Assembly (NCBI RefSeq): GCF_025165815.1
Contig: NZ_JAFFZE010000014.1
Location: 186,001 to 250,000, forward strand
Reading direction: 5' to 3'
Length of the DNA: 64,000 nt
DNA from: Actinophytocola gossypii
GTDB taxonomy: Bacteria > Actinomycetota > Actinomycetes > Mycobacteriales > Pseudonocardiaceae
In this document: piece by piece, positions 1-64,000 of the stretch
Position numbering within the stretch: the first letter of the stretch is position 1
Layout of the letters: the number at the start of each line of letters is the position of its first letter
The notes under the pieces: generated by a model
The model's input: only the letters and a program-made list of their open reading frames with translations
The model's database searches: none
Told to the model about the DNA's origin: nothing
Translations under genes and position numbers: made by a program

Positions 1-1
1 G

Positions 2-382
2 ATGGGCACGGTCAAGGGCGACGTGCACGACATCGGCAAGAACCTGGTCAACATCATGCTGGAGGGCGCCGGTTTCCACGTGATCGACCTCGGCGTGCAG
101 GTGGCGCCGGAGAAGTTCGTGACCGCGATCCAGGAGCACAAGCCGGACGTGGTCGGGTTCTCCGCGTTCCTCACCACCACGATGCCGATGTTCAAGGCGA
201 ACATGAACGCCCTGCAGAAGGCTGGGCTGCGGGACCAGGTGATCGTGATGGTCGGCGGCGCGCCGGTCACGCAGGAGTACGCCGACGCGGTCGGCGCCGA
301 CGGCTACGCGGCCGACGCGTCCGCGGCGGTCAAGCGGGCCAAGGAGCTGATCCGGCAACGCCGCGTCGCGGCGACCGTCTGA
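2..382 (+). CDS. Corrinoid (B12-binding) protein, 5' end outside window
   Basis: This is the C-terminal part of a methyltransferase corrinoid protein of the MtaC/MtbC/MttC type. It carries a cobalamin as methyl shuttle between a substrate methyltransferase and the pterin methyltransferase encoded next. The visible 126 residues form the Rossmann-like B12-binding domain: the signature GDVHDIGKN sits at residues 6-14, its His being the lower axial ligand of cobalt in this family, and a GGAPV segment follows near residue 86. Family members are about 210-220 residues, so the N-terminal helical cap lies upstream of the window and the first ATG here is internal. It ends 14 bp before the next gene and is surely co-transcribed with it. 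The methyl donor enzyme (MT-I) would be expected just outside the left edge. Confidence 0.9.
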   Translation: MGTVKGDVHDIGKNLVNIMLEGAGFHVIDLGVQVAPEKFVTAIQEHKPDVVGFSAFLTTTMPMFKANMNALQKAGLRDQVIVMVGGAPVTQEYADAVGADGYAADASAAVKRAKELIRQRRVAATV

Positions 383-396
383 ACAGGAGCCGTGCC

Positions 397-1257
397 ATGG
401 AGACAGTCATCTCCTCGCCGGGCCGAACCGTCACGATCGGACCGGACGAGCCGTTCTGCGTCATCGGCGAGCGGATCAACCCGACCGGCCGGCCGAAGTT
501 CCAGGAGAAGCTGCGGGCGGGCGACCTGTCCCGGATCGAGGTCGACGTCGCCGAGCAGGTGGCCGGCGGCGCGATGGTGCTGGACGTCAACATGGGCGTC
601 CCGCTCACCGACGAGGCCGAACTGCTGAGCAAGGCGGTCACCATGGTCCAGGGCCTCACCGACCTGCCGCTGGTGATCGACTCCTCCGTGGTCGAGGCAC
701 TGGACGCGGCGCTGCGGGTCTACCAGGGCAAGCCGCTGGTGAACTCGGTGACCGGCGAGCAGGAGCGGCTCGACCAGATCCTCCCGCTGGTCAAGCGGTA
801 CGGCGCGGCGGTGATCGCGCTGCCGAACGAGGAGGACGAGATTCCGGACGACCCGCGCAAGCGGCTGGAGATCGTCCGCAAGATCATCGACGTCGCGGTG
901 GGACAGTACGGGATCCCGCTGGAGGACATCGTGATCGACCCGCTGGCGATGCCGATCGGCGCCGACACCACGCTGGTGAACAAGACGCTGGAGACGATCT
1001 GGCTGATCCGCGAGGAGTTCGGCGTGAACATGACGCTCGGCGCCGGCAACGTGTCCTTCGGCATGCCGGACCGCGACGCCATCGGGGCCACGTTCCTGCC
1101 GATGGCCATGCACTGCGGGCTCACCTCGGCCATCATGGACGCGCGCTCGCCGGTGATGGTGGAGGCGGTGAAGGCGGCCGACCTGCTGCTCGGCAACGAC
1201 GCGTGGGGCGCGAACTGGATCGCCGCGCACCGGGCGAAGCGGCGCGCCGCGCCATGA
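397..1257 (+). CDS. Methyltetrahydrofolate:corrinoid methyltransferase (pterin-binding MT-II)
   Basis: The 286-residue protein is a pterin-binding TIM barrel related to dihydropteroate synthase and to AcsE/MtvB-type methyltransferases. It exchanges a methyl group between methylcorrinoid protein and tetrahydrofolate. An early GERINPTGRPKF segment (about residues 24-35) and the strands VLDVNMGVP and LVIDSS carry the acidic and Asn residues that contact the pterin in this family. The direction cannot be read from sequence, but the neighbouring MTHFR-like gene favours methyl-corrinoid to methyl-THF and on to oxidation. Its stop codon overlaps the ATG of the activator gene (ATGA), indicating translational coupling. 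Confidence 0.9.
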   Translation: METVISSPGRTVTIGPDEPFCVIGERINPTGRPKFQEKLRAGDLSRIEVDVAEQVAGGAMVLDVNMGVPLTDEAELLSKAVTMVQGLTDLPLVIDSSVVEALDAALRVYQGKPLVNSVTGEQERLDQILPLVKRYGAAVIALPNEEDEIPDDPRKRLEIVRKIIDVAVGQYGIPLEDIVIDPLAMPIGADTTLVNKTLETIWLIREEFGVNMTLGAGNVSFGMPDRDAIGATFLPMAMHCGLTSAIMDARSPVMVEAVKAADLLLGNDAWGANWIAAHRAKRRAAP

Positions 1258-3065
1258 CCGACCGGGTGCGGATCTCCTTCGGCGACAAGGAGGTCCGGGT
1301 GCCCGCCGGGGTGAGCGTGTTCGACGCGGCGAGCTGGCACGGCATCGCGATCGACTCGACCTGCGGCGGCCACGGCACCTGCCGCAAGTGCCGGGTGCGG
1401 GTCGACGGGCAGGTCGAGGTGTCCACGTCGGACCCGAGGGCGTTCAGCGAGGACGAGCTGGCGGCCGGGTGGCGGCTGGCGTGCCTGGCGCGCGCCGGGT
1501 GCGACCTCGCGGTCGAGGTGCCGCCGCTGGTCACCCGGCCCAAGGCGGCGATGGTCGGCGTCGGTCGGCAGGTGATCCTGCGGCCGGCGGTGCAGAAGCG
1601 GTGCGTGACGCTGACCGAGCCCACGCTCACCGACCAGCGGTCCGACGTGGAGCGACTGCTGGACGCACTGGACGACCTGGAGCCTTCGGTCGACCTGCAG
1701 GCCGTACGGAACCTGCCGAAGGCGTTGCGGGAGAACGACTACACGGTCACCGCGGTGGTCGTGGACGACCGGCTGGTGGACGTCGAGCCGGGCGACACCA
1801 CGGCGCAGCGGTACGGGATCGCGTTCGACCTCGGCACCACGACGGTGGTGGCGACCCTGCTCGACCTGTCCACCGGCACCCCGGCGGCGGTGGCGTCGAT
1901 GCTGAACGCGCAACAGCCGTTCGGCGCGGACGTGATCACCCGGATCAGCGCGACCATGCTCGACCCGGACACGCTGGGCAGGCTGACCGGGCGCGCGCAC
2001 GAGACGCTGGCCACGCTGGCCGGCGAGGTGTGCGCCGAGGCAGGCGTCGACCCGGGGCGGGTGTACGAGGTGGCGCTGGCCGGCAACGCCACGATGATCC
2101 AGCTGGCGCTGGGCATCGACCCGGAGCCGCTCGGGGTGGCGCCGTTCGTGGTGGCGAGCCGTGCGCTCCCCCGCGTGCTCGCGGCGGACCTGGGCGTGCG
2201 GGTGCACCCCGGCGCGCCCGCGTACACGTTCCCCGCACTGGGCGCCTACGTGGGCGGCGACATCGTGGCCGGGATGCTGGCGTCCGGAATGGACCGGGAC
2301 AAGCGGGTGCGGCTGTTCGTCGACGTCGGCACGAACTGCGAGATCGTGCTCGGTGACGGACACCGGCTGCTCGCCACCGCGGCGCCGGCCGGTCCGGCGT
2401 TCGAGGGCGCGGCGATCCGCTGCGGGATGCGGGCCGCGCCGGGTGCGGTCGAGGTGGTCAAGGTCGACGAGGACGGCGTGCGGCTCCAGGTGATCGACGA
2501 CGTGGAGCCGGTCGGGCTGTGCGGGTCCGGGCTGGTGGACGCGGTCGCCGAGCTGGTCGGGATCGGGTTGCTGGACTCCTCCGGGCGGCTGATGGCGGAG
2601 GCCGACGCGCGGGAGAAGTTCCCGGCGCTCGCGGACCGGCTGCGCGAGGTGGCCGGCGAGCGGGTGTTCGTGCTGCACTGGCGGGACGACGAGCCGGCGG
2701 TGTACCTGTCGCAGCGGGACGTGCGGGAGCTGCAGTTCGCCAAGGCGGCCATCGCGACCGGCTGGCGGCTGCTGGTCGAGGAGCTCGGGGTGGCCGAGGA
2801 GGACATCCAGCAGGTGCTGTTGGCCGGCTCGTTCGGCTCGTACCTGTCCCCCGCCAACGCCGTGCGGATCGGGCTGGTGCCGAAGATCCCGGTGCTGCGG
2901 ATCGTCAGCGCCGGCAACGTCGCCGGCGAGGGCGCGAAGATGGCGCTGCTGTCGATGCGCGAGCGGGCCGGCGCCGACGCGTTGCTGGAGGAGGTGCGCT
3001 ATGTCGAGCTCTCCGACCGGCCGGACTTCAACGACAGGTTCATCGAGCAGCTCGCCTTTCCCTGA
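1254..3065 (+). CDS. [2Fe-2S] ASKHA-domain corrinoid activation protein (RACo/RamA-like)
   Basis: This 603-residue protein re-reduces inactive Co(II) corrinoid to Co(I) so that the methyltransfer cycle can restart. The N-terminal plant-type ferredoxin domain has the cysteine set Cys37, Cys43, Cys46 and Cys77. After a linker, an ASKHA ATPase-like region (DUF4445 family) starts near residue 185 with [14 protein letters not shown] and contains [12 protein letters not shown] chose the ATG at 1254 because it overlaps the upstream stop (ATGA) and leaves the ferredoxin at the normal distance from the N terminus. The RACo of acetogens and activators of O-demethylases share this layout. Its presence confirms that the corrinoid protein nearby is a methyl carrier and not a B12-dependent mutase. 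Confidence 0.9.
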
Positions 3066-3702
3066 GATCGCGGTGGTCGCGTGCGGGGCGCTGGCCGCGC
3101 ACGTCGACCGGATCGCCGCGCGCAACGGCTGGCCGGTACGCGTCCACCCGCTGCCGCCGTTGCTGCACAACCGTCCCGAGCGCATCGCGGCCGAAGTGGA
3201 CGCGGCGCTCGACGCGCTGACCGGGTACCCGAGGGTGGCGGTGGCGTTCGCGGACTGCGGCACCTACGGCGCGCTCGACGAGCTGTGCGCGCGGCGCGGC
3301 GTGGCCCGGCTGGGTGGCGCGCACTGCTACGACGTCTTCGCCGGGACGGAACGGATGCGCGCGCTGCTGGACGCCGAGCCGGGCACCTACGTGCTGACCG
3401 ACTTCCTCGTCCGCTCGTTCCGCCGCACGGTCGTCGCCGAGCTGGGTCTGGACCGGCACCCCGAGCTGCGCGACGACTACTTCCGCCACTACCGCCGCGT
3501 GGTGTGGCTCGCGCAGCGGCCGACCGAGGCCCTGCGGGCCGGGGCCGCCGACGCCGCGGCCGTCCTCGGTCTCCCGCTGGAGGTGGTCGAGGTGGGCGAG
3601 GGCGGCCTGGAGCGCGAGCTGGCGGTGCTCATGACGACGTTCGCTCCGCGAGCTCCGCTCAGCGGCCCGTCCGCCAGCGTTCCGCCTCCGCGAGCTGGTT
3701 GA
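3001..3702 (+). CDS. DUF1638-like protein of the corrinoid module
   Basis: The 233-residue protein resembles DUF1638, a family of unknown function that recurs beside corrinoid methyltransferase genes. The conserved core runs from [15 protein letters not shown] (residue 21 on) through [13 protein letters not shown] and GGAHCYDVF, with several Cys and His residues that could bind a metal or cofactor. The start at 3001 lies 65 bp inside the activator gene but has a strong Shine-Dalgarno (GGAGGAGG) 7 nt upstream. A GTG at 3073 would remove the Ser/Thr-rich first 24 residues and is the alternative. The 3' end overlaps the convergent MTHFR-like gene by 44 bp. A role in handling methyl donor or corrinoid is inferred from context only. 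Confidence 0.75.
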
Positions 3703-4459
3703 ACGTGTACACGTGCAGGCCGGCCACCGACAGGTCCGGGGTGGACAGGTCGGACGCCTTGGCCAGCAACGTGTCCGGGGAGTAGGTCGTCGCGATCCGC
3801 GCGAACCAGGACAGGTGCCTGCCGAGGAACCGCGCCGACTCGGCCACGCCGATCTTCCCCGCCATCGACAGCAGCTTCGTCCGCGCCACCGGTCCGGCGA
3901 GCCCGACATGGATGGGCAGGTCGACGCCGCGGCGCCGGACCCGGCGCACCCAGGCGGTGAGCACGGCGGCGTCGAAGCAGAGGTTCGACACGATGTAGGT
4001 GGCGTGGGTTCGCTTGTCCCACATGGCCTGCACGGCGATGTCGTCGTCGATCGACGGGTGGCTCTGCGGGTAGCCGGTGATGCCGACGTGCCGGAACGGC
4101 CTACCGAGCGCGGTCAGCTCGGCCAGCAGCTGCAGCGCGCAGTGGTAGCGCCCGGCCGGCGGGTCGGCGTCGCCTGCCGGCACGAACACGTCGTCCACAC
4201 CGGCCCGCACGAGCCGTTCGACGATCTCCTTGAGGTGCACGTCGTCCACCACGAGCCGGGCGGACACGTGCGGCACGACCCGGTACCCGTGCCCGGCGAG
4301 CCGCTCCGCGAGCGCGAGGGTCGGGCCCAGCCCCTTGGTCGGCGAGGCGGTGATCGTGACCGGCACCGAGAGCGGAACCGACTCGACGACCCGTTCCTCG
4401 ACGGAGGGGGTGGGAATGATCTCGTAGCGGATGGTCCGCGACCAGTCGTCGTTGCGCAT
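3659..4459 (-). CDS. Methylenetetrahydrofolate reductase-like protein
   Basis: The 266-residue protein belongs to the MetF/MTHFR TIM-barrel family, which interconverts 5-methyl- and 5,10-methylene-tetrahydrofolate using a flavin. The strand order [43 protein letters not shown] and [10 protein letters not shown] matches the family, and [13 protein letters not shown] lies near the C terminus. Beside a corrinoid:folate methyltransferase it would plausibly oxidise methyl-THF and feed methyl groups into one-carbon metabolism. The start at 4459 is where family homology begins and has no clear Shine-Dalgarno. An ATG 111 bp further upstream overlaps the divergent iclR gene and is less likely. Confidence 0.85.
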
Positions 4460-4471
4460 AGCTAAACTCGA

Positions 4472-4484
4472 TTCGTAATACGCA
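4472..4484. promoter_or_regulatory. Near-palindrome, putative IclR-family operator
   Basis: The 13-bp element TTCGTA-A-TACGCA differs from a perfect inverted repeat at one position. It lies in the 97-bp divergent gap between the MTHFR-like gene and the iclR gene, upstream of both starts. Autogenous control from such gaps is typical of IclR proteins. The assignment is inference. Confidence 0.4.
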
Positions 4485-4521
4485 ATCGCCCTGGTCCGAG
4501 GGTAACCCCCGGCCGAATCGC

Positions 4522-4550
4522 GGACAAGCGTTCGACCCTGCGCATATAGT
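4522..4550 (+). promoter_or_regulatory. Promoter of iclR gene, probably leaderless
   Basis: A -10 hexamer TATAGT (4545-4550) sits 17 bp after a weak -35 GGACAA (4522-4527). The ATG begins only 6 nt after the -10 and no Shine-Dalgarno is present, so the transcript probably starts at or next to the A of the start codon. Confidence 0.5.
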
Positions 4551-4556
4551 TTCGCC

Positions 4557-5327
4557 ATGAGCAACAGGGATGCCGGTACCGGCGTGCAGTCGGTGGACCG
4601 CGCGATCAGCGTGCTGGAGATCCTGGCGCGGCAGGGCGAGGCCGGGGTCAGCGAGGTGGCCACCGAGATCGAGGTGCACAAGTCGACCGCCTTCCGGCTG
4701 CTCAACGCGTTGGAGACACGCGGGTTGGTGGAGCAGGCCGAGGACCGGGGCAAGTACCGGCTCGGCTTCGGCATCGTGCGGCTGGCCGGCGCGGTGTCCG
4801 GCGGCATGGACGTCACCCGGCACAGCCGACCGGTGTGCGAACGGCTCGCCCGCGAGCTCGGCGAGACGGTGAACATCGCCGTCGGCGAGGCCTACTACGC
4901 GGTGAACCTCGACCAGGTCCGCGGCCCGTCGGCGGTCACCGCGCACAACTGGGTCGGCCGGCTCACCCCGCTGCACGCCACCTCCAGCGGCAAGGTGCTG
5001 CTCGCCTACCGCAGCGAGAAGCGGCGCGCCGAGCTGGTGGCGCGCGGCATGGAACGTTTCACCCAGCACACGGTCACCACCCACCGGCAACTCACCGACC
5101 ACCTCTCCGCGGTGCACGAACGCGGCTACGCGGTGGCCGCCGAGGAGTACGAGATCGGGCTGAACGCCATCGCCGCCCCGATCCGCGGCCACGACGGCAA
5201 GGTGTTCGCCGCGGTCAGCGCGTCCGGCCCGGCGTACCGGCTGACCGAGACCACGATGCACGAGCAGGCCCCGGCGCTGATGCACGGCGCCGACGAGATC
5301 AGCCGCCGCCTGGGTTATCTGGGCTGA
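4557..5327 (+). CDS. IclR-family transcriptional regulator
   Basis: A 256-residue repressor or activator of standard IclR length. The N-terminal winged helix (SVDRAISVLEILARQ, then EIEVHKSTAFRLLNALETRGLV) occupies about residues 10-75. The C-terminal GAF-like effector domain contains the conserved LHATSSGKVLLAY segment (about residues 140-152) and GLNAIAAPI. It is divergent from the MTHFR-like gene and probably controls the methyl-transfer module in response to its substrate. Its last 29 bp overlap the end of the convergent response regulator gene. Confidence 0.92.
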   Translation: MSNRDAGTGVQSVDRAISVLEILARQGEAGVSEVATEIEVHKSTAFRLLNALETRGLVEQAEDRGKYRLGFGIVRLAGAVSGGMDVTRHSRPVCERLARELGETVNIAVGEAYYAVNLDQVRGPSAVTAHNWVGRLTPLHATSSGKVLLAYRSEKRRAELVARGMERFTQHTVTTHRQLTDHLSAVHERGYAVAAEEYEIGLNAIAAPIRGHDGKVFAAVSASGPAYRLTETTMHEQAPALMHGADEISRRLGYLG

Positions 5328-5952
5328 CCAGACCCTGGCGGAACGCGAAGGTGACCGCCTGCGCCCGGTCGCGCAGGCCCGCCTTGGCGAACAGGTTGTT
5401 GATGTGCGTCTTCACCGTCGCCTGGGTGATGTGCAGGTGCGCGGCGATCTCCGCGTTGGACCGGCCGTCGGCGATCAGCCGCAGTACGTCGGTCTCGCGC
5501 GGGGTCAGCCCGTGGTCGGGGCGCCGCTCCCCCGGCGAGACGGCGTCGACCAGCCTGCGCTGCACGGCCGGGTCGAAGTGCGCGTCGCCGCGCCGGACGG
5601 TCGCGATGGCCTCGGCGATCTCGGCGCCGCGGGAGTCCTTGGTGAGGTACCCGCGCGCCCCGGCCCGCAGCGCGGCGAACACCGACTCGTCGTCGGCGTA
5701 GGTGGTGAGCACGACGACCTGGGTGTCCGGGAAGCCGGCGCGGACCCGCCTGGTCGCCTCCACCCCGTCCATCCTCGGCATCCGCAGGTCCATCAGCACC
5801 ACGTCCGGGCGGTGCCGGGCCACCAGCCGCAGCGCGTCCTCCCCGTCCACACCGGAGCCGACGACCTCCACATCGGACAGCAGGCCGAGGATCAGCTCCA
5901 GGCCCTCGCGCACCACCGTCTGGTCGTCGACGACCACCACCCGCGTGGTCAT
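5299..5952 (-). CDS. NarL/LuxR-family response regulator
   Basis: The 217-residue protein has a receiver domain with the acidic pair DD at residues 9-10, phospho-acceptor Asp in VVLMDLRMPRMDG (about residue 54) and Lys in YLTKD (about residue 104). A C-terminal LuxR-type HTH follows (LTPRETDVLRLIADGRSNAEIAAHL, about residues 150-205). Phosphorylation by the neighbouring kinase should drive dimerisation and DNA binding. The ATG overlaps the kinase stop codon by 4 bp, so the pair is translationally coupled. The divergent ABC exporter is the most likely target, by proximity. Confidence 0.95.
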   Translation of the reverse strand: MTTRVVVVDDQTVVREGLELILGLLSDVEVVGSGVDGEDALRLVARHRPDVVLMDLRMPRMDGVEATRRVRAGFPDTQVVVLTTYADDESVFAALRAGARGYLTKDSRGAEIAEAIATVRRGDAHFDPAVQRRLVDAVSPGERRPDHGLTPRETDVLRLIADGRSNAEIAAHLHITQATVKTHINNLFAKAGLRDRAQAVTFAFRQGLVSPDNPGGG

Positions 5953-7058
5953 GACGGCATCCGGAGCAGCACGCGGAAGCCCGAGCCCTCGGGGCCGGCG
6001 TCGAGGGTGCCGCCGATCAGCTCGGCGCGCTCCCGCATCCCGACGAGACCGTAGCCGCTGCCCGTGCCGCCGAGCACGGCGTCCGCGTTGTCGCCGCCGG
6101 TGTTCCGCACGTCCAGCTCGCAGCCGGTGTCGCGGCAGCACAGGCGGATGGTGACCGAGGCGTCCGGGGCGTGCTTGTGCACGTTGGTGAGCGCCTCCTG
6201 CGCGGTGCGCACCACCGCGAGCCGGACCTCCGGGGCCAGCGCCTCCGGGTCGCCGTCCACCGCGAGCGTGCACGGGTTTCCCGTCGTGGCGCGGAACTTC
6301 TCGACCAGGCCGGCCAGCTCGCCGGCGATCGGCCGCTGCTCGCCGCGCAGCGCCGCGACCGCCCGCTTGGTCTCCTCCAGCCCGGCGCGGGCGAGGTCGC
6401 CGGCCTGGCGCACGCGGTCCAGCACCTGTTCGCGGTCGGCGTCGCGCTCCAGCAGCATCCGGGTGCCCTCGAGGTGGACCACCTGCGCGGCAAGGGAATG
6501 CGCGAGGATGTCGTGGATCTCGCGGGCCATCCGCTGCCGCTCGGCGAGCACCGCCTCCCCCGCCCTGGACGCGGCGACGGCCGCGGTCTGCCGCTTGGTG
6601 GTGGCCAGGTGGTTGAGGATCGCGGCGAAGTACACCGACCACCCGAGCGCCGCCCCGATGCCGATGATCGCGGTCGGCACCAGGTCGATCGCGAGCGAGG
6701 TGAGGACGAACCCACCCGCGGCGAACAGGGTGAGTACGAGCGCCTGCCACAGCCGCACCCGGAACGGCGCCAGCCAGGTGACGGCGAACAGCAGGGTCGA
6801 GCCGGAGAACTCCTGCAGCCAGTGCGCCGCCAGCCCGAGCACCATCGTGGCCACGAGCAGCGTGATCGGCCACCGCCGCCAGCGCAGCACGACCAGCCAG
6901 CACGCGATGCCGGCGAGGAAGATCACGGCGACGACGAGCGCGTCGACCACACCGTCGCGGGCCGCCGGCACGACGCCGCCGACGAGCCCGTAGAGGAAGT
7001 AGCCGGCGACCAGGACCTGGACGGGCCTGGCCCACCACGGTCGTGCCGGTCCTGCCAT
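5949..7058 (-). CDS. Sensor histidine kinase (HisKA_3 type)
   Basis: A 369-residue membrane kinase. The first 160 residues contain about five hydrophobic segments with short loops and no large extracellular sensor domain. The dimerisation/phospho-acceptor motif ERQRMAREIHDILAH places the phospho-His near residue 202, and the HATPase_c domain carries NVHKHAPDA and GTGSGYGLVGMRERAE. This is the intramembrane-sensing layout commonly linked to exporters. The start at 7058 (MAGPARPWW) just precedes the first hydrophobic segment; an in-frame start 45 bp upstream is possible. Confidence 0.93.
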   Translation of the reverse strand: MAGPARPWWARPVQVLVAGYFLYGLVGGVVPAARDGVVDALVVAVIFLAGIACWLVVLRWRRWPITLLVATMVLGLAAHWLQEFSGSTLLFAVTWLAPFRVRLWQALVLTLFAAGGFVLTSLAIDLVPTAIIGIGAALGWSVYFAAILNHLATTKRQTAAVAASRAGEAVLAERQRMAREIHDILAHSLAAQVVHLEGTRMLLERDADREQVLDRVRQAGDLARAGLEETKRAVAALRGEQRPIAGELAGLVEKFRATTGNPCTLAVDGDPEALAPEVRLAVVRTAQEALTNVHKHAPDASVTIRLCCRDTGCELDVRNTGGDNADAVLGGTGSGYGLVGMRERAELIGGTLDAGPEGSGFRVLLRMPS

Positions 7059-7095
7059 GGTTTCCGACCGTACCTCGCTGGTCGGACCCGCGCCT

Positions 7096-7109
7096 CCACC
7101 CACGGGTGG
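7096..7109. promoter_or_regulatory. Perfect inverted repeat in divergent promoter
   Basis: CCACCC-AC-GGGTGG is a perfect 6-bp inverted repeat in the gap between the kinase start and the ABC exporter start, 60 bp before the latter. It is a candidate response-regulator or repressor site. It could also simply be a GC-rich hairpin. Confidence 0.35.
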
Positions 7110-7168
7110 GCACGGGTTCCACTCCCGCTCCCAAGACCCGCGGGCCGGTTCCGCGCGACCGTGGAGCC

Positions 7169-7852
7169 ATGATTTCGGTGACGGCGTTGAGCAAGTCGTT
7201 CGGCAGCGTGCGCGCGGTGCACGACCTCACCTTCGAGGTCGCGCCAGGGACGGTGACGGGTTTCCTCGGCCCGAACGGAGCCGGGAAGACGACCACGCTA
7301 CGGATGATCCTCGGCCTGGTGCGGCCCGACGCCGGCACCGCGCTCATCGGCGGCACCCGGTACACCGACCTGGAGTCCCCGGTGACGAAAGTGGGCGCGG
7401 TCCTCGAGTCGACCGCGTTCCACCCGGGGCGCACGGGCCGCCTGCACCTGGAAACGCTGTGCCTCGCGGCGGGGATCCCGGACCGGCGGGTCGGGGAGGT
7501 GCTCACGGAGGTCGACCTGCTCGCGGCCGCGGACCGGCGCGTCGGCGGCTACTCGCTCGGCATGCGCCAGCGGCTCGCGCTGGCGTCGGCGCTGCTCGGC
7601 GACCCGGCGGTACTGGTCCTCGACGAGCCGGCGAACGGACTGGACCCGGAGGGCATCCACTGGCTGCGCGGCTACCTGCGCGCCCACGCCACGACCGGCC
7701 GGACCGTGCTGGTGTCCAGCCACACGCTGACCGAGCTGTCGCTGATGGCCGACGACGTGCTGGTCGTCAGCGAGGGCCGGCTGGTGGCCGAGCTGCCGGC
7801 CGGCCCCGACCTGGAGGACGAGTACCTCACCGCCATCAGGAGCTCCCGGTGA
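7169..7852 (+). CDS. ABC exporter ATP-binding protein
   Basis: A 227-residue ATPase. Walker A is GPNGAGKTTT (about residues 36-45), a degenerate signature YSLGMRQRLALASALL lies near residue 130, and Walker B is VLVLDEPANGLDP. The protein is short, ending soon after the H-loop (VLVSSHTLTE). It belongs to the drug/bacteriocin self-resistance class (CcmA-like) and pairs with the permease encoded immediately downstream, with which it overlaps by 4 bp. The ATG at 7169 directly precedes the conserved MISVTALSKSFG beginning. Confidence 0.93.
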   Translation: MISVTALSKSFGSVRAVHDLTFEVAPGTVTGFLGPNGAGKTTTLRMILGLVRPDAGTALIGGTRYTDLESPVTKVGAVLESTAFHPGRTGRLHLETLCLAAGIPDRRVGEVLTEVDLLAAADRRVGGYSLGMRQRLALASALLGDPAVLVLDEPANGLDPEGIHWLRGYLRAHATTGRTVLVSSHTLTELSLMADDVLVVSEGRLVAELPAGPDLEDEYLTAIRSSR

Positions 7853-8580
7853 ACAAGCTCAGCGCACTGGTCACCGCCGAGTTGCGCAAGGTGGTGGCGA
7901 CGAGGTCCACGTGGCTGCTGGTGGCGTTGGCCGGCGTGTGCTGCGCCGCGTTCGTCACGCTGGAGGTCGTCCTGTACGACGTCGCCGTCGTGTCGGTGTA
8001 CAGCATGGCCGGGCAGGGCTATGTGGTGGCGATGATCGTCGGGATCCTGGTGGTCGCCGGCGAGTACCGGCACCGGACGATGACGTGGGCGTTCCTGGTC
8101 ACTCCGCGCCGGAGTCGGGTGATCACGGCGAAGCTGCTCGCCTGCGGCGTGGTGGGGCTGGCGATCGGGGTCCTCGCGGCCGCGGTGACGGTGCCGCTGG
8201 CGCTGATCCTGCTGTCCATGGAGGACGGCCCGCTGTTCGCGCCAGGGGTGCCGCTCGCGCTGCTCGGCACGATCGGGGGAACGGGGCTGTGGTGCGTGTT
8301 CGGCGCCTCGGTGGCGGCGCTGGTGCGCAACCAGACCGCGGCGGTCGCGGTCGCCCTGGTCTGGACGCTCTACGCCGAGTGGTTCCTGGTGATGCTGGTG
8401 CCGGCGGTCGGCCGCTGGGCCCCGTCCGGCGCGGCCAGGGCGGCGACCGGCTGGACCCGCGCGGAGCTGCCGGTTCCCGGCGAGCTGCTGCCGATGTGGG
8501 CCGGTGCCGTCGTGTTCCTGGCCTACACGGTCGTTCTGGCCGCGCTGGCCCGGACGACCACCCGTCGCGACGTCACGTGA
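7849..8580 (+). CDS. ABC-2 type permease
   Basis: The 243-residue membrane protein has about six hydrophobic segments and the usual cytoplasmic N terminus (LVTAELRKVVATRSTW). Internal landmarks include VVAGEYRHRTMTWAFLVTPRR and VAALVRNQTAAVAV, typical of ABC-2 permeases of drug or lantibiotic exporters. The GTG start overlaps the ATPase stop codon and has the Shine-Dalgarno CAGGAG. With the ATPase it forms a half-transporter pair. The substrate cannot be told from sequence. Confidence 0.9.
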   Translation: MNKLSALVTAELRKVVATRSTWLLVALAGVCCAAFVTLEVVLYDVAVVSVYSMAGQGYVVAMIVGILVVAGEYRHRTMTWAFLVTPRRSRVITAKLLACGVVGLAIGVLAAAVTVPLALILLSMEDGPLFAPGVPLALLGTIGGTGLWCVFGASVAALVRNQTAAVAVALVWTLYAEWFLVMLVPAVGRWAPSGAARAATGWTRAELPVPGELLPMWAGAVVFLAYTVVLAALARTTTRRDVT

Positions 8581-8924
8581 GCGCGGGCGGCTCCAGCATG
8601 GGCACGAGGAACTGCCGGGCCACGGCGGCCAGACGCTCGTCGTCGTCGAGGTCGACGCCGTGGCTGGGATCGCGAGGAACGACGCGGAGATCCGGACCAT
8701 CATCTCGCCGGTCTCCGGGCCCCAGGCGCGGTCGAGCACGCGGAACGCCTTCACCTGTTCCGGCCACCCGCTCGACGGCGGCGGTCAGCTCCGCACGCAC
8801 CCGCCGGGTCCGCCGCCAGCTCCCGCAACGTCGAGGCGGGCAGCCCACGGGCGGTGGTCCAGACGTGCGCCGCCTCCTCGTCCAGCGTCAGCAACGCGGT
8901 CAGGTACGGATGCCGGTCGCGGGG
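8573..8924 (-). pseudogene. Remnant of long-chain acyl-CoA ligase (FadD-like C terminus)
   Basis: On the minus strand three reading frames must be joined to recover an AMP-dependent synthetase C terminus: DRHPYLTALLTLDEEA (from about 8920), then RAELTAAVERV, then VKAFRVLDRAWGPETGEM (to about 8700). The last piece matches the region just before the catalytic Lys loop of FadD ligases, but the following PTLK part is not recognisable. A final stretch (ERLAAVARQFLVPMLE, ending at 8573) is of unknown origin. The upstream side stops exactly where the tetR remnant begins, which suggests a deletion junction. It is clearly not functional. Confidence 0.6.
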
Positions 8925-9292
8925 ACCTGCTGCTCGCCAACCGGTCGGAACTGTCCACCCGCGACAGTGCGGTGCTCGTGGCGGCCGCGCTCGGCGTGGT
9001 CGCGAGCCCGTCGACCCATCGGGCCGACCGGAAGCGGAACGCGTCGTCCGCCGACTGCGTCCGGGCCGTGCTCACCGCCGACCTGCCGGCGGCACGAGGC
9101 GGACGACGCAGCGAACCGAAGGAGTCGGAGCTGCTCCCCCGCCGGGAACGTCTCCTGGCCGAAGCCGCGCGACTGTTCCACGAGCGCGGCTCCAGCGCGT
9201 ACACGCACTTCACCGGCAAGGCCGAACTGCTCGCCGCCGCCTACTGCCGCGCGACCAGCCGGCTGGAACTCGTCCCCGCGGTGTACGTGAGA
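8921..9292 (+). pseudogene. TetR-family regulator remnant lacking its HTH core
   Basis: The plus frame reads GDLLLANRSELSTRDSAVLVA, a TetR ligand-domain end. It is followed by a second TetR start, RRERLLAEAARLFHERG, that runs directly into SSAYTHFTGKAELLAAAY. In intact TetR proteins about 20 residues (helices 2-3, the DNA-recognition part) separate LFHERG from the Y.HF motif, and they are missing here. After about residue 124 the frame becomes arginine-rich nonsense. The start is also lost at the junction with the ligase remnant. I infer an old double-TetR gene broken by deletions. Confidence 0.6.
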
Positions 9293-9490
9293 GCGAGAAC
9301 CTGCCGGCGCCCGGCACGTCGACACGGGGGTGCACCTGGTCGCCGAATCCGAGGCGAGGACCGGCGCCCTGGTGCGCCGCGTGCTCCGGGTTCCATCGGA
9401 TTGAAGGTTTTCGGCCTCGCGACTCGGGTACACGAGGTAGACCGGCTCGGGCAGGAGTCGTGACCCGGCCACGGACTTGTGGAGGCCGCC

Positions 9491-9754
9491 ATGCTCAGTC
9501 ATCACGAGGACCGTTCCCTCAGAGCGATCGAGCAGTGGTTCGAGAGCGACGATCCCGCGCTCGCCAGGATGTTCCGGACGCACGAGGAACCCGCGAAGCT
9601 CCACCAGCACCGGGTGGCCCGGATCGCCGTGGGCCTCGCCGGCGGCATCACGTTCGCGATCGGCGCCCTGGCCACCGTCGGCGTGCTGGTCGTACTGGGA
9701 ACGCTCCTGATCTCCGTCGGCGTGTGCCTGCACCTGGTCGCTCGAAAGTCGTAG
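9491..9754 (+). CDS. DUF3040 small membrane protein
   Basis: The 87-residue protein begins MLSHHEDRSLRAIEQWF, the hallmark of DUF3040, a common actinobacterial family of unknown function. A short acidic amphipathic N-terminal half is followed by one long hydrophobic region (residues about 50-80) that can form two closely spaced membrane helices. The Shine-Dalgarno GGAGG lies 5 nt before the ATG. It sits alone between pseudogenes, so its neighbours tell nothing about its role. It looks intact. Confidence 0.75.
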   Translation: MLSHHEDRSLRAIEQWFESDDPALARMFRTHEEPAKLHQHRVARIAVGLAGGITFAIGALATVGVLVVLGTLLISVGVCLHLVARKS

Positions 9755-9764
9755 GCGGGGCACG

Positions 9765-10365
9765 TCATACCGGAAAGACTCCGGTGAGCCGTTGGGACGC
9801 CTCGCACAGGCGTCGTTGCAAGTCCGCGTCCTGTGCCCGGTCGCTGGCGGCCACGCGTTCCGGATAGCCGCGGACCTCGAACAGTCCGCCGGGGCCGTAG
9901 TACTCCCCGCTCCGAGCCAGGGGATCGGTGGCCGCGCGGAGTGTGGGCAGCGCGCCCATCGCCGGGATCCGCCCGAAAACGCGGGCGATCGCCGGGTTCG
10001 GAATCCGGAACCACGGTGAGGAGTAGCGGACAATCTCGGTACTGGCCCCGCCGGGATGAGCGGCCGGCGCGGCCGTTCCCGTGTCCCGCAGCCGCCGGCC
10101 GAGTTCATGGGTGAACAGCAGGTTGGCCAGTTTCGACGCGGCGTACGTGCGGGCGGGAACCAGGTCGTCGGGGTCAGTCCGGTCAAGGCGAAATGGCCGA
10201 GGTGGTTGACACCGAACTGGAGTCGAAGCCGTCCTCGGTCAAGCCGGTCACGCGGGCGTTGTTGACCAGCAGGTCTATCGGTCGTACCGCGCGCCGAGTG
10301 CGCGGGCCGCCGCGCGCACGGAGTCCAGTGACGCCAGGTCCAGTCGCACGATGTCGACGCCGACA
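9765..10365 (-). pseudogene. Short-chain dehydrogenase remnant
   Basis: Minus-strand segments in shifting frames match an SDR of the retinol-dehydrogenase type: VRLDLASLDSVRAAARALG, then DLLVNNARVTGLTEDGFDS, then QFGVNHLGHFALTGL, then YAASKLANLLFTHELGRRL. Only the last frame, which contains the YxxxK catalytic pair and runs to the C terminus at 9765, is long. The N-terminal glycine-rich NAD(P) motif is absent, and the region between GHFALTGL and YAASK, which should hold the catalytic Ser, is deleted. The 5' end fades out about 30 bp from the 3' end of the adjacent tRNA gene. Confidence 0.7.
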
Positions 10366-10395
10366 GGTATCAACCGAGATCGCACACTGGATCGG

Positions 10396-10469
<74 letters not shown>

Positions 10470-10571
10470 GGAATCACACGCGTGAGATGAGCTCGAACCT
10501 CGGGAGAGCTCGGGACGGACCGGGTATGTGTCCGCGGGACAAGATTACAGGGCACGGACTCGTACACCGCC

Positions 10572-10826
10572 TCAGACCCCGTCCCGTTCGGTGGCGATCA
10601 GTTGCGCGTACGGGATGCCGTCGCCGTACTTGGCGGTGACGCGGCAGATGACCCTGATCCGGCCCGGCCGCATCGGGTCGATTCCGTTGACCGCGTTGCG
10701 CAGGGTGCCTTCCGGGAAGGTGTCCTCACCCAGGGCACTGCACTCCTCGGCGAGCCGGCTGACGGACCAGTTGTGCTCCTCGAGCCACAACCGGATCCGA
10801 TCCCGGTCGAGTTTTGGCATATGCAA
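10572..10826 (-). CDS. Small HTH DNA-binding protein
   Basis: An 84-residue basic protein, MHMPKLDRDRIRLWLEEHNW at the N terminus, with a Cro/C1-like fold suggested by SVSRLAEECSALGEDTFPEGTLRNAV. A C-terminal part (VICRVTAKYGDGIPYAQLIA) follows. ATG codons at 10826 and 10820 are both possible starts and neither has a good Shine-Dalgarno. A TCTGCGG repeat begins 3 bp upstream of the start, so the gene is likely repressed from the repeat array it shares with the divergent HTH gene. Confidence 0.6.
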   Translation of the reverse strand: MHMPKLDRDRIRLWLEEHNWSVSRLAEECSALGEDTFPEGTLRNAVNGIDPMRPGRIRVICRVTAKYGDGIPYAQLIATERDGV

Positions 10827-10828
10827 AG

Positions 10829-10967
10829 TCTGCGGTCATCTGCGAGCCTTGTCAAACGGGGATACCTGCGTATCTGCGGCTGTGTGCGGATTTCTGCGAA
10901 CAGTGTCCCAGTGGACCAGCAGCCTGGCGCCGGGTAGCCGTCGAGCACGTTCTGCGGCATTCTGCGG
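10829..10967. repeat. Phased TCTGCGG direct repeats, putative operator array
   Basis: The 144-bp divergent gap holds heptamers of consensus TCTGCGR at 10829, 10839, 10873, 10883 (TGTGCGG), 10893, 10951 and 10961, plus a degenerate one at 10865. Within each cluster most are spaced exactly 10 bp, one helical turn, so a protein would bind them on one face. The last copy ends 3 bp before the GTG of the 10971 gene and the first abuts the divergent start. Confidence 0.65.
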
Positions 10968-10970
10968 AAC

Positions 10971-11435
10971 GTGACTCGCCGTGGACTGCACAGCAGCGAC
11001 TACTCCGACCAAGCCCGCGCTCGCCTGGGAGAGGCCGTCGAGGCCGCCCGGCGCGCCCTGGGGTGCGAGACCCGTGCGCAGTTCGTGGCCGAGTCCGAGA
11101 TCAAACTGCGCAGTCTCGAGAAGATCGAGGCCGGCGACAAGGGTGTCGGGCCGCGGGTGCTCGACCGGCTGCACCGCGCCCTACCCGGCTGGAACGCCGG
11201 CACAGTCCGGGAAATCCTGGAGGGCGGGCCGATCCCCGAACCCGTCGAGCGGCCGCTGTTCCGCCTGGACGTCCAGTGGCACACCCAGGACGAGATCAGC
11301 GCGCTGCTGGCGTCCAACGAACACGCCGCCGACGTGCTGGAGCGGCTCCTGCACTGGCACCGGGAGTTCGCGAAGAAGGGCCTGAACGGCGACGACCTGC
11401 TCGCCGTCGCCGGGGAAGCCCTCAGGAAGCGGTAG
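10971..11435 (+). CDS. XRE-like HTH regulator
   Basis: A 154-residue protein. The N-terminal half resembles a Cro/C1 helix-turn-helix (LGEAVEAARRALGCETRAQF, then IKLRSLEKIEAGDKGVGPRVL, about residues 19-60). A C-terminal domain ends in LLHWHREFAKKGLNGDDLLA. The same two-part layout and several shared residues occur in the protein encoded at 30674-31174, so the two are paralogues. The GTG start directly follows two TCTGCGG repeats, implying tight autoregulation. The function beyond DNA binding is unknown. Confidence 0.7.
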   Translation: MTRRGLHSSDYSDQARARLGEAVEAARRALGCETRAQFVAESEIKLRSLEKIEAGDKGVGPRVLDRLHRALPGWNAGTVREILEGGPIPEPVERPLFRLDVQWHTQDEISALLASNEHAADVLERLLHWHREFAKKGLNGDDLLAVAGEALRKR

Positions 11436-11492
11436 CCGAAAACCCGTAACCGGCCGACCTTCCGCGCGCCTCGACAGCCGCGCGGCCGACTC

Positions 11493-11522
11493 TTGACGAC
11501 GCGCGACATCGCGCCGTAGTGT
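11493..11522 (+). promoter_or_regulatory. Promoter with internal operator for LacI-led operon
   Basis: TTGACG (11493-11498) and TAGTGT (11517-11522) are separated by 18 bp. The spacer contains the perfect inverted repeat GCGCGA-CA-TCGCGC (11501-11514). A repressor bound there would block RNA polymerase directly. The regulator gene begins 38 bp downstream with AAGGAC as Shine-Dalgarno. Confidence 0.55.
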
Positions 11523-11560
11523 CCCCGATCACCTCCCATCGTTACGTATTAAGGACGGCA

Positions 11561-12619
11561 ATGGCAGGCCAACGACGGTCCCCGACCCAGGTAGACGTAG
11601 CCCGTCGCGCTGGGGTGTCCCAGGCGACGGTTTCGCTGGTCATCAGCGGCGGCACCCTGGGCAACCAGGTCGCGGAGAGCACGCGGCAGGCGGTGCTCGA
11701 GGCGGCCGCGGAACTCGGGTACACGGTCAACGCCGCGGCGCGCAGCCTCAAGGGCGGCCGCAACCGCATGCTCGGCCTCTACACGTTCGAGCCCGTCTTC
11801 CCGGTGAACCAGCGTGACTTCTACTTCCCCTTCCTGCTCGGAGTGGAAGAGGCGACCGCCGCCTACGAGTACGACCTGCTGCTGTTCAGCTCGGCCGGCT
11901 CGGGTGGCGACCGTCGGATCTACGCCGGTGGGGTCAACAGGTTGAAGGTGGCCGACGGGTGCGTCCTGCTCGGCAGGCACCTGCATCGTGAAGACCTGGC
12001 CGAACTGGTCAAGGAGGACTTCCCGTTCGTCTTCGTCGGGCGGCGCGAGGTGCCCGGCGTTGAGTTGTCGTACGTGGCCGCCGACTACGTTGGCGCCACC
12101 AGCGACATGGTGACGACGCTGGCCCGGCTCGGGCACCGGCGGCTGGCCTATCTGAAGGTCACCGACGACACGGAATGGACCCGCGACCGCGAGGCCGGGT
12201 TCCGGCAGGGCCTCGCGACGGCCGGGATCCCGGACGACCAGGTCCGCGTCTTCGCCCTGGCCGAGAAGGCCGCCCTGACGGCGACCCAGCTGCGGGACTG
12301 GCTGGCGTCGGGGATCACCGCGGTGCTGGTGGAGCCAACCGACGACGACGGCGCGATCGTCGCTCTGGAGCGCGCGGCCGCCGAAGCGGGCGTGCGGATC
12401 CCCCAGGACGTCTCGGTGGCCGTGCTCGGTGATCCACCGCTCCAGGACGCGACCCGGCGCGACTGGACCCGGTTCACCCTTCCTCGTGAGCAGATGGGCC
12501 GGGAAGCGGTCCGGATCCTCCTGGAACTGCTGGACGACAACGCGAACGCGCGGCAGCTGTACCTGGACTGCACTCAGGTCCTCGGCGACTCGGTGGCGGA
12601 AGTTCCCGAACAGTCCTGA
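11561..12619 (+). CDS. LacI-family regulator of the catabolic island
   Basis: A 352-residue repressor. The N-terminal LacI HTH (TQVDVARRAGVSQATVSLVI, about residues 8-27) and hinge helix (NAAARSLKGGRNRM, about residues 55-68) are followed by a periplasmic-binding-protein-like effector domain. It is the first gene of a co-directional run reaching 26574, with only 28 bp to the next gene, so it probably senses an intermediate of the pathway and controls its own operon. The effector domain is fairly diverged from sugar-repressor consensus, so the inducer cannot be guessed. Confidence 0.92.
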   Translation: MAGQRRSPTQVDVARRAGVSQATVSLVISGGTLGNQVAESTRQAVLEAAAELGYTVNAAARSLKGGRNRMLGLYTFEPVFPVNQRDFYFPFLLGVEEATAAYEYDLLLFSSAGSGGDRRIYAGGVNRLKVADGCVLLGRHLHREDLAELVKEDFPFVFVGRREVPGVELSYVAADYVGATSDMVTTLARLGHRRLAYLKVTDDTEWTRDREAGFRQGLATAGIPDDQVRVFALAEKAALTATQLRDWLASGITAVLVEPTDDDGAIVALERAAAEAGVRIPQDVSVAVLGDPPLQDATRRDWTRFTLPREQMGREAVRILLELLDDNANARQLYLDCTQVLGDSVAEVPEQS

Positions 12620-12647
12620 CCGAGAACCATCACCAACGGAGGCACGA

Positions 12648-13580
12648 ATGCAACGGGTCATTTCCTACGAGCGCGGCCTGGAGAAGTTCAATCCGTTGCG
12701 CAAGATCGTGACGTACGACGACTTCGACCACGGCTACAACGGTTGGCTGGACCTGACGCCGAACTTCGTCAACGACGACTACCGGCACCATCCGTCCGAA
12801 GTGGACCTGGCGAGTTGGGCACCGACGATGATCAGCGCGGCGCCGATGCGGTTCGCGGCCACCCACGGATCCATGGAAGGCACGTACTCGCTCAAGCTGA
12901 ACACCAAACCGGTCGCCAACCGCTACGAGGAGAAACCGGCGAACGGAAGCATGGGCGTCGCCCTCAAGCGGCTCTCGAACTTCGACCCCACCATGCGGTA
13001 CATCCAGATGGAGACGTGGTACGCCTACACCCCGCAGCAGGACCGGCTGGGGTTCGGCGAAGAGGACATGCGCGCGTTCGGGTTCTACTTCGACCTGCAG
13101 GATTCCGAATACCGCTGGATGCCCGGGGTGCGCTACGTGAACTCGGTGAACGGGCAGCTCACCAAGAAGTGGCAGTACTGGAAGGTCGCCGACGGGGTGA
13201 CGAAGAAGGACTGGTGCTACGGCCGCGAGGACGGCTGGCAGCGACCGGGAATCGACAACCTCTGGTACGGGCGTCGCTTTCCCGACGGTTCGGCGGACGC
13301 CTTCCAATGGGTTCCCGACGGTGAGCAGGACCTGCTCTACAACGAGAGCCCCGACAAGATCAACTGGTTGTACCTCCGGCTACTGGTCGACTACCGGCGG
13401 CGCGAGTACGTCGAACTGCAGAGCATGGACCGGACCTTCGACCTGCGCGGTCTGACGCCGACGTTGTCCGAGCCCTACAAGAGCATCACCAACCTGATCA
13501 ACCCCATCTTCTTCGTCGAGACGGACACGAATCGAAGCGTGAACCTCTTCCTCGACTCCGTTGTGTACTCCACGGACTGA
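12648..13580 (+). CDS. Uncharacterised protein, DUF6772-like
   Basis: A 310-residue protein with no signal peptide or membrane segment. It is rich in aromatic residues (many Trp and Tyr, for example METWYAYTPQQDRLGFGEED and KKWQYWKV). The pattern of alternating hydrophobic strands, DDFDHGYNGW near the start and a closing SVNLFLDSVVYSTD, looks like a beta-sandwich or jelly-roll carbohydrate-binding fold. It resembles the DUF6772 family, from memory. The ATG has Shine-Dalgarno ACGGAGG at proper spacing. Its position between the regulator and transporter suggests binding or processing of the imported glycan; nothing more can be said from sequence. Confidence 0.7.
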   Translation: MQRVISYERGLEKFNPLRKIVTYDDFDHGYNGWLDLTPNFVNDDYRHHPSEVDLASWAPTMISAAPMRFAATHGSMEGTYSLKLNTKPVANRYEEKPANGSMGVALKRLSNFDPTMRYIQMETWYAYTPQQDRLGFGEEDMRAFGFYFDLQDSEYRWMPGVRYVNSVNGQLTKKWQYWKVADGVTKKDWCYGREDGWQRPGIDNLWYGRRFPDGSADAFQWVPDGEQDLLYNESPDKINWLYLRLLVDYRRREYVELQSMDRTFDLRGLTPTLSEPYKSITNLINPIFFVETDTNRSVNLFLDSVVYSTD

Positions 13581-13625
13581 GACCACCAGCACCACTGACA
13601 AACGTCGGCTGAGAAGGGCTGCTTC

Positions 13626-13952
13626 GTGCTCACATTTTCCACCTCGGTAATCGAACGTCGGCTCGAGATCAGGGCGGCGCACGCCACGCACCCGTTCGAG
13701 GCCGGTTGGGCCGGCGAAGCGGTCTTCTTCGTCCAGTTGGAGGGAACGCACCCGGAGTTGACCGTTCAGGCGCAGATCTCCCCGGACGGACTGCACTGGG
13801 TCGACCGAGGTGTCCCCAGCGTGATGTCGGCGGAGGACGAGATCGCCGCCATCGACCTGGTGAACTTCGGCGGATGGCTGCGTCTGGTCATCACCGGAGC
13901 GACCGAGGAACAGCCGGCGAAGGTGCTGGTGCACCTCGCCCTGAAGGGATGA
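13626..13952 (+). CDS. Small beta-rich protein of unknown function
   Basis: A 108-residue acidic protein with a predicted all-beta pattern: VIERRLEIRAAHA, AVFFVQLEGTHPELTVQAQI, WLRLVITGATEE, KVLVHLALKG. It resembles small DUF6385-type beta-sandwich domains, but I am not sure of the family. GTG start at 13626 with AGAAGG upstream. It lies 45 bp after the DUF6772-like gene and 19 bp before the permease gene, so it is part of the operon. The two unknown proteins may form a pair. Confidence 0.65.
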   Translation: MLTFSTSVIERRLEIRAAHATHPFEAGWAGEAVFFVQLEGTHPELTVQAQISPDGLHWVDRGVPSVMSAEDEIAAIDLVNFGGWLRLVITGATEEQPAKVLVHLALKG

Positions 13953-13971
13953 CCGGAAGGAGGGCGGACCG

Positions 13972-14901
13972 ATGCTTCCCCAACTCGTGCGTCGACTCGG
14001 CCTCATGTTGTTCACCGTGTGGGGCGCGGTCAGCCTCACGTTCGTGATCCTCCGGCTCGCGCCAGGAGACCAGGCCACCGTCCAACTGGGACCGGAAGCC
14101 ACCGCCGCCGACGTGGCCGCGTTGCGCACGGAACTCGGCCTCGATCGGCCGATGTTCACCCAGTACCTGGACTACCTGGGCGGTGCGATGACCGGTGACT
14201 TCGGTGAGTCGTACCGGTTCCGCGACTCGGCGATGACGATCATCCTCGACCGGTTCCCGGCCACCGTCGTGCTCGCGCTCACCGCGACCGCGCTGGCGTT
14301 GACGGTCGGCCTGATCCTGGGCATCCTGGCCGGCCGCTCGCCGGGACGACTCGCCGATCGCGTGATCTCCGGCATCACGCTGGTCATGCAGGCCATCCCG
14401 CCGTTCTGGTCGGGCATCATGCTGATCCTGCTCATGGCGTTGACCCTGCGACTCCTGCCGAGCGCGGGATCCGGCGACCTCGAGCATCTGGTGCTGCCCG
14501 CGGTCACCCTGGCGATCCCGTTCGCCGCTCTGATCGCGCGGATCACCCGCAGCAGCGTCGCGGAGGTCACCGCCGAGCCCTACATCCAGACCGCACGGTC
14601 CAAGGGACTGTCCGAGCGCGCCGTGCTGAGCCGGCACGCCATCCGCAACTCGGTGATCCCCGTGGTGACCATGGTGTCCCTGCACATCGGCACCCTGATG
14701 GGCGGCGCGGTCATCGTCGAGCAGGTCTTCGCGTGGGAAGGGGTCGGCTCGCTGCTGGTCAGCGCGGTCGGCAACCGCGACTACGCCATCGTCCAGGGCG
14801 CGACCGTGTTGTTCGCCATCGTCGTGGTGACGATGAACCTGCTCGCCGACGTCCTCAACGCCCGGCTGGACCCACGGATCCGTGCGGGGGTCACGTCATG
14901 A
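13972..14901 (+). CDS. Dpp/Opp-type ABC permease 1
   Basis: The 309-residue inner-membrane permease is of the DppB/OppB class. The N terminus LVRRLGLMLFTVWGAVSLTF matches the first transmembrane helix of the family, there are about six helices in all, and the EAA-type loop YIQTARSKGLSERAVLSRHA sits near residues 204-223. The protein pairs with the DppC-like permease, whose ATG overlaps its stop codon. Transporters of this class take up oligopeptides but also oligosaccharides in actinobacteria; the enzymes nearby favour a sugar ligand. Confidence 0.93.
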   Translation: MLPQLVRRLGLMLFTVWGAVSLTFVILRLAPGDQATVQLGPEATAADVAALRTELGLDRPMFTQYLDYLGGAMTGDFGESYRFRDSAMTIILDRFPATVVLALTATALALTVGLILGILAGRSPGRLADRVISGITLVMQAIPPFWSGIMLILLMALTLRLLPSAGSGDLEHLVLPAVTLAIPFAALIARITRSSVAEVTAEPYIQTARSKGLSERAVLSRHAIRNSVIPVVTMVSLHIGTLMGGAVIVEQVFAWEGVGSLLVSAVGNRDYAIVQGATVLFAIVVVTMNLLADVLNARLDPRIRAGVTS

Positions 14902-15782
14902 CGGCGATGGGGCTGGTACACGACGCCACGGTGCCGGTGCCGGTGCGGACCGGGCGGAGCAGGGTGCGCCGGGTCGTCGGCGCCATCCCGATCGGGATCT
15001 TCGGTCTGTACGTGGTGGCCGCGGTACTCGGGCCGCTGTTCGTCGACTACTCCCCGGTGGGCGGGGACCTCGCCGACCGCCTGCTCGCCCCCGGCTCGGT
15101 CACGAGCGACGGCGGCACGGCCGTGTTCGGCACCGACGCGCTCGGCCGGGATCTGTTCGGTCAGGTCCTGTACGGCGCTCGCACGTCCGTGCTCATCGGC
15201 ACGCTCGTCGTGCTGTTCAGCGGCCTGGTCGGCATCACGGTCGGCACCGTCGCCGGATATCGGGGAGGCACGACCGATCTCCTCGCGTCGCGCGTCATCG
15301 ATGTGCTGCTCGCCTTCCCCGGCATCCTGCTCGCCATCGTCATCGCGGGGGTGTTCGACCGAAGCCTCGCGATCGTGGTCATCGCGCTCAGCGTCACCAA
15401 CTGGATCGGCTTCGCGCGCCTCTCGCGTTCGATGGCCATGACCCTGCGGGAGCGTGACTGGGTCAAGTCGGCGACGGTGATGGGAGTCCGGCGCGGGCGC
15501 ATCATCGCGCGGCACATCCTGCCGTTCATCGCCGGGCCGACGCTGGCACTCGCGACCATCGAGTTCGCGGGCGCCATCCTGGCCGAGGCCGCCCTGAGTT
15601 TCCTCGGGCTCGGCCTTCCGTCGGCATCGGTTTCCTGGGGACAGACGATCGCCTCAGGAAAGGAATATCTCGCCAGTGCCTGGTGGATCGCCGCCATTCC
15701 CGGAACAGCCCTCGCGGTGCTCGTCATCTGCGTCGGCTTCACCGGAGACCGGCTCACCCGCCACTTCGGCCGGCAGCAATAA
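14898..15782 (+). CDS. Dpp/Opp-type ABC permease 2
   Basis: A 294-residue DppC/OppC-class permease. It has the long N-terminal cytoplasmic arm, a first helix (IPIGIFGLYVVAAVLGPLF) followed by the periplasmic FGTDALGRDLFGQVLYGART segment diagnostic of the class, and an EAA loop ERDWVKSATVMGVRRGRII. A late LSFLGLGLP motif is also typical. Its ATG overlaps the stop of permease 1 (ATGA). Together with the two ATPases and the lipoprotein it makes a complete importer. Confidence 0.94.
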   Translation: MTAMGLVHDATVPVPVRTGRSRVRRVVGAIPIGIFGLYVVAAVLGPLFVDYSPVGGDLADRLLAPGSVTSDGGTAVFGTDALGRDLFGQVLYGARTSVLIGTLVVLFSGLVGITVGTVAGYRGGTTDLLASRVIDVLLAFPGILLAIVIAGVFDRSLAIVVIALSVTNWIGFARLSRSMAMTLRERDWVKSATVMGVRRGRIIARHILPFIAGPTLALATIEFAGAILAEAALSFLGLGLPSASVSWGQTIASGKEYLASAWWIAAIPGTALAVLVICVGFTGDRLTRHFGRQQ

Positions 15783-15816
15783 CGAACCCGAGCACAGCTC
15801 AGTGAGGAGCGAGGCA

Positions 15817-17322
15817 ATGAGATCTCGACGGCACACCGCGATCGCGGTGACCGCACTCCTAGGTTTGTTCGCGACCACGGCATGTGGCGCCGGTTCCGCC
15901 GACGGCGGTGGCGCCACCGGCGGCGGGGAGATAGCCGTCGCCGGTCAGTTCCCCACCGAGTCCATCGATCCGAACGGAGCGTTGGCCATCGACGGCGGTA
16001 CCCGGGTCGCGTCACTCCAGTTGTACAGCCCGTTGCTGGAAACGGTCGGCCCTGGCGAGTTCGACGGCAAGGCCGCGGAGAGCTGGGAGATCAACGACAC
16101 CGCGACGGAGTTCACCTTCACGTTGCGCGACGGGATCACCTTCTCCGACGGCTCCCCGATCACCGGCCAGGACGTGGCCGCGTCGTTCGAGCGCACGGTG
16201 GCGGCCGACAGCCCGTTCTCGGCGAACTTCGTCGACGTCGGCGTGCAGGCGACCGACGACACGGTGACCTTCACCCCGGCCGCACCCGACCCGGCGCTGC
16301 TGGCCAAGCTGACCGGGGTCATGATCACCCCGGCCGAAGCCACCGAGGACAGCTACCTGGACAAGCCGGTGACCTCCGGTCCGTTCACGGTGGAGTCGTT
16401 CACCCCTGGCGGCGACCTCGTGATGGTCCCCAACGACAGGTACTGGGGAGAAAAGCCGACACTCGACCGGGTCACCATCCGGTCCATCCCCGAGGTCGCC
16501 GCGCGCGTCACCGCCCTGGAAACCGGGGAGCTCGACATCATCTGGGGCATCTCCGACGACCAGGTGACGCAGCTGAACGGCAACACCGAGGTCCAGGTCG
16601 TGTCCGCCACCGGTTCGGCGGTCACCACCATGTGGATGAACGCGTCGACGCCCGCGTTGGCGAAGGCCGAGGTGCGGCGCGCACTGTGGCAGGCGGTCGA
16701 CTTCGACAAGAAGATCAAGGCGCTCTACCCGGAAAGCGGTGAGCCGGCCGACTCGGTCATCGCTCCCACGGTGTTCGGCTACGCGCCGCAGGAGCCCGTG
16801 ACCTACGACCCCGACGCGGCGAAGCAGGCCCTCGTCGACGCGGGCTTCGACTTCGACACGACGTTGCGCTTCCACTTCTCGCAGGCGCAGTTCCGGCAGT
16901 GGGTGAAGTCGGTCGTGTCCGACCTCGCGGCCATCGGTGTCAAGGCCGAGGCACTGGAGAAGGAACAGGCCGTCTACACCGAGGACCTGTTGTCCCTGAA
17001 CTGGGACATCAACATCCAGCAGGTCGGCACGCTCGGGCTGGACGCCTCGTACAACCTCGGCAGGCTCTACACCTGCGCCGCGGAGCGGACCGGGTACTGC
17101 AACCCGGAGCTGGACCGGATGCTGAAGCTGGCCGGGACCGCCGTCGACCCCGCCGAGCGGCAGGCGGCCTACGCCGACGCGACCGAGCTGATCTGGAACG
17201 AGGCGGTGGGCATGTACCCCATGTTCGTCAAGAACCTCTTCGCCACCCGTGCGTCGGTGTCCGGCTTCGAACCGGACGTCGAGGGGCTGCCGCGATTCGA
17301 CACGGTTTCGGTTGATGAGTGA
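15817..17322 (+). CDS. Extracellular solute-binding lipoprotein (SBP family 5)
   Basis: A 501-residue ligand-binding component. The N terminus is a lipoprotein signal with lipobox TTAC, putting the lipidated Cys at residue 23. The mature part shows the SBP_bac_5 landmarks FDGKAAESWEINDTATEFTF and LRDGITFSDGSPITGQDVAAS (about residues 86-115) and the middle segment EVRRALWQAVDF. Length is normal for DppA/OppA-like proteins. The stop overlaps the start of the first ATPase gene by 8 bp. It decides substrate specificity of the system, which cannot be read from sequence. Confidence 0.93.
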   Translation: MRSRRHTAIAVTALLGLFATTACGAGSADGGGATGGGEIAVAGQFPTESIDPNGALAIDGGTRVASLQLYSPLLETVGPGEFDGKAAESWEINDTATEFTFTLRDGITFSDGSPITGQDVAASFERTVAADSPFSANFVDVGVQATDDTVTFTPAAPDPALLAKLTGVMITPAEATEDSYLDKPVTSGPFTVESFTPGGDLVMVPNDRYWGEKPTLDRVTIRSIPEVAARVTALETGELDIIWGISDDQVTQLNGNTEVQVVSATGSAVTTMWMNASTPALAKAEVRRALWQAVDFDKKIKALYPESGEPADSVIAPTVFGYAPQEPVTYDPDAAKQALVDAGFDFDTTLRFHFSQAQFRQWVKSVVSDLAAIGVKAEALEKEQAVYTEDLLSLNWDINIQQVGTLGLDASYNLGRLYTCAAERTGYCNPELDRMLKLAGTAVDPAERQAAYADATELIWNEAVGMYPMFVKNLFATRASVSGFEPDVEGLPRFDTVSVDE

Positions 17323-18376
17323 CAGGCTCCCCGCATCGACCAGCACGGCCGTGATGCCGGAGCGGGCCAGGCAAGGGTCCGCCGGGACTCTCCGGGTCCG
17401 GGACCTGACGATCGCGCTGCCCGGCCCCCGGGGCATGGCCGACGTCGTCGACGGTGTCTCCTTCGACATGGTCGAAGGGCGCACGACCGGCCTGATCGGC
17501 GAGTCCGGGAGCGGGAAGTCGCTCACGGCGATGGCGTTGGTCGGCCTGATACCCGACACCGGTGTGGCGACCGGGCAGGTGCTCCTGGGCGAGGAGAACC
17601 TGCTCACGGCCGGCCGGGCGCGGATCCGGCAGATCCGGGGCGCGGAGATCTCGGTCGTGTTCCAGGACCCGTCGACCGCGCTCAACCCGACCATGACCAT
17701 CGGTGACCAGGTCGGTGAGATCCTGCGGAGCCGGGGTCTGTCCCGGCGCCAGGCGCGGGAGCGGGCGGCCGACCTGCTCGACCACGTCGGAATTCCGGAC
17801 GCGGCCGGTCGGGTGGGCGCCTACCCGCACGAGTTCTCCGGCGGGATGCGGCAACGCGCGATGATCGCCCTGGCGCTGGCCGGCCGGCCGAGGTTCGTTC
17901 TTGCCGACGAACCGACGACCGCGCTGGACGTCACCGTGCAGGCCAGGATCCTCGACCTGCTCGGCCGCCTCCGCGACGAGGACAACCTGTCCATGCTGCT
18001 GGTCAGCCACGACCTGCGGGTGATGTCGCACGTGGCCGACGACCTCGTGGTCATGTACGCGGGCCGGGTCTGCGAGCGCGGCCCGGCGAAAGCGGTGCTC
18101 AACCGGCCGCTGCACCCCTACACCGACGCTCTGGTGCGCAGTGTGCCGTCGGTGCGGGTCAGGTCGGCGATCGCCGACCCGTTGCCGGGCAGCCCGGCGA
18201 ACCCGTTCGACCGGCCGGCCGGCTGCCCGTTCCACCCGCGCTGTCCCCGCGCGGAGGACCGATGCCGGACGGAGGTGCCGGAGTTGCGGGAGATCGCGCC
18301 GGGACGGGTCAGTGCGTGCCACTTCGCGGAGCTCGCGCAGCGAACACCGGACACAGTCGCCGAGGAGCTGCGATGA
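17315..18376 (+). CDS. Dpp/Opp-type ABC ATPase 1 (DppD-like)
   Basis: A 353-residue ATPase with Walker A GESGSGKSLTAM, signature FSGGMRQRAMIALAL and Walker B FVLADEPTTALDVTVQA. The C-terminal oligopeptide/dipeptide extension contains PFHPRCPRAEDRC, where Cys residues are conserved in DppD proteins. ATG at 17315 overlaps the binding-protein gene by 8 bp and has 23 unconserved residues before the core; no better start is visible. Its stop overlaps the next ATPase start by 4 bp. Confidence 0.94.
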   Translation: MSDRLPASTSTAVMPERARQGSAGTLRVRDLTIALPGPRGMADVVDGVSFDMVEGRTTGLIGESGSGKSLTAMALVGLIPDTGVATGQVLLGEENLLTAGRARIRQIRGAEISVVFQDPSTALNPTMTIGDQVGEILRSRGLSRRQARERAADLLDHVGIPDAAGRVGAYPHEFSGGMRQRAMIALALAGRPRFVLADEPTTALDVTVQARILDLLGRLRDEDNLSMLLVSHDLRVMSHVADDLVVMYAGRVCERGPAKAVLNRPLHPYTDALVRSVPSVRVRSAIADPLPGSPANPFDRPAGCPFHPRCPRAEDRCRTEVPELREIAPGRVSACHFAELAQRTPDTVAEELR

Positions 18377-19188
18377 CGGCCGCCACCGGCCTGCGGGTCG
18401 CGGATCTCACCGTGACCTATCCCGGGCCCCGCACCAGCGGTTTTCGTCGACAGTCGTCGATCACCGCGGTACGCGGCGTGAGTCTCGACGTCGCGCCGGA
18501 GGAGACCGTCGCGCTCGTCGGTGAGTCGGGGTCCGGTAAGTCCACGATCGCCCGCGCGATCGTGGGGCTGGTGGCTCCGTCGGGCGGTGCGGTCGAGTTC
18601 GACGGCGCGCCGCTGTCGAACCGGCGTGACCGGTTGGCACGGCGGAACATCGCGATGATCTTCCAGGATCCCCGGTCCGCGCTGAACCCGCGCATGTCGG
18701 CGGAGGCGTCCATCGTCGAAGCCTGGCGGGCACACCCCGAAGCCGCGCCGGAGGGCGTGCGCCGTGACCCCCGGCGGCGACGGGAGGCCGTGGTCGACCT
18801 GCTGGCCCAGGTCGGGCTCGATCCCGACGTCGCGGGGAAACGTCCGACGGCCTTGTCGGGCGGACAGTGCCAGCGGGTGAGCATCGCTCGCGCGCTGGCC
18901 CTGCGGCCACGGTTGCTCATCTGCGACGAGGCGGTGTCGGCCCTCGACGTCTCCGTTCAGGCGCAGGTGCTGCAACTGCTGGTGCGGGTGCGCGAGGCGC
19001 GCTCGCTCTCGATGCTCTTCATCACCCACGACCTCGGCGTCGTCCGTCAGGTCGCCGACCGCGTCGCGGTCATGCGCCGGGGCGAACTGGTCGAGAACGC
19101 CGACGCGCAGACGCTGTTCTCCGCACCACGACACGACTACACCAAGGAACTTCTCGCCGCCGCCGTCGACCTCGACGTGAGCGGCTGA
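18373..19188 (+). CDS. Dpp/Opp-type ABC ATPase 2 (DppF-like)
   Basis: A 271-residue ATPase with Walker A GESGSGKSTIARAI, canonical signature LSGGQCQRVSIARAL and Walker B LLICDEAVSALDVSVQAQVL. The Walker B Asp-Glu-Ala variant is frequent in DppF-like proteins. It is somewhat shorter than typical DppF because the C-terminal oligopeptide-transporter extension is missing. It completes the five-gene importer, and 53 bp separate it from the exported beta-helix gene. Confidence 0.94.
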   Translation: MTAATGLRVADLTVTYPGPRTSGFRRQSSITAVRGVSLDVAPEETVALVGESGSGKSTIARAIVGLVAPSGGAVEFDGAPLSNRRDRLARRNIAMIFQDPRSALNPRMSAEASIVEAWRAHPEAAPEGVRRDPRRRREAVVDLLAQVGLDPDVAGKRPTALSGGQCQRVSIARALALRPRLLICDEAVSALDVSVQAQVLQLLVRVREARSLSMLFITHDLGVVRQVADRVAVMRRGELVENADAQTLFSAPRHDYTKELLAAAVDLDVSG

Positions 19189-19241
19189 CTTCACGGCACG
19201 TCCTCGTCCGCAGACAGACCAGACCGCAAGGAGAAGGACAC

Positions 19242-21098
19242 ATGACCGATCGACTCAACAGGCGCGCGATGATCCGTACGGCGGCGGGCGCGGGGGTCGC
19301 GGGGGTCGGCGGGCTCGCACTCGGTGGCTCGGCACAGGCCGAATCGGCACCACCGAGTCTGGTCAACGACGACGGCACTCCCGTCCTCACGCCCCAGCAG
19401 TTCGGCGCGGTCGCCGACGGAGAGGCCGACGACACCGCGGCGATCCAGGCCGCTATCGACGCGGCCGGTCCGCAGCGGAACAAGATCGTGGTGTTCCCGC
19501 CCGGGCTGTACAAGGTCACGTCGACCCTCGTGGTTCCGGACAACGAGTACGAGTTCCCCGACTCGAACCTGAACCGGTTCGTGATGCGCGGATACGGCAT
19601 GTTCGGTGAGGAGCCGTCGAAGATCCGCTTCCACCACGACGGTATCGGCATCCGGTGGCAGGCGTCGCTCGGCGGAATCCACGGCATGGCCTTCGACGCA
19701 CCGAGGAAGACGTCGAACAACGTCGGCATCCACGTCGAGCGGACCGCGAACACCGACGACACCGACATCACGATCGTCGAAACCTCGTTCCTGCGCTTCA
19801 ACCGCGCGGTCGTGAGCGTGGGCCGCGGGTTCCTGTTCACGAAGAACAAGGTCGCCGTCTGCACCACGGGCGTCGACATCTCCTGGCCCACGGAAGGGAC
19901 CCAGCCGGGAAGCGGTCCGGTCCACCTCCCGCCCTACGGCCTGCGCAAGTGGCTGATCACCGACAACCACTTCCACTCGAACTTCGACGCGATCGTGTTC
20001 CACGGCGCCCCCGACGCCGACTTCCGCGGTGCGGTGATCAGCAACAACCTGCTCGACATCGGCCGCAGGCTGTTCAAGGGCAGCCTCACCAACTCGACCA
20101 TCAGCGGCAACGTGATCGAGAACGGCACCGGGAACGCGATCATCGAGGTCGACTCCGGCGGACACAACCTCACCATCAGCGGCAACGTGATCGGCGGGTT
20201 CGACACCACGCCGGGCGCGTGGGAGCCGCCCCGCTACGCGATCCTCTTCGCCAGCGGGGTGTCCGCGAAGAACGTCACGATCTCGGCGAACTCGTTCAAC
20301 TGGATCCGCGGCTCCGCGATCGGGTTCGAGCAGTCCGCCGAGAAGATCACCATCACGGACAACTCGTTCGACAACTGGAACCTGAGCAACTCGACCGTCC
20401 ACGGCGCCGTCATCGCGCACGACGACGCCACCCGGTTCGCGATCCTCGGCAACGTCATCTCGGCCAACCGGCGCCCGTCCGGACTGCCGATCCGGGTCAC
20501 CGGCGCGCTGCGGGCGTCCAACGTGGTCGGCAACGTGTTCGAGCAGGACGGTCTGGTCGACGCGGGAACGATCAGTGCCGACTCGTTCGTCGAGTCCGAG
20601 CCGGGCCGGTTCACGAGGGTCGAGCTGGCCGCGGCGAAGAACGCCGCGATGCGCGTGCACAGCACGGCCACGGAAGGTGTCACCGCGGGCAACAGCTACG
20701 GCGGCTACCTCGTCCAGAGCGCGCTGCCGGACGGGTCGGGCCCCGGGGTCAAGGGCGGCGTGGAGGTGGTCGCCGTGAACGCGTCCGGCTCGGCGGCCAC
20801 CAACCTCCTGTGCGCCACGAACTCCACGAACGAGGTGGTCGCGTTCCAGGCCAGCGTCACCGGACTCGTCCCGCCGACGGACAACACCCGGGACATCGGC
20901 AGCGCGGACGCGAGCATCCGGACGGTGTTCGCCCACGCCACCCGGCTGCGTCCGTACAAGGCGGGAGACCTGCCCCCGGCAGCCGACGCGCGGGGCACGC
21001 TCATCAGCGTCGAGGACGGTCACGACGGCAAGCCATGCCTGGCCATGTCCGACGGCACGTCGTGGCGCCGCGTGCCCCTGAGCAACTCGATCGCATGA
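19242..21098 (+). CDS. Tat-exported right-handed beta-helix protein (pectate-lyase-3-like)
   Basis: A 618-residue secreted protein. Twin arginines at residues 7-8 (NRRAMIRTAAGAG) and a following Ala/Gly stretch form a Tat signal. A Pectate_lyase_3 entry motif comes next (TPQQFGAVADGEADDTAAIQ, about residues 46-65), then FPPGLYKVTSTLVVP and many Asn-rich coils such as NNLLDIG, STISGNVIENGTGN, NLTISGNVIGG and NVTISANSF, typical of a parallel beta-helix. Members act on polyuronides or other acidic glycans, or only bind them; no catalytic set can be assigned by eye. SD AAGGAG precedes the ATG. It probably generates or presents oligosaccharides for the importer. Confidence 0.85.
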   Translation: MTDRLNRRAMIRTAAGAGVAGVGGLALGGSAQAESAPPSLVNDDGTPVLTPQQFGAVADGEADDTAAIQAAIDAAGPQRNKIVVFPPGLYKVTSTLVVPDNEYEFPDSNLNRFVMRGYGMFGEEPSKIRFHHDGIGIRWQASLGGIHGMAFDAPRKTSNNVGIHVERTANTDDTDITIVETSFLRFNRAVVSVGRGFLFTKNKVAVCTTGVDISWPTEGTQPGSGPVHLPPYGLRKWLITDNHFHSNFDAIVFHGAPDADFRGAVISNNLLDIGRRLFKGSLTNSTISGNVIENGTGNAIIEVDSGGHNLTISGNVIGGFDTTPGAWEPPRYAILFASGVSAKNVTISANSFNWIRGSAIGFEQSAEKITITDNSFDNWNLSNSTVHGAVIAHDDATRFAILGNVISANRRPSGLPIRVTGALRASNVVGNVFEQDGLVDAGTISADSFVESEPGRFTRVELAAAKNAAMRVHSTATEGVTAGNSYGGYLVQSALPDGSGPGVKGGVEVVAVNASGSAATNLLCATNSTNEVVAFQASVTGLVPPTDNTRDIGSADASIRTVFAHATRLRPYKAGDLPPAADARGTLISVEDGHDGKPCLAMSDGTSWRRVPLSNSIA

Positions 21099-22768
21099 GT
21101 GCGGACGTGACCTCGGCCCCGTGGTGGCGGGACGCGGTGATCTATCAGCTCTACATCCAGTCGTTCGCCGACGGCAACGGCGACGGCATCGGCGACATCG
21201 CCGGGTTGCGCGGCAGGATCGGCTACCTGTCCCGGCTCGGAGTCGACGCCATCTGGATCACGCCGTGGTTCCGGTCACCGCTGCGCGACGCGGGCTACGA
21301 CGTCTCCGACTACCGCGCCATCCATCCCCGGTACGGGGACGTGGCCGGGGGCCGGGAGCTGATCGAGGAGTGTCACGCGGCTGGGATCCGGGTCGTTCTC
21401 GACATCGTCCCCAACCACACCTCGTCGGATCATCCGTGGTTCGCCGAGGCGCTGCGTTCACCGCCGGGATCAGCGGCACGGGCCCGCTACCACTTCCGCA
21501 CCGGCCGGGACGGGGGACGGCGCCCGCCCAACGACTGGCTGAGCGTGTTCGGCGGTCCGGCCTGGACCCGGGTCGAGGACGGCGAGTGGTACCTGCACCT
21601 GTTCGACTCCGCGCAGCCCGATCTCAACTGGGACAGCGAGGAGGTGCGGTCGGAGTTCGAGGACATCCTGCGGTTCTGGTTCGACCTCGGTGTCGACGGG
21701 TTCCGGATCGACGTGGCCACCGCGCTGGTCAAGGCACCCGGGCTGCCGGACCTCGGGTATCCCGACGGCGCGTTCCTCGCCGACCTGACCCGTCCGAACC
21801 ACCCGCACCGGGACCGCGACGAGGTCCACGACATCTACCGAAGCTGGCGCAAGCTCGCCGACTCCTACGATCCGCCGCGCATGTTCGCCGCGGAGGCCTG
21901 GCTCGACGACGCGGAGCGGCTGTCGCGGTACGTCCGGCCCGACGAGCTGCACACCACGCTGAACCTGCACTACCTGAAGTCGGCGTGGGCCGCGCCGGAC
22001 CTGCGCCGGGCCATCGACACGTCGATCGCGGCCACGTCGTCGGTCGGGGCGCCCACCACCTGGGGGCTGTCCAACCACGACGTCGAACGGGTCGCCACCC
22101 GGTACGGCCGCGCCGACACCCGTCGCCGCGCCGGAGTGTCCGCGCCGGAACTCGGTCCGGTCGACGAGCACCTCGGCCGCCGCCGGGCCAGGGCAGCGGC
22201 ACTGCTGACGCTCGCGTTGCCCGGCAGTGCGTACATCTACCAGGGCGAGGAACTCGGCCTGACCGACGCGGACGTACCCGAGCACGCACGGCAGGACCCC
22301 ATCTGGTTCCGGTCCGGGGGCAGCCGCCCCGGCCGGGACGGCGCCCGGGTTCCGTTGCCGTGGACCGAGGACGGCGGCTCGTACGGATTCGGCGACAACG
22401 GGGCCTGGCTGCCGCAGCCCGAGGGGTGGGGAAACCACGCGGTGTCGGTCCAGGACGGCGACGACTCGTCGTTCCTGGAGCTGTACCGGACCGCGTTGGC
22501 ACTTCGGCGCTCCCACCCGGCGTTGGGTGGCACGAGCGATGTGCACTGGTGCGACGCGCCGAACGACGACGTCCTGGTGTTCACCCGCGCCCCCGGCTTC
22601 GGCTGCGTGGTCAACTTCGGTTCGGCACCGGTGCCGATCCCACTTCGCGGCCGCGTTCTCCTGTCCAGTGACACCAGTGACAACAGCGATGGCGAGGGTG
22701 CGGTGCAGCCGGACGGCGCGGTCTGGCTGGACCTCGACCCCACCAGTGAGGGAAGCGGTACGACGTGA
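21095..22768 (+). CDS. GH13 alpha-glucosidase
   Basis: A 557-residue cytoplasmic glycoside hydrolase of family 13. Conserved regions: DIVPNHTSSDHPWF, GFRIDVATAL with nucleophile Asp206, FAAEAWL with acid/base Glu267, and LSNHDVERV with transition-state stabiliser Asp329. N-terminal WWRDAVIYQLYIQSFADGNGDG is the classic alpha-glucosidase/oligo-1,6-glucosidase start, including a Ca-binding-type loop. No signal peptide, so it works on imported sugar. The ATG overlaps the stop of the beta-helix gene and its own stop overlaps the FAD enzyme start, both by 4 bp, showing that these unlike activities are used together. This implies an alpha-glucosyl residue in the substrate. Confidence 0.95.
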   Translation: MSADVTSAPWWRDAVIYQLYIQSFADGNGDGIGDIAGLRGRIGYLSRLGVDAIWITPWFRSPLRDAGYDVSDYRAIHPRYGDVAGGRELIEECHAAGIRVVLDIVPNHTSSDHPWFAEALRSPPGSAARARYHFRTGRDGGRRPPNDWLSVFGGPAWTRVEDGEWYLHLFDSAQPDLNWDSEEVRSEFEDILRFWFDLGVDGFRIDVATALVKAPGLPDLGYPDGAFLADLTRPNHPHRDRDEVHDIYRSWRKLADSYDPPRMFAAEAWLDDAERLSRYVRPDELHTTLNLHYLKSAWAAPDLRRAIDTSIAATSSVGAPTTWGLSNHDVERVATRYGRADTRRRAGVSAPELGPVDEHLGRRRARAAALLTLALPGSAYIYQGEELGLTDADVPEHARQDPIWFRSGGSRPGRDGARVPLPWTEDGGSYGFGDNGAWLPQPEGWGNHAVSVQDGDDSSFLELYRTALALRRSHPALGGTSDVHWCDAPNDDVLVFTRAPGFGCVVNFGSAPVPIPLRGRVLLSSDTSDNSDGEGAVQPDGAVWLDLDPTSEGSGTT

Positions 22769-24378
22769 CGGATGAACATGGGACCAGCGCGGACGTTCTG
22801 ATCGTCGGGGGCGGTGTCGGCGGTGTCGCCGCGGCTCTCGCGGCGTTGCGTCGTGGCCGGTCGGTGATCGTGACCGAGGAGTACGACTGGCTCGGCGGCC
22901 AGCTCACCAGCCAGGCCGTCCCGCCGGACGAGCACAAGTGGATCGAGCAGTTCGGCTGCACGCGTGGCTACCGGGCGTTCCGGGAGGGCGTGCGGGACTA
23001 CTACCGCACGTGGTACCCGCTGACCGGGGCCGCGCGGCGGCAACCGGATCTGAACCCGGGGTTGGGCCGGGTGAGCCGCCTCTGTCACGAACCACGGGTC
23101 GCCGTCGCGGTGCTGGAGGGAATGCTGGCGCCGTACCGCTCGGCCGGGAAGCTGCGAACCCTGACCGGTCACCGTGCCGTCGCCGCGCACGTCGACGGCG
23201 ACCGGGTCACGGCCGTGACGGTCCGGTCCCGCTCCGGCGAGGAGCTGACCATCGAGGCGCCGTACGTCCTCGACGCCACCGAGCTCGGTGACCTGCTGCC
23301 GCTGGCGGGTGTCGAGCACGTGATCGGGTTCGAGTCGCGGGCCGAGACCGGCGAGCCGAGTGCGCCGAGCGAGGCACAGCCGCTCAACCAGCAGGCGTTC
23401 TCGTGGGTGTTCGCCGTGGAGCACCACGACGGCGCGGACTTCACCATCGACCGCCCGGACACCTACGGCTTCTGGCGCGAGTACCAGCCGGACTACTGGC
23501 CCGACCGGATGCTCAGCCTCAACGCGCCGCACCCGAGGACGCTGGTGGCGACCCCCCGGACGTTCGTGCCGCATCCGGCGGCCGGTCCGATCGTCGCCGA
23601 CCAGAGCAAGGAGGGCGGCGACATCGACCTGTGGCTGTTCCGCCGCATCTTCGCCCGCGAGCAGTACGCGCCGGGATTCGCGGCCAGCGACGTCACCGTC
23701 GTCAACTGGCCGATGATCGACTACCTCCCCGGGCCGCTGCTCGGGGTCACCGACGACGAACGTGCCAAGCACCTGGAGGGCGCCCGGCAGCTCTCGTTCA
23801 GCATGCTCTACTGGCTGCAGACCGAGGCGCCGCGACCCGACGGCGGTACCGGCTGGCCGGGGCTGCGGTTGCGCCCCGACGTGATGGGCACCGAGGACGG
23901 CCTGGCCATGGCGCCCTACATCCGGGAGTCCCGCCGGATCCGCGCACGGACCACGATCGTCGAGCAGGACCTGTCGATGACGGTACGCGGTGACGCGGGC
24001 GCGGTGACGTATCCGGACTCGGTTGGCGTGGGGATGTACCGGATCGACCTGCACCCCTCCACCGGCGGCGACAACTACCTCGACGTGCCGAGCAGCCCGT
24101 TCCAGATCCCGCTGGGTGCGCTGCTGCCGGTGCGGATGCGCAACGTCCTCGCGGCGGGCAAGAACATCGGTACGACCCACATCACCAACGGCTGCTACCG
24201 GCTGCACCCGGTCGAGTGGAACATCGGCGAGGCCGCGGGGGCGCTGGCGGCGCACTGCCTCACGAACTCGCTCACCCCGGAGCAGGTCCGAGACGACTCC
24301 CGGCTGCTCGAGTCGTTCCAGAGCGAACTGGTCGCCGACGGGTTCGAGCTCGCCTGGCCCGAGATCCGGGGATACTGA
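22765..24378 (+). CDS. FAD-dependent oxidoreductase (FAD_oxidored family)
   Basis: A 537-residue flavoprotein. The N-terminal dinucleotide-binding fold is VLIVGGGVGGVAAALAALRRG (GxGxxG near residues 15-20), followed by EYDWLGGQLTSQAVPPDEH, a motif of the PF12831-type FAD oxidoreductases that accompany glycan-degradation genes. A late segment NVLAAGKNIGTTHITNGCYR and VEWNIGEAAGALAAHC closes the FAD site. The GTG start overlaps the glucosidase stop. A likely role is oxidation of a sugar hydroxyl to a ketone, making a glycoside labile, but this is inference. The product could be the substrate of the downstream aldolase. Confidence 0.85.
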   Translation: MTDEHGTSADVLIVGGGVGGVAAALAALRRGRSVIVTEEYDWLGGQLTSQAVPPDEHKWIEQFGCTRGYRAFREGVRDYYRTWYPLTGAARRQPDLNPGLGRVSRLCHEPRVAVAVLEGMLAPYRSAGKLRTLTGHRAVAAHVDGDRVTAVTVRSRSGEELTIEAPYVLDATELGDLLPLAGVEHVIGFESRAETGEPSAPSEAQPLNQQAFSWVFAVEHHDGADFTIDRPDTYGFWREYQPDYWPDRMLSLNAPHPRTLVATPRTFVPHPAAGPIVADQSKEGGDIDLWLFRRIFAREQYAPGFAASDVTVVNWPMIDYLPGPLLGVTDDERAKHLEGARQLSFSMLYWLQTEAPRPDGGTGWPGLRLRPDVMGTEDGLAMAPYIRESRRIRARTTIVEQDLSMTVRGDAGAVTYPDSVGVGMYRIDLHPSTGGDNYLDVPSSPFQIPLGALLPVRMRNVLAAGKNIGTTHITNGCYRLHPVEWNIGEAAGALAAHCLTNSLTPEQVRDDSRLLESFQSELVADGFELAWPEIRGY

Positions 24379-24380
24379 GC

Positions 24381-25304
24381 ATGATCGACGGGTCCGCACT
24401 GCTCGCCGGGGTGACCGTTCCGCTCGTCACCCCGATGGACGAGACCGGCCGCCCGGACGCGGAGCACGCCACGAAGCTGCTCGCGGCGCTGCACGCCGCC
24501 GGAGTCGAGAAGCTGATGCTGCTGGGCAGCAACGGCGAGGGTCCGCTGCTGCCGACCTCGGTGGTCGGGCCGTTCGTGGCCGGGGTCACCGCGCGGTGGC
24601 GGTCGCTGACCGGCGGCGGCGTGGTCACGGTGAACGTCACGGCGGCGGGCACCCTCGACGCGCTCGAACGGGCGTCGATCGCGGCGGACGCGGGTGCCGA
24701 CGCGCTGGTGATGAGCCCGCCGATCTACTTCCACCATCGCGCGGACGAGATCGTGGCCCACTACGCGGCCCTCGGCACGGTCGGGCTGCCGGTGGTCGCG
24801 TACAACGCACCGCGCTACAGCAACCCGCTGACCCGCGACCTGGTCGGCGCTCTCCTCGACCTCGACCACCTCGTCGGGATCAAGGACAGCTCCGGTGACG
24901 TCGAGTTCTTCGGCGACCTCGTCGAGCTGGCCGGGAGCAGGGCGGGCTTCGCCGTCGGCCAGGGCGCGGAGACCCAGCTCGACACCGCCCTGGGCCTCGG
25001 TGCCGACGGGATCGTCCCCGGTGTCGCCAACATCGCCCCCGCCCTGTCCGTCCGGCTGGTCGCCGCGCACGAAGCCGGTGACCACGACGAGGTGCGGCGG
25101 CTCCAGACGTTGCACACCGGGCTCACCGCGCTGCACGCGATCCGCCGGGGAACGGCCGGCGTCAAGGCGGTCCTGGCACTACGGAACCTGTGCCCGCCCC
25201 ACGTGGCCCCACCCCTGCTGCCGAGCGAGCCCGCCGAGCGCGACGCGCTTCTGGAGTTCGTCGCCACGCACGAGGACCACCTGCTCCGGGAACACCATGA
25301 GTGA
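24381..25304 (+). CDS. DapA/NanA-family aldolase 1
   Basis: A 307-residue class I aldolase/synthase barrel. It shows the family pattern GVTVPLVTPMDETGRPD, LGSNGEGPLLP (substituting the usual GSTGE), catalytic Tyr in VVAYNAP and the Schiff-base Lys in VGIKDSSGDV (about residue 163). True dihydrodipicolinate synthases sit with lysine genes; here the setting is a sugar operon, so cleavage of a 2-keto-3-deoxy sugar acid or similar is more likely. It begins 2 bp after the FAD gene and overlaps the sulfatase gene by 8 bp. It is only distantly similar to the second copy at 27220-28134. Confidence 0.9.
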   Translation: MIDGSALLAGVTVPLVTPMDETGRPDAEHATKLLAALHAAGVEKLMLLGSNGEGPLLPTSVVGPFVAGVTARWRSLTGGGVVTVNVTAAGTLDALERASIAADAGADALVMSPPIYFHHRADEIVAHYAALGTVGLPVVAYNAPRYSNPLTRDLVGALLDLDHLVGIKDSSGDVEFFGDLVELAGSRAGFAVGQGAETQLDTALGLGADGIVPGVANIAPALSVRLVAAHEAGDHDEVRRLQTLHTGLTALHAIRRGTAGVKAVLALRNLCPPHVAPPLLPSEPAERDALLEFVATHEDHLLREHHE

Positions 25305-26574
25305 CCAGCACGCCAGGCCGAACGTCGTCCTGGTCGTGATGGACGACCTCGGTTACGGCGACCTGAGCTGTATGGGGAACCCGATCCTGCGCACCCCGCG
25401 GATCGATTCCGTCGCCGGCGACGGGATCACGATGCGGCACATGTACGCGACGTCGTCGGTGTGCACACCGTCGCGCGCGGCGTTGCTGACCGGCCGCTAC
25501 CCGCAACGCGTCGGGCTGCCGAAGGTGTTGGCTCCCGAGCACGGCACCGGGTTGTCGTCCTTCGAGTACACGCTTCCGGCGATGATGCGTGACGTGGGCT
25601 ACCGGACGGCGATGTTCGGCAAGTGGCATCTCGGGTGCCGGCCGGAGCACTACCCGACCCGGCACGGTTTCGACGAGTACGCGGGACTGCTGTACAGCAA
25701 CGACATGCACCCGATCGAGATGTTCGAGGGGGACCGGGTCTCGACCGCCGAGGTCGACCAGGCCGCGCTGACCGCCGCGTACACCGATCAGGCCGTCGAC
25801 TTCATCTCCCGGAACGCCGACGGGCCGTTCTTCGTGTATCTGGCGTACACGATGCCGCACATCCCGCTCCACGTGGAGGACGAGTTCGCCGGCCGGTCCG
25901 CGGGCGGCAGGTACGGCGACGTCGTGGAGAGCCTGGACCACCACATCGGCCGCGTCCTCGACACCCTCGACGACCTCGGCCTGGCCGACGACACGCTCGT
26001 CATGGTGACGAGCGACAACGGGCCGTGGTTCGAGGGCAGTACCGGTGGGTTGCGTGGGAACAAGCTGCACACCTACGAGGGGGGCATCCGGGTTCCGTTC
26101 GTCGCGCGCTGGCCGGGGCGGATCCCGGCGGGCACGAACTCCGACGAACCCGTGTGCTTGTTCGACCTGCTGCCGACCCTCGCCGCACTGGCGGGTGGCA
26201 CGGTGCCGCCGGACCGGCCGGTCGACGGCGTCGACATCTCGTCGGTGCTCACCGGGGGGACCGCGCCGGAGCCGCGGGCGTTGTACTTCTTCCACTGGTG
26301 GACGCTCAACGCGGTCCGGGAGGGCCCGTGGAAACTTCACCTCGATCGCCATCCGCGTGACCTGAACCGGGCGCAGGGCAAGGAGTTGCCGCAGCTGTTC
26401 AACCTGGAGCTGGACCCGGGCGAGTGCTACGACCTCGGCCACGGTCACCCCGAGGTCGTCGAGCGCCTCACCGAGCTGGGAAGGCGGTTCGAGACCGAGA
26501 TCGCCGGGCAACGTCTGGCCGCGGAAGCCCGCGCGGCCGGCCGGGTCAGCCCGACCTCGGCCGCGCCGTCCTGA
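25297..26574 (+). CDS. Cytoplasmic type I sulfatase
   Basis: A 425-residue alkaline-phosphatase-superfamily sulfatase. The formylglycine signature CTPSRAALLTGR puts the Cys to be oxidised at residue 56. The metal pair Asp16-Asp17 lies in VVMDDLGYGDLS, further ligands in MVTSDNGPWFEG, and the substrate Lys lies in GNKLHTYEGGIRVPF. No signal peptide or lipobox is present, so it should act on imported sulfated compounds; most polysaccharide sulfatases are exported. A formylglycine-generating enzyme is not encoded in this window. Its 3' end overlaps the convergent gntR gene by 29 bp. Confidence 0.93.
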   Translation: MSDQHARPNVVLVVMDDLGYGDLSCMGNPILRTPRIDSVAGDGITMRHMYATSSVCTPSRAALLTGRYPQRVGLPKVLAPEHGTGLSSFEYTLPAMMRDVGYRTAMFGKWHLGCRPEHYPTRHGFDEYAGLLYSNDMHPIEMFEGDRVSTAEVDQAALTAAYTDQAVDFISRNADGPFFVYLAYTMPHIPLHVEDEFAGRSAGGRYGDVVESLDHHIGRVLDTLDDLGLADDTLVMVTSDNGPWFEGSTGGLRGNKLHTYEGGIRVPFVARWPGRIPAGTNSDEPVCLFDLLPTLAALAGGTVPPDRPVDGVDISSVLTGGTAPEPRALYFFHWWTLNAVREGPWKLHLDRHPRDLNRAQGKELPQLFNLELDPGECYDLGHGHPEVVERLTELGRRFETEIAGQRLAAEARAAGRVSPTSAAPS

Positions 26575-27223
26575 CGTTCACGTCGCGGAAGTGCGCTGTC
26601 ATCGCGACCTCCGCGCGTGCCGGGTCCCGCTCGCGGAGCGCGTCGACGATCGCCCGGTGCCGGCGTACGGTCCGCGCCGGGTCCGGGTCGGCGTCGAGCC
26701 GGTGGCCGACCCGGTGGAAGACGTCCCAGAACGCCCGCAGCAGCTGGGTCACCAGCGAGTTGTTCAGCGAGCGGTACAGCACCTCGTGGAACTCCCGGTC
26801 CTCGTCGGCGAAGGTCCCGCCGGACTCGGCCCGTTCGTTCATCCGGCGGACGATCTCGTCGAGCGTGGCGAGGTCCGCCTCCGGAACCTCGGCGGCGACG
26901 CGTCGGATCAGCGCGTTCTCCAGCGCCTCGCGCACCTCGAGGATTTCCGCCAGCGACCGCAGGTCACGGCCGATGTCCCGCAGCGCGCGGAAGGTCAGCC
27001 CGTCGGCGAGCGGGTCGAGGGACAGGCGGCCGACGTAGGTGCCGAAGCCGTGCCGGATCTCCACGATGTCGAGTGCCTGCAGTGCCTTGAGTGCCTCGCG
27101 GACCGAGTTGCGGCTCACACCGAGCGCATCGACCAGTTCGGTCTCGGTCGGCACCGGGTCACCGGGCCCGAGGCCGCGGCTGAGGATGAGCCCGGTGATC
27201 TCGTCCCGGATCGCCCGGCTCAC
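26546..27223 (-). CDS. GntR/FadR-family regulator
   Basis: A 225-residue repressor. The N-terminal winged helix is VPTETELVDALGVSRNSVREALKALQ (about residues 20-45), with the wing IRHGFGTYVG. The C-terminal all-helical FCD domain shows LEVREALENALIRRVA and the metal/ligand His pattern DREFHEVLYRS and RRHRAIVDAL. GTG start at 27223 overlaps the stop of dapA-like 2 (GTGA). FadR-type FCD regulators usually bind sugar acids or carboxylates, fitting an aldolase substrate as effector. It probably binds the long inverted repeat upstream of the operon. Confidence 0.93.
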   Translation of the reverse strand: MSRAIRDEITGLILSRGLGPGDPVPTETELVDALGVSRNSVREALKALQALDIVEIRHGFGTYVGRLSLDPLADGLTFRALRDIGRDLRSLAEILEVREALENALIRRVAAEVPEADLATLDEIVRRMNERAESGGTFADEDREFHEVLYRSLNNSLVTQLLRAFWDVFHRVGHRLDADPDPARTVRRHRAIVDALRERDPARAEVAMTAHFRDVNVRTARPRSG

Positions 27224-28134
27224 AGCAGGCCGGCTTCGTCCAGCCGCCGCCGCACGGCGGCACGCTCCGTGTCGTTCAACGGAATCATCGGCCGGCTCGT
27301 CGTCGCGGACGCGATCACGCCGCGCGCGCGGAGACCTTCCTTGAACGCACCGATGGCGGAGGAGTACGGGCCCATCCTCGTTCCACCGACGCGGATCATG
27401 CGGAACAGCCGCCGCAGCCGCGCCTGCTCGGCGCGCGCGGTGTCCCAGTCCGCCCGGCCCGCCGCGTCGAACAACCGCAGGTACCCGTGCGGGTCGACGT
27501 TGCCGATGCCGGGAACCAGCCCGTGTGCGCCGATGAACAGACCGAGGTCGGCGAGGGTCTCCGAGCCGGAGAAACACCGGAACCCGTCCGCCTCCGTGGA
27601 CTCCAGCACGGCCCGCAGGCCGTCCAGGTCGCCGCTGGAGTCCTTCAGCGCGACGATCGTGCCGTCCTCGGCGAGGTCGGCGACGACGTCGGTGGGCAGT
27701 TTGCTGCCGACCGAACTCGGGATGTCGTAGGCGACGAGCGGCAGGTCGACCGCCGCCCGGATGGCCCTGAAGTGGCCGCCGAACTCCGAGGGGTGCGTCG
27801 GCACGTAGAACGGCGCCGTGGCGACGAGCGCGTCGGCGCCGGCGGCCTCGGCCGCCCGCGCGTGTTCGATCACCCGGGGCGTCGTGGTGTCGATGACCCC
27901 GGCGAGCACCGGCACCTGCCCGGCGGCCACGCCGGCTACCACGTCCAGTGCCCGGTACCGCACGTCGTCCGGGAGGTAGGCGACCTCGCCGGTCGACCCC
28001 GTGACGAACAGGCCGTGCACGCCGGCGTCGAGCAGGAAGGCCGCGAGGCGTTCGAGCGACGGCACGTCCAGTTCCCGTTCCGCGGTCAGCGGGGTGCACA
28101 CGGGAGGGACAACGCCCCCTACGAGCTGTGTCAC
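27220..28134 (-). CDS. DapA/NanA-family aldolase 2
   Basis: A 304-residue class I aldolase family protein with GVVPPVCTPLTAERELD, canonical GSTGEV (about residues 47-52), catalytic Tyr in LVAYDIPSSVG and the Schiff-base Lys in IVALKDSSGDLDG. It differs from copy 1 in the pyruvate-binding loop (GSTGE versus GSNGEG), so the two probably handle different keto acids or opposite stereochemistry. It is followed by and coupled to gntR, and driven from its own operator-bearing promoter. Confidence 0.92.
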   Translation of the reverse strand: MTQLVGGVVPPVCTPLTAERELDVPSLERLAAFLLDAGVHGLFVTGSTGEVAYLPDDVRYRALDVVAGVAAGQVPVLAGVIDTTTPRVIEHARAAEAAGADALVATAPFYVPTHPSEFGGHFRAIRAAVDLPLVAYDIPSSVGSKLPTDVVADLAEDGTIVALKDSSGDLDGLRAVLESTEADGFRCFSGSETLADLGLFIGAHGLVPGIGNVDPHGYLRLFDAAGRADWDTARAEQARLRRLFRMIRVGGTRMGPYSSAIGAFKEGLRARGVIASATTSRPMIPLNDTERAAVRRRLDEAGLL

Positions 28135-28148
28135 AGGCTTCTCCCAAG

Positions 28149-28187
28149 ACGTTGGATGTAGGACATTCTACGTCCTGCATCCAACGT
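28149..28187. promoter_or_regulatory. Long inverted repeat: GntR operator over the dapA2-gntR promoter
   Basis: Arms ACGTTGGATGTAGGAC (28149-28164) and GTCCTGCATCCAACGT (28172-28187) are complementary at 15 of 16 positions around a 7-nt spacer. On the minus strand the spacer contains a -10-like TAGAAT (complement of 28165-28170), so a bound dimer would cover the promoter. The distance to the start codon is 14 bp. Autorepression by the FadR-type regulator of the same operon is the natural reading. Confidence 0.65.
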
Positions 28188-28241
28188 GCGGAAGTGCTTC
28201 CATGGTCGTTACCCGTGGCGACTGCCCTACCTGGTGTCCTG

Positions 28242-28314
<73 letters not shown>

Positions 28315-28448
28315 TCGCTCGCCGTCCCGTGTCCGGCGGATGCCAACTCTAGCGCATGCCGGAAACGGGGTTCTCAGCCGGTCGGCAACCAGCGTCGAAC
28401 TGGGGGAAGATGGCACCGGCAGAGCAGGTCGAGCTTGGAGGCGATGAC

Positions 28449-28697
28449 ATGAAGGCGTTCGTGCTGGGCGCCGCCGTCGGGTACGTGCTGGGCGCCAAGG
28501 CGGGCCGCGGGCGGTACGACCAGATCGTGCGCACCTACCGCAAGCTCGCCGACCACCCCGCGGTGCAGGGAGCGGCCGGCATCGCGCGGGCCAAGGTCGG
28601 CGAGAAGGCCGGCTTCGGCAACAGGACCGGGCACGCCTCCGCGCAGACCGGCAACGGCCGGCGGGACGTGAGTGAACCAGCGCACCAACGGCCGTGA
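28449..28697 (+). CDS. YtxH-like small membrane-anchored protein
   Basis: An 82-residue protein starting MKAFVLGAAVGYVLGAKAGR, a glycine-rich transmembrane anchor as in YtxH-type proteins, then a charged helical part (YDQIVRTYRKLADHPAVQG) and a disordered tail. GGAGG lies about 8 nt before the ATG; an upstream in-frame start would add an unlikely 31 residues. It overlaps the adenosine deaminase start by 26 bp. Function unknown, possibly envelope-related. Confidence 0.65.
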   Translation: MKAFVLGAAVGYVLGAKAGRGRYDQIVRTYRKLADHPAVQGAAGIARAKVGEKAGFGNRTGHASAQTGNGRRDVSEPAHQRP

Positions 28698-29679
28698 ACC
28701 GGCGCGGGCCCCGGCACGCGACGTGCGGGGGCTCGCCAAGGCCCACCTCCACCTGCACCTCACCGGCGCCATGCGGCCGGCCACCCTGGTCGAGCTCGCG
28801 GCCGGACACGGCATCGCGGTGCCGCCGCCGCTCCCCCGCACGGCCGGCACCTGGGCCGACTTCCAGGACCGCTACGACGCGTCCCGCCAGGCCATCCGCA
28901 CCGCGGACGACGTTCGCCGGGTCGTCACCGAGGCCGCCGAGGACGACGCGAAGGACGGCTGCGGGTGGCTGGAGATCCAGGTGGATCCGACCTCGTACGC
29001 CCCGGTGTTCGGCGGGCCGCGCGCGGCGCTGGAGGCGGTCCTCGAGGGTGCCAGGGCGGCGGTCATCCCGGTCGGGGTGATCGTCGCGTCGAGTTGGCGG
29101 CGGTCGCCGGAACACGCGACCGGGCTCGCCCGGCTGGCGGCCGAGTACGCCGGTCGGGGCGTGGTCGGCTTCGGCCTGTCCAACGACGAACGCGGGGCCG
29201 CGGTGGCCGACTTCGCGCCGGCGTTCCGCGTCGCCCGCGACGCCGGGCTGCTCGGCACGCCGCACTCGGGGTTCTACACCGGCGCCGAGCACGTCCGGGC
29301 CTGTGTCGAGCACCTGGGCGCGCAGCGGATCGGCCACGGCACGTCGGCCGCGGCCGATCCGGCGACGCTGGCACTGCTCGCCGAACGGCGGGTGGCGCTG
29401 GAACTCTGTCCGACGTCCTACCCGCCGTTCGGCGTGCACGAGCTGGCGGCGATCCCGGTCCGCGCACTGCTCGACGCCGGCGTCCCGGTGGCGGTCGCGA
29501 CCGACGACCCGCTGCTGTTCGGTACCGGGCTGGCCGAGCAGTACGCGATCTGCCGCGAGGTACTCGGCCTCGACGACGACGAGCTGGCCGTGCTGGCCGT
29601 GGCCGGGATCGAGGCCTCGGCCGCGCCGCCGGCGGTCAAGGCCACCATGCTGTCCAGTGTGGACGCCTGGTTGCGGTAG
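28672..29679 (+). CDS. Adenosine deaminase family protein
   Basis: A 335-residue amidohydrolase that hydrolyses adenosine to inosine or a related purine nucleoside. Zinc ligands lie in KAHLHLHLTGA (about residues 23-33) and the later IGHGTSAAADP; the catalytic Asp pair is in VAVATDDPLLFGT, where intact ADAs read STDDP. The proton-relay Glu/His region is ALELCPTSYPPFGVHEL, a slight variant of the ADA CPTSN motif: Asn is replaced by Tyr, so the purine specificity may differ. The GTG at 28672 lies 26 bp inside the preceding gene. Confidence 0.88.
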   Translation: MNQRTNGREPARAPARDVRGLAKAHLHLHLTGAMRPATLVELAAGHGIAVPPPLPRTAGTWADFQDRYDASRQAIRTADDVRRVVTEAAEDDAKDGCGWLEIQVDPTSYAPVFGGPRAALEAVLEGARAAVIPVGVIVASSWRRSPEHATGLARLAAEYAGRGVVGFGLSNDERGAAVADFAPAFRVARDAGLLGTPHSGFYTGAEHVRACVEHLGAQRIGHGTSAAADPATLALLAERRVALELCPTSYPPFGVHELAAIPVRALLDAGVPVAVATDDPLLFGTGLAEQYAICREVLGLDDDELAVLAVAGIEASAAPPAVKATMLSSVDAWLR

Positions 29680-29683
29680 GTGC

Positions 29684-30601
29684 TCAGCGCCGGACGGCGA
29701 CCAGGTCGTACTCGGTCGTCGGCTCCGGCGTGGTGCCGAAGCGGGCGTTGGGCAGGTACAGGCGGCCGGCGAAGCGGGCGACCGTCGTCGGGACGTCGAA
29801 GCGCTCGTCGGTGATCTGGTCGACCACGCGGGCCGAGTCACCGCGCAGGCGGAGCTCGGTCACGGTGTTCGCCCGGTTCCGCACCACCCACAGGGTCCGG
29901 CCGTGCCGCAGCAGGCCGTCACCGTTGGTCAGCGCGATCGGCACGTTCACTCGATGGGTTACACCCGAGGGCTCGACGCGGAACAGGAAGCCGGTGTTGG
30001 ACTGCACGACCAGGAGACCCCGGCCGTCCGGCGTGGTGGCGATCCCGTTGACGTTGAAGCCCTCCTGGTACACGAGGTCACCGGTCAGCGGGACCACCTC
30101 GGCCCGCCGCGGCAGGTGGTGCCCGGCGAGCGGCAGGCGGTACAGCACCGGGTTCACCGAGTCGGTGAACCACGCCGCCGTCCGGGTCAGCACGACGTCG
30201 TTCACGAACGCCTCGCCCGTGGCGAGCTGGTAGCTCGCGAGCACCCGGCCCGACCGGGTGTCCACCACCCGGGCGTCGCCGGCCGCGCCACCAGCGACGA
30301 ACAGGCGACCGCGGGCGTCGGTCTTCATGCCGACCGACGGGGTTCCGGGGCCCTCGCTGACGATCCGGCCCCGGCCGGTGACCAGGTTCGCGCGGTAGAT
30401 CGAGCCGTCCGCCAGCGAGCCGAGGTAGGCGAACGGGCCGGGGCCGACCGCGATGCCCTCCGGCTGGAAGCCGTCCGGCAGCGGGATGGTCGTGGGGAAC
30501 AGGGATCTGGCCGGCGATCCGGGCACGGCCGAGGCGGCCGGCGCCAGGCCGAACAACGCCAGCGCGGTCGTGAGCAGGGACAGTCCAACGCGTCGGAGCA
30601 T
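29684..30601 (-). CDS. Secreted SMP-30/NHL-like beta-propeller protein
   Basis: A 305-residue exported protein with a Sec signal (MLRRVGLSLLTTALALFGLA, cleavage after ASA near residue 26). The mature part repeats the propeller phrase PEGIAVGPGPFAYLGSLADG, NGIATTPDGRGLLVVQ, PTTVARFAGRLYLPNARFG. The family includes superoxide-dismutase-like and gluconolactonase-type proteins of unproven function in actinobacteria. The start at 30601 places the signal peptide at the very N terminus. It ends 4 bp from the convergent deaminase gene. Confidence 0.85.
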   Translation of the reverse strand: MLRRVGLSLLTTALALFGLAPAASAVPGSPARSLFPTTIPLPDGFQPEGIAVGPGPFAYLGSLADGSIYRANLVTGRGRIVSEGPGTPSVGMKTDARGRLFVAGGAAGDARVVDTRSGRVLASYQLATGEAFVNDVVLTRTAAWFTDSVNPVLYRLPLAGHHLPRRAEVVPLTGDLVYQEGFNVNGIATTPDGRGLLVVQSNTGFLFRVEPSGVTHRVNVPIALTNGDGLLRHGRTLWVVRNRANTVTELRLRGDSARVVDQITDERFDVPTTVARFAGRLYLPNARFGTTPEPTTEYDLVAVRR

Positions 30602-30673
30602 GACGGCATCCTTCGTCGAAGGGCGGGGACGAACCAACCTACGCGTCCCGGGCGCCGGCGGTTCAGCGCGCGC

Positions 30674-31174
30674 TCAGGTCTCGTCGTCGGTCCTGCTGGC
30701 GGCCTTGACCGCCTCGGCGACGACGGTGAACAGGTCGGAGTCGCTGAGCCCCAACGTCCTGAACCGGCTCCGCCAGTGCACGACCCGCCGCAGCACGACG
30801 TCGGCGTCCGCGTCGTCACCGACGAGCGCCGTGATGTCCGCCTTCGCGTCGGAGAACGCCACGTCCATCCGGGCCTTGGCCGGCTTGTCCGGGTCGATCA
30901 GCTCCAGCTCGGGGACCGGCTCGCCGGCGAGGATCGCCTCGGGGGTGTCGATGCTCCAGCCGCGGAGGTGTTGGCCGAGGAAGTACCCGACCGACTCCCA
31001 CACCGATCGGCCCACTCCGGACTCGCCCTTCTCGAGCCCGTAGATGCTGCGCGCGCTTCTGCCGACCGCGGCGCCGAACGATTCGTGGCTGGTGTAGCCG
31101 AGGGCGATCCGCGCCTGCCGAACCACCTTGCCCAGGAGTCGCCGCGCCTCCGGTGTGTACTTCGCGCGCGCCAC
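30674..31174 (-). CDS. XRE-like HTH regulator, paralogue of the 10971 gene
   Basis: A 166-residue protein. The N-terminal HTH is LLGKVVRQARIALGYTSHESFGAAVGRSARSIYGLEKGESGVG (abbreviated: LGKVVRQARIALGYTSHE then AVGRSARSIYGLEKGESG). The C-terminal half ends VVHWRSRFRTLGLSDSDLF. It aligns end to end with the 10971-11435 protein, including the GVG turn and the terminal HW..F...GL...DL motif. GTG start at 31174. A run of three 10-bp-spaced TGCG-containing repeats lies 69-95 bp upstream, so its control is probably of the same kind. Confidence 0.7.
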   Translation of the reverse strand: MARAKYTPEARRLLGKVVRQARIALGYTSHESFGAAVGRSARSIYGLEKGESGVGRSVWESVGYFLGQHLRGWSIDTPEAILAGEPVPELELIDPDKPAKARMDVAFSDAKADITALVGDDADADVVLRRVVHWRSRFRTLGLSDSDLFTVVAEAVKAASRTDDET

Positions 31175-31242
31175 AGCCGCAGCGTGCCGCAGGAAAGTAC
31201 GCCGTCGGCGTGCTCGGCGAGGCGCCGAGGCGACCGGATCGG

Positions 31243-31269
31243 CCGCAGAATTTCGCACTCTTTCGCAAA
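31243..31269 (-). repeat. Second phased TGCG repeat array
   Basis: On the minus strand three heptamers TTTGCGA, AGTGCGA and TCTGCGG (complements of 31263-31269, 31253-31259 and 31243-31249) follow each other at exact 10-bp intervals upstream of the HTH paralogue. One copy is identical to the repeat in front of the 10971 gene. Confidence 0.55.
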
Positions 31270-31349
31270 AACTGACCTCGCGTGGCCCGTCCGCGAGGTG
31301 GCGCGATCGCAATAGTTCGCACGAAGTCCCGTGCGCGTTGGGCGTGTCG

Positions 31350-32108
31350 CTAGGGCACCCGGGCGACCGCGAAGACGCGGCGGTACGGGAACCACGTCGT
31401 GCCGTCCGGCCGGGGCGGGTAGGCCGCGCGGAGGCGTGCGGCCAGCTCGGTGCGGAAGTCGCCCCACTCGTCGTCGTCCAGGTTCGCGCGGATCGGCCGG
31501 AGGGCGGTGCCGGTGACCCATTCGAGCACGGCGTCCGCGCCGGTGAGGCGGTGCAGGTAGGTGGTCTCCCAGGCGTCGACCTCGCACCCGAGGTCCGCCA
31601 GCAGGTCCGCGTACCCCGCCGGGTCGAGGACGGCGTCGTCCTCGCGGAGGACCACCGACTCGAGGTTCCACCGCCCGGCCGCGGCCAGCGCGCGGATCTC
31701 GCGGTGGGACGGCGCGCCGAAGTTGCCGGGGACCTGGAACGCCAGCCACGCGCCGGCCGGCAGTTGGCCCACCCAGCGCGCCAGCAGCGACTCGTGGCCG
31801 GGCACCCACTGCAGCACGGCGTTCGACACCACCACGTCGGTGTCCTGGCGCGGGGTCCACTCCCCCACGTCACCGACCTCGGCGGCCAGCCCGCGTTCCC
31901 GGGCGGCCTGGACCATCTCGGCGGACGAGTCCAGCGCCTCGACGACGGCGGACGGCCAGCGCCGGGCCAGGGTCGCGGTCAGGTTGCCGGGGCCGCAGCC
32001 GAGGTCGGCGACCCGGCGCGGCGCGTCGGCCGGGACGCGGTTCAGCAGGTCGAAGAACGGGCGCGACCGGTGGTCGGCGAACGCCAGGTACGTTCCCGGA
32101 TCCCACAT
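31350..32108 (-). CDS. tam: Trans-aconitate 2-methyltransferase
   Basis: A 252-residue class I SAM methyltransferase that esterifies trans-aconitate, an inhibitor formed from cis-aconitate. [20 protein letters not shown] at the N terminus and [17 protein letters not shown] (SAM motif I, about residues 32-48) are diagnostic of Tam, as is [15 protein letters not shown]. Length is right for the family. Start ATG with GGAGG. A perfect palindrome lies 13 bp upstream, so the gene is under a dedicated repressor even though no regulator is adjacent. Confidence 0.9.
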
Positions 32109-32121
32109 GGACACCTCCAGC

Positions 32122-32148
32122 AACAGTACGACTGTACTGTTTACTGTA
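32122..32148. promoter_or_regulatory. Perfect palindrome and -10 of tam
   Basis: AACAGTAC-GACT-GTACTGTT (32122-32141) is a perfect inverted repeat with 8-bp arms. On the minus strand a -10-like TACAGT (complement of 32143-32148) directly precedes it, so the palindrome covers the expected transcription start. The layout is that of a TetR-class operator. Confidence 0.6.
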
Positions 32149-32668
32149 GTGCGTCCCGGATCTTCGCGGCGACCTCGGCAGCCACCCGCCGCACGGTCTC
32201 CTCGTCGGTGCCCGGGTCCGCCCGGACCTGCAGCACGACCCCGTCCCGCCCGGGCACCTTGCGCTGCACGAACCACGCCCCGCCGCCCGGCAGCTCCCGC
32301 CGGTGCCGCGAGCGGATCGAGCCGTTCACCCGCGCGTGCACCGCGTCGGGCAGCTTGTTCGCCTGCTCCAGCACGTACCGGACCGGGCGCTGGTCGGTGA
32401 GCAGCACCGCCTCCCCCGCCGTGCCGGTCTCCACCGCCTCGACCAGCTCCAGGGTTCCGTTGCCCCAGGTGGCCTTGCTGATCAAATGCCAGCCGACGCG
32501 CCGGGGCCCGTTGTCGTCGGTCGGCACCCACAGCCCGAGCGAGGACGCGAACAGGTGACCGCCGCCGCGCAGCCGCGCGGTCGCCACGACGTGCTCCTCC
32601 GGGTCCAGCTCGCCGGTGAACTCCGCCGGCACGCCACCGCCGAAGAACCTGCGCCACAGGCTGGTCAC
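32141..32668 (-). CDS. Conserved actinobacterial protein of unknown function, dnaG operon
   Basis: A 175-residue protein without membrane segments. It begins [21 protein letters not shown], continues with [24 protein letters not shown], and has LITDQ-like [28 protein letters not shown] in the middle. The pattern resembles a PH-like beta fold seen in uncharacterised actinobacterial proteins next to dnaG. The GTG start overlaps the dnaG stop (GTGA), so it is translated with primase. Function unknown. Confidence 0.75.
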
Positions 32669-34572
32669 GACAGTCCTCCCGCCGCCTGGTCGCCGAGGGC
32701 CTTGCGGTACTGCTCCAGCGCGACCAGGTCGCCGAACAGCGTGCGGTAGTCGTCGGCGTCCTCGACCGGCGACAGCCGTTGCAGCCGGGACTTGAGCTCC
32801 GCGATCTGGGTGGCCACCACCGTCTCCTGCAGGGCCGCGATGAGGCTGCTGACGAACCGCGCGTCCGGCTCGGCCCGGTGGTGCAGCGCCTCCACGGCGA
32901 GCTCGGTCACCAGCGACCGCACGGTCTGGTGCGGGCACGCCTGGCTGGCCGCGTCGACCAGCGCGGGGCCGGAGAGCCCGGACGCGGTGCCGCCGACCGC
33001 GAGCAGCGCCTCGTACAGTTCCCGGTACGCCGGATGGGTGAACGCCTCCTTGGGCACCGAGCTGTCGTAGTACGGCCCGGCCAGCTCCGGGGCCTGCAAC
33101 GCGGCCTTGAGCGCCTCGCGCTGCACCCACAGCCGGGGGTCGTTGCGCGGCGGCCGCGGCGGGCCGTCCACGTCCACGGCGAGCGCGCCCTGGTCGGGGT
33201 CGGTCGGCTGCGCGCGGCCCCGGCGCGCCGGTTGCGGGGCGCCGCCCGCGCTCTCCCGGACCCGCCGCACCACGGTGGCGGTGTCCTCCCAGCCGACCCA
33301 GCCGGCGAGCTGGCGGGCGTACTCGTCGCGCAGCGCGGCGTCCTTGATCCGCGCGACCATCGGCACCGTGCGGCGCAGGGCGTCGACCCGGCCCTCCGCG
33401 GTGTCCAGGTCGTGTTCGCCCAGCTCGGTGCGGATGGCGAAGGCGAACAGCGGCTTGCGGCGGGCCACCAGGTCCTTCACCGCGACCTCGCCCTTGGCCT
33501 GCCGCAGCTCGCACGGGTCGAGCCCGTCCGGCGCGATCGCGATGAACGTCTGCGCGGCGAAGCGCTGGTCGTCGTCGAACGCCTTCAGCGCGGCCTTCCG
33601 CCCGGCCTCGTCCCCGTCGAAGGTGAAGATCACCTCGCCGCGGAAGGCGTCGTCGTCGATCAGCAGCCGGCGCAGCACGGTGATGTGCTCGGCGCCGAAC
33701 GCGGTGCCACAGGAGGCGACCGCCGTCGGCACGCCGGACGCGTGCATGGCCATCACGTCGGTGTAGCCCTCGACCACCACGACCTGGCGTCGCCGCGCGA
33801 TCTCCCGCTTGGCCACGTCGAGCCCGAACAGCACCTGGGACTTCTTGTAGATCGGACTCTCGCTGGTGTTGAGGTACTTGGCCTGGATCTGGTCGTCGTC
33901 GAAGAGCCGGCGCGCGCCGAAACCGACCACGTCACCGCTCAGGTCCTTGATCGGCCACAGCAGCCGCCGGTGGAAGCGGTCGATCGGGCCCTGCCTGCCC
34001 TCCCGGGACAGGCCGCCCTTGATCAGCTCCGAGAGCTCGAAGCCCCGGCCGAGCAGGTGCTTGGTCAGCTTGTCCCAGCCGCCGGGCGCGTAGCCGCAGC
34101 CGAACGCGGCGGCCGCGGCCTGGTCGAACCCGCGCTCGGCGAGGAACTCGCGCGCCTTGACCGCCTCCGGCGTGTGCAGCTGCTCGGTGTAGAACTCCGC
34201 GGCCGCGCGGTGGGCGTCGACCAGGCGGGTGCGGGTGCCCCTGTCCCGCTGGCGGGTCGGCGCGCCGCCCTCGTAGGTGAGGGTGATGCCGCTGCGCTCG
34301 GCGAGCCGCTCCACGGCCTCGACGAAGCTCAGGTGGTCGATCTTCATCAGGAACGCGATGACGTCGCCGCCCTCACCGCACCCGAAGCAGTGGAAGGTGC
34401 CGTGGGTGGAGCGCACGTTGAACGACGGGGTCTTCTCGTCGTGGAACGGGCACAGGCCCTTGAGCGCGCCGCCGCCCGCGCGGCGCAGCGACACGTACTC
34501 GCCCACCACGTCGTCGATGCGGTTCCGCTCGCGCACCTGCGCGATGTCGCTCTCCCGGATCCGCCCCGCCAT
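32665..34572 (-). CDS. dnaG: DNA primase
   Basis: A 635-residue primase that makes RNA primers for replication. The N-terminal zinc ribbon uses Cys41, His44, Cys62 and Cys65 (LCPFHDEK and CFGCGEGGD). The RNA polymerase domain contains [19 protein letters not shown] and the TOPRIM motif [13 protein letters not shown] with the catalytic Glu. The C-terminal part is the DnaB-binding helicase-interaction domain. The ATG at 34572 starts [17 protein letters not shown], a normal primase N terminus; longer starts run into the divergent gene. In M. tuberculosis dgt is next to dnaG, but here about 8 kb lies between them. Confidence 0.97.
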
Positions 34573-34603
34573 GGTCTCGAGTCTAGGCGGGCCGAGTCGG
34601 GCA

Positions 34604-34609
34604 TACGAT
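34604..34609 (+). promoter_or_regulatory. -10 element of SigJ-like gene, leaderless start
   Basis: TACGAT ends 6 nt before the GTG start and no Shine-Dalgarno lies between, so the mRNA probably begins at the start codon. No convincing -35 is visible, which may mean that an alternative sigma factor reads it. Confidence 0.4.
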
Positions 34610-34615
34610 GGACGG

Positions 34616-35545
34616 GTGACGGTCACCGACGACGTTCTCGCCGAGCGGTTCGGCGAGCACCGCACGCGTCTGATCGGCGTGGCGTACCGCTTGACCAGCC
34701 GGCTGTCCGACGCGGAGGACGCGGTCCAGGAGGCGTGGCTGCGACTGTCCGGTTTGGACGACCGGCAGCGCGCGGAGATCCGCGAGCTGGGTGCCTGGCT
34801 GACCACCGTCGTCGGCCGGATCTGTCTGGACCGGCTGCGCTCGGCCGCCGAACGGCGCGAGCGCTACGTCGGCCCGTGGCTGCCCGAGCCGATCGTCACG
34901 CCGCTCGGCGGCCGGCCGGGCGGCGACGATCCACTCGAGACGATCGTGCGAACCGAGGACGTCCGCCTGGCCGCGATGGTCGTGCTCGACCGGCTCACCC
35001 CCGAGCAGCGGGTCGCGTTCGTGCTACACGACGCCTTCGACGTGCCGTTCGCCGAGATCGCCGGGATCCTCGGTGTGGCGGAGGCCACCGCCCGGCAGCA
35101 CGCCTCCCGCGGCCGGCGCGCGGCCGCCGACGCCGGACCCCCGCCCAGGACCGCCGTCGATGAGCAGCGCGCGGTCCTGGAGCGGCTGGTGGCCGCGATC
35201 GTGGGCGGCGACCTGGACACCGTGGTGCGGCTGCTGCACCCGGACGCCGTGCTCACCGGCGACAGCGACGGCAAGGCGCGCACCGCCCGTCAGGTCATGG
35301 TCGGCAGCGACAAGATCGGCCGGTTCCTGGCCGGGCTCTTCCGGCAGTACGGCGCGCACCGGGTCGACGCCGGCGAGCTGGTGCTGGTCAACGGCGACCT
35401 CGGCATGGCCTTCCCGAACATCCCGGCGGACGGCGAGTACCGGGCGCTCGACCGGCGGATCACCGGTTTCGCCGTCCGCGACGGGCTGGTGACCGCGATC
35501 TACGACATCGTCAACCCGGACAAGCTCACGCACCTGGACTTCTGA
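34616..35545 (+). CDS. SigJ-type ECF sigma factor with SnoaL-like C domain
   Basis: A 309-residue sigma factor. Region 2 is FGEHRTRLIGVAYRLTSRLSD plus AEDAVQEAWLRL (about residues 10-45), region 4 is LTPEQRVAFVLHDAFDVPFAEIAGILGV (about residues 125-152). From about residue 180 a SnoaL/NTF2-like domain follows, as in SigJ (ECF41-like) proteins, where it replaces a separate anti-sigma factor and controls activity. GTG start. The convergent AhpD-like gene is the typical genomic partner of this sigma class. No anti-sigma gene is visible. Confidence 0.92.
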   Translation: MTVTDDVLAERFGEHRTRLIGVAYRLTSRLSDAEDAVQEAWLRLSGLDDRQRAEIRELGAWLTTVVGRICLDRLRSAAERRERYVGPWLPEPIVTPLGGRPGGDDPLETIVRTEDVRLAAMVVLDRLTPEQRVAFVLHDAFDVPFAEIAGILGVAEATARQHASRGRRAAADAGPPPRTAVDEQRAVLERLVAAIVGGDLDTVVRLLHPDAVLTGDSDGKARTARQVMVGSDKIGRFLAGLFRQYGAHRVDAGELVLVNGDLGMAFPNIPADGEYRALDRRITGFAVRDGLVTAIYDIVNPDKLTHLDF

Positions 35546-36122
35546 GCGCCTCGTCGGCCGGTACCGGGATCCGGCAGGCGTCGCCCGAGGTGAACCCCTG
35601 GTCGCGGAGGTCGAGCGCGCTGAACATCCTGGCCCGCATGTTCTCCAGCCCGATCTGGTAGGTCAGCTCGAGCACGCCCTGGTCGCCGAACTCCGCGCGC
35701 AGCTCGGCGACCTGCTCGTCGGTCACGGCCACCGGGGTGTCGGTCATCGCGTCGGCGTAGGCGATCGCGAGCCGCTCGGCTCGGTTGTAGGCGTCCGAGG
35801 TGCGGTAGTCGTCGATCCGGCGCAGCCGCTCGATGTCCAGGCCGCCGTGCTTCTGCAGCATGGTGCCGAAATCGACGCACCACGAGCAGCCGAGCCGCTG
35901 GGCGGCCCGGTACACCGCGATCTCCCGGACGTTCGCCGGCAGGACGGTGCTGGCCCGCTGCGCGGCCAGCTCGTGCACGGCGCTGGCCCGCAACAGCTTG
36001 CGGTGCCTGGCCAGCACGGTGAACGGCTCCGGCACCGCCCCGAACCGGCGGGTCGCGAACCGGTAGAAGGCGCGCAGGAAAGGACGCGCCTCCTTGGTGG
36101 GAATCCCTGGAATCCTCGGCAT
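35526..36122 (-). CDS. Carboxymuconolactone decarboxylase/AhpD-like protein
   Basis: A 198-residue helical protein with the AhpD-type redox pair Cys79 and Cys82 in RLGCSWCVDFG and a downstream YADAMTDTPVAVTDEQ segment. AhpD proteins act as thiol-dependent peroxidase partners; the SigJ-associated branch has an unknown substrate. It overlaps the end of the sigma gene by 20 bp convergently. It is probably a target of that sigma factor. Confidence 0.88.
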   Translation of the reverse strand: MPRIPGIPTKEARPFLRAFYRFATRRFGAVPEPFTVLARHRKLLRASAVHELAAQRASTVLPANVREIAVYRAAQRLGCSWCVDFGTMLQKHGGLDIERLRRIDDYRTSDAYNRAERLAIAYADAMTDTPVAVTDEQVAELRAEFGDQGVLELTYQIGLENMRARMFSALDLRDQGFTSGDACRIPVPADEALRSPGA

Positions 36123-36217
36123 GGTCTCCTCCTCGTCCGGCGATCACCGCGTTGACGAGCCGGGCGCGCTGGATGTGACAGCCCGTTCCTGGCGGCTAGC
36201 CTGGCCCGGACCGAGGG

Positions 36218-36817
36218 ATGGGAGTGCACGTGGGTCGGCCGCCGAGGTTCAGCGAGGACGCCATCCTCGACGCCGCGCTCGACGTCCTGACCGACGGCGG
36301 CCTCGACGGCATGACCATCGCGGCGATCGCCGCCCGGCTCGGTGCGCCGACCGGGTCGATCTACCACCGCTTCCCCTCGAAGGCGGTGCTCCTCGGCCGG
36401 CTCTGGCTGCGCACGGTCCTGCGGTTCCAGGCGGGCTTCCTGGAGGCGATCGGACACCCGGACGTCGACGAGGCGGCCCGAGGTGTGGTGGGCCACCTGA
36501 TCGAGTGGTCCCGAACGAGTCCCGGCGAGGCACGGCTGGTCGCCGAGCACTGGAACCGCCCGCCCGGCGAGAACTGGCCCGAGGAGATGACCGCCCGGAT
36601 GTCGACGGTCAACGAACGGGTCGACCAGGCCATCGACGACTACTGCCGGCGCCGCTACGGGCACGCCACGCCCGAGAACCGCTACGTGGTCCGGTTCGCG
36701 CTGCAGCACCTGCCCTACGCGGCCATCCACGTGTTCCTTCTGGAGGGTCTGCCCCAGCCGGCGCACCTGCGGCGCGTCGCGACCGAGACGAGCCTGCACG
36801 CGCTGTCCCTCGCCTGA
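36218..36817 (+). CDS. TetR-family regulator
   Basis: A 199-residue repressor. HTH at RFSEDAILDAALDVL and MTIAAIAARLGAPTGSIYHRF (about residues 10-52), then an all-helical ligand domain. ATG at 36218 or GTG at 36230 (VGRPPRF) can both serve as start. It lies 3 bp from the end of the convergent P450 gene. The perfect palindrome at the P450 promoter is a plausible binding site, although it is 1.3 kb away. Confidence 0.9.
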   Translation: MGVHVGRPPRFSEDAILDAALDVLTDGGLDGMTIAAIAARLGAPTGSIYHRFPSKAVLLGRLWLRTVLRFQAGFLEAIGHPDVDEAARGVVGHLIEWSRTSPGEARLVAEHWNRPPGENWPEEMTARMSTVNERVDQAIDDYCRRRYGHATPENRYVVRFALQHLPYAAIHVFLLEGLPQPAHLRRVATETSLHALSLA

Positions 36818-36820
36818 CCC

Positions 36821-38083
36821 TCAGGACACCGACGAGATCTCCACCGGCAACCCGTTCCTGGGCCGCATCGCCGCGAACCCGGTCGGCCGCACCCGCCCGG
36901 GCAGCAGTCGCAGCTCGGCCCGGTCGAGCAACCGCGCCAGCATCACGGTCAGCTCGGTGGTGGCCATGGTCGATCCGATGCAGCGGTGCGGCCCGCCGCC
37001 GAACGGCACGAACTCGTGCGGCCCCATCTTCCGGTACCCCGGCGCGTCCGGCAGCCACCGCTCCGGCCGGAACTCGAGCGGATCGCGGTAGACGTCCGGG
37101 TCGCGATGGGTGACGTAGGGGCTGTAGAGCAGCGTCGAGCCCGCCCGCACCGGCACGCCGGCGAACTCGAAACCGTGCACGACGTGCCGGGCCGACACGA
37201 CAGCCGGTGGATAGAGCCGCAGCGTCTCGGCGACCACCGCTCGCAGGTAGGGCAGCCGGTCCGGGTCGGGTGGCCCCTCCGCCGACCGCACCTCGTCCAC
37301 GGCGCGCTCCCGTACCGCGACGTGGGTCAGCAACGCGCGCACCGCCCACGCCATCGCCGCGCTCGTGGTCTCGTACCCGGCCGCGATCAGGGTGACCGCC
37401 TGGTCGCGGACCTCCTGGTCGCTCAGTCCCCCGTCGTCGCGGCCGCGCACGAGCACCGCGAGCACCTGGTCGCCGTCGTCCGCGTCCCCGGACCGGACCC
37501 GGGCGATCTCCTCGTGGATCCGCTCGTCGACGATCGCCCGCGCCCGCATGGCCCGCCGCCACACCGGTGTGCGCAGCGCGCGGTGCGCCCGGACCGCGTC
37601 GGGCAGCCGGTCGACCAGGTCGAGCAGCGCCTGGAGGTGCTCGCCGAAGAAGTCGGTCTCACCGGCGAGCCGGGTTCCGAACAGCGACCGCAGCGTGCTC
37701 GCGCGGATCGCCGCCCGGAACACCTGGTAGGCGTCGACCACCTGGCCCGGGCGCCAGCGGTCGATCGCCTCGTCGGCCGACCGCGCCATGACCTCCAGGT
37801 AGTGGCCGACCTGCCGGTGGTGCATCGCCGGCTGCACGAGCCGCCTGCGGCGCCGGTGGTCGGGCCCGTCGGAGACGATCAGCGACGTCTCGCCGTCCAC
37901 CGGCACCAGCCCGGCGAACGCCGGCCGCATCGCGAACAGGTCGTGGTTGGCGAAGACGAACCGGTTCGCCTCCGCCCCCAGCAGATACGCGTACCGGTTG
38001 GGGCCGAAGCCGGCCCGAACCACCGGGCCTCGACGCCGGTGCAGTCGCCGTAGCAGTTCTCCCGGACCGTAGCTGACGACCAT
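36821..38083 (-). CDS. Cytochrome P450
   Basis: A 420-residue soluble bacterial P450. I-helix AAGYETTSAAMAW (oxygen-binding), K-helix ExxR in VVAETLRLYPPAV, and heme loop FVPFGGGPHRCIGS with proximal Cys368. The I-helix shows Gly-Tyr-Glu-Thr-Thr, where Ala-Gly-x-(D/E)-Thr is the rule. ATG at 38083 has GGGAG six nt upstream; the ATG at 38095 lies within the operator palindrome. No ferredoxin or reductase is adjacent. Substrate unknown; high similarity in layout to CYP families acting on lipids or polyketides. Confidence 0.93.
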   Translation of the reverse strand: MVVSYGPGELLRRLHRRRGPVVRAGFGPNRYAYLLGAEANRFVFANHDLFAMRPAFAGLVPVDGETSLIVSDGPDHRRRRRLVQPAMHHRQVGHYLEVMARSADEAIDRWRPGQVVDAYQVFRAAIRASTLRSLFGTRLAGETDFFGEHLQALLDLVDRLPDAVRAHRALRTPVWRRAMRARAIVDERIHEEIARVRSGDADDGDQVLAVLVRGRDDGGLSDQEVRDQAVTLIAAGYETTSAAMAWAVRALLTHVAVRERAVDEVRSAEGPPDPDRLPYLRAVVAETLRLYPPAVVSARHVVHGFEFAGVPVRAGSTLLYSPYVTHRDPDVYRDPLEFRPERWLPDAPGYRKMGPHEFVPFGGGPHRCIGSTMATTELTVMLARLLDRAELRLLPGRVRPTGFAAMRPRNGLPVEISSVS

Positions 38084-38093
38084 GCGCACTCCC

Positions 38094-38122
38094 ATCGACG
38101 TTTTAGAACGTCGATTCTATAA
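38094..38122. promoter_or_regulatory. Perfect palindrome and -10 at P450 promoter
   Basis: ATCGACGTT-TTAG-AACGTCGAT (38094-38115) is a perfect 9-bp inverted repeat. The minus-strand -10-like ATAGAAT lies just upstream (complement of 38116-38122). The site sits between -10 and the start codon, where a repressor would block transcription. Confidence 0.6.
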
Positions 38123-38124
38123 CC

Positions 38125-39747
38125 CTAGTGCAGCGTCAGGTTACGCCGGCGGTATCCCACGGCCCCCAGCGCGAGCAGGAGCACCGACAGGCCGGCCATC
38201 GCCGCCACCGGGCCCGCGGTCAGCGCCTGGGCGGGCAGGTCCGGCAGGTGGCTGAACGGCGAGACGTCGATCAGTGGCTCCGGAAGCTCGAGCAGCGCGC
38301 CGAACTGGCCGACCACCAGGCAGACCGCGAACGCCGCCCAGGCCAGCGCCACCGCGGCGCGGGGCACCAGCCCGAACACCGCGACCACGAAGCCGGCCAG
38401 CACCAGGGTCGGCGCGAGCTGCGCCACCGTCGTCACCAGCAGGTCGCCGACCGCGGCGGTGAGGTCGCCCGCGACCACCCCGTAGGCCAGCCCGGTGCCG
38501 AGCCCGAGCGCGAACAGCACGAGCACCGTGCCGGCCAGGGCGACCAGCACGTGCGCCACCAGCCACCGGGTCCGGCTCACCGCGGTGGCCAGCACGATCT
38601 CGGCCGGGCCACCCGTCTCGTCGCCGCGCAGCCGGAGCAGGGCCTGCAGCGTGTAGCCCGCGACGACGACGCCCATCAGGCCCATCATGGCGGCGAAGTA
38701 GGCGTCCACCAGGCTGCCGCCACCGCCGAGCTGGCGCATGAGTTCCGCGCTCTGCTCGCTGCCGAACAGGTCGTCGACCTGGTCGCCGATCCCGCCGAAC
38801 GCGAGCCCGAACACCGCGACGCCGACGAGCCAGCCAAGCAGGGTCCCGCGTTGCAGTCGCCAGGCGAGCCCGAACGGGGTGCGCAGGCTCCGCGTCGCCC
38901 TGGTCCGGCCGCGGCGGACCGGCATCATCCCGGTGCCGACGTCGCGGTGCGCGCTCAGCCAACCGGCCAGCCCGAGCGTTGCCGCGGTGAACAGCCCGAA
39001 CAGCGCCAGCGGCCACCAGCGCTGGTCGCCGTACGGTTCGAACCGCTGCGCCCACCCGATCGGCGACAGCCAGGACGGCCAGGCGGCGGTGACAGTCATG
39101 CCGTCCGGCCCGGTCTCGCCGGTGGCGTCGCCGACCGCGCGGAGCAGGTAGGCCAGTCCCAGCGCGGCGGATGCCAGGCCGATCGCGGCGCGCGCTCCCT
39201 CCGCGACCTGCGCGGCGACGGCGGTGATCCCGGCGAAGGCGAGCCCGGACGCGCCGATCGCGGCGCCGGCCGCGATCGAGCCGGCCACCGGCAGCCCGTT
39301 CGCGAGCAGCGCGACCGCGCAGACCCCGGCGAGCAGGACGTCGGCTACGGCGGCGACCAGCAGCGCGGCGGCGAGCCCGGCGTGCCGGCCGACGGCGGTC
39401 GACCCGGTCAGCTCCGCGCGGCCGAGCTCCTCGTTCTGCCTGGTGTGCCGGACGACGGTGAGCACGTTCATCAGCGCGGCGAGCACGCAGGTGAACACCA
39501 GCGCCTCGGCCACGGCGAGCGCTCCGACGTTGCCGCCCGTGGCCGGGCCGGTGAACGCCCTGGCCACGACGCTGCTCGCACGGATGGCGGCGTTCTCGGC
39601 GACCGCGGCCGGGGTGGCGTACAGCCCTTCGATGGCGGAGGCGGTCGAGCCGACCAGGGCGGCGAGCGCGAGCAGCCAGACGGTCAGCCGCACCCGGTCG
39701 CGCCGGACGGCCAGGCGGGCGAGGACTCCGGTGGCGGTCATGCTCAT
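38125..39747 (-). CDS. ABC exporter permease (double-length, tetronasin/antibiotic type)
   Basis: A 540-residue membrane protein with about twelve hydrophobic segments arranged as two similar halves, as in the TnrB/polyketide antibiotic exporter permeases. Soluble linkers include [26 protein letters not shown], which recurs in the second half as [27 protein letters not shown], supporting an internal duplication. ATG at 39747 overlaps the ATPase stop. Probably exports a hydrophobic compound. Confidence 0.9.
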
Positions 39748-40640
39748 CGGGCACCCGCCGGCTGGTCGCCGTAGTGGCGCAGGAACAGCTCCTCGAGGGT
39801 GGGTGGCGTGCTGGTCAGCGACCGCACGCCGAGGCCGGCCAGGTGCCGGTGCACGTCGGGGAGCCGCTCGGTCTCGACCTCGAGCCGCGCGCGGTGGCCG
39901 TCGACGGCGACGTCGTGCACGCCGGCGAGGCCGGCGAGCCCGTCCGGCGGCGCGGCGGTCTCCACGGAGATCGACGTGCGGGTGAGGTGGCGCAGGTCGG
40001 TGAGGCTGCCCGACTCGACGGTGCGGCCGGAGCGGATGATGCTCACCCGGTCGCAGAGCTTCTCCACCTCGGCGAGGATGTGGCTGGAGAGCAGGACCGT
40101 GCGGCCGGCATCGCGCAGGTCCCGCACGCAGTCCTGGAACACCGCCTCCATCAGCGGGTCCAGGCCGGAGGTCGGCTCGTCGAGGACGTACAGCTCGACG
40201 TCGGAGGCGAACGCGGAGATCAACGCGACCTTCTGCCGGTTGCCCTTGGAGTAGGTGCGCATGCGTTTGCCCGGGTCGAGGTCGAACAGGTCGACCAGCT
40301 CGCGGCGGCGGTGCTCGGCGAGGCCGCCACGCAGGGTGCCGAGCAGGTCGATGGCCTCGCCCCCGGTGAGGTTCGGCCACAGGTTGACGTCGCCCGGGAC
40401 GTAGGCGAGCCTGCGGTGCAGCGCCACGGCGTCGCGCCACGGGTCGCCGCCGAGCAGGGTCGCGCGACCGGAGTCCTTGCGCAGCAGGCCGAGCAGGACG
40501 CGGATCGTGGTGGACTTGCCGGCCCCGTTCGGGCCGAGGAAGCCGTGCACCTCGCCGGTGTGCACCGTGAGGTCGAGCCGGTCCAGCGCGACGGTGTCGC
40601 CGAACGTCTTGACCAGTCCGTCGACTTCGATCGCGGTCAT
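39744..40640 (-). CDS. ABC exporter ATP-binding protein
   Basis: A 298-residue DrrA-like ATPase. Walker [17 protein letters not shown], signature-like [15 protein letters not shown] (degenerate LSGGQ) and Walker [14 protein letters not shown]. The C-terminal 90 residues form the regulatory beta-rich extension typical of antibiotic exporters, ending [14 protein letters not shown]. The ATG (40640) begins [14 protein letters not shown]. The divergent tetR gene and the CTTACC palindrome between them indicate drug-inducible control. Confidence 0.94.
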
Positions 40641-40662
40641 GTGGGCCCCCTTTCGGAATTTA

Positions 40663-40689
40663 CTTACCATCGGTAAGCGATGTTAGCCT
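40663..40689. promoter_or_regulatory. TetR operator and leaderless promoter
   Basis: CTTACC-ATC-GGTAAG (40663-40677) is a perfect inverted repeat in the 55-bp gap between the ABC ATPase and the divergent tetR gene. A -10-like TAGCCT (40684-40689) ends 6 nt before the tetR GTG, so that transcript is probably leaderless. Confidence 0.6.
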
Positions 40690-40695
40690 ACTCAG

Positions 40696-41415
40696 GTGAA
40701 CGCGGGTAAGGACAGCACGCGGGTAAGGATCCTCACAGCGGCCGAGCAACTGTTCGTGGAGCGCGGCTACCACGCGACGACGCTGCAGGAGATCGCCGAC
40801 CGGGTCGGCATCACCAAGCCGGCGCTCTACTACCACTTCGACGCGAAGGCCGACATCCTCGCCAACCTGCTCGATCCGATGACCAGCGAACTCGAGCACG
40901 TGCTCGACCAGGCGTTCGCCGCGGCCGAGACCGGCGGTGTCGCGGCCGCGCGCGAGGTGCTGATCCCCGGCTGGCTGGACGTGTTCCTGCGCTCGCGCGG
41001 CACTCTGTTGGCCCTGGTCCGGGAGCTGGCCTCCACGCCGTCCGGCGCGTTCGACCGGGCGATCGCGGCGATGGAGCGGGCCATCGTCCTGTGCGCGGGC
41101 CCCGACGCGGGCGTCGCGGAGCAGGTGACGATGGCCCAGGTCGTCGCGGCGATCACCGACCCGGTCGCGCTGATGCCGCACCTGCGCACCGACGTGCTGC
41201 GCGAGCACCTGCTGGCCGGCGCGTGGCGGCTGCTCGGCGAGCCGGGGGACGCGCCCCGGCCGGCGCGGCGCGGCGGCGGGCGCCCAAGGTCGCTATCGGC
41301 CGAGGACATCGCACTGGCCAGGGAACTGCACGCGAGCGGGGAACACTCACCCGAGTCGCTGGCCGGGCGGTTCGGCGTCTCCCGGGCGACGCTGTACCGC
41401 CATCTCAAAACTTAG
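40696..41415 (+). CDS. TetR-family regulator with extra recombinase-type HTH at C terminus
   Basis: A 239-residue protein. The N-terminal TetR HTH is ILTAAEQLFVERGYHATTLQ and IADRVGITKPALYYHFDAK (about residues 11-50), with a TetR ligand domain to about residue 185. A linker rich in Pro/Arg/Gly leads to GRPRSLSAEDIALARELHAS and SLAGRFGVSRATLYRHLKT, which matches the Hin/resolvase DNA-binding HTH closely. Two DNA-binding heads on one chain are unusual. It likely represses the divergent ABC exporter and itself. Confidence 0.88.
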   Translation: MNAGKDSTRVRILTAAEQLFVERGYHATTLQEIADRVGITKPALYYHFDAKADILANLLDPMTSELEHVLDQAFAAAETGGVAAAREVLIPGWLDVFLRSRGTLLALVRELASTPSGAFDRAIAAMERAIVLCAGPDAGVAEQVTMAQVVAAITDPVALMPHLRTDVLREHLLAGAWRLLGEPGDAPRPARRGGGRPRSLSAEDIALARELHASGEHSPESLAGRFGVSRATLYRHLKT

Positions 41416-41443
41416 TTCTGAGATTCGCGACGAGTTATGAGAC

Positions 41444-42547
41444 TCAGGGCTCGATGACCCGAGCCATGAAGTACACCGCACCGGTCGCCGCGTGCCGCAC
41501 CACGAGCAGGAACGGCCGGTCCACGACCATCCGCTCGCTACGGGTCGGCATCGACACCATCCGCATCATCACCGCGGTCGCGGCGGCGCCCTCGAGACCC
41601 TGCTCGTCGATCCGCAGCACCGACTCGTGCAGCACCGCCTCCACCGCGAGCGGCGAGGGGCTGATCCCGGAGAGGTCGGCGTCCCGGGTGAACGCCGTAC
41701 GCACGCCGAGCCGGCCGAGCGGCTCGGTCAGCTCGGTCTTCGTCCGCACCTCGAGCCGGGGCAGCGCCAGGTCGACCTGGGTGAGCCGGGGCGCGTCCAG
41801 CAGGCGACCGAGCGCGTCCGCGTCGAGCGCGTCCTCGGCCTCGGCGAGGTCCCCGTCCGGCAGCAGCACGACCGCCTCGACCCCGCCGACCGCGCGGAGC
41901 GTGGCCACCTGCCAGCCGTCCTGGGCGGCATAGCCGATCCGCTCGGACAACGCCATCGTCGGCACCTCGCGGGTGGCGGACGGGGCGTGGAACGGGCGCG
42001 GCGTGGTCGCCCCCTCGGTGAACCGCAGACGCCAGGCGCACTTCAGGTACAGCGCGTTGACCAGGGCGGACACCGTCTCCGCGGTGATCGCACCCGGCGG
42101 GATCAGCTCGGGGACGAGGTCCCGGGTGGTCTTGGCGACGTCGACGTTGACCAGGTCGCGGGCCTGGCCGGGCGCGGTCTGGAACGGCGCCTCGCGGACC
42201 GTGCCGTTCGACCACCGGCCCAGCTCCTCGACGAACGACACGAGGACGTCGACGGATTCGTCGGTCCAGAGCGTGTTGGCCACCGCGATCATCGGCTCGT
42301 CCTCGTCGCCGCGGGGCGCGTCCAGCTCGGTGGCCTGGAGCAGGAGCTTGCCCAGCTCGCCGAGGTCGCCGTGCGCGTCGCCGAGCAGGGCGGTCGCCAG
42401 CTCGTCGCGGGTCTCCCCGGCCGCGCCCTGGGCGAGCAACCCGAGCGCGCTGGCGACCGAGAACGGCGACCAGCACACGCCGGAGCCCGGGGGTGCGACA
42501 ACGCGGTGCAGGGCGAGCGTGAACGCGAGGTGCGCGCGGTCCGTCAT
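41444..42547 (-). CDS. Serpin-family protease inhibitor
   Basis: A 367-residue serpin, close to the family core length. Family landmarks are CWSPFSVASALGLLAQGA, ANTLWTDES, VNVDVAKTTRDLVPELIPPG, VSALVNALYLKCAWRLRF and the C-terminal RPFLLVVRHAATGAVYFMARV. The hinge before the reactive loop (EQGLEGAAATA) has the small residues needed for an inhibitory serpin. Aligned to alpha-1-antitrypsin, Val-Ser falls at P1-P1', but the loop is about three residues longer, so this is uncertain. No signal peptide. It starts 17 bp after dgt on the same strand. Confidence 0.9.
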   Translation of the reverse strand: MTDRAHLAFTLALHRVVAPPGSGVCWSPFSVASALGLLAQGAAGETRDELATALLGDAHGDLGELGKLLLQATELDAPRGDEDEPMIAVANTLWTDESVDVLVSFVEELGRWSNGTVREAPFQTAPGQARDLVNVDVAKTTRDLVPELIPPGAITAETVSALVNALYLKCAWRLRFTEGATTPRPFHAPSATREVPTMALSERIGYAAQDGWQVATLRAVGGVEAVVLLPDGDLAEAEDALDADALGRLLDAPRLTQVDLALPRLEVRTKTELTEPLGRLGVRTAFTRDADLSGISPSPLAVEAVLHESVLRIDEQGLEGAAATAVMMRMVSMPTRSERMVVDRPFLLVVRHAATGAVYFMARVIEP

Positions 42548-42564
42548 GCCTCGAGTGTGCCACC

Positions 42565-43845
42565 TCACACCCTCGGTACGCCGCCGCCGACGAACACCCC
42601 GTGCCAGTGAAGCGCCTGCGCGTCGGTCAGGGCGGCGACCTGGTCGACCACGACCCGCAGCCGGGCGGCGTCGTCACCGGCGGCGTCGAACGCCGGCACG
42701 AACGCGGGTTCCAGCGCGTCCGCGCCACGGTCGACGAGTGCGGCCACCAGCTCGGTCAGCCGTTCCCGCTGGGTGGCCTGCAGCGCGCGCCGGCCGGGGT
42801 CGCTCATCACGTACCGCAGGGCCACCGCCTTCAGCAGCGCGACCTCGGCGGCGACCCGCGGGGGCACCACCAGCTCGGCCGCGTACCTGGTGAGGATGCC
42901 GTCGCCGTGCTCGCGCCGGGTCGCGGTGACCGCGGCGGCGGCGAACCGGCCGACGAGTTCACTGGTCAGCCGCTTCAACGCGACCTGGGCGCCGAGGGTG
43001 TCGTCGTACTCAGTGCCCGCGAGGTCGGCCACCACGGGCAACCGCAGCAGGTCGGCGGCGACCTCCTCGAGCCCGGACACCGGCTCGGGGCTGAAGTGCT
43101 TCGCGGCGAGCTCGGCCACCACCGTCCGCTCGCCGGCGGCGGTGAGCGCGGGGATCGAGATGCGGCCGGAGCGGACGCCGTCCTCGACGTCGTGCACCGA
43201 GTAGGCGACGTCGTCGGACCAGTCCATCACCTGCGCCTCGATGCACCGGCGGCGATCCGGCGCGCCGTCGCGGACCCAGTCGAACACGGCCCGGTCGTCG
43301 GGGTAGACGCCGAACTTCCGGGTGCCGGGAGTGCGGGGCCACGGGTACTTGGTGGCCGCGTCCAGCGACGCGCGGGTCAGGTTGAGCCCGTGCTCCCGCT
43401 CGCCGAGCACCTTGGGCTCGAGCCGGGTCAGGATGCGCAGGGTCTGCGCGTTGCCCTCGAAACCGCCGCAGGCCTGGGCGACCGCGTCCAGCGCACGCTC
43501 GCCGTTGTGCCCGAACGGCGGGTGGCCGATGTCGTGGGCGAGGCCCGCGGTGTCGACGACGTCCGGGTCGCAGCCCAGTTCCTCGGCGATGCCCCGGCCG
43601 ATCTGGGCGACCTCGAGCGAGTGGGTCAGCCGGTTCCTCGGCACCCCGCTGACCTCGGAACCCTCCCCCGGGCCGACGACCTGGGTCTTGCCGGCGAGGC
43701 GGCGCAGCGCGGCCGAGTGCAGCACGCGGGCGCGGTCGCGGGAGAACGGACCGCGCCGGGCGGGCAGGGAGTCGGGCAGGACCGCGCTCTTGCCCGGCTC
43801 GGGGTACGGGCGCGCCGTGTCGTGGTCGGCGTAACCGGGGGTCAT
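42565..43845 (-). CDS. dgt: Deoxyguanosinetriphosphate triphosphohydrolase-like protein
   Basis: A 426-residue HD-domain dNTPase that removes triphosphate from dGTP or other dNTPs. HD metal ligands are in [18 protein letters not shown] (His) and [16 protein letters not shown] (His-Asp), with the later Asp in [14 protein letters not shown]. Length fits the actinobacterial class. It is preceded 9 bp upstream by the YdcF-like gene and followed by the serpin, making a three-gene operon. Confidence 0.95.
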
Positions 43846-43854
43846 GCGCGGAGG

Positions 43855-44532
43855 TTACTGGTCGACGGCGACATCCTGGCCGATTCCGAGGCCGTCCGCC
43901 TGAGCCCGCGTCGTCCGGTAGTACAGCAGGGCCGCGGTCTCGTAGAGGATGTAGCGGACCTGCGTCTGCCTGGTCTGCACGATGGGCCCGCTGTGCGTCG
44001 GCGAGGTCCACGCCTCGAGGCCGACGTCGGTGGCCATCGTGCGGGCGCGCAGCGAGTGCCACGGATCGGTGACGATCACGGCGGTCTCCCAGCCGCGCGC
44101 GGTGATCTCCTTGGCGGCGGCGCGGAGGCTGCCGAGGGTGTCCTTGCCGACGCCGACCCCGATCAACGCGTCCTCGGGAACGCCCTGGTCGGCCAACCAG
44201 TTCGCGCCTGCCTCGGCCTCGGTGTACTCGTCGCCCGGCTGACGGCCGCCGGTGGTCACGATGTGTTCGGCGACCCCGGCGCGGAAGAGGTTGCGCGCCT
44301 TGCGGAGACGGGCCTCCAGCACCTTCGACGGCACGCCGTCGTACTGGGCGGCGCCGAGAACGATGACGACGTCGGCGCGGGTGCGGTCGTCGACCCGGGC
44401 GACCTGCCAGACACGGAAGGCGGTGCCGCCGACGACCAGCAGGCCGATCAGCAGCACGCCGACGAGCAGGCGACGCACGAACCGAACGCCCGGTCGCGGC
44501 CTCGGGTCCTCGGGTGTCACTGGACCGATCAT
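43855..44532 (-). CDS. YdcF/SanA-like DUF218 membrane protein
   Basis: A 225-residue protein. One N-terminal transmembrane segment (LLVGVLLIGLLVVGGTAF, about residues 21-38) anchors an extracytoplasmic DUF218 domain with ADVVIVLGAAQYDGVPSKVL, IVTTGGRQPGDEYTEAEAG and VTDPWHSLRAR. The family includes SanA, linked to vancomycin exclusion, and ElyC, linked to envelope polymer synthesis. ATG at 44532. Confidence 0.9.
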   Translation of the reverse strand: MIGPVTPEDPRPRPGVRFVRRLLVGVLLIGLLVVGGTAFRVWQVARVDDRTRADVVIVLGAAQYDGVPSKVLEARLRKARNLFRAGVAEHIVTTGGRQPGDEYTEAEAGANWLADQGVPEDALIGVGVGKDTLGSLRAAAKEITARGWETAVIVTDPWHSLRARTMATDVGLEAWTSPTHSGPIVQTRQTQVRYILYETAALLYYRTTRAQADGLGIGQDVAVDQ

Positions 44533-44712
44533 TCCAGACGCGTGGAGCGGCACCGTGAACCCCGGGGACAAACGATCCAGCCTACCCGTCACCACCGACA
44601 ATCCCGCCCGATCGACCGCTCCGTCGGCCGAGTTGTCCACACCTCCCCCACCTGTCCACAGTTCGACCGTCACCGCCCCCACGCCCCGCGCCGACCGGGT
44701 TTGCTTGGCGGC

Positions 44713-45669
44713 ATGACGAATTCCGCACCGCTCGACCTCGACGCCCTGCCCCGGCTGTTCCGCCACCAGGTGGCCACCGCGACCGACCTCGTCGCGCTCG
44801 GCCTCACCCGCACGGCCATCGACGAACGATGCGGCGACGACGGACCGTGGCGCCGCCTGCAACCAGGACTCGTCCTGCTCCGCGACGGGCCGCCCAGCCG
44901 TGCCCAGCGCGTCCAGGCCGCGCTGACCATCGCCGGACCGGACGCGGTGCTGACCGGCGTCGACGCGCTGGTCTGCCACGGCCTGACCGCGGCGCGCCTG
45001 GAGGGTCCCGTCCACGTCCTGATTCCGCCGCGCCGACATTCCCGCCTCGTGGACGGTGTGTTCTTCGACCGCACCCACACGCTGCCGGTGCCCCAGCTCA
45101 GATCCGGCTTCCCGGTCGCCCCACCGGCCAGGGCCACGGCCGACACCTGCCGAAGAGCCAAGGCGGCCCACCACGTGCGGGCCCTGCTGCTCGAGGCCAT
45201 CCGGCACGGCCGCGTACCGCCAGCCGCCCTGCGCGCGGAGTTGGCCGGCGGGTCGAGCCGGGGCACCGCCCTGCCCGGCCGGATCCTCGCCGAGATCGAC
45301 GACGGGGCGAGCGCGCTGGCCAAGGGCCTGGCGTCCCGGTTGGTCCGCCGGGCCGGGCTGCCCACGCCGCGGTGGCGGGCGCCGATCTGCGGGCCGACCG
45401 GCGTCCACCTGGCCACGCCGGACGCGTGGTGGGCGGAGGTCGACCTGGCGTGGGAGATCACCGCGCACGCGTTCGAGCCGTCACCCGCCGAGGTCCACGC
45501 GACGTTGCGCAGGGCGAGCAGGCTGGCCGCGGCGGGAATCCTGGTGATCCACACGCCGCCGACCGAACTGCGGGACAACCCGGCACGGGTGGCCGACCTC
45601 CTCCGGGACGCCCACGACCGGGCCGCGGCCCGCGTCGCGCGAACCGAGGCGGCGATCATGGCCGCCTGA
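44713..45669 (+). CDS. Actinobacterial AbiEi-like winged-helix/nuclease-fold protein
   Basis: A 318-residue protein. The N-terminal 60 residues (LPRLFRHQVATATDLVALGL, then WRRLQPGLVLL) form an AbiEi_4-like winged helix, as in type IV antitoxins. The C-terminal half contains AWWAEVDLAWEI and GILVIHTPP, a Vsr/DUF559-like PD-(D/E)xK pattern. Many actinobacteria carry several such stand-alone genes, and a toxin partner is not visible here. It is divergent from the ydcF-dgt-serpin operon and ends 11 bp from the convergent aspS-like gene. Confidence 0.7.
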   Translation: MTNSAPLDLDALPRLFRHQVATATDLVALGLTRTAIDERCGDDGPWRRLQPGLVLLRDGPPSRAQRVQAALTIAGPDAVLTGVDALVCHGLTAARLEGPVHVLIPPRRHSRLVDGVFFDRTHTLPVPQLRSGFPVAPPARATADTCRRAKAAHHVRALLLEAIRHGRVPPAALRAELAGGSSRGTALPGRILAEIDDGASALAKGLASRLVRRAGLPTPRWRAPICGPTGVHLATPDAWWAEVDLAWEITAHAFEPSPAEVHATLRRASRLAAAGILVIHTPPTELRDNPARVADLLRDAHDRAAARVARTEAAIMAA

Positions 45670-45680
45670 TCCCCCATCCC

Positions 45681-46946
45681 CTACGGCGTGAGGCGGTGCA
45701 GGTCGCGCGGGAACAGGGTCGTCCACCGGACGTTGCCCAACCCGAGCAGCCGTGCCGTCCACCGCTCCAAACCCATCGCGAACCCACCATGTGGAGGCAT
45801 GCCATGCGTGAACACGTCCAGGTAGTCCCGATAGCCCGCGGGGTCCTCACCCCGCGCCAGCAACGCGGCGAGGTAGTCCGCGTGCCGGTGCAGCCGCTGC
45901 CCGCCGGTCACCAGTTCCAGGCCGCGGAACAGGAGGTCGAAACTGTTCGAGTAACCGGGCCGGTCCGGGTCCGGGTGCGTGTAGAACGGCCGCTTCGCCA
46001 TCGGGTACCCGGTGACGAACAGGAACTCCGACCCGTACGTGCGCACCGCCCACTCCGAGAGCCACCGCTCGTGCGCCGGCGCGAGGTCCGGCTCGCCGCG
46101 CGGGTCGTCGTCGGTGTGCCGGGCGATCAGCTCCTGCGCGTCGGCGAAGTGCACCGACGGGATCTCGGCCGGCACCTCCGGCACCGGCACGATCCCGGCG
46201 ACCGCGTCGACCATCCCGGCGACGGTCTCCCGCAGCACGGCCATCACGTCCCGGTGGTCGGTCACGAACCCGAGTTCCGCGTCGAGGCTCGTGTACTGCG
46301 CGAGGTGGCGGGCCGTGTCGTGCGGCTCGGCGCGGAACACCGGCCCCACCTCGTACACCCGCTCGAACACCCCCACCAACGCCTGCTTGAAGAACTGCGG
46401 CGACTGGGCGAGGTACGCCCGCCGCCCGAAGTAGTCGATGCCGAACACGTTCGCCCCGGACTCGGTCGCCGACGACACGATCTTCGGCGTGTGCGTCTCG
46501 GTGAACCCGAGACCGTCCAGTGTGGACCGAAAACCAGCCACGCTCGCGGCCGTCACCGCGAACCGCTCCCGCAACTTGGGATGCCGCAACGCGACCGGCG
46601 CGTGGTCGAGCACCGTGGGCAACGAGGCCGCCATGCCCGGCCGGTAGAGGTCGAACGGCGGCGGCACCGCCGGCTCGGACAGCGGCACGAACTCCGGCTC
46701 GGTCAGTTCGTACCCGCCGGGCGCCTGCTCGTTGGCGGTCACGGTGCCACGCACCTCGACCACGGTCTCCTCGGGCAACCCCGATTCCCCCGCGGAGCGC
46801 GACACGACCTGCGCCAACCCGGTCCGGTCCCGGACCACGACGAACGTCACGGACTTCAACTCACGCCGGCGGTGCACCCAACCGGCGATCTTCACCCGCT
46901 CGCCGACGTGCCGAGGCAGGTCGACGGCCAGAACACGAGAGATCAT
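45681..46946 (-). CDS. Archaeal-type aspartyl-tRNA synthetase
   Basis: A 421-residue class IIb synthetase without the insertion domain of bacterial AspRS (which is near 590 residues). The OB-fold anticodon domain comes first (VKIAGWVHRRRELKSVTFVV), then motif 2 VFRAEPHDTARHLAQYTSLD and motif 3 GFAMGLERWTARLLGL. The YTSLDAE continuation of motif 2 fits AspRS better than AsnRS, whose equivalent reads ..FWMxEPE. The upstream T-box specifier GAC also says Asp. ATG at 46946 is three nt after an in-frame GTG. It may be a second, stress- or inhibitor-responsive AspRS. Confidence 0.88.
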   Translation of the reverse strand: MISRVLAVDLPRHVGERVKIAGWVHRRRELKSVTFVVVRDRTGLAQVVSRSAGESGLPEETVVEVRGTVTANEQAPGGYELTEPEFVPLSEPAVPPPFDLYRPGMAASLPTVLDHAPVALRHPKLRERFAVTAASVAGFRSTLDGLGFTETHTPKIVSSATESGANVFGIDYFGRRAYLAQSPQFFKQALVGVFERVYEVGPVFRAEPHDTARHLAQYTSLDAELGFVTDHRDVMAVLRETVAGMVDAVAGIVPVPEVPAEIPSVHFADAQELIARHTDDDPRGEPDLAPAHERWLSEWAVRTYGSEFLFVTGYPMAKRPFYTHPDPDRPGYSNSFDLLFRGLELVTGGQRLHRHADYLAALLARGEDPAGYRDYLDVFTHGMPPHGGFAMGLERWTARLLGLGNVRWTTLFPRDLHRLTP

Positions 46947-46949
46947 CAC

Positions 46950-47200
46950 ACTCCCTGGTGGATTCGTGCACGATCCCTTGGGAGTGCGGGCGAGAAGGGA
47001 ACTCGCGGTGCCACCGCACTTTCACCACCGGCACGCCGGCAGCCTCATCATGGCCCGATCACGGTGGCCGACCGGCGGGGCATGGGGCGACGCCGTTCCT
47101 CCCCGCACTCAGGAGGGTCTTCGCCCGGGGCACGAGTCCGCCTTCCCAGCTACCGGCGGCTCTCTCCGACTCGTGTGCTCCCCGCGCTACTCGTCTCCGT
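46950..47200 (-). ncRNA. T-box riboswitch, Asp specifier, translational type
   Basis: On the minus strand Stem I starts with GGAG (complement of 47195-47198) and the AGTA loop-E element (47188-47191). The facing strand has GAA then the specifier GAC (47122-47117) before CTCC, which pairs with GGAG; the next helix pairs GCGCGGGG with CCCCGGGC at 7 of 8 positions. The T-box core TGGCACCGCGA (47013-47003) lies in a hairpin closed by GTGCGG and CCGCAC. Downstream CACTCCC is exactly complementary to the Shine-Dalgarno GGGAGTG two nt before the ATG, so uncharged tRNA-Asp should release the ribosome site. Confidence 0.85.
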
Positions 47201-47286
47201 CAACGCGTTGCCGCACAGGGTAAGCGCTCTCCTGCCGATCAGACTCGCGATTTTCCACCGCACCCGCCGAGCCGCGACCCGCCCAG

Positions 47287-47892
47287 TCAGCCGGCGGCGG
47301 CGTGGATCACGCTGTGGAGCGCGTCGGCGATGCGTCGGGCGGCGCGGTCGGGATCGGGTTGACCCGCGTCGAGCCAGGCGATGACGGCTTCGAGGGTGAA
47401 GGCGGGAATCAGGCGTGCCGCCCAGTCCTGCCAGGGACCGTCGGGGATCGACCCGGTGAGGTGGCGCTGGGCGATCTCGGTGGAGGTGGCGCGTAAGCCG
47501 TCGACGACATCACGGAACTCCGGCTCCCGGACGGCGTGCCGGAACAGCAGCCGAAAGCCGTCCGGGTCGTCCCCGGCGGCGCGCACCAGAGCGGGAACGG
47601 AGTCCTCGTCGTAGTTGCCGGTGCCCACGGAGCCGGTGAGGCGGTCGCAGGCCCGGTCGAGCACCGCGCGGTACAGCTCGTTCTTGGAGGTGAAATGCCG
47701 GTAGAGGATGACGTGGGTGACGCCTGCCTCGACGGCGACATCCTCGAGGCCGGTGGCGGCGTAGCCGGTGCGGGCGAAGGCGCGGGTGGCCGCGGCGAGG
47801 ATCTGCTCGCGTCGTTCGGCACGGGGAAGGCGGCGACCGGGCTCGGCTCGCGTCGCCGACGCGCCTCGGCGGTCGGGGTACTCGCGTGCCAT
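47287..47892 (-). CDS. TetR-family regulator
   Basis: A 201-residue repressor. HTH: REQILAAATRAFARTGYAATG and LEDVAVEAGVTHVILYRHF (about residues 27-68). The ligand domain ends AARRIADALHSVIHAA. ATG at 47892 has GAGGAGG at good spacing; a GTG two codons earlier is less suited. Divergent from a P450 gene with TACAAG repeats between them, so it likely represses both. Confidence 0.92.
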   Translation of the reverse strand: MAREYPDRRGASATRAEPGRRLPRAERREQILAAATRAFARTGYAATGLEDVAVEAGVTHVILYRHFTSKNELYRAVLDRACDRLTGSVGTGNYDEDSVPALVRAAGDDPDGFRLLFRHAVREPEFRDVVDGLRATSTEIAQRHLTGSIPDGPWQDWAARLIPAFTLEAVIAWLDAGQPDPDRAARRIADALHSVIHAAAG

Positions 47893-47903
47893 CGGCACCT
47901 CCT

Positions 47904-47970
47904 CTTGTACAGGTCGGAATATACAAGTAACGTTGTTAAGGAGTGCTTATACAAGAGCAAATAAACTTGT
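47904..47970. promoter_or_regulatory. TACAAG/CTTGTA repeats between tetR and P450
   Basis: CTTGTA (47904-47909) and TACAAG (47922-47927) form an inverted pair with a 12-bp gap; TACAAG recurs at 47950-47955 and CTTGT at 47966-47970. Both right-hand TACAAG copies are preceded by TA, giving TATACAAG 28 bp apart. The 88-bp gap thus holds two likely operator units, one for each divergent gene. Confidence 0.5.
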
Positions 47971-47980
47971 GGAGGCGATC

Positions 47981-49156
47981 GTGGATGCCCCGGTCCAGCT
48001 GCCTTTCGAGGAGACACATCCGCTGCGGGTCGCGCCGCGGCTGCGGCTGCTCCAGGCGCGGCAGTCGATCCATCGGGTGCGCACAGCCGTGGGGCACGAA
48101 GCGTGGCTGGTCACCGGACACGCGGAGGTACGGCACCTGCTGGACGACGACCGGCTGGGTCGCGCCCATCCCGATCCGGACACGGCGGCTCGGACCGGGG
48201 AGTCGGTGTTGTTCGGCGGCCCGCTCGGCGACTTCGACACCGAGCGGGCCGACCACGCGAGGATGAGGTCGCTGCTGAGGCCGCACTTCTCGCCCCGGCA
48301 CCTGCGTGCTCTCGGCGCCCGGGTGGAGACGTTGACCGCGCGGCTGCTCGACGAGTTGGCGGACCAGGGACCGCCGGCGGACCTGCACGCGGCGCTGGCG
48401 GTGCCGTTGCCGATCCTGGTGATCTGCGAGCTGCTCGGCGTGCCGTACGAGGACCGGGACCAGTTCCGCGGCTGGACCGCGGACGCCGCGAACACCCGCG
48501 ACCGTGCCCGGTCCGAGCGTGGGCTGGCCGAACTGTTCGGCTACGGACAGCGGCTGGTCGCCCGCAAACGCGAGGAGCCGGGTGACGACGTCATCTCACG
48601 GTTGTGTGCGACCGAGGGCGTCTCCGACGCCGAGGCCGCCGGCATGTCGATGGCCCTGCTGTTCGCGGGCCATGAGACCACGGTGGTGCAGATCGGCCTC
48701 GGGACGCTGATGGTGTTGGCCGACCGGGCTCAGTGGCAGGCCCTGGTGGACGACCCCGGTCTGGTCACGAACGCGGTGGAGGAGATGCTGCGGGCGCGGG
48801 CCAAGGGTGGCGGCGGCATCCCTCGGTACGCACGGACGGACCTGGTGATCGACGGCGTCACCGTGCGGGCCGGCGACCTGGTACTGCTGGACAACGGGGC
48901 GGCCAACCACGATCCGGCGATGTTCGCCGACCCGGACCGCCTGGACGTCACCCGGCCGGCCGGCGCGCACCTGACGTTCGGGCACGGTGCGCGGTACTGC
49001 CTCGGGGCTCCACTGGCCCGGATCGAACTGTCGGCCGTGTTCTCGCAGCTCGTGGCCAGGTTCCCGACGCTGCGCCTGGCCGTGGACGTCGAGGACGTGC
49101 GGACACGCCGCGACGTGGTCACCGGCGGCCTGGTCGAACTGCCGGTGCGGTGGTAG
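47981..49156 (+). CDS. Cytochrome P450
   Basis: A 391-residue P450. I-helix MALLFAGHETTVVQIG has the canonical AGHETT, K-helix ExxR in VEEMLRARAKGGGG, heme loop LTFGHGARYCLGAPLA with Cys340. The residues after ExxR are unusually glycine-rich (AKGGGGIPRYA); most P450s have bulkier residues that line the substrate pocket. GTG at 47981 has GGAGG; reading further upstream enters the tetR promoter. Controlled by the divergent TetR. No redox partner gene adjacent. Confidence 0.93.
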   Translation: MDAPVQLPFEETHPLRVAPRLRLLQARQSIHRVRTAVGHEAWLVTGHAEVRHLLDDDRLGRAHPDPDTAARTGESVLFGGPLGDFDTERADHARMRSLLRPHFSPRHLRALGARVETLTARLLDELADQGPPADLHAALAVPLPILVICELLGVPYEDRDQFRGWTADAANTRDRARSERGLAELFGYGQRLVARKREEPGDDVISRLCATEGVSDAEAAGMSMALLFAGHETTVVQIGLGTLMVLADRAQWQALVDDPGLVTNAVEEMLRARAKGGGGIPRYARTDLVIDGVTVRAGDLVLLDNGAANHDPAMFADPDRLDVTRPAGAHLTFGHGARYCLGAPLARIELSAVFSQLVARFPTLRLAVDVEDVRTRRDVVTGGLVELPVRW

Positions 49157-49181
49157 CGGATCCGTGGCCAGGCCATGCGCG

Positions 49182-50162
49182 TCAGTGCCGCGCCGCGTGG
49201 GTCATGGCGGTGAGCAGTGTTCGCGCGCCGTCGGTGGCGGTGTAGAGGACGCTGTGGCCGTCCTGCCGGCGGGTGACCAGGCCGTCGGCGTCCAGGCGGG
49301 TCAGGTGGTACGACACCGTGGCCGGGCTGAGGTGGTGGCGGGTGGCCAGTTCCGAGGTCGACCGCGGGGTGTCCAGGTCCGCCAGCAGGGCGACGCGGCG
49401 GGCGCTCAGCTTCGGTGCGCCGAGCACGCGCCCCGGGGACGCCCAGACCGCGCCTCTGCCGCGGGCCGGGTAGCCCAACAGCACGTCGCCGGGTGCGCCG
49501 TTCCACACCGCGGGCCACGGCAGGAACACCGAGGGGGTGAGAACCGGACCGGGCACGGGCTCGGCCACCAGGTCGTACGCGGACTCCTTGGTGAGCACGG
49601 CGCCGTCCCAGCGCAGGGTCGGGTGCAGGTCGCCGAGGATGCGGGCGAGGCCGACCCGGGCGGCGTTGGCGGCGCGGTGCCGCACGTCCTCGTCCAGGAC
49701 CCGGCGCAGGGCAGGCCACGAGTCGGCGAGCGTGGCGTGCCAGCAGTGGCGCAGCTGCTCGGCGGCGGACTCGGCCACGGCGCGTTCCCCACCCCGGTCG
49801 AGGACGGCGGCCACCGCCGGGGGCAGCGGGCTGCCCGGGAACGCGCGCTCCAGGTGGTCCCGCACGGTCCCGGGCGGCGTGGTCGCCACGGCCTCCAGCT
49901 CGGCGTCCAGGGTGGGCTCGTACTCCGCCGGGAGCGGCACCAGGAAGTCCGGCACGTACGCGGACTCGGGCTCCACCAGCGCGTGCACCAGCGACACCGC
50001 GTCCCGATCCACGCGCGGCCTCGTGGACGCCACCCACCGGGCCGCGAACGGCGCGCGGGCCGGGTGGGTCAGCACCTCCAGCGCGCAGGACAGCTCCGCC
50101 AGCCGGGACAGCGCGAACCGGGAGCCGGCCAGCCGCTCGGGACCGACCCGCACGGTCAGCAC
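49182..50162 (-). CDS. ArsR-type winged-helix regulator, DUF5937 family
   Basis: A 326-residue protein in which the DNA-binding domain is at the C terminus: LSARRVALLADLDTPRSTSE then LATRHHLSPATVSYHLTRLDADGLVTRR (about residues 240-300). The long N-terminal half (LAGSRFALSRLAELSCALEV) matches the DUF5937 extension that precedes ArsR domains in actinobacteria and may bind a ligand. GTG start at 50162. Divergent from a metallo-hydrolase gene, which it probably represses. Confidence 0.85.
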   Translation of the reverse strand: MLTVRVGPERLAGSRFALSRLAELSCALEVLTHPARAPFAARWVASTRPRVDRDAVSLVHALVEPESAYVPDFLVPLPAEYEPTLDAELEAVATTPPGTVRDHLERAFPGSPLPPAVAAVLDRGGERAVAESAAEQLRHCWHATLADSWPALRRVLDEDVRHRAANAARVGLARILGDLHPTLRWDGAVLTKESAYDLVAEPVPGPVLTPSVFLPWPAVWNGAPGDVLLGYPARGRGAVWASPGRVLGAPKLSARRVALLADLDTPRSTSELATRHHLSPATVSYHLTRLDADGLVTRRQDGHSVLYTATDGARTLLTAMTHAARH

Positions 50163-50180
50163 GGCCGGACCCGCCCGGGA

Positions 50181-50196
50181 TTCGACGTTCCTCGAA
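50181..50196. promoter_or_regulatory. Inverted repeat between arsR-type and MBL genes
   Basis: TTCGA-CGTTCC-TCGAA is an inverted repeat in the 108-bp divergent gap, 18 bp upstream of the regulator start. The form and location suit an operator of the DUF5937 regulator. Confidence 0.4.
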
Positions 50197-50270
50197 TCGC
50201 TCGCACCGGACCGGCACCCCCTGATCGACTTCCTCGCACCGGAGTATCGCAAAGGACCGAGGAGACCGAC

Positions 50271-51212
50271 ATGACCAACCAGGTGCGACGACGCACGTTC
50301 CTGCTCGGCGGAGCGACCGCCGGACTGGCCGCGGCCGGTCTCACCACGCCCACCGCTGCCGCCGTGCGGGCGTCGGGCAGCGCGACGATGGCGGCCGGGC
50401 CGTTCCAGGTCGTCGCGCTGCTGGACGCCACCGGCCCGTTCTTCCTCCCCGCCGAGGAGGCGTTCAGCGGCGCCACGTCCCGGGACTGGACCGGCGCGAG
50501 GCGGGTCGACCCGGACGCCTTCGGTCCGGACGGCACCTGGAACCTGGACTTCCGCTGCTTCGCGATCCGGCTCCCGGCGGGCGGCTTCGCGCTCGTCGAC
50601 GCCGGGGTGGGACCGGCCGAGAGTCCGGCGTCGGCGTGGGCGCCGGTGCCCGGGCACCTGCTGGAACGCCTGACCGAGACCGGCATCGACCGCGCGGACG
50701 TCCGGCTGGTCGTGCTGACACACCTGCATGAGGACCACTTCGGCTGGTCGGTGTCGCCCGACGGGGTGCCGTACTTCCCGAACGCGCGGTACGTGGTGCA
50801 GCGGACCGAGATCCGCGCGCTGGAGCAGGCGGGCGACGACGTGGTGCTCCCCTATGTCGTGGACCCGCTGCGCCGGACCGGGCAGCTGGACACCGTCGAC
50901 GGCGACGTGTGTCTGGCCCGCGGCCGGGGCGGCGCGGTGTCCACGATCCCGACACCCGGGCACACGCCGGGCCACCAGTCCGTCGTGGTGCGCGGACACG
51001 GGCGCCGCGTCGTGATCACCGGTGACGTTCTGGTGCACGCCGTGCAGCTGGTGGACCCGGACGTCGGCTACGCCTTCGAGGCCGACCAGGACGTGGCGCG
51101 GGGAACCAGACGGAGCCTGCTCGAGGACGCCGAGCGGGGCCGGACGTGGCTGGCGACCGCGCACCTCAGGACCCCGTTCGTCCGCGCGGACGCGTATCCC
51201 CGGCACCGCTGA
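50271..51212 (+). CDS. Tat-exported metallo-beta-lactamase-fold hydrolase
   Basis: A 313-residue secreted protein. Twin-arginine signal VRRRTFLLGGATAGLAAAGL at the N terminus. Zinc motif LTHLHEDHFGW (HxHxDH, about residues 149-156), PTPGHTPGHQSV with the third His, ITGDVLVHAVQL with the bridging Asp, and a late His in TAHLRTPF. Family members hydrolyse lactones, lactams or thioesters; N-acyl homoserine lactonases share this form, but the specific substrate is not evident. SD GGAGA six nt upstream of ATG. Confidence 0.9.
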   Translation: MTNQVRRRTFLLGGATAGLAAAGLTTPTAAAVRASGSATMAAGPFQVVALLDATGPFFLPAEEAFSGATSRDWTGARRVDPDAFGPDGTWNLDFRCFAIRLPAGGFALVDAGVGPAESPASAWAPVPGHLLERLTETGIDRADVRLVVLTHLHEDHFGWSVSPDGVPYFPNARYVVQRTEIRALEQAGDDVVLPYVVDPLRRTGQLDTVDGDVCLARGRGGAVSTIPTPGHTPGHQSVVVRGHGRRVVITGDVLVHAVQLVDPDVGYAFEADQDVARGTRRSLLEDAERGRTWLATAHLRTPFVRADAYPRHR

Positions 51213-51223
51213 GTGTTCAGGCG

Positions 51224-52585
51224 CTAGCAGCCGAGGAGTTGGCCGCCGAGGTAGTTCTCCAGCTTGTCGACCGAGATGCGCTGCTGGACCATCGAGTCGC
51301 GCTCGCGGACGGTGACCGCGTGGTCGTTGAGGGAGTCGAAGTCGACGGTCACGCAGAACGGGGTGCCGATCTCGTCCTGCCGGCGGTAGCGGCGGCCGAT
51401 CGCGCCCGCGTCGTCGAAGTCGACGTTCCAGTGGCGGCGCAGCGCGGCCGCGATGTCCCGAGCCTTCGGCGTCAGGTCCGCGTTGCGGGACAACGGGAGC
51501 ACCGCCACCTTCACCGGAGCCAGCCGCCGGTCCAGGCTCAGCACCGCGCGCTTGTCGACGCCGCCCTTGGCGTTCGGGGCCTCGTCCTCGCGGTACGCGT
51601 CGAGCAGGAACGCCATCAGCGGGCGCCCGACGCCGGCGGCCGGCTCGATCACGAACGGGCGGTACCGGGAGCTGGTCGACTGGTCGAAGTACGACAGGTC
51701 GACCCCGGAGTGGTTGGCGTGCGTGGTGAGGTCGAAGTCGGTGCGGTTGGCGACACCTTCCAGCTCGCCCCACTCCAGGCCGCCGAACTCGAAGCGGTAC
51801 TCGATGTCGACCGTGCGCTTCGCGTAGTGCGCGAGCTTCTCGGCCGGGTGCTCGTAGAGGCGCAGGTTCTCCCGGCGGATCCCGAGGTCGGTGTACCAGC
51901 GCAGGCGCTCGTCGATCCAGTACTGGTGCCATTCCTCGTCAGAGCCCGGCTCGACGAAGAACTCAAGCTCCATCTGCTCGAACTCCCGGGTGCGGAACAC
52001 GAAGTTCCCCGGCGTGATCTCGTTGCGGAACGACTTGCCGATCTGCCCGATGCCGAACGGGGGCTTGCGTCTGGACGTCGTCAGCACGTTGAGGAAGTTC
52101 ACGAAGATGCCCTGCGCGGTCTCCGGCCGCAGGTAGTGCAGGCCCTCGTCGGTCTCAACCGGGCCGAGGTGGGTCCGCAGCATCATGTTGAACTCGCGCG
52201 GCGGCGTGTACTCGCCGACCGCCCCGCAGTCCGGGCACGGCACCTCGGCCAGGTCGGCGACCCCGTGCTCCTCGGCGAGCTGGTCGGCCCGGAACCTGCG
52301 GTGGCACGCCGTGCACTCGACCAGCGGGTCGTGGAACGCCGTGACGTGCCCCGAGGCCTCCCACACCTGCCTGGGCAGGATCACCGACGAGTCGAGCCCG
52401 ACGACGTCCTCGCGGCGGTGCACCACCGTCCGCCACCACTCGCGCTTGATGTTGTCCTTGAGCTCGACGCCGAGCGGCCCGTAGTCCCAGGCCGAGCGGG
52501 TGCCGCCGTAGATCTCACCGCAGGGGTAGACGAACCCGCGCCGCTTGCACAGGCTGACGACGGTCTCGACGCGATCGGCGGGCAT
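51224..52585 (-). CDS. glyS: Glycyl-tRNA synthetase
   Basis: A 453-residue alpha2-type class II Gly[22 protein letters not shown] at the N terminus, motif 2 [21 protein letters not shown], motif 3 [18 protein letters not shown], and the C-terminal anticodon domain ([32 protein letters not shown]). A CxxC pair (CTACHRRF and CPDCGAVG) indicates a bound zinc. ATG at 52585. In M. tuberculosis glyS is likewise divergent from smtB-zur. Confidence 0.97.
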
Positions 52586-52782
52586 GGGCACTCCAACTGC
52601 GGTGCGCTCGGGGCCAGGGCGTTCAATAGGGGCCGCGCCGGACGATCGTGGACCCCAGACAGTGGGCACAGCCGCCACAGCCTAGCCCCAGCCCACGCTC
52701 CACGAACGGGCGACAGATTGGGCCGAATGCGCGCGGCTGGCGTTGCGGAATGTAATTTGCAAAGCGTCCGATAGGAGGACAA

Positions 52783-53055
52783 GTGCCCGGCAGGTCGAAC
52801 TTCAAGGCCAGGTTGCTCCCTGGCGACGGGCCGCTCGCCAAGGTCACCCCGCTGGTGGTGTTCCTGGTCGTGGCCGGGGTGTTCGCGGCCGGCGTGCTGC
52901 TCGGCGGCGGCACCGGCGCGCTACTGCTCGGCGCGCTCGCGGCCGGCGTCGGGGTGCTCTTGGCCGCGACCTGGCCCACGCTGTCCGCCGCGCAGCGGGT
53001 GCTGCGAGTCCTGGTCCTGGCGGTGCTGGTGGCGATCGCGATCTCGGTGCTCTGA
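52783..53055 (+). CDS. Small membrane protein (DUF6703-like)
   Basis: A 90-residue protein with a short basic N terminus (VPGRSNFKARLLPGDGPLAK) and three hydrophobic stretches: VTPLVVFLVVAGVFAAGVLL, GALLLGALAAGVGVLLAATW and VLRVLVLAVLVAIAISVL. It resembles the DUF6703 proteins found between glyS and arsR in actinobacteria. GTG start with AGGAGGAC. Function unknown. Confidence 0.75.
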   Translation: MPGRSNFKARLLPGDGPLAKVTPLVVFLVVAGVFAAGVLLGGGTGALLLGALAAGVGVLLAATWPTLSAAQRVLRVLVLAVLVAIAISVL

Positions 53056-53130
53056 TCGCAGGCACGGACCGAAATACCCGCACGTCGTAGGATGTTGAAC
53101 ACGGTAACCGCTATCGGGAGGAGGTGGACC

Positions 53131-53826
53131 GTGACCTCGGATGCCGCTCCGTGGACGGCCACCGACCCGCGCGCCACCACCCGGGGCACCGCGCAGGACA
53201 CGCACGCCGAGGACCATGCCGGGGAGACCGCCGAGCACACCACCGAAGACACCGCCGCGGACACCATCAGGCACACCCCCGGGGACACCATCGAGCACAC
53301 CACCGAAGACACCATCGAGCACACCACCGAAGACACCGCCGCGGACACCATCAGGCACACCCCCGGGGACACCATCGAGCACACCACCGGAGACACCGCC
53401 GGGGACACCATCAGGCACACCGCCGGGGACACCATCGAGCACACCGCCGGGGACACCATCGAGCACACCGCCGGGGACACCGTCGAGCACTCGGTCGAGC
53501 ACTCGTCCGAGCGGCTTCCGGTCGGCGCGGGGGCGCACCGGCCCAGTGCCGCCATGTCGGCGGCCGGCGACCTGCTGCGCGCGCTGGCCGCGCCGGTGCG
53601 CATCGCGATCGTGCTGGAGTTGCGGGAGCACGAGCGGTGCGTGCACGAGCTGGTCGAGGCGCTCGGGGTCGCGCAACCGCTGATCAGCCAGCACCTGCGG
53701 GTGCTGAAGTCCGCCGGCGTGGTGCACGGCGAGCGGCACGGCCGCGAGGTGGTCTACCGTCTGGTCGACGAACACCTCGCGCACATCGTGGTGGACGCCG
53801 TGGCGCACGTGGAGGAGGCCCGTTGA
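53131..53826 (+). CDS. SmtB/ArsR-family metalloregulator with histidine-repeat N-terminal tail
   Basis: A 231-residue protein; the ArsR/SmtB core occupies only residues about 140-231 (DLLRALAAPVRIAIVLELRE, then VAQPLISQHLRVLKSAGVVH, then VVYRLVDEHLAHIVVDAVAH, the last with SmtB-like metal-site His residues). The first 130 residues are an acidic Thr/His-rich tail of octapeptides like GDTIEHTA, absent from the usual 120-135-residue SmtB. GTG start at 53131 with GGGAGGAGG. Its stop overlaps the fur start. In M. tuberculosis SmtB represses the smtB-zur operon until zinc binds. Confidence 0.88.
   Translation: MTSDAAPWTATDPRATTRGTAQDTHAEDHAGETAEHTTEDTAADTIRHTPGDTIEHTTEDTIEHTTEDTAADTIRHTPGDTIEHTTGDTAGDTIRHTAGDTIEHTAGDTIEHTAGDTVEHSVEHSSERLPVGAGAHRPSAAMSAAGDLLRALAAPVRIAIVLELREHERCVHELVEALGVAQPLISQHLRVLKSAGVVHGERHGREVVYRLVDEHLAHIVVDAVAHVEEAR
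53205..53510 (+). repeat. In-frame tandem repeat, 24-bp units, in the arsR gene
   Basis: About ten units of a 24-bp (sometimes 36-bp) sequence encode (G/E)DTIxHTx. A higher-order duplication is visible: a stretch of roughly 75 bp beginning at about 53231 recurs almost unchanged 84 bp (28 codons) later. Unit identity is very high at the DNA level, which points to recent expansion by slippage or unequal recombination. Confidence 0.85.
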
Positions 53827-54248
53827 CCAACGACCGTTCGACCCAGACCTCGACCCCGACCGTGCCCGGCCGGCGGTCCACCAAGCAACGCGCGGCGGTG
53901 GCTAGCCTGCTCGAGCAGCTCGAGGACTTCCGGTCCGCGCAGGAGCTGCACGAGGAGCTGCGCACCCGAGGCGAGGGCATCGGCCTGACCACCGTCTACC
54001 GCACGCTCCAGTCGCTCGCCGACGCCGGCGAGATCGACGTGCTGCGCATCGACAGCGGCGAGGCCGTGTACCGGCGCTGCTCGCAGCACCATCACCACCA
54101 CCTGGTGTGCCGCGAGTGCGGCCGCACGGTCGAGGTGGAGGGCCCCGCGGTCGAGAAGTGGGCGGAGAAGGTCGCCGCCGAGAACGGGTTCTCCCAGGTC
54201 AGCCATACCGTCGAGGTCTTCGGTACCTGCGGGGCCTGCGCCGGTTGA
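53823..54248 (+). CDS. zur: Zur-like Fur-family zinc uptake regulator
   Basis: A 141-residue Fur protein. DNA-binding part STKQRAAVASLLEQLEDFRS plus IGLTTVYRTLQSLADAGE, hinge IDSGEAVYRRCS, metal region HHHHHLVCRECGRTVEV with the structural Zn cysteines, and a second CxxC at CGACAG (C terminus). The tail is short, as in Zur of mycobacteria and Streptomyces. The TTG start overlaps the arsR stop and has GGAGG upstream. The pair glyS/smtB-zur is conserved in actinobacteria, hence the zinc assignment. Confidence 0.88.
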   Translation: MTNDRSTQTSTPTVPGRRSTKQRAAVASLLEQLEDFRSAQELHEELRTRGEGIGLTTVYRTLQSLADAGEIDVLRIDSGEAVYRRCSQHHHHHLVCRECGRTVEVEGPAVEKWAEKVAAENGFSQVSHTVEVFGTCGACAG

Positions 54249-54292
54249 GAGTGCGCTCAGCCGTGGGTGCGGTCACGGCCGAGCGCACACTC
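54249..54292. terminator. Bidirectional hairpin terminator
   Basis: Arms 54249-54265 and 54274-54292 form about 16 base pairs with one mismatch and one bulged base around an 8-nt loop. It starts right after the zur stop codon and lies 16 bp from the end of the convergent bglC gene. There is no T run, which is normal for actinobacterial terminators. Confidence 0.75.
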
Positions 54293-54307
54293 CCACCCCC
54301 GGTGGGT

Positions 54308-55705
54308 CTACTCCGCCGGCAGGCCGTTGCGGCCGATCACATCGGCGTACCAGCGGGCGCTCTCCTTCGGCGTCCGCCGCTGTGTCTCGAAATCCACGTG
54401 CACCAGGCCGAACCGCTTCGCGTAGCCCTCGGCCCACTCCAGGTTGTCCAGCAGTGACCAGTAGAAGTACCCGCGCAGGTCGACGCCCTGCTGGATCGCG
54501 GCCAGCGCCGCGCGCAGGTGACCGTCGAGGAACGCGATCCGGTCGTGGTCGACGACCTCCCCGGACGGGCCGACCACGTCCGGGTACGCGGCACCGTTCT
54601 CGGTCACGTACAGCGGCACGGCCGGGTACTCGCGGTGCAGGTGCACCAACAGCTCGGCCAGACCGTCCGGCTGGACCTCCCAGCCCGACTCCGTCACCGG
54701 CTGCCCGCTGGACAGGAAGCGCGCGCCCTCCACGCCGACCCACTCGCTCGGGCTGCCGTCGTGCGGGCCGTCCGGCGCCGCGACCAGCAGCGCGCGGTAG
54801 TAGTTCACGCCGAGCAGGTCGACCGGGGCGGCGATGATCTCCGGGTCGCCGTGCTGGATCAGCTCCGGCAGGCCGTACGGGGCCAGGTCGGTCAGCACGT
54901 CGGCCGGGTAGCCGCCGCGCAGCACCGGGTCCAGGAACAGCCGGTTCTGCAGGCCGTCGACCCGCCGCGCGGTGTCGGTGTCCTCGTCGCTCGTGGACGC
55001 GGCGTGCACCGGAAACAGGTTCAGCGTGATCCCGGCCGGCTTCGCCGACGCCGCGCGGATGCGCTCCATCGCCAGGCCGTGCCCCAGCAGCAGGTGGTGC
55101 GCCGCGGCGATCGCCGACCGCCCGGAGGTGACGCCCGGCGCGTGCCGGCCGGAACCATAGCCCAGGAACGCCTGGCACCACGGCTCGTTCATCGTCATCC
55201 AGCCCGCCACCCGGTCAGCGAGCCGCTCGGCGACCGTGGCCGCGTACTCGGCGAACCGGTACGCCGTCTCCCGCGACGTCCAGCCGCCCTGCTCCTGCAG
55301 CGCCTGCGGCAGGTCCCAGTGGTACAGCGTCGCCCACGGCTCGATGCCGGCCTCGAGCAGCCGGTCGACCAGGCGGTCGTAGAAGTCCAGCCCGGCCGGG
55401 TTCACCGGGCCGGCGTCCGGGCGCACCCTCGGCCACGCCACCGAGAACCGGTACGCACCGAGCCCCAGCGAGGACATCAGGTCGACGTCCGAGGAGTACC
55501 GCCGGTAGTGGTCCGCCGCCGGCTCGCCGGTGTCGCCGTTCACGACCGCGCCGGGGCGGCGGCAGAACGCGTCCCAGGTCGAGTCCGTCCGACCGTCCGC
55601 GGTGGTCGATCCCTCGACCTGGAACGACGCGGTCGCCGCGCCCCACACGAAACCGGTGGGAAAGCGAAGCGACACCGATCGTGTCGACTCGGGCAAAACT
55701 GACAT
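54308..55705 (-). CDS. bglC: GH1 beta-glucosidase (cellobiase)
   Basis: A 465-residue family 1 glycoside hydrolase. N-terminal FPTGFVWGAATASFQVEG, acid/base Glu174 in MTMNEPW, nucleophile Glu369 in YVTENGAA and the glycone-binding WSLLDNLEWAEGY near the C terminus. No signal peptide, so it hydrolyses imported cellobiose and cello-oligosaccharides in the cytoplasm. It begins 2 bp after cebG and belongs to a four-gene operon controlled by CebR, as bglC does in Streptomyces. Confidence 0.95.
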   Translation of the reverse strand: MSVLPESTRSVSLRFPTGFVWGAATASFQVEGSTTADGRTDSTWDAFCRRPGAVVNGDTGEPAADHYRRYSSDVDLMSSLGLGAYRFSVAWPRVRPDAGPVNPAGLDFYDRLVDRLLEAGIEPWATLYHWDLPQALQEQGGWTSRETAYRFAEYAATVAERLADRVAGWMTMNEPWCQAFLGYGSGRHAPGVTSGRSAIAAAHHLLLGHGLAMERIRAASAKPAGITLNLFPVHAASTSDEDTDTARRVDGLQNRLFLDPVLRGGYPADVLTDLAPYGLPELIQHGDPEIIAAPVDLLGVNYYRALLVAAPDGPHDGSPSEWVGVEGARFLSSGQPVTESGWEVQPDGLAELLVHLHREYPAVPLYVTENGAAYPDVVGPSGEVVDHDRIAFLDGHLRAALAAIQQGVDLRGYFYWSLLDNLEWAEGYAKRFGLVHVDFETQRRTPKESARWYADVIGRNGLPAE

Positions 55706-55707
55706 GG

Positions 55708-56583
55708 TCACCCCTTCACGGCGCCTTGCATGATCCCGGCCACGATCTGGCGGCCGAGCACGACGAAAACGATCAGGATCGGAATGGTCGCGAGCGTGGT
55801 TCCCGCCAGCACCAGCGAATAGTCGATGTAGAACCCGCTCTGCAGCCGCTCCAGCGCCAGCTGAACGGTCGGGTTCTCCGCGTTCAGCACCACCAGCGGC
55901 CACAGGAAGTCGTTCCACGACGTCATGAACGTGAACATTCCGAGGAACGCGGCGGCCGGCCGCACGGCCGGGAGGCAGACGTGCCAGTAGACCCGGATCA
56001 TCGAGCAACCGTCCACTCTGGCCGCTTCGATCAGCTCGTAGGGCACCACCTGCATCGTGTACTGCCGCATCCAGAACACACCGATCGCGGTGACCAGGTT
56101 GGGCACGATCACCGCCTGCAGCTCGCCGGTCCAACCGAACTCCGACATCGCCATGTAGAGCGGGATGATGCCGAGCTGGGTGGGCACCGCGAGGGTCGCG
56201 ACCACGATCAGGAACAGCGTGTTGCGCCCGCGGAAGCGCAGCTTGGCGAAGGCGAACCCGGCCAGCGTGGAGAACAGCACGGTCGTGAACGTCACCGTGC
56301 CGGCCACGATCACGCTGTTGCCCAAGGACTTCCAGAACGGCACCGAGTCGAACACCCGCGCCGCGTTGGACAGGAAGTTCCCGCCGGGCAGCAGCGGCGG
56401 GATCTGCTCGGTGAGCATGGAGCTGTCCCGGCTGGCGACCAGGAACGACCAGTAGAACGGGAACGCCGAGCCGAGCAGGAACGCGATCAGCAGCCCGTAC
56501 ACCCAGAACCGGGCCCGCCGCGACCCGGTCGCGTCGACCGTGCGCCGCCGCAGCGCCCCGGACATCGCCGTCAGTGCCGTCAT
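55708..56583 (-). CDS. cebG: Cellobiose ABC importer permease (CebG-like)
   Basis: A 291-residue MalG-type permease. Six hydrophobic segments, first helix FWVYGLLIAFLLGSAFPFYW, EAA loop ELIEAARVDGCSMIRVYWHV (about residues 185-204), and a WNDFLWPLVVL stretch typical of CUT1 permeases. ATG overlaps the stop of the preceding permease gene by 4 bp. An ATPase gene is absent from the operon; in Streptomyces the shared MsiK ATPase serves CebEFG. Confidence 0.93.
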   Translation of the reverse strand: MTALTAMSGALRRRTVDATGSRRARFWVYGLLIAFLLGSAFPFYWSFLVASRDSSMLTEQIPPLLPGGNFLSNAARVFDSVPFWKSLGNSVIVAGTVTFTTVLFSTLAGFAFAKLRFRGRNTLFLIVVATLAVPTQLGIIPLYMAMSEFGWTGELQAVIVPNLVTAIGVFWMRQYTMQVVPYELIEAARVDGCSMIRVYWHVCLPAVRPAAAFLGMFTFMTSWNDFLWPLVVLNAENPTVQLALERLQSGFYIDYSLVLAGTTLATIPILIVFVVLGRQIVAGIMQGAVKG

Positions 56584-57590
56584 CGCCCACCGTCCTCGGT
56601 GCCGCTCGACGCCAGTCGCCGGGTGAGCAGGAAGTTGACCAGCGCGATCACGATGATGATCAGGAACAGCACCCAGGCGATCGCCGAGGCGTAGCCGAGG
56701 TCGTGGTTGCCGAACGCGGTCTGGTACATGTACAGCGTGATCGTCTGGAACTGGTTGGACGATCCGCCGTTGTTCGAGCCGGGCATGGCGTCGAACAGCT
56801 TGGGCTCGGTGAAGATCTGCAGCCCGCCGATGGTCGAGGTGACCACCACGAAGATCAGCGTCGGCCGCAGCAGCGGCAGCGTGACGCTGAAGAACCGGCG
56901 CATCGCGCCCGCGCCGTCGATCATCGCGGCCTCGTGGACGTCCTTCGGGATCGCCTTCATCGCGGCCAGCACGATCAGCGCGTTGTAGCCGGTCCACCGC
57001 CAGTTGACCATCACCGCGATGGCGACGTGGCTGGCGAACCGGTTGGCCTGCCAGTCGATCGGCTCGAACCCGAGGAACTCCATGACCCCGTTCACCAGCC
57101 CGTAGTTGGGCCCGAACAGGTTGGCGAAGATGATGCCGAGCGCGACCAGGCTCGCCACGTACGGCAGCAGCACGCCCACCCGCCAGCCGGTCGGCGCGCG
57201 CAGGTGGGTGTTCAGCAGCGCGGCGACCGCGACCGCGACGATGATCTGCGGGACCGTGGACAGCAGGAAGATGCTGATCGTGTTGACCAGCGCGTTCCAG
57301 AACTGGGCGTCCCCGAGCAGCGTGGCGTAGTTCGCGAAGCCGACCCAGGTGGACTCGAAGTCCAACAGCTCCCGCTCGAACAGCGACAGGTACGCCGTGT
57401 ACAGCAGGGGGAAGAGCCCGACCACCCCGAACACGATGAAGAACGGCGCCACGTACAGGTAGGGCGAGAACTTCACGTCCGCCACGCTGAGCCGCTGCCG
57501 CCAGGTCAGCCGCGGCGGGCGTGCCGGGGGCGGAGCGGGCGCCGCCCTGCTCGGCGCCCGCCCCGCGTCCGTGTCGACCGAACTGGTCAT
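56580..57590 (-). CDS. cebF: Cellobiose ABC importer permease (CebF-like)
   Basis: A 336-residue MalF-type permease of the CUT1 family. A Pro/Ala-rich cytoplasmic N terminus is followed by helix PYLYVAPFFIVFGVVGLFPL, and the EAA loop is KDVHEAAMIDGAGAMRRFFS (about residues 215-234). Its start codon ATG (57590) shares a base with the stop of the binding-protein gene, and its own stop overlaps cebG. Confidence 0.93.
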   Translation of the reverse strand: MTSSVDTDAGRAPSRAAPAPPPARPPRLTWRQRLSVADVKFSPYLYVAPFFIVFGVVGLFPLLYTAYLSLFERELLDFESTWVGFANYATLLGDAQFWNALVNTISIFLLSTVPQIIVAVAVAALLNTHLRAPTGWRVGVLLPYVASLVALGIIFANLFGPNYGLVNGVMEFLGFEPIDWQANRFASHVAIAVMVNWRWTGYNALIVLAAMKAIPKDVHEAAMIDGAGAMRRFFSVTLPLLRPTLIFVVVTSTIGGLQIFTEPKLFDAMPGSNNGGSSNQFQTITLYMYQTAFGNHDLGYASAIAWVLFLIIIVIALVNFLLTRRLASSGTEDGGR

Positions 57591-58870
57591 CAGCCGGCGA
57601 TCCTCGTGGCGGTGTCCACCGCCTGCTGCCAACCTTCCTCCGGCGACTTGCCCTGCTCGACCGCCTGCAGTGCCGGGCTGGTGGCGTTCTCCTGGATCTC
57701 GCCGTCACCGGGGCCCTTGTACTGCGCCTCGGCGACCTTGTTCGCCTGCGCGACGTACAGCTCGCCGATGTTCACACCGCCGAAGTACTCGTTGGTCGTG
57801 CCGAGCAGTTCGGGCGAGTCCAGCGCGTCGACCTGGCTGGGGAAGTTGCCGGTGTGCTGGAACGCCTTGATCTGCTGTTCCGGCGCGGTCAGCCAGGCGG
57901 CGAGCTTGGCCGCCTCCTCCGGGTGCTGGCTCTGCTTGGGCACCGCGAGGAACGAGCCGCCCCAGTTGCCGCCGCCGCCGGGGAACGCGTCGGTGACCGC
58001 CCAGTGGCCGGCGTGCTCCGGACCGGCCTGCTCCTCGATGATGCCGAGCATCCAGGACGGGCAGGTCTTGGTGGCGAACGCGCTCTGCTTGAAGCCGCTG
58101 TTCCATTCCGGACCGAACGCGACCAGCTTGGCCGACTGGCCGCGCTCCACGGCCGCGGTCACCTGCTTCCAGTTGTCCCGGATGGCCGTGTTGGACTCCA
58201 TCATCAGCTGGTCCTGCTCGTTGAAGTAGCCGGTCTCGAGCTGGTTCTGCATGGCGTTGAAGACCTGCGAGGCGGAGTCGAACCACGGCTTGCCGGTGGC
58301 CTCCACGTACTGGTCGCCCGCGGCGAAGTAGGACTCCCAGGTCTCGAACAGCGCCTTGACCGCCTCCGGATCCGAGGGCAGGCCGGCGGCCTCGAACAGG
58401 TCCTTGCGGTAGCACATGGCGAGCGGCCCGATGTCGGTGCCGTAGCCGATCCAGGTGCCGTCCTTGGCGGTGGCGGTCTCGATCTTCCAGTCCAGCCAGC
58501 GGTCCGGCGTGACGTCGGACGGGCCGACCTCGCCGAGGTCGTGGAACAGCTGGGGCTTGTCGAGGACCTTGGGGATGTGCGCCTCCTCGATGGCGACCAC
58601 GTCCTCGAGGCCCGAGTTGGCGGCGAGCTTGGTGAAGAACTGCTGGTGGTAGGGGCCGCCCTGGCCGGTCTTGTGGTGGGTGATCCGGATGTCCGGGTTG
58701 AGCTGCTCGTACTCCTTGAGCAGGTCCTCGTACCCGAACTCGGTGAAGGTTCCGATCGTCAGCTCGATCTTCCCGTCCGCACCGACTCCGCCGGAGTCGT
58801 CCCCTCCGCAGGCGGTCAGGCCGACCATCGCGGTGAGCGAGATCGCGCCGGCTAACACCCTTGTCTGCAT
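57590..58870 (-). CDS. cebE: Cellobiose/cello-oligosaccharide-binding lipoprotein (CebE-like)
   Basis: A 426-residue SBP_bac_1 protein. The lipobox LTAC gives lipidated Cys21. The mature part shows KIELTIGTFTEFGYEDLLKE, aromatic residues suited for sugar stacking (WLDWKIETA, WESYFAAGDQYVE, PSWMLG, NWGGSFLAVPKQ) and the C-terminal PEEGWQQAVDTA. Name given because of gene order, the downstream beta-glucosidase and the CebR box at the promoter. Confidence 0.9.
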   Translation of the reverse strand: MQTRVLAGAISLTAMVGLTACGGDDSGGVGADGKIELTIGTFTEFGYEDLLKEYEQLNPDIRITHHKTGQGGPYHQQFFTKLAANSGLEDVVAIEEAHIPKVLDKPQLFHDLGEVGPSDVTPDRWLDWKIETATAKDGTWIGYGTDIGPLAMCYRKDLFEAAGLPSDPEAVKALFETWESYFAAGDQYVEATGKPWFDSASQVFNAMQNQLETGYFNEQDQLMMESNTAIRDNWKQVTAAVERGQSAKLVAFGPEWNSGFKQSAFATKTCPSWMLGIIEEQAGPEHAGHWAVTDAFPGGGGNWGGSFLAVPKQSQHPEEAAKLAAWLTAPEQQIKAFQHTGNFPSQVDALDSPELLGTTNEYFGGVNIGELYVAQANKVAEAQYKGPGDGEIQENATSPALQAVEQGKSPEEGWQQAVDTATRIAG

Positions 58871-58909
58871 ACGTCGCACGTTCGTCGTCCCTTGTGTCTG
58901 GCCGAAATC

Positions 58910-58923
58910 TGGGAGCGCTCCCA
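58910..58923. promoter_or_regulatory. CebR box upstream of cebE
   Basis: TGGGAGCGCTCCCA is a perfect 14-bp palindrome identical to the CebR operator of Streptomyces. It lies 39 bp before the cebE start codon. Confidence 0.9.
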
Positions 58924-58998
58924 GAACGGGAGTACCGAGTGTGGTCCGAAACACGTACGAGTGTCAAGGAAAACCGCGTTGGCGTTTTCCGGATCGTT

Positions 58999-59012
58999 AG
59001 GGAGCGCTCCCA
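58999..59012. promoter_or_regulatory. CebR box upstream of cebR
   Basis: AGGGAGCGCTCCCA differs from the consensus by the first base only. It lies 24 bp before the GTG and overlaps the expected -35 region; a -10-like TACACT (59024-59029) ends 7 nt before the GTG, suggesting a leaderless and autorepressed cebR transcript. Confidence 0.85.
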
Positions 59013-59036
59013 GAATCAGCCGCTACACTCTGGCCC

Positions 59037-60065
59037 GTGCCAGCTCGCCCCCAGGAAGAACGCCCCACGTTGGAGGACGTGGCCGCCTATGCCGGCGTGT
59101 CCCGCTCGACGGCGTCCCGCGCGCTCAACGACGACGCCTACGTCAGCTCCCGTGCCAAGGAGAAGGTCCTCGGCGCGGCCCGTGAGCTCGGCTACTCCCC
59201 CAACCAGGCGGCGCGGTCACTGGTGACCAGACGGACCGGCGCGGTCGCGGTGGTGCTGTCCGAGCCGGAGTCGAAGGTGCTCGACGACCCGTACTTCGCC
59301 ACCGTCATGCACGGCGCGTACCGGGAGCTGTCCGCGACCGGCGTGCAGATGCTGCTGATGTTCGTGGACAGCCGCGAGGACGTGCCGAGGACCATCCGCT
59401 TCCTGGAGGGCGGCCACGTCGACGGGGCGATGGTGTTCGCGCCGCACCAGGGCGACCCGCTGCCGACCGCGTTGCGGCTGCTGCGCCTGCCGGTGGTCTA
59501 CGGCGGCCGGCCGGGGTCGGTGCGCCGCGGCGTGCACGCGGTCGACTTCGACAACCGCGCCGGCGCGCGGATGGCCGTGCGTCACCTGCTGTCCACCGGC
59601 CGGCGCCGGATCGCCACGGTCACCGGGATGCTCGACCACCCGGCCGCCGCGGACCGGCTCGCCGGCTGGCAGGACGCGCTGATCGAGTTCGGCCTCGATC
59701 CGGCCGGCCTGTCCGAGGCAGGCGACTTCCTGATGGCGAGCGGCGAACGCGCGATGACGGCGCTGCTGGAGCGGGCGCCGGACCTGGACGGCGTGTTCGC
59801 GGCCAGCGACGCGATGGCGGCGGGCGCGATGCGGGCCATCCGCGCCGCCGGCCGCCGCGTGCCCGACGACGTCGGCGTCATCGGCTTCGACGACCAGCCG
59901 ACCCTCGCACCCGCGATGAACCCGCCGCTGACGTCGGTGCACCAGGACCCGCGCGAGCAGATCCGGCACATGGTGCGCACCCTGATGTCCCTGCTGGCCG
60001 GCGACACCGTCCGCCCGGACACCACCGTCCTCCCGGTGACCCTGACGGTCCGCGACTCGGCCTGA
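59037..60065 (+). CDS. cebR: LacI-family cellobiose utilisation repressor (CebR-like)
   Basis: A 342-residue repressor. LacI HTH TLEDVAAYAGVSRSTASRAL (about residues 11-30) and hinge NQAARSLVTRRTGAVAV, then a ligand domain with FATVMHGAYRELSATG, RRIATVTGMLDHPAAADR and VIGFDDQP. It is divergent from cebEFG-bglC with CebR boxes at both starts. Cellobiose is the inducer of CebR in Streptomyces. GTG start at 59037. Confidence 0.93.
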   Translation: MPARPQEERPTLEDVAAYAGVSRSTASRALNDDAYVSSRAKEKVLGAARELGYSPNQAARSLVTRRTGAVAVVLSEPESKVLDDPYFATVMHGAYRELSATGVQMLLMFVDSREDVPRTIRFLEGGHVDGAMVFAPHQGDPLPTALRLLRLPVVYGGRPGSVRRGVHAVDFDNRAGARMAVRHLLSTGRRRIATVTGMLDHPAAADRLAGWQDALIEFGLDPAGLSEAGDFLMASGERAMTALLERAPDLDGVFAASDAMAAGAMRAIRAAGRRVPDDVGVIGFDDQPTLAPAMNPPLTSVHQDPREQIRHMVRTLMSLLAGDTVRPDTTVLPVTLTVRDSA

Positions 60066-60071
60066 CGAGGA

Positions 60072-60791
60072 CTAGTGCTCGTACGGGTCCTCGGGTTGGG
60101 GGATCGGCTGTACGGAGTGGACGGTCACGGTGGGGACGTAGCCGTTGGCCTTCGTCGGCGAGCCGGGTACCAGTTCGACGACGGCGCGGATCCAGCTGTC
60201 GTCGGGGCGGTCGGTCAGGTCGGCGCCGTCGAGCAGGACCTTGATCGGGTAGGCGTCCGCGGCGCAGCAGCTGATCGCGAAGCGGGCGACGTGGGTCTTG
60301 TCGCCCTCGTGCACGACGAAGCCGGTCAGCCGGATCCGGCGGCCGTCGAGGGAGTCGGCGGAGTCCCAGGCGGCGCGTTCGACGAACTCCGACAGCGTCA
60401 GCGGGAGCACCTCGCCCGGTGGCAGCGCGGGGAACAGCGCCGAACCGTCGTCCTCGGCGGACGCGGCGGCACGCGGCGCGGCGTCGCCGGCACGTTCCAC
60501 CGAGTCGGAGCCGAGCGCGGGCGGGGCGACCAGGAACACCGCGAGTACCGGTAGCACCAGCAGCCAGGCGCTGCGCGTCGAGTGCTCGTGGTCGGGGTGC
60601 TCCACGTGCCGCCGCGCGGTCACGTCCCGGACGATCGAAACCGCCGCCAGCACCAGCATCACCACGCCGCCGGCGATCAGCAGCCACTGGTGCGCCGGCT
60701 TGACGTAGCGCAGGTACGCGCCGGTGAACGAGATCTTCAGCAGGGCACCGCCCAGCAGCACCAGCAGCACGTTCTGGGTCTCCCGCCTCAC
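60072..60791 (-). CDS. TIGR03943-family permease partner (YcgQ-like)
   Basis: A 239-residue protein with about four hydrophobic segments in the first 110 residues (NVLLVLLGGALLKISFTGAY and others) and an extracytoplasmic C-terminal domain containing FAISCCAADAYPIKVLL, where the CC pair plus His in DKTHVARF may bind a metal. TIGR03943/DUF1980 proteins accompany YraQ-type permeases. GTG start overlaps the permease stop. The transported compound is unknown; metal ions or small organic compounds are proposed for relatives. Confidence 0.85.
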   Translation of the reverse strand: MRRETQNVLLVLLGGALLKISFTGAYLRYVKPAHQWLLIAGGVVMLVLAAVSIVRDVTARRHVEHPDHEHSTRSAWLLVLPVLAVFLVAPPALGSDSVERAGDAAPRAAASAEDDGSALFPALPPGEVLPLTLSEFVERAAWDSADSLDGRRIRLTGFVVHEGDKTHVARFAISCCAADAYPIKVLLDGADLTDRPDDSWIRAVVELVPGSPTKANGYVPTVTVHSVQPIPQPEDPYEH

Positions 60792-61798
60792 AGGAACACC
60801 ACCCCCGCCCCGACCGCGCAGCCGACCGCCACCACGAACGTCAACGGCGCGAACCGGAGCGCGAACCGACGGCCGAGCGTGCCGGCCTGCAGAACGAACA
60901 GCTTCACGTCGATCGCCGGCCCCACCACCAAGAACACCAGCCTCGGCAGCAGCGGCAGCGCGGACAGCGACGCGGCGACGAACGCGTCCGCCTCGCTGCA
61001 CAGCGCCAGCAGCACCGCGAGCACCGCCATCACCACGATCCCGAGCACCACCTGGTCGCCGAGCGTGTCCAGCCACGAGCGCGGCACCGCGACGTTCAGC
61101 ACCGCCGCCGCCAGGCCGCCGACCACCAGGAAGCCGCCGGCGTCGACCAGGTCCTGCCGCGCGGTCTCGGCGAACATCGCCCACCGGGAGTGGCCCCCGG
61201 CCGGCGGCGGCACCCGGCGGGTGACCCGGGACGCGAACCACTCGCCGCGCCCGAACCGCGCCCAGAGCCAGCCCATCACCAGCGCGGTCGCCATCGAACC
61301 GGCGAACCGGGCGAGCACCATCATCGGCTCGCCGGGGAACGCGACCGCGGTCGCCACCAACACGATCGGGTTCACGGCGGGCGCCGCGAGCAGGAACGTC
61401 AGCGCGACCGACGCCGGCACCTCCCGCTGCATGAGCCGGCGCGCCACCGGCACCGCCGCGCACTCGCAGTTCGGCAGCGCCACCCCGGCCACCCCGGCGA
61501 CCGGAACGGCCAGCGCGGGCCGGCGCGGCAGCACCCGGCGCAGCGCGTCGGCCGACACGAACGCCGCGATCGCGCCGCTCACCAGCACCCCGAACACCAG
61601 GAACGGCAGCGCCTGCACACAGACCGCGACGAAGATCGTGGCCCCGGTCCGCAGCGCGGGCGCGTCGAGCACCGAGGTGATCCACCCCTGGGCGACCAGC
61701 GCGACCAGGAGCAGCACACAGAGCACCTCCAGCGAGGTGACCCGGCGCCGCCGCGGCGGCGCCTCGGTCGCCGCGTCCGGCGGTGCCTCGACCGTCAC
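60788..61798 (-). CDS. YraQ/DUF318-type permease
   Basis: A 336-residue membrane protein with about eight hydrophobic segments. Conserved GVALPNCECAAVPVARRLMQ (Cys pair CEC) and FLLAAPAVNPIVL are the signature of the UPF0718/YraQ permeases, with a second half copy LCSEADAFVAASL. It forms a two-gene unit with the TIGR03943 partner. Both starts overlap neighbouring stops, so they are translated with uppS. Confidence 0.9.
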   Translation of the reverse strand: MTVEAPPDAATEAPPRRRRVTSLEVLCVLLLVALVAQGWITSVLDAPALRTGATIFVAVCVQALPFLVFGVLVSGAIAAFVSADALRRVLPRRPALAVPVAGVAGVALPNCECAAVPVARRLMQREVPASVALTFLLAAPAVNPIVLVATAVAFPGEPMMVLARFAGSMATALVMGWLWARFGRGEWFASRVTRRVPPPAGGHSRWAMFAETARQDLVDAGGFLVVGGLAAAVLNVAVPRSWLDTLGDQVVLGIVVMAVLAVLLALCSEADAFVAASLSALPLLPRLVFLVVGPAIDVKLFVLQAGTLGRRFALRFAPLTFVVAVGCAVGAGVVFL

Positions 61799-62220
61799 TG
61801 GCGCGGGGCCTCGTCGAGCAGTTCGGCGCGCAGCTGGGAGGCGGTGGACACGACCAGCATCAGCAGCGTGCCCAGCGCGGTCGCGGAGATCCCGTCGGCC
61901 GGGAAGGCGTAGCGCAGCGTCACGTCCATGCCCTTGTCGGTGTGCACGACGCCGAGCGTGCCGAACAGGCCGTCACCGGCCCGCTCGGCCGCGGACGCCG
62001 CGAGCTTCGGGTCGTCGGGCAGGTCCCAGGCGACCACACAGGTCAGGCTGAGCACGGTCAGGCCCTCGGCGAGCTGCATGGCCTGCACCGCGCACGGCAC
62101 GTCGACGTGCCGGAAGCTCAGCGCGCCGTCGTCGTCCACGTGCACGTCGTGGAACGCCTCCAGCGCGGTGCGGGCCTTGGTGAGCAGGTCGGCGGTGGTC
62201 AACGCCTCCTGTTCGGTCAT
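61795..62220 (-). CDS. YbjN-like protein of unknown function
   Basis: A 141-residue acidic protein starting [20 protein letters not shown] with a mixed alpha/beta pattern ([22 protein letters not shown] and [15 protein letters not shown]). It resembles type III secretion chaperone-like/YbjN domains that are common in actinobacteria, but the similarity is loose. It overlaps uppS and the permease gene by 4 bp on either side. Confidence 0.7.
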
Positions 62221-63044
62221 GGGGTCTCTCCCTCGATGGAGTCGACGGCACCACCGAAGCGCCGGTCGCGGCGGGCGTACTGCTCGCACGCGCGCCACAG
62301 GTCGCGCCGGTCGAAGTCCGGCCACAGGATGTCCTGGAACACCAGCTCAGCGTAGGCGGACTGCCACAGCATGAAGTTGGAGGTCCGCTGCTCGCCGGAC
62401 GGGCGGATGAACAGGTCCACGTCCGGCATCTCCGGCTGGTACAGGTACCGGGCGATCGTCCGCTGGTCGACCTTCTCCGGGTTGATCTTCCCCTCGGCGG
62501 CGAGCCGGGCGATCTCCCGGGCCGCGTCGCCGATCTCGGCCCGGCCGCCGTAGTTGATGCACATGGCGAGGTTCAGCACGTCGTTGCCGGCGGTGCGGCG
62601 CTGCGCGGACTCCAGCTCGGCGATCACGCTGCGCCACAGCCGGGGCCGGCGGCCCGCCCAGCGGACCCGCACGCCCATCGCGTCCAGCTCGTCGGTGCGG
62701 TGCCGGATGACGTCGCGGGAGAAGCCCATGAGGAAGCGGACCTCCTCGGGGCTGCGGCGCCAGTTCTCGGTGGAGAACGCGTACAGCGACAGCCACTTCA
62801 CGCCCAGCTCGATGCACCCGCGGGCCGCCTCGACGACGACGGCCTCGCCGCGCTTGTGCCCCTCGATCCTGGTCAGCCCGCGCTGGTTGGCCCACCGCCC
62901 GTTGCCGTCCATCACGATGGCCACGTGCCGGGGCACGAACTCGGCGGGGATGCGCGGAGGTCGCGCGCCGGACGGGTGCGGTTCCGGCGGGTCGACGGTC
63001 GTCCGTGCGCGGGGGGTGGTGCTCGCTCGTCGCCGAAGCAACAT
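62217..63044 (-). CDS. uppS: Undecaprenyl/decaprenyl diphosphate synthase
   Basis: A 275-residue cis-prenyltransferase making the lipid carrier for cell-wall synthesis. Catalytic Asp in [12 protein letters not shown] (about residue 46), [14 protein letters not shown] and the diphosphate-binding [15 protein letters not shown]-terminal 35 residues are a Pro/Arg-rich extension seen in actinobacterial uppS. 29 bp from recO, same strand. Confidence 0.96.
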
Positions 63045-63073
63045 TCACTCCTTCGGGGGGTCCTGTCGCGACC

Positions 63074-63823
63074 CTACTGACCGCTCGGCACGCCCTTGCG
63101 GTCCACCAGCGGCAGCGAGCGGAGCTGACGCTCGAGGTGCCACTGGAGCAGGGCGGCGATCAGTCCGCTGCCCTCGCGGCGGGCGTTGGGGGAGGCCGCC
63201 TCGGCGACGTCCCAGGTGCCCGACGCGAGCGCGTCCATCAGTACGAGGGTGTCCTGGGCGGGGATCGCGGCACCGGCCGGGCGGCAGCGCGGGCAGACCG
63301 AGCCGCCGGCGGGCACGGAGAACGACCGGTGCGGGCCGGGCTCGTTGCACCGCGCGCACTCACGGACGGCGGGCGCCCAGCCGGCGAAGGCCATCGCCCG
63401 CAGCAGGAACGCGTCGAGGACCAGGGAGGAGTCGCGCTGCCCGTCGGCCAGTGCCCGCAACGCGCCGGTGACCAGCAGGTAGAGCCGAAGAACGGGCTCG
63501 CCCTCCTCCGCGGAGAGCCGATCGGCGGTCTCCAGCACGGCGCAGCCGGCGGTGTAGCGCTGGTAGTCGGACATGATGCCGGCGCCGAACGCGTCGAGGG
63601 TCTGTACCTGGGTGATGATGTCGAGCGTGCGCCCGGTGTAGAACTGCACGTCGACGTGCGCGAACGGCTCCACCCGGGCACCGAACCGGGAGGTGGTCCG
63701 GCGCACGCCCTTCGCCACCGCCCGCACCTTCCCGTGCTTGCGGGTGACGAGCGTGATGATCCGGTCGGCCTCGCCGAGCTTCTGCACGCGCAGCACCACA
63801 CCGGTGTCGCGGTAGAGGCTCAC
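63074..63823 (-). CDS. recO: DNA repair protein RecO
   Basis: A 249-residue recombination mediator that loads RecA. N-terminal OB fold (MSLYRDTGVVLRVQKLGEAD, RIITLVTRKHGKVRAVAKGV), helical middle, and a C-terminal zinc finger with CARCNEPGPHRSFSV and VCPRC. Length is normal. 67 bp separate it from era upstream, and gene order era-recO-uppS is conserved in actinobacteria. Confidence 0.97.
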   Translation of the reverse strand: MSLYRDTGVVLRVQKLGEADRIITLVTRKHGKVRAVAKGVRRTTSRFGARVEPFAHVDVQFYTGRTLDIITQVQTLDAFGAGIMSDYQRYTAGCAVLETADRLSAEEGEPVLRLYLLVTGALRALADGQRDSSLVLDAFLLRAMAFAGWAPAVRECARCNEPGPHRSFSVPAGGSVCPRCRPAGAAIPAQDTLVLMDALASGTWDVAEAASPNARREGSGLIAALLQWHLERQLRSLPLVDRKGVPSGQ

Positions 63824-63890
63824 CGCCCCATGGTCTCATCCCCCACCGACGGTTTCGGCGCTGGACCGTTCCTCGCCGGCGGCGAACACG

Positions 63891-64000
63891 TCAGAAGCCG
63901 AGGCGGCGGAGCTGCTTCGGGTCGCGCTGCCAGTCCTTGGCGATCTTGACGTGCAGGTGCAGGTAGATCTTGCTGCCGAGCAGGGCGGCGATCTGCCGGC
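63891..64000 (-). CDS. era: GTPase Era, C-terminal end only
   Basis: The 36 visible codons end the KH domain: LLGSKIYLHLHVKIAKDWQR followed by DPKQLRRLGF and stop. This is the conserved Era C terminus; the GTPase domain lies beyond the window edge. Era assists 16S rRNA maturation. It precedes recO in the same direction. Confidence 0.93.
   Translation of the reverse strand, partial: RQIAALLGSKIYLHLHVKIAKDWQRDPKQLRRLGF

Follow-up and report, generated by a model that had tools for sequence, protein, structure and literature searches.

A T-box leader with an aspartate specifier before a second, archaeal-type aspartyl-tRNA synthetase gene in Actinophytocola gossypii

The window considered here, a stretch of 64,000 nucleotides of the Actinophytocola gossypii genome (contig NZ_JAFFZE010000014.1, positions 186,001 to 250,000), carries on its minus strand, at 45681..46946, the gene aspS2. 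Its product of 421 residues, counted from the ATG, was assigned to the archaeal-type aspartyl-tRNA synthetases (AspRS) with the NF003483 and Pfam models in a checked reading frame, and is predicted to be non-discriminating. The leader of this gene, at 47212-46947 on the same strand, is a T-box riboswitch. Comparison with relatives suggests that translation probably starts at the ATG at 46946-46944, and not at the GTG at 46949 with which the frame mechanically begins. Upstream of the T-box gene, positions 47287-51212 hold divergent genes for a TetR regulator and a cytochrome P450, followed by those for a DUF5937/ArsR-type regulator and a protein of the metallo-beta-lactamase fold. At 51224-52678, about 4 kb from aspS2 and on the same strand, there is a glycyl-tRNA synthetase gene (NF003211, 657 bits), at which a genome-wide T-box search found no T-box. 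The window also contains, at 28241..28314 (minus strand), a tRNA-Asn(GUU) with a U1-A72 pair and G73, presumed to be a second substrate of AspRS2 but not of the switch.

The family models bear out the archaeal type that the original prediction had assigned to the enzyme. AspS2 scores 512.3 bits with NF003483 (cut-off 353) and remains under the cut-offs of the bacterial AspRS model TIGR00459 (136.5 against 373.85) and of TIGR00458 (327.3 against 368.4), as well as far under that of the AsnRS model. At E 1e-5 its only Pfam domains are the class II D/K/N core (PF00152) and the OB anticodon domain (PF01336), and the GAD insertion of bacterial enzymes is absent, as befits the archaeal type. Among solved chains AspS2 comes closest to 1n9w, which bears the title non-discriminating archaeal-type AspRS 2; we take 1n9w and 3kfu to be the archaeal-type non-discriminating AspRS2 of T. 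thermophilus, and 3nel is presumably the AspRS of T. kodakarensis. At two positions that we assume to govern tRNA discrimination by AspRS, the alignments place H and P in AspS2, as in 1n9w, against W and K in 3nel. Among 81 AspS2-type proteins, H is found in 76 (3 not parsed) and P in 75 (5 not parsed), the exceptions being L026 with Q, L040 with Y and L087 with A. These residues suggest that AspRS2 is probably non-discriminating and charges tRNA-Asn too, which would leave the sensing of Asp by the leader unrefuted, since the RNA reads the anticodon.

The proposal that aspS2 is a second copy also stands, as the genome encodes a bacterial-type AspRS on contig C41 (611-aa frame, 695 bits with TIGR00459). 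GatB was found in a check for GatCAB, and no AsnRS scored over its cut-off in the genome; the housekeeping AspRS must therefore already serve both tRNA-Asp and tRNA-Asn. A third class IIb gene, on contig C28 with a 510-aa frame, is probably a LysRS. Bacterial AspRS is likewise over the cut-off in 35 of the 36 relatives' genomes that could be searched (for 37 of the 80 loci, that of L082 included), the exception being Fodinicola (L071, G423), in which it is present in pieces. An account whose accessible text draws no link to T-boxes (PMC4206432) records extra AspRSs for 15 genera beyond Deinococcus-Thermus; AsnRS is missing from 10 of these, which are primarily Actinomycetales.

The T-box core proposed for the leader is recovered by the Rfam covariance model RF00230, which is matched over its entire length (1-219 of 219) at 47212-46983 (-) with 60.3 bits and E 1.1e-12, in a search of 551 bases with permissive filters; the same place appears in a genome-wide search at E 3.4e-12. 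As the score is below the curated gathering score of 93, a default Rfam scan misses the leader, and by Rfam's own cut-off it is unlisted. The feature is real, although the interval first given for it, 46950..47200, is slightly short at both ends compared with 46947-47212. The genome-wide search (7.38 Mb, 53 contigs) found one further T-box, on contig C50 before ileS; the 488 residues of its product that were compared have TIGR00392 as their best family at 525 bits, under the full-length cut-off.

Stem I, at 47105..47212 (minus strand), is of the long form according to the Rfam alignment, an RNAalifold consensus and covariation, and its parts are, if we name the motifs correctly, a K-turn-like GA motif, a loop E, an AG bulge (AGAGAG) and a distal loop. 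With AG bulge and distal loop in place, it is not the shortened Stem I, devoid of the elbow-binding part, of most class II T-boxes. The RNAalifold consensus on 46 rows (45 chosen loci and the window) has 21 pairs, 14 of them with double compensatory changes, and a covariation of 0.353 against 0.165 for shuffled alignments; none of 500 shuffles reaches this value, and slid alignments attain at most 0.108. Plain folding gives the leader no more stability than shuffled sequences have (z -0.26), nor does the minimum-energy fold of the entire leader show the T-box fold; the evidence for the leader is homology and covariation and not stability. The loop-E AGUA (47188..47191, minus strand), invariant in the 46-row alignment, faces the specifier, and the arrangement originally proposed, AGTA (47191-47188) opposite GAA (47122-47120) and GAC (47119-47117), proved correct on checking. 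Covarying helices on either side place GAC in an internal loop that is itself supported by covariation.

The specifier codon GAC (Asp; 47117..47119, minus strand), which follows GAA, was compared across the best 80 of 123 enzyme relatives, taken from named genomes, and at 79 of these 80 aspS2 loci a T-box leader is readable; L082, a MAG locus with a 55% identical enzyme, is without T-box motif and has at most 11.5 bits with the Stem I model. The 79 leaders from the best 80 of 123 relatives have GAC in 77 cases, GAT in one (L087) and AAC in one (L077). An Asp codon in 78 of 79 bears out the Asp specificity originally proposed and excludes, by comparison, an alternative specifier codon. The T-box bulge UGGC (47010..47013, minus strand), located by its position and the tRNA-Asp sequence, is complementary to the tRNA 3' end GCCA; the same 79 leaders (best 80 of 123 relatives) have UGGC in 68 and UGGU in 11. 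The tRNA-Asp of the genome, with anticodon GUC and discriminator G73, fits both the GAC specifier and UGGC, and as the tRNA-Asn of the window has G73 as well, only the specifier distinguishes Asp from Asn. The base 3' of the specifier is C in the window and A in 46 and C in 33 of the 79 relatives (best 80 of 123), against the purine described for this position in the available text of PMC7583486.

Downstream, the antisequestrator occupies 46984..47019 (minus strand), as judged from the Rfam alignment, folding and a pairing check of 23 rows. On the minus strand, its helix A1 joins GUGCGG (47019-47014) with CCGCAC (46989-46984) and helix A2 joins GCGAG (47006-47002) with CUCGC (46994-46990); 100% of A1 cells and 99% of A2 cells are paired in the 23 rows, with compensatory changes. 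Overlapping the 3' strand of A1 is the anti-Shine-Dalgarno segment CGCACUCCC (DNA CGCACTCCC; 46980..46988, minus strand), and the Shine-Dalgarno (SD) region GGGAGUGUG (DNA GGGAGTGTG; 46947..46955, minus strand) was recognised by position and a pairing check. The match between the two that had been noticed in the original prediction is real, and extends to nine contiguous pairs (46988-46980 with 46955-46947) at a predicted -17.0 kcal/mol. Over 80 leaders, the window included, the anti-SD/SD energy has a mean of -11.3 and a range of -20.0 to -5.6 kcal/mol, stronger than with shuffled SD segments (mean -7.5, sd 3.0), although the duplex is weaker than that shuffled mean in eight of the 80; the start codons for this comparison were picked by a script, and a few (e.g. 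that of L026) may be wrong. A swap of anti-SD against SD classes was not discriminating, most SD segments being alike, so that this control is uninformative and is not counted as covariation.

The anti-SD/SD helix and the 3' strand of A1 share CGCAC, and the two helices are thus mutually exclusive. Forced folds give -34.8 kcal/mol for the OFF state and -33.6 for the ON state, a difference of 1.2 that is expected of a poised switch. The ON state is not cleanly open in the RNAfold model, because seven of the nine SD-region bases remain paired there, forming a hairpin with the bases that follow the anti-SD on its 3' side. GGGAUC (46977-46972), 3' of the anti-SD, is also complementary to GAUCUC (46944-46939) at the start codon, and in the Asanoa leaders L072 and L073 the start region seems to have a complement in another part of the leader; masking of the start codon by leader segments is possible.

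Because the antisequestrator and SD helices exclude each other and no terminator-like site was found in 46900-47330, control of aspS2 is predicted to be translational, and to this extent, as a prediction, the original proposal holds. A long Stem I would be more typical of a T-box that acts on transcription through a terminator (PMC7583486, accessible sections), but the segment complementary to the SD occupies the terminator's place, where nothing terminator-like lies between 46900 and 47330, and we give this reading next to no credence. The long Stem I is also compatible with the translational class, since the available text of PMC7583486 describes a few translational T-boxes that keep the canonical long form. 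What the switch reads could be disputed on other grounds: the enzyme is of the non-discriminating type, the GAA adjoining GAC could be taken as a Glu codon, and the leader of L077 (2224-2335, from a Gaiellasilicea MAG) has AAC (Asn) rather than GAC before an archaeal-type AspRS, all of which might speak for an Asn or two-codon T-box, as reported for Clostridium acetobutylicum, instead of one for Asp only. The in-frame position is nevertheless GAC in 77 of 79 leaders (best 80 of 123 relatives). GAA also precedes the codon in Ser and Ile leaders, and its presence before Asp, Ser and Ile codons alike marks it as a structural element and not a Glu codon. We consider an Asn or two-codon switch very improbable.

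A further element of the switching domain is a pseudoknot (46974..47001, minus strand), supported by covariation, between the A2 loop UUCCCUU (47001-46995) and AAGGGA (46979-46974), which sits immediately 3' of the anti-SD. In an alignment of 23 rows, picked to take in divergent members, the six pseudoknot pairs have a covariation of 0.369 against 0.168 for shuffled alignments, a value that none of 500 shuffles reaches and that compares with 0.150 for the best slid alignment. Double changes, present in five of the six pairs, are reached by 6 of 500 shuffles and further pair types by 9 of 500, so that two of the five measures are less extreme. Of the cells, 83% pair; the outermost position is largely open, being unpaired in 12 of 20 rows. 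A set of 74 further leaders, from the window's family and from Streptomycetaceae (the family of G182, its name inferred from named loci), has four to six contiguous pairs with the A2 loop in all 72 that could be parsed (L179 and L181 were not), which speaks for conservation rather than covariation, most of them being identical in this sequence. The claim rests on the aligned test, because a swap control was weak (4.7 bp observed, 4.3 swapped and 2.9 shuffled, over 46 distinct types), the segments being alike. The parser of that control misread L048, L076, L079, L087 and L099, and in L079 and L087 a CCUC/GAGG pairing is visible by eye; L105 has no clear A2-loop pairing.

By energy the A2 loop could pair equally with the SD and with AAGGGA (-7.8 each). 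A rough parse of 12 ileS leaders gave three to five contiguous pairs in scattered places, and because of this scatter we take these leaders, with reserve, to lack the pseudoknot. No antisequestrator-loop pseudoknot was found described in the literature searched, which included few subscription papers, and the one mention of a pseudoknot in the accessible text on TBDB concerns Stem IIA/B (PMC7778990). We would guess that the loop pseudoknot determines how the two states are balanced or in which order they fold.

Far from being an isolated case, the leader belongs to a family that includes a sibling for Ser. Searches with R1, the Stem I covariance model used on genomes, matched 60 of the 297 Streptomycetaceae genomes at 72 places, 64 of which have at least 65 bits; by best tblastn match these 64 go with AspS2 in 21 cases, AspS3 in 30, serS in 11, a serS remnant in one (L101) and nothing recognised in one (L190). 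AspS3 is a second archaeal-type AspRS lineage, 39% identical to the AspS2 of the window, with 3nel as its best solved match. When 99 Stem I sequences are aligned with the structure as guide, the specifier tracks the enzyme, with GAC in 17 of 17 AspS3 leaders, UCC in 12 of 12 Ser leaders (the remnant included) and AUC in 12 of 12 Ile leaders. A tree of the leaders, of low support, puts the Ser leaders within the Asp ones, with 11 of the 12 grouped together, but does not establish the direction of the specifier change.

Several individual loci add detail to this family. UCC leaders stand before serS at L099, L160, L164, L168, L173, L176, L177, L178, L182, L185 and L189, and L101 (1501-1750), where a UCC Stem I is followed almost directly by an apparent serS C-terminal end, reads as the deletion scar of a T-box-serS unit. 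At L190 (2718-2843, minus strand) an Asp-type Stem I of 65.5 bits carries GACGG where the specifier is expected, and tblastn matches no synthetase downstream of it; this is a possible orphan leader. In the long-Stem-I ileS T-boxes L106-L119 the loop GAAGAUCA differs by one base from the Asp loop GAAGACA, and we mention purely as an idea that a one-base deletion might turn the former into the latter, and Ile into Asp reading. The synthetase genes of L155, L163, L135, L178, L201 and L203 are interrupted or without their middle part in tblastn, which may reflect either pseudogenes or sequencing errors.

In 394 genomes of the class, R1 matches 71, at 74 places. Of the 16 places with at least 74 bits, 14 lie before AspRS, one before serS and one before only the 3' end of serS; below that score there are 58 places, and each of the 14 among them that were inspected lies before an ileS-like gene. 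The window's family is represented by 249 genomes, of which 34 have a strong T-box match (at least 88 bits), two more reaching 27-28 bits, and 39 an archaeal-type AspRS over the cut-off. T-box and enzyme occur together in 33 of these genomes, the T-box without the enzyme in one, the enzyme without the T-box in six, and neither in 209. The T-box-only genome (G867) has an interrupted enzyme frame, whereas the enzyme-only genomes comprise one whose 73% orthologue lacks the T-box (G898), two with interrupted AspS2-like genes without T-box (G733, G875) and three whose enzyme is nearer the other AspRS lineage (G756, G836, G886). Only two of the six listed genomes of the window's genus carry T-box and archaeal-type AspRS; aspS2 is an accessory gene. 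The leader tail of L066 resembles that of Kibdelosporangium (L046), and a gene transfer from Kibdelosporangium to L066 was considered and dropped, since the L066 genome, at 12.4 Mb, bears a doubtful label, Rhodococcus rhodnii.

We consider it highly probable that the leader, taken as a whole mechanism, is a translational T-box riboswitch for tRNA-Asp which controls a spare AspRS. Homology, specifier, bulge match, exclusive helices, covariation and the status of aspS2 as a second AspRS gene are computed, and tRNA binding and the direction of switching are put forward by analogy. While tRNA-Asp is charged, CGCACUCCC would pair with GGGAGUGUG and the SD sequence would be hidden. Uncharged tRNA-Asp would pair its GUC anticodon with the GAC specifier and its GCCA end with UGGC, and its binding would stabilise A1/A2, which uses the same CGCAC, so that the ribosome site would be freed. 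AspRS2 would then be made beside the bacterial AspRS and restore Asp-tRNA-Asp, and would probably also supply Asp-tRNA-Asn for GatCAB.

Why a spare AspRS should be kept under such a switch may be explained in two ways, to which we attach similar weight. AspRS2 may be a reserve for starvation and a helper of transamidation, securing Asp- and Asn-tRNA in aspartate shortage and feeding GatCAB; this is quite possible, if short of probable. It agrees with the H and P residues prevalent among the 81 AspS2-type proteins, with the title of the best solved match (1n9w), with GatB in the genome and with the U1-A72 pair of the tRNA-Asn, a pair required by the bacterial GatCAB (PMC4206432, available text). 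Against it, the switch reads Asp and not Asn in 78 of 79 leaders (best 80 of 123 relatives), the housekeeping AspRS must, without AsnRS, already serve both tRNAs, and the serS siblings are left unexplained. Those siblings, in which the same kind of switch controls serS, fit better with self-protection, whereby AspRS2 would be a copy insensitive to inhibitors, and the T-box would induce it once tRNA-Asp is emptied by an AspRS inhibitor, the cell's own or a neighbour's. The patchy presence of the system, down to two of six genomes in the window's genus, points the same way, as does the occurrence of two archaeal-type AspRS lineages, 39% identical, behind one kind of switch. Antibiotic producers are reported to carry an insensitive second SerRS, IleRS or TrpRS (PMC9437257, accessible text), and a nucleoside sulfamate from Streptomyces hits several synthetases including AspRS, in Plasmodium (PMC12262901, accessible text). 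No neighbour gene, however, is kept beyond single genera in the 14 widest neighbour clusters (2.5 kb flanks): the two clusters that span genera are frames lying over the leader and over the final part of aspS2, and the others are largely from Nonomuraea; with neighbours not conserved across genera in these flanks, no linked biosynthetic cluster is seen. Self-protection is a possibility that we hold tentatively.

A broader and rather unlikely conjecture is that the unit is a transferable 'spare synthetase' module of actinomycetes, in which a long-Stem-I, pseudoknotted translational T-box has its specifier re-coded (Asp GAC, Asn AAC, Ser UCC) for each extra synthetase. The two archaeal-type AspRS lineages and SerRS would then be inducible bypasses against natural inhibitors of the housekeeping enzyme, and the loop pseudoknot an undescribed part of the switching domain. 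Whatever its role, the family is a natural series on one scaffold, with members that read Asp or Ser, a single one that reads Asn and more distant ones that read Ile, and it makes the re-coding of specifiers directly testable. The covarying extra pseudoknot is relevant to the equilibrium between the two states of translational T-boxes. A genome in which a sensor of uncharged tRNA controls a spare AspRS or SerRS bears a signature that may be followed in the search for natural inhibitors of synthetases and for self-protection against them.

Translational ileS T-boxes of Actinobacteria were reportedly treated by Sherwood in 2015, and Saad, in 2012 and 2013, is said to have dealt with a C. acetobutylicum T-box with an Asn or two-codon reading. 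In the literature searched, which included few subscription papers, we found no Asp T-box in Actinobacteria. The original prediction had held that translational T-boxes of this phylum are documented mainly for ileS; the description for ileS stands (Seliverstov 2005, PMC1262725; PMC7583486; PMC2494555, all in their accessible parts), but for actinobacterial T-boxes his genes are named too (PMC9413887, accessible part). Those ileS T-boxes share with the window leader the core, predicted SD sequestration without terminator and a synthetase target (PMC1262725, accessible part), whereas the window leader differs in its Asp specifier, its spare archaeal-type AspRS target and, as far as the rough parse of 12 ileS leaders shows, its A2-loop pseudoknot. 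In C. acetobutylicum, the T-box lies on one of three aspS and a transamidation operon (PMC2494555, accessible part), and an extra AspRS under a T-box is common to both systems, that of the window being for Asp, before a single gene, predicted to be translational, and in Actinobacteria. In the TBDB collection GAC makes up 94% of Asp specifiers, and its in-frame rule yields GAC for the window leader too; as TBDB searched actinobacterial reference genomes with a class II model of its own (PMC7778990, accessible part), it may list such actinobacterial Asp leaders, while the window leader is under the gathering score of RF00230. The AspRS2 enzymes 1n9w and 3kfu resemble that of the window, the closest solved chain being 1n9w and H and P at the signature positions being common to both, although the window enzyme is of an actinobacterial lineage and the likeness is one of enzymes. 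Set beside these systems, the window leader is a T-box variant that reads Asp, has a long Stem I, is predicted to act on translation, contains a pseudoknot, goes with spare synthetases and has a sibling for Ser.
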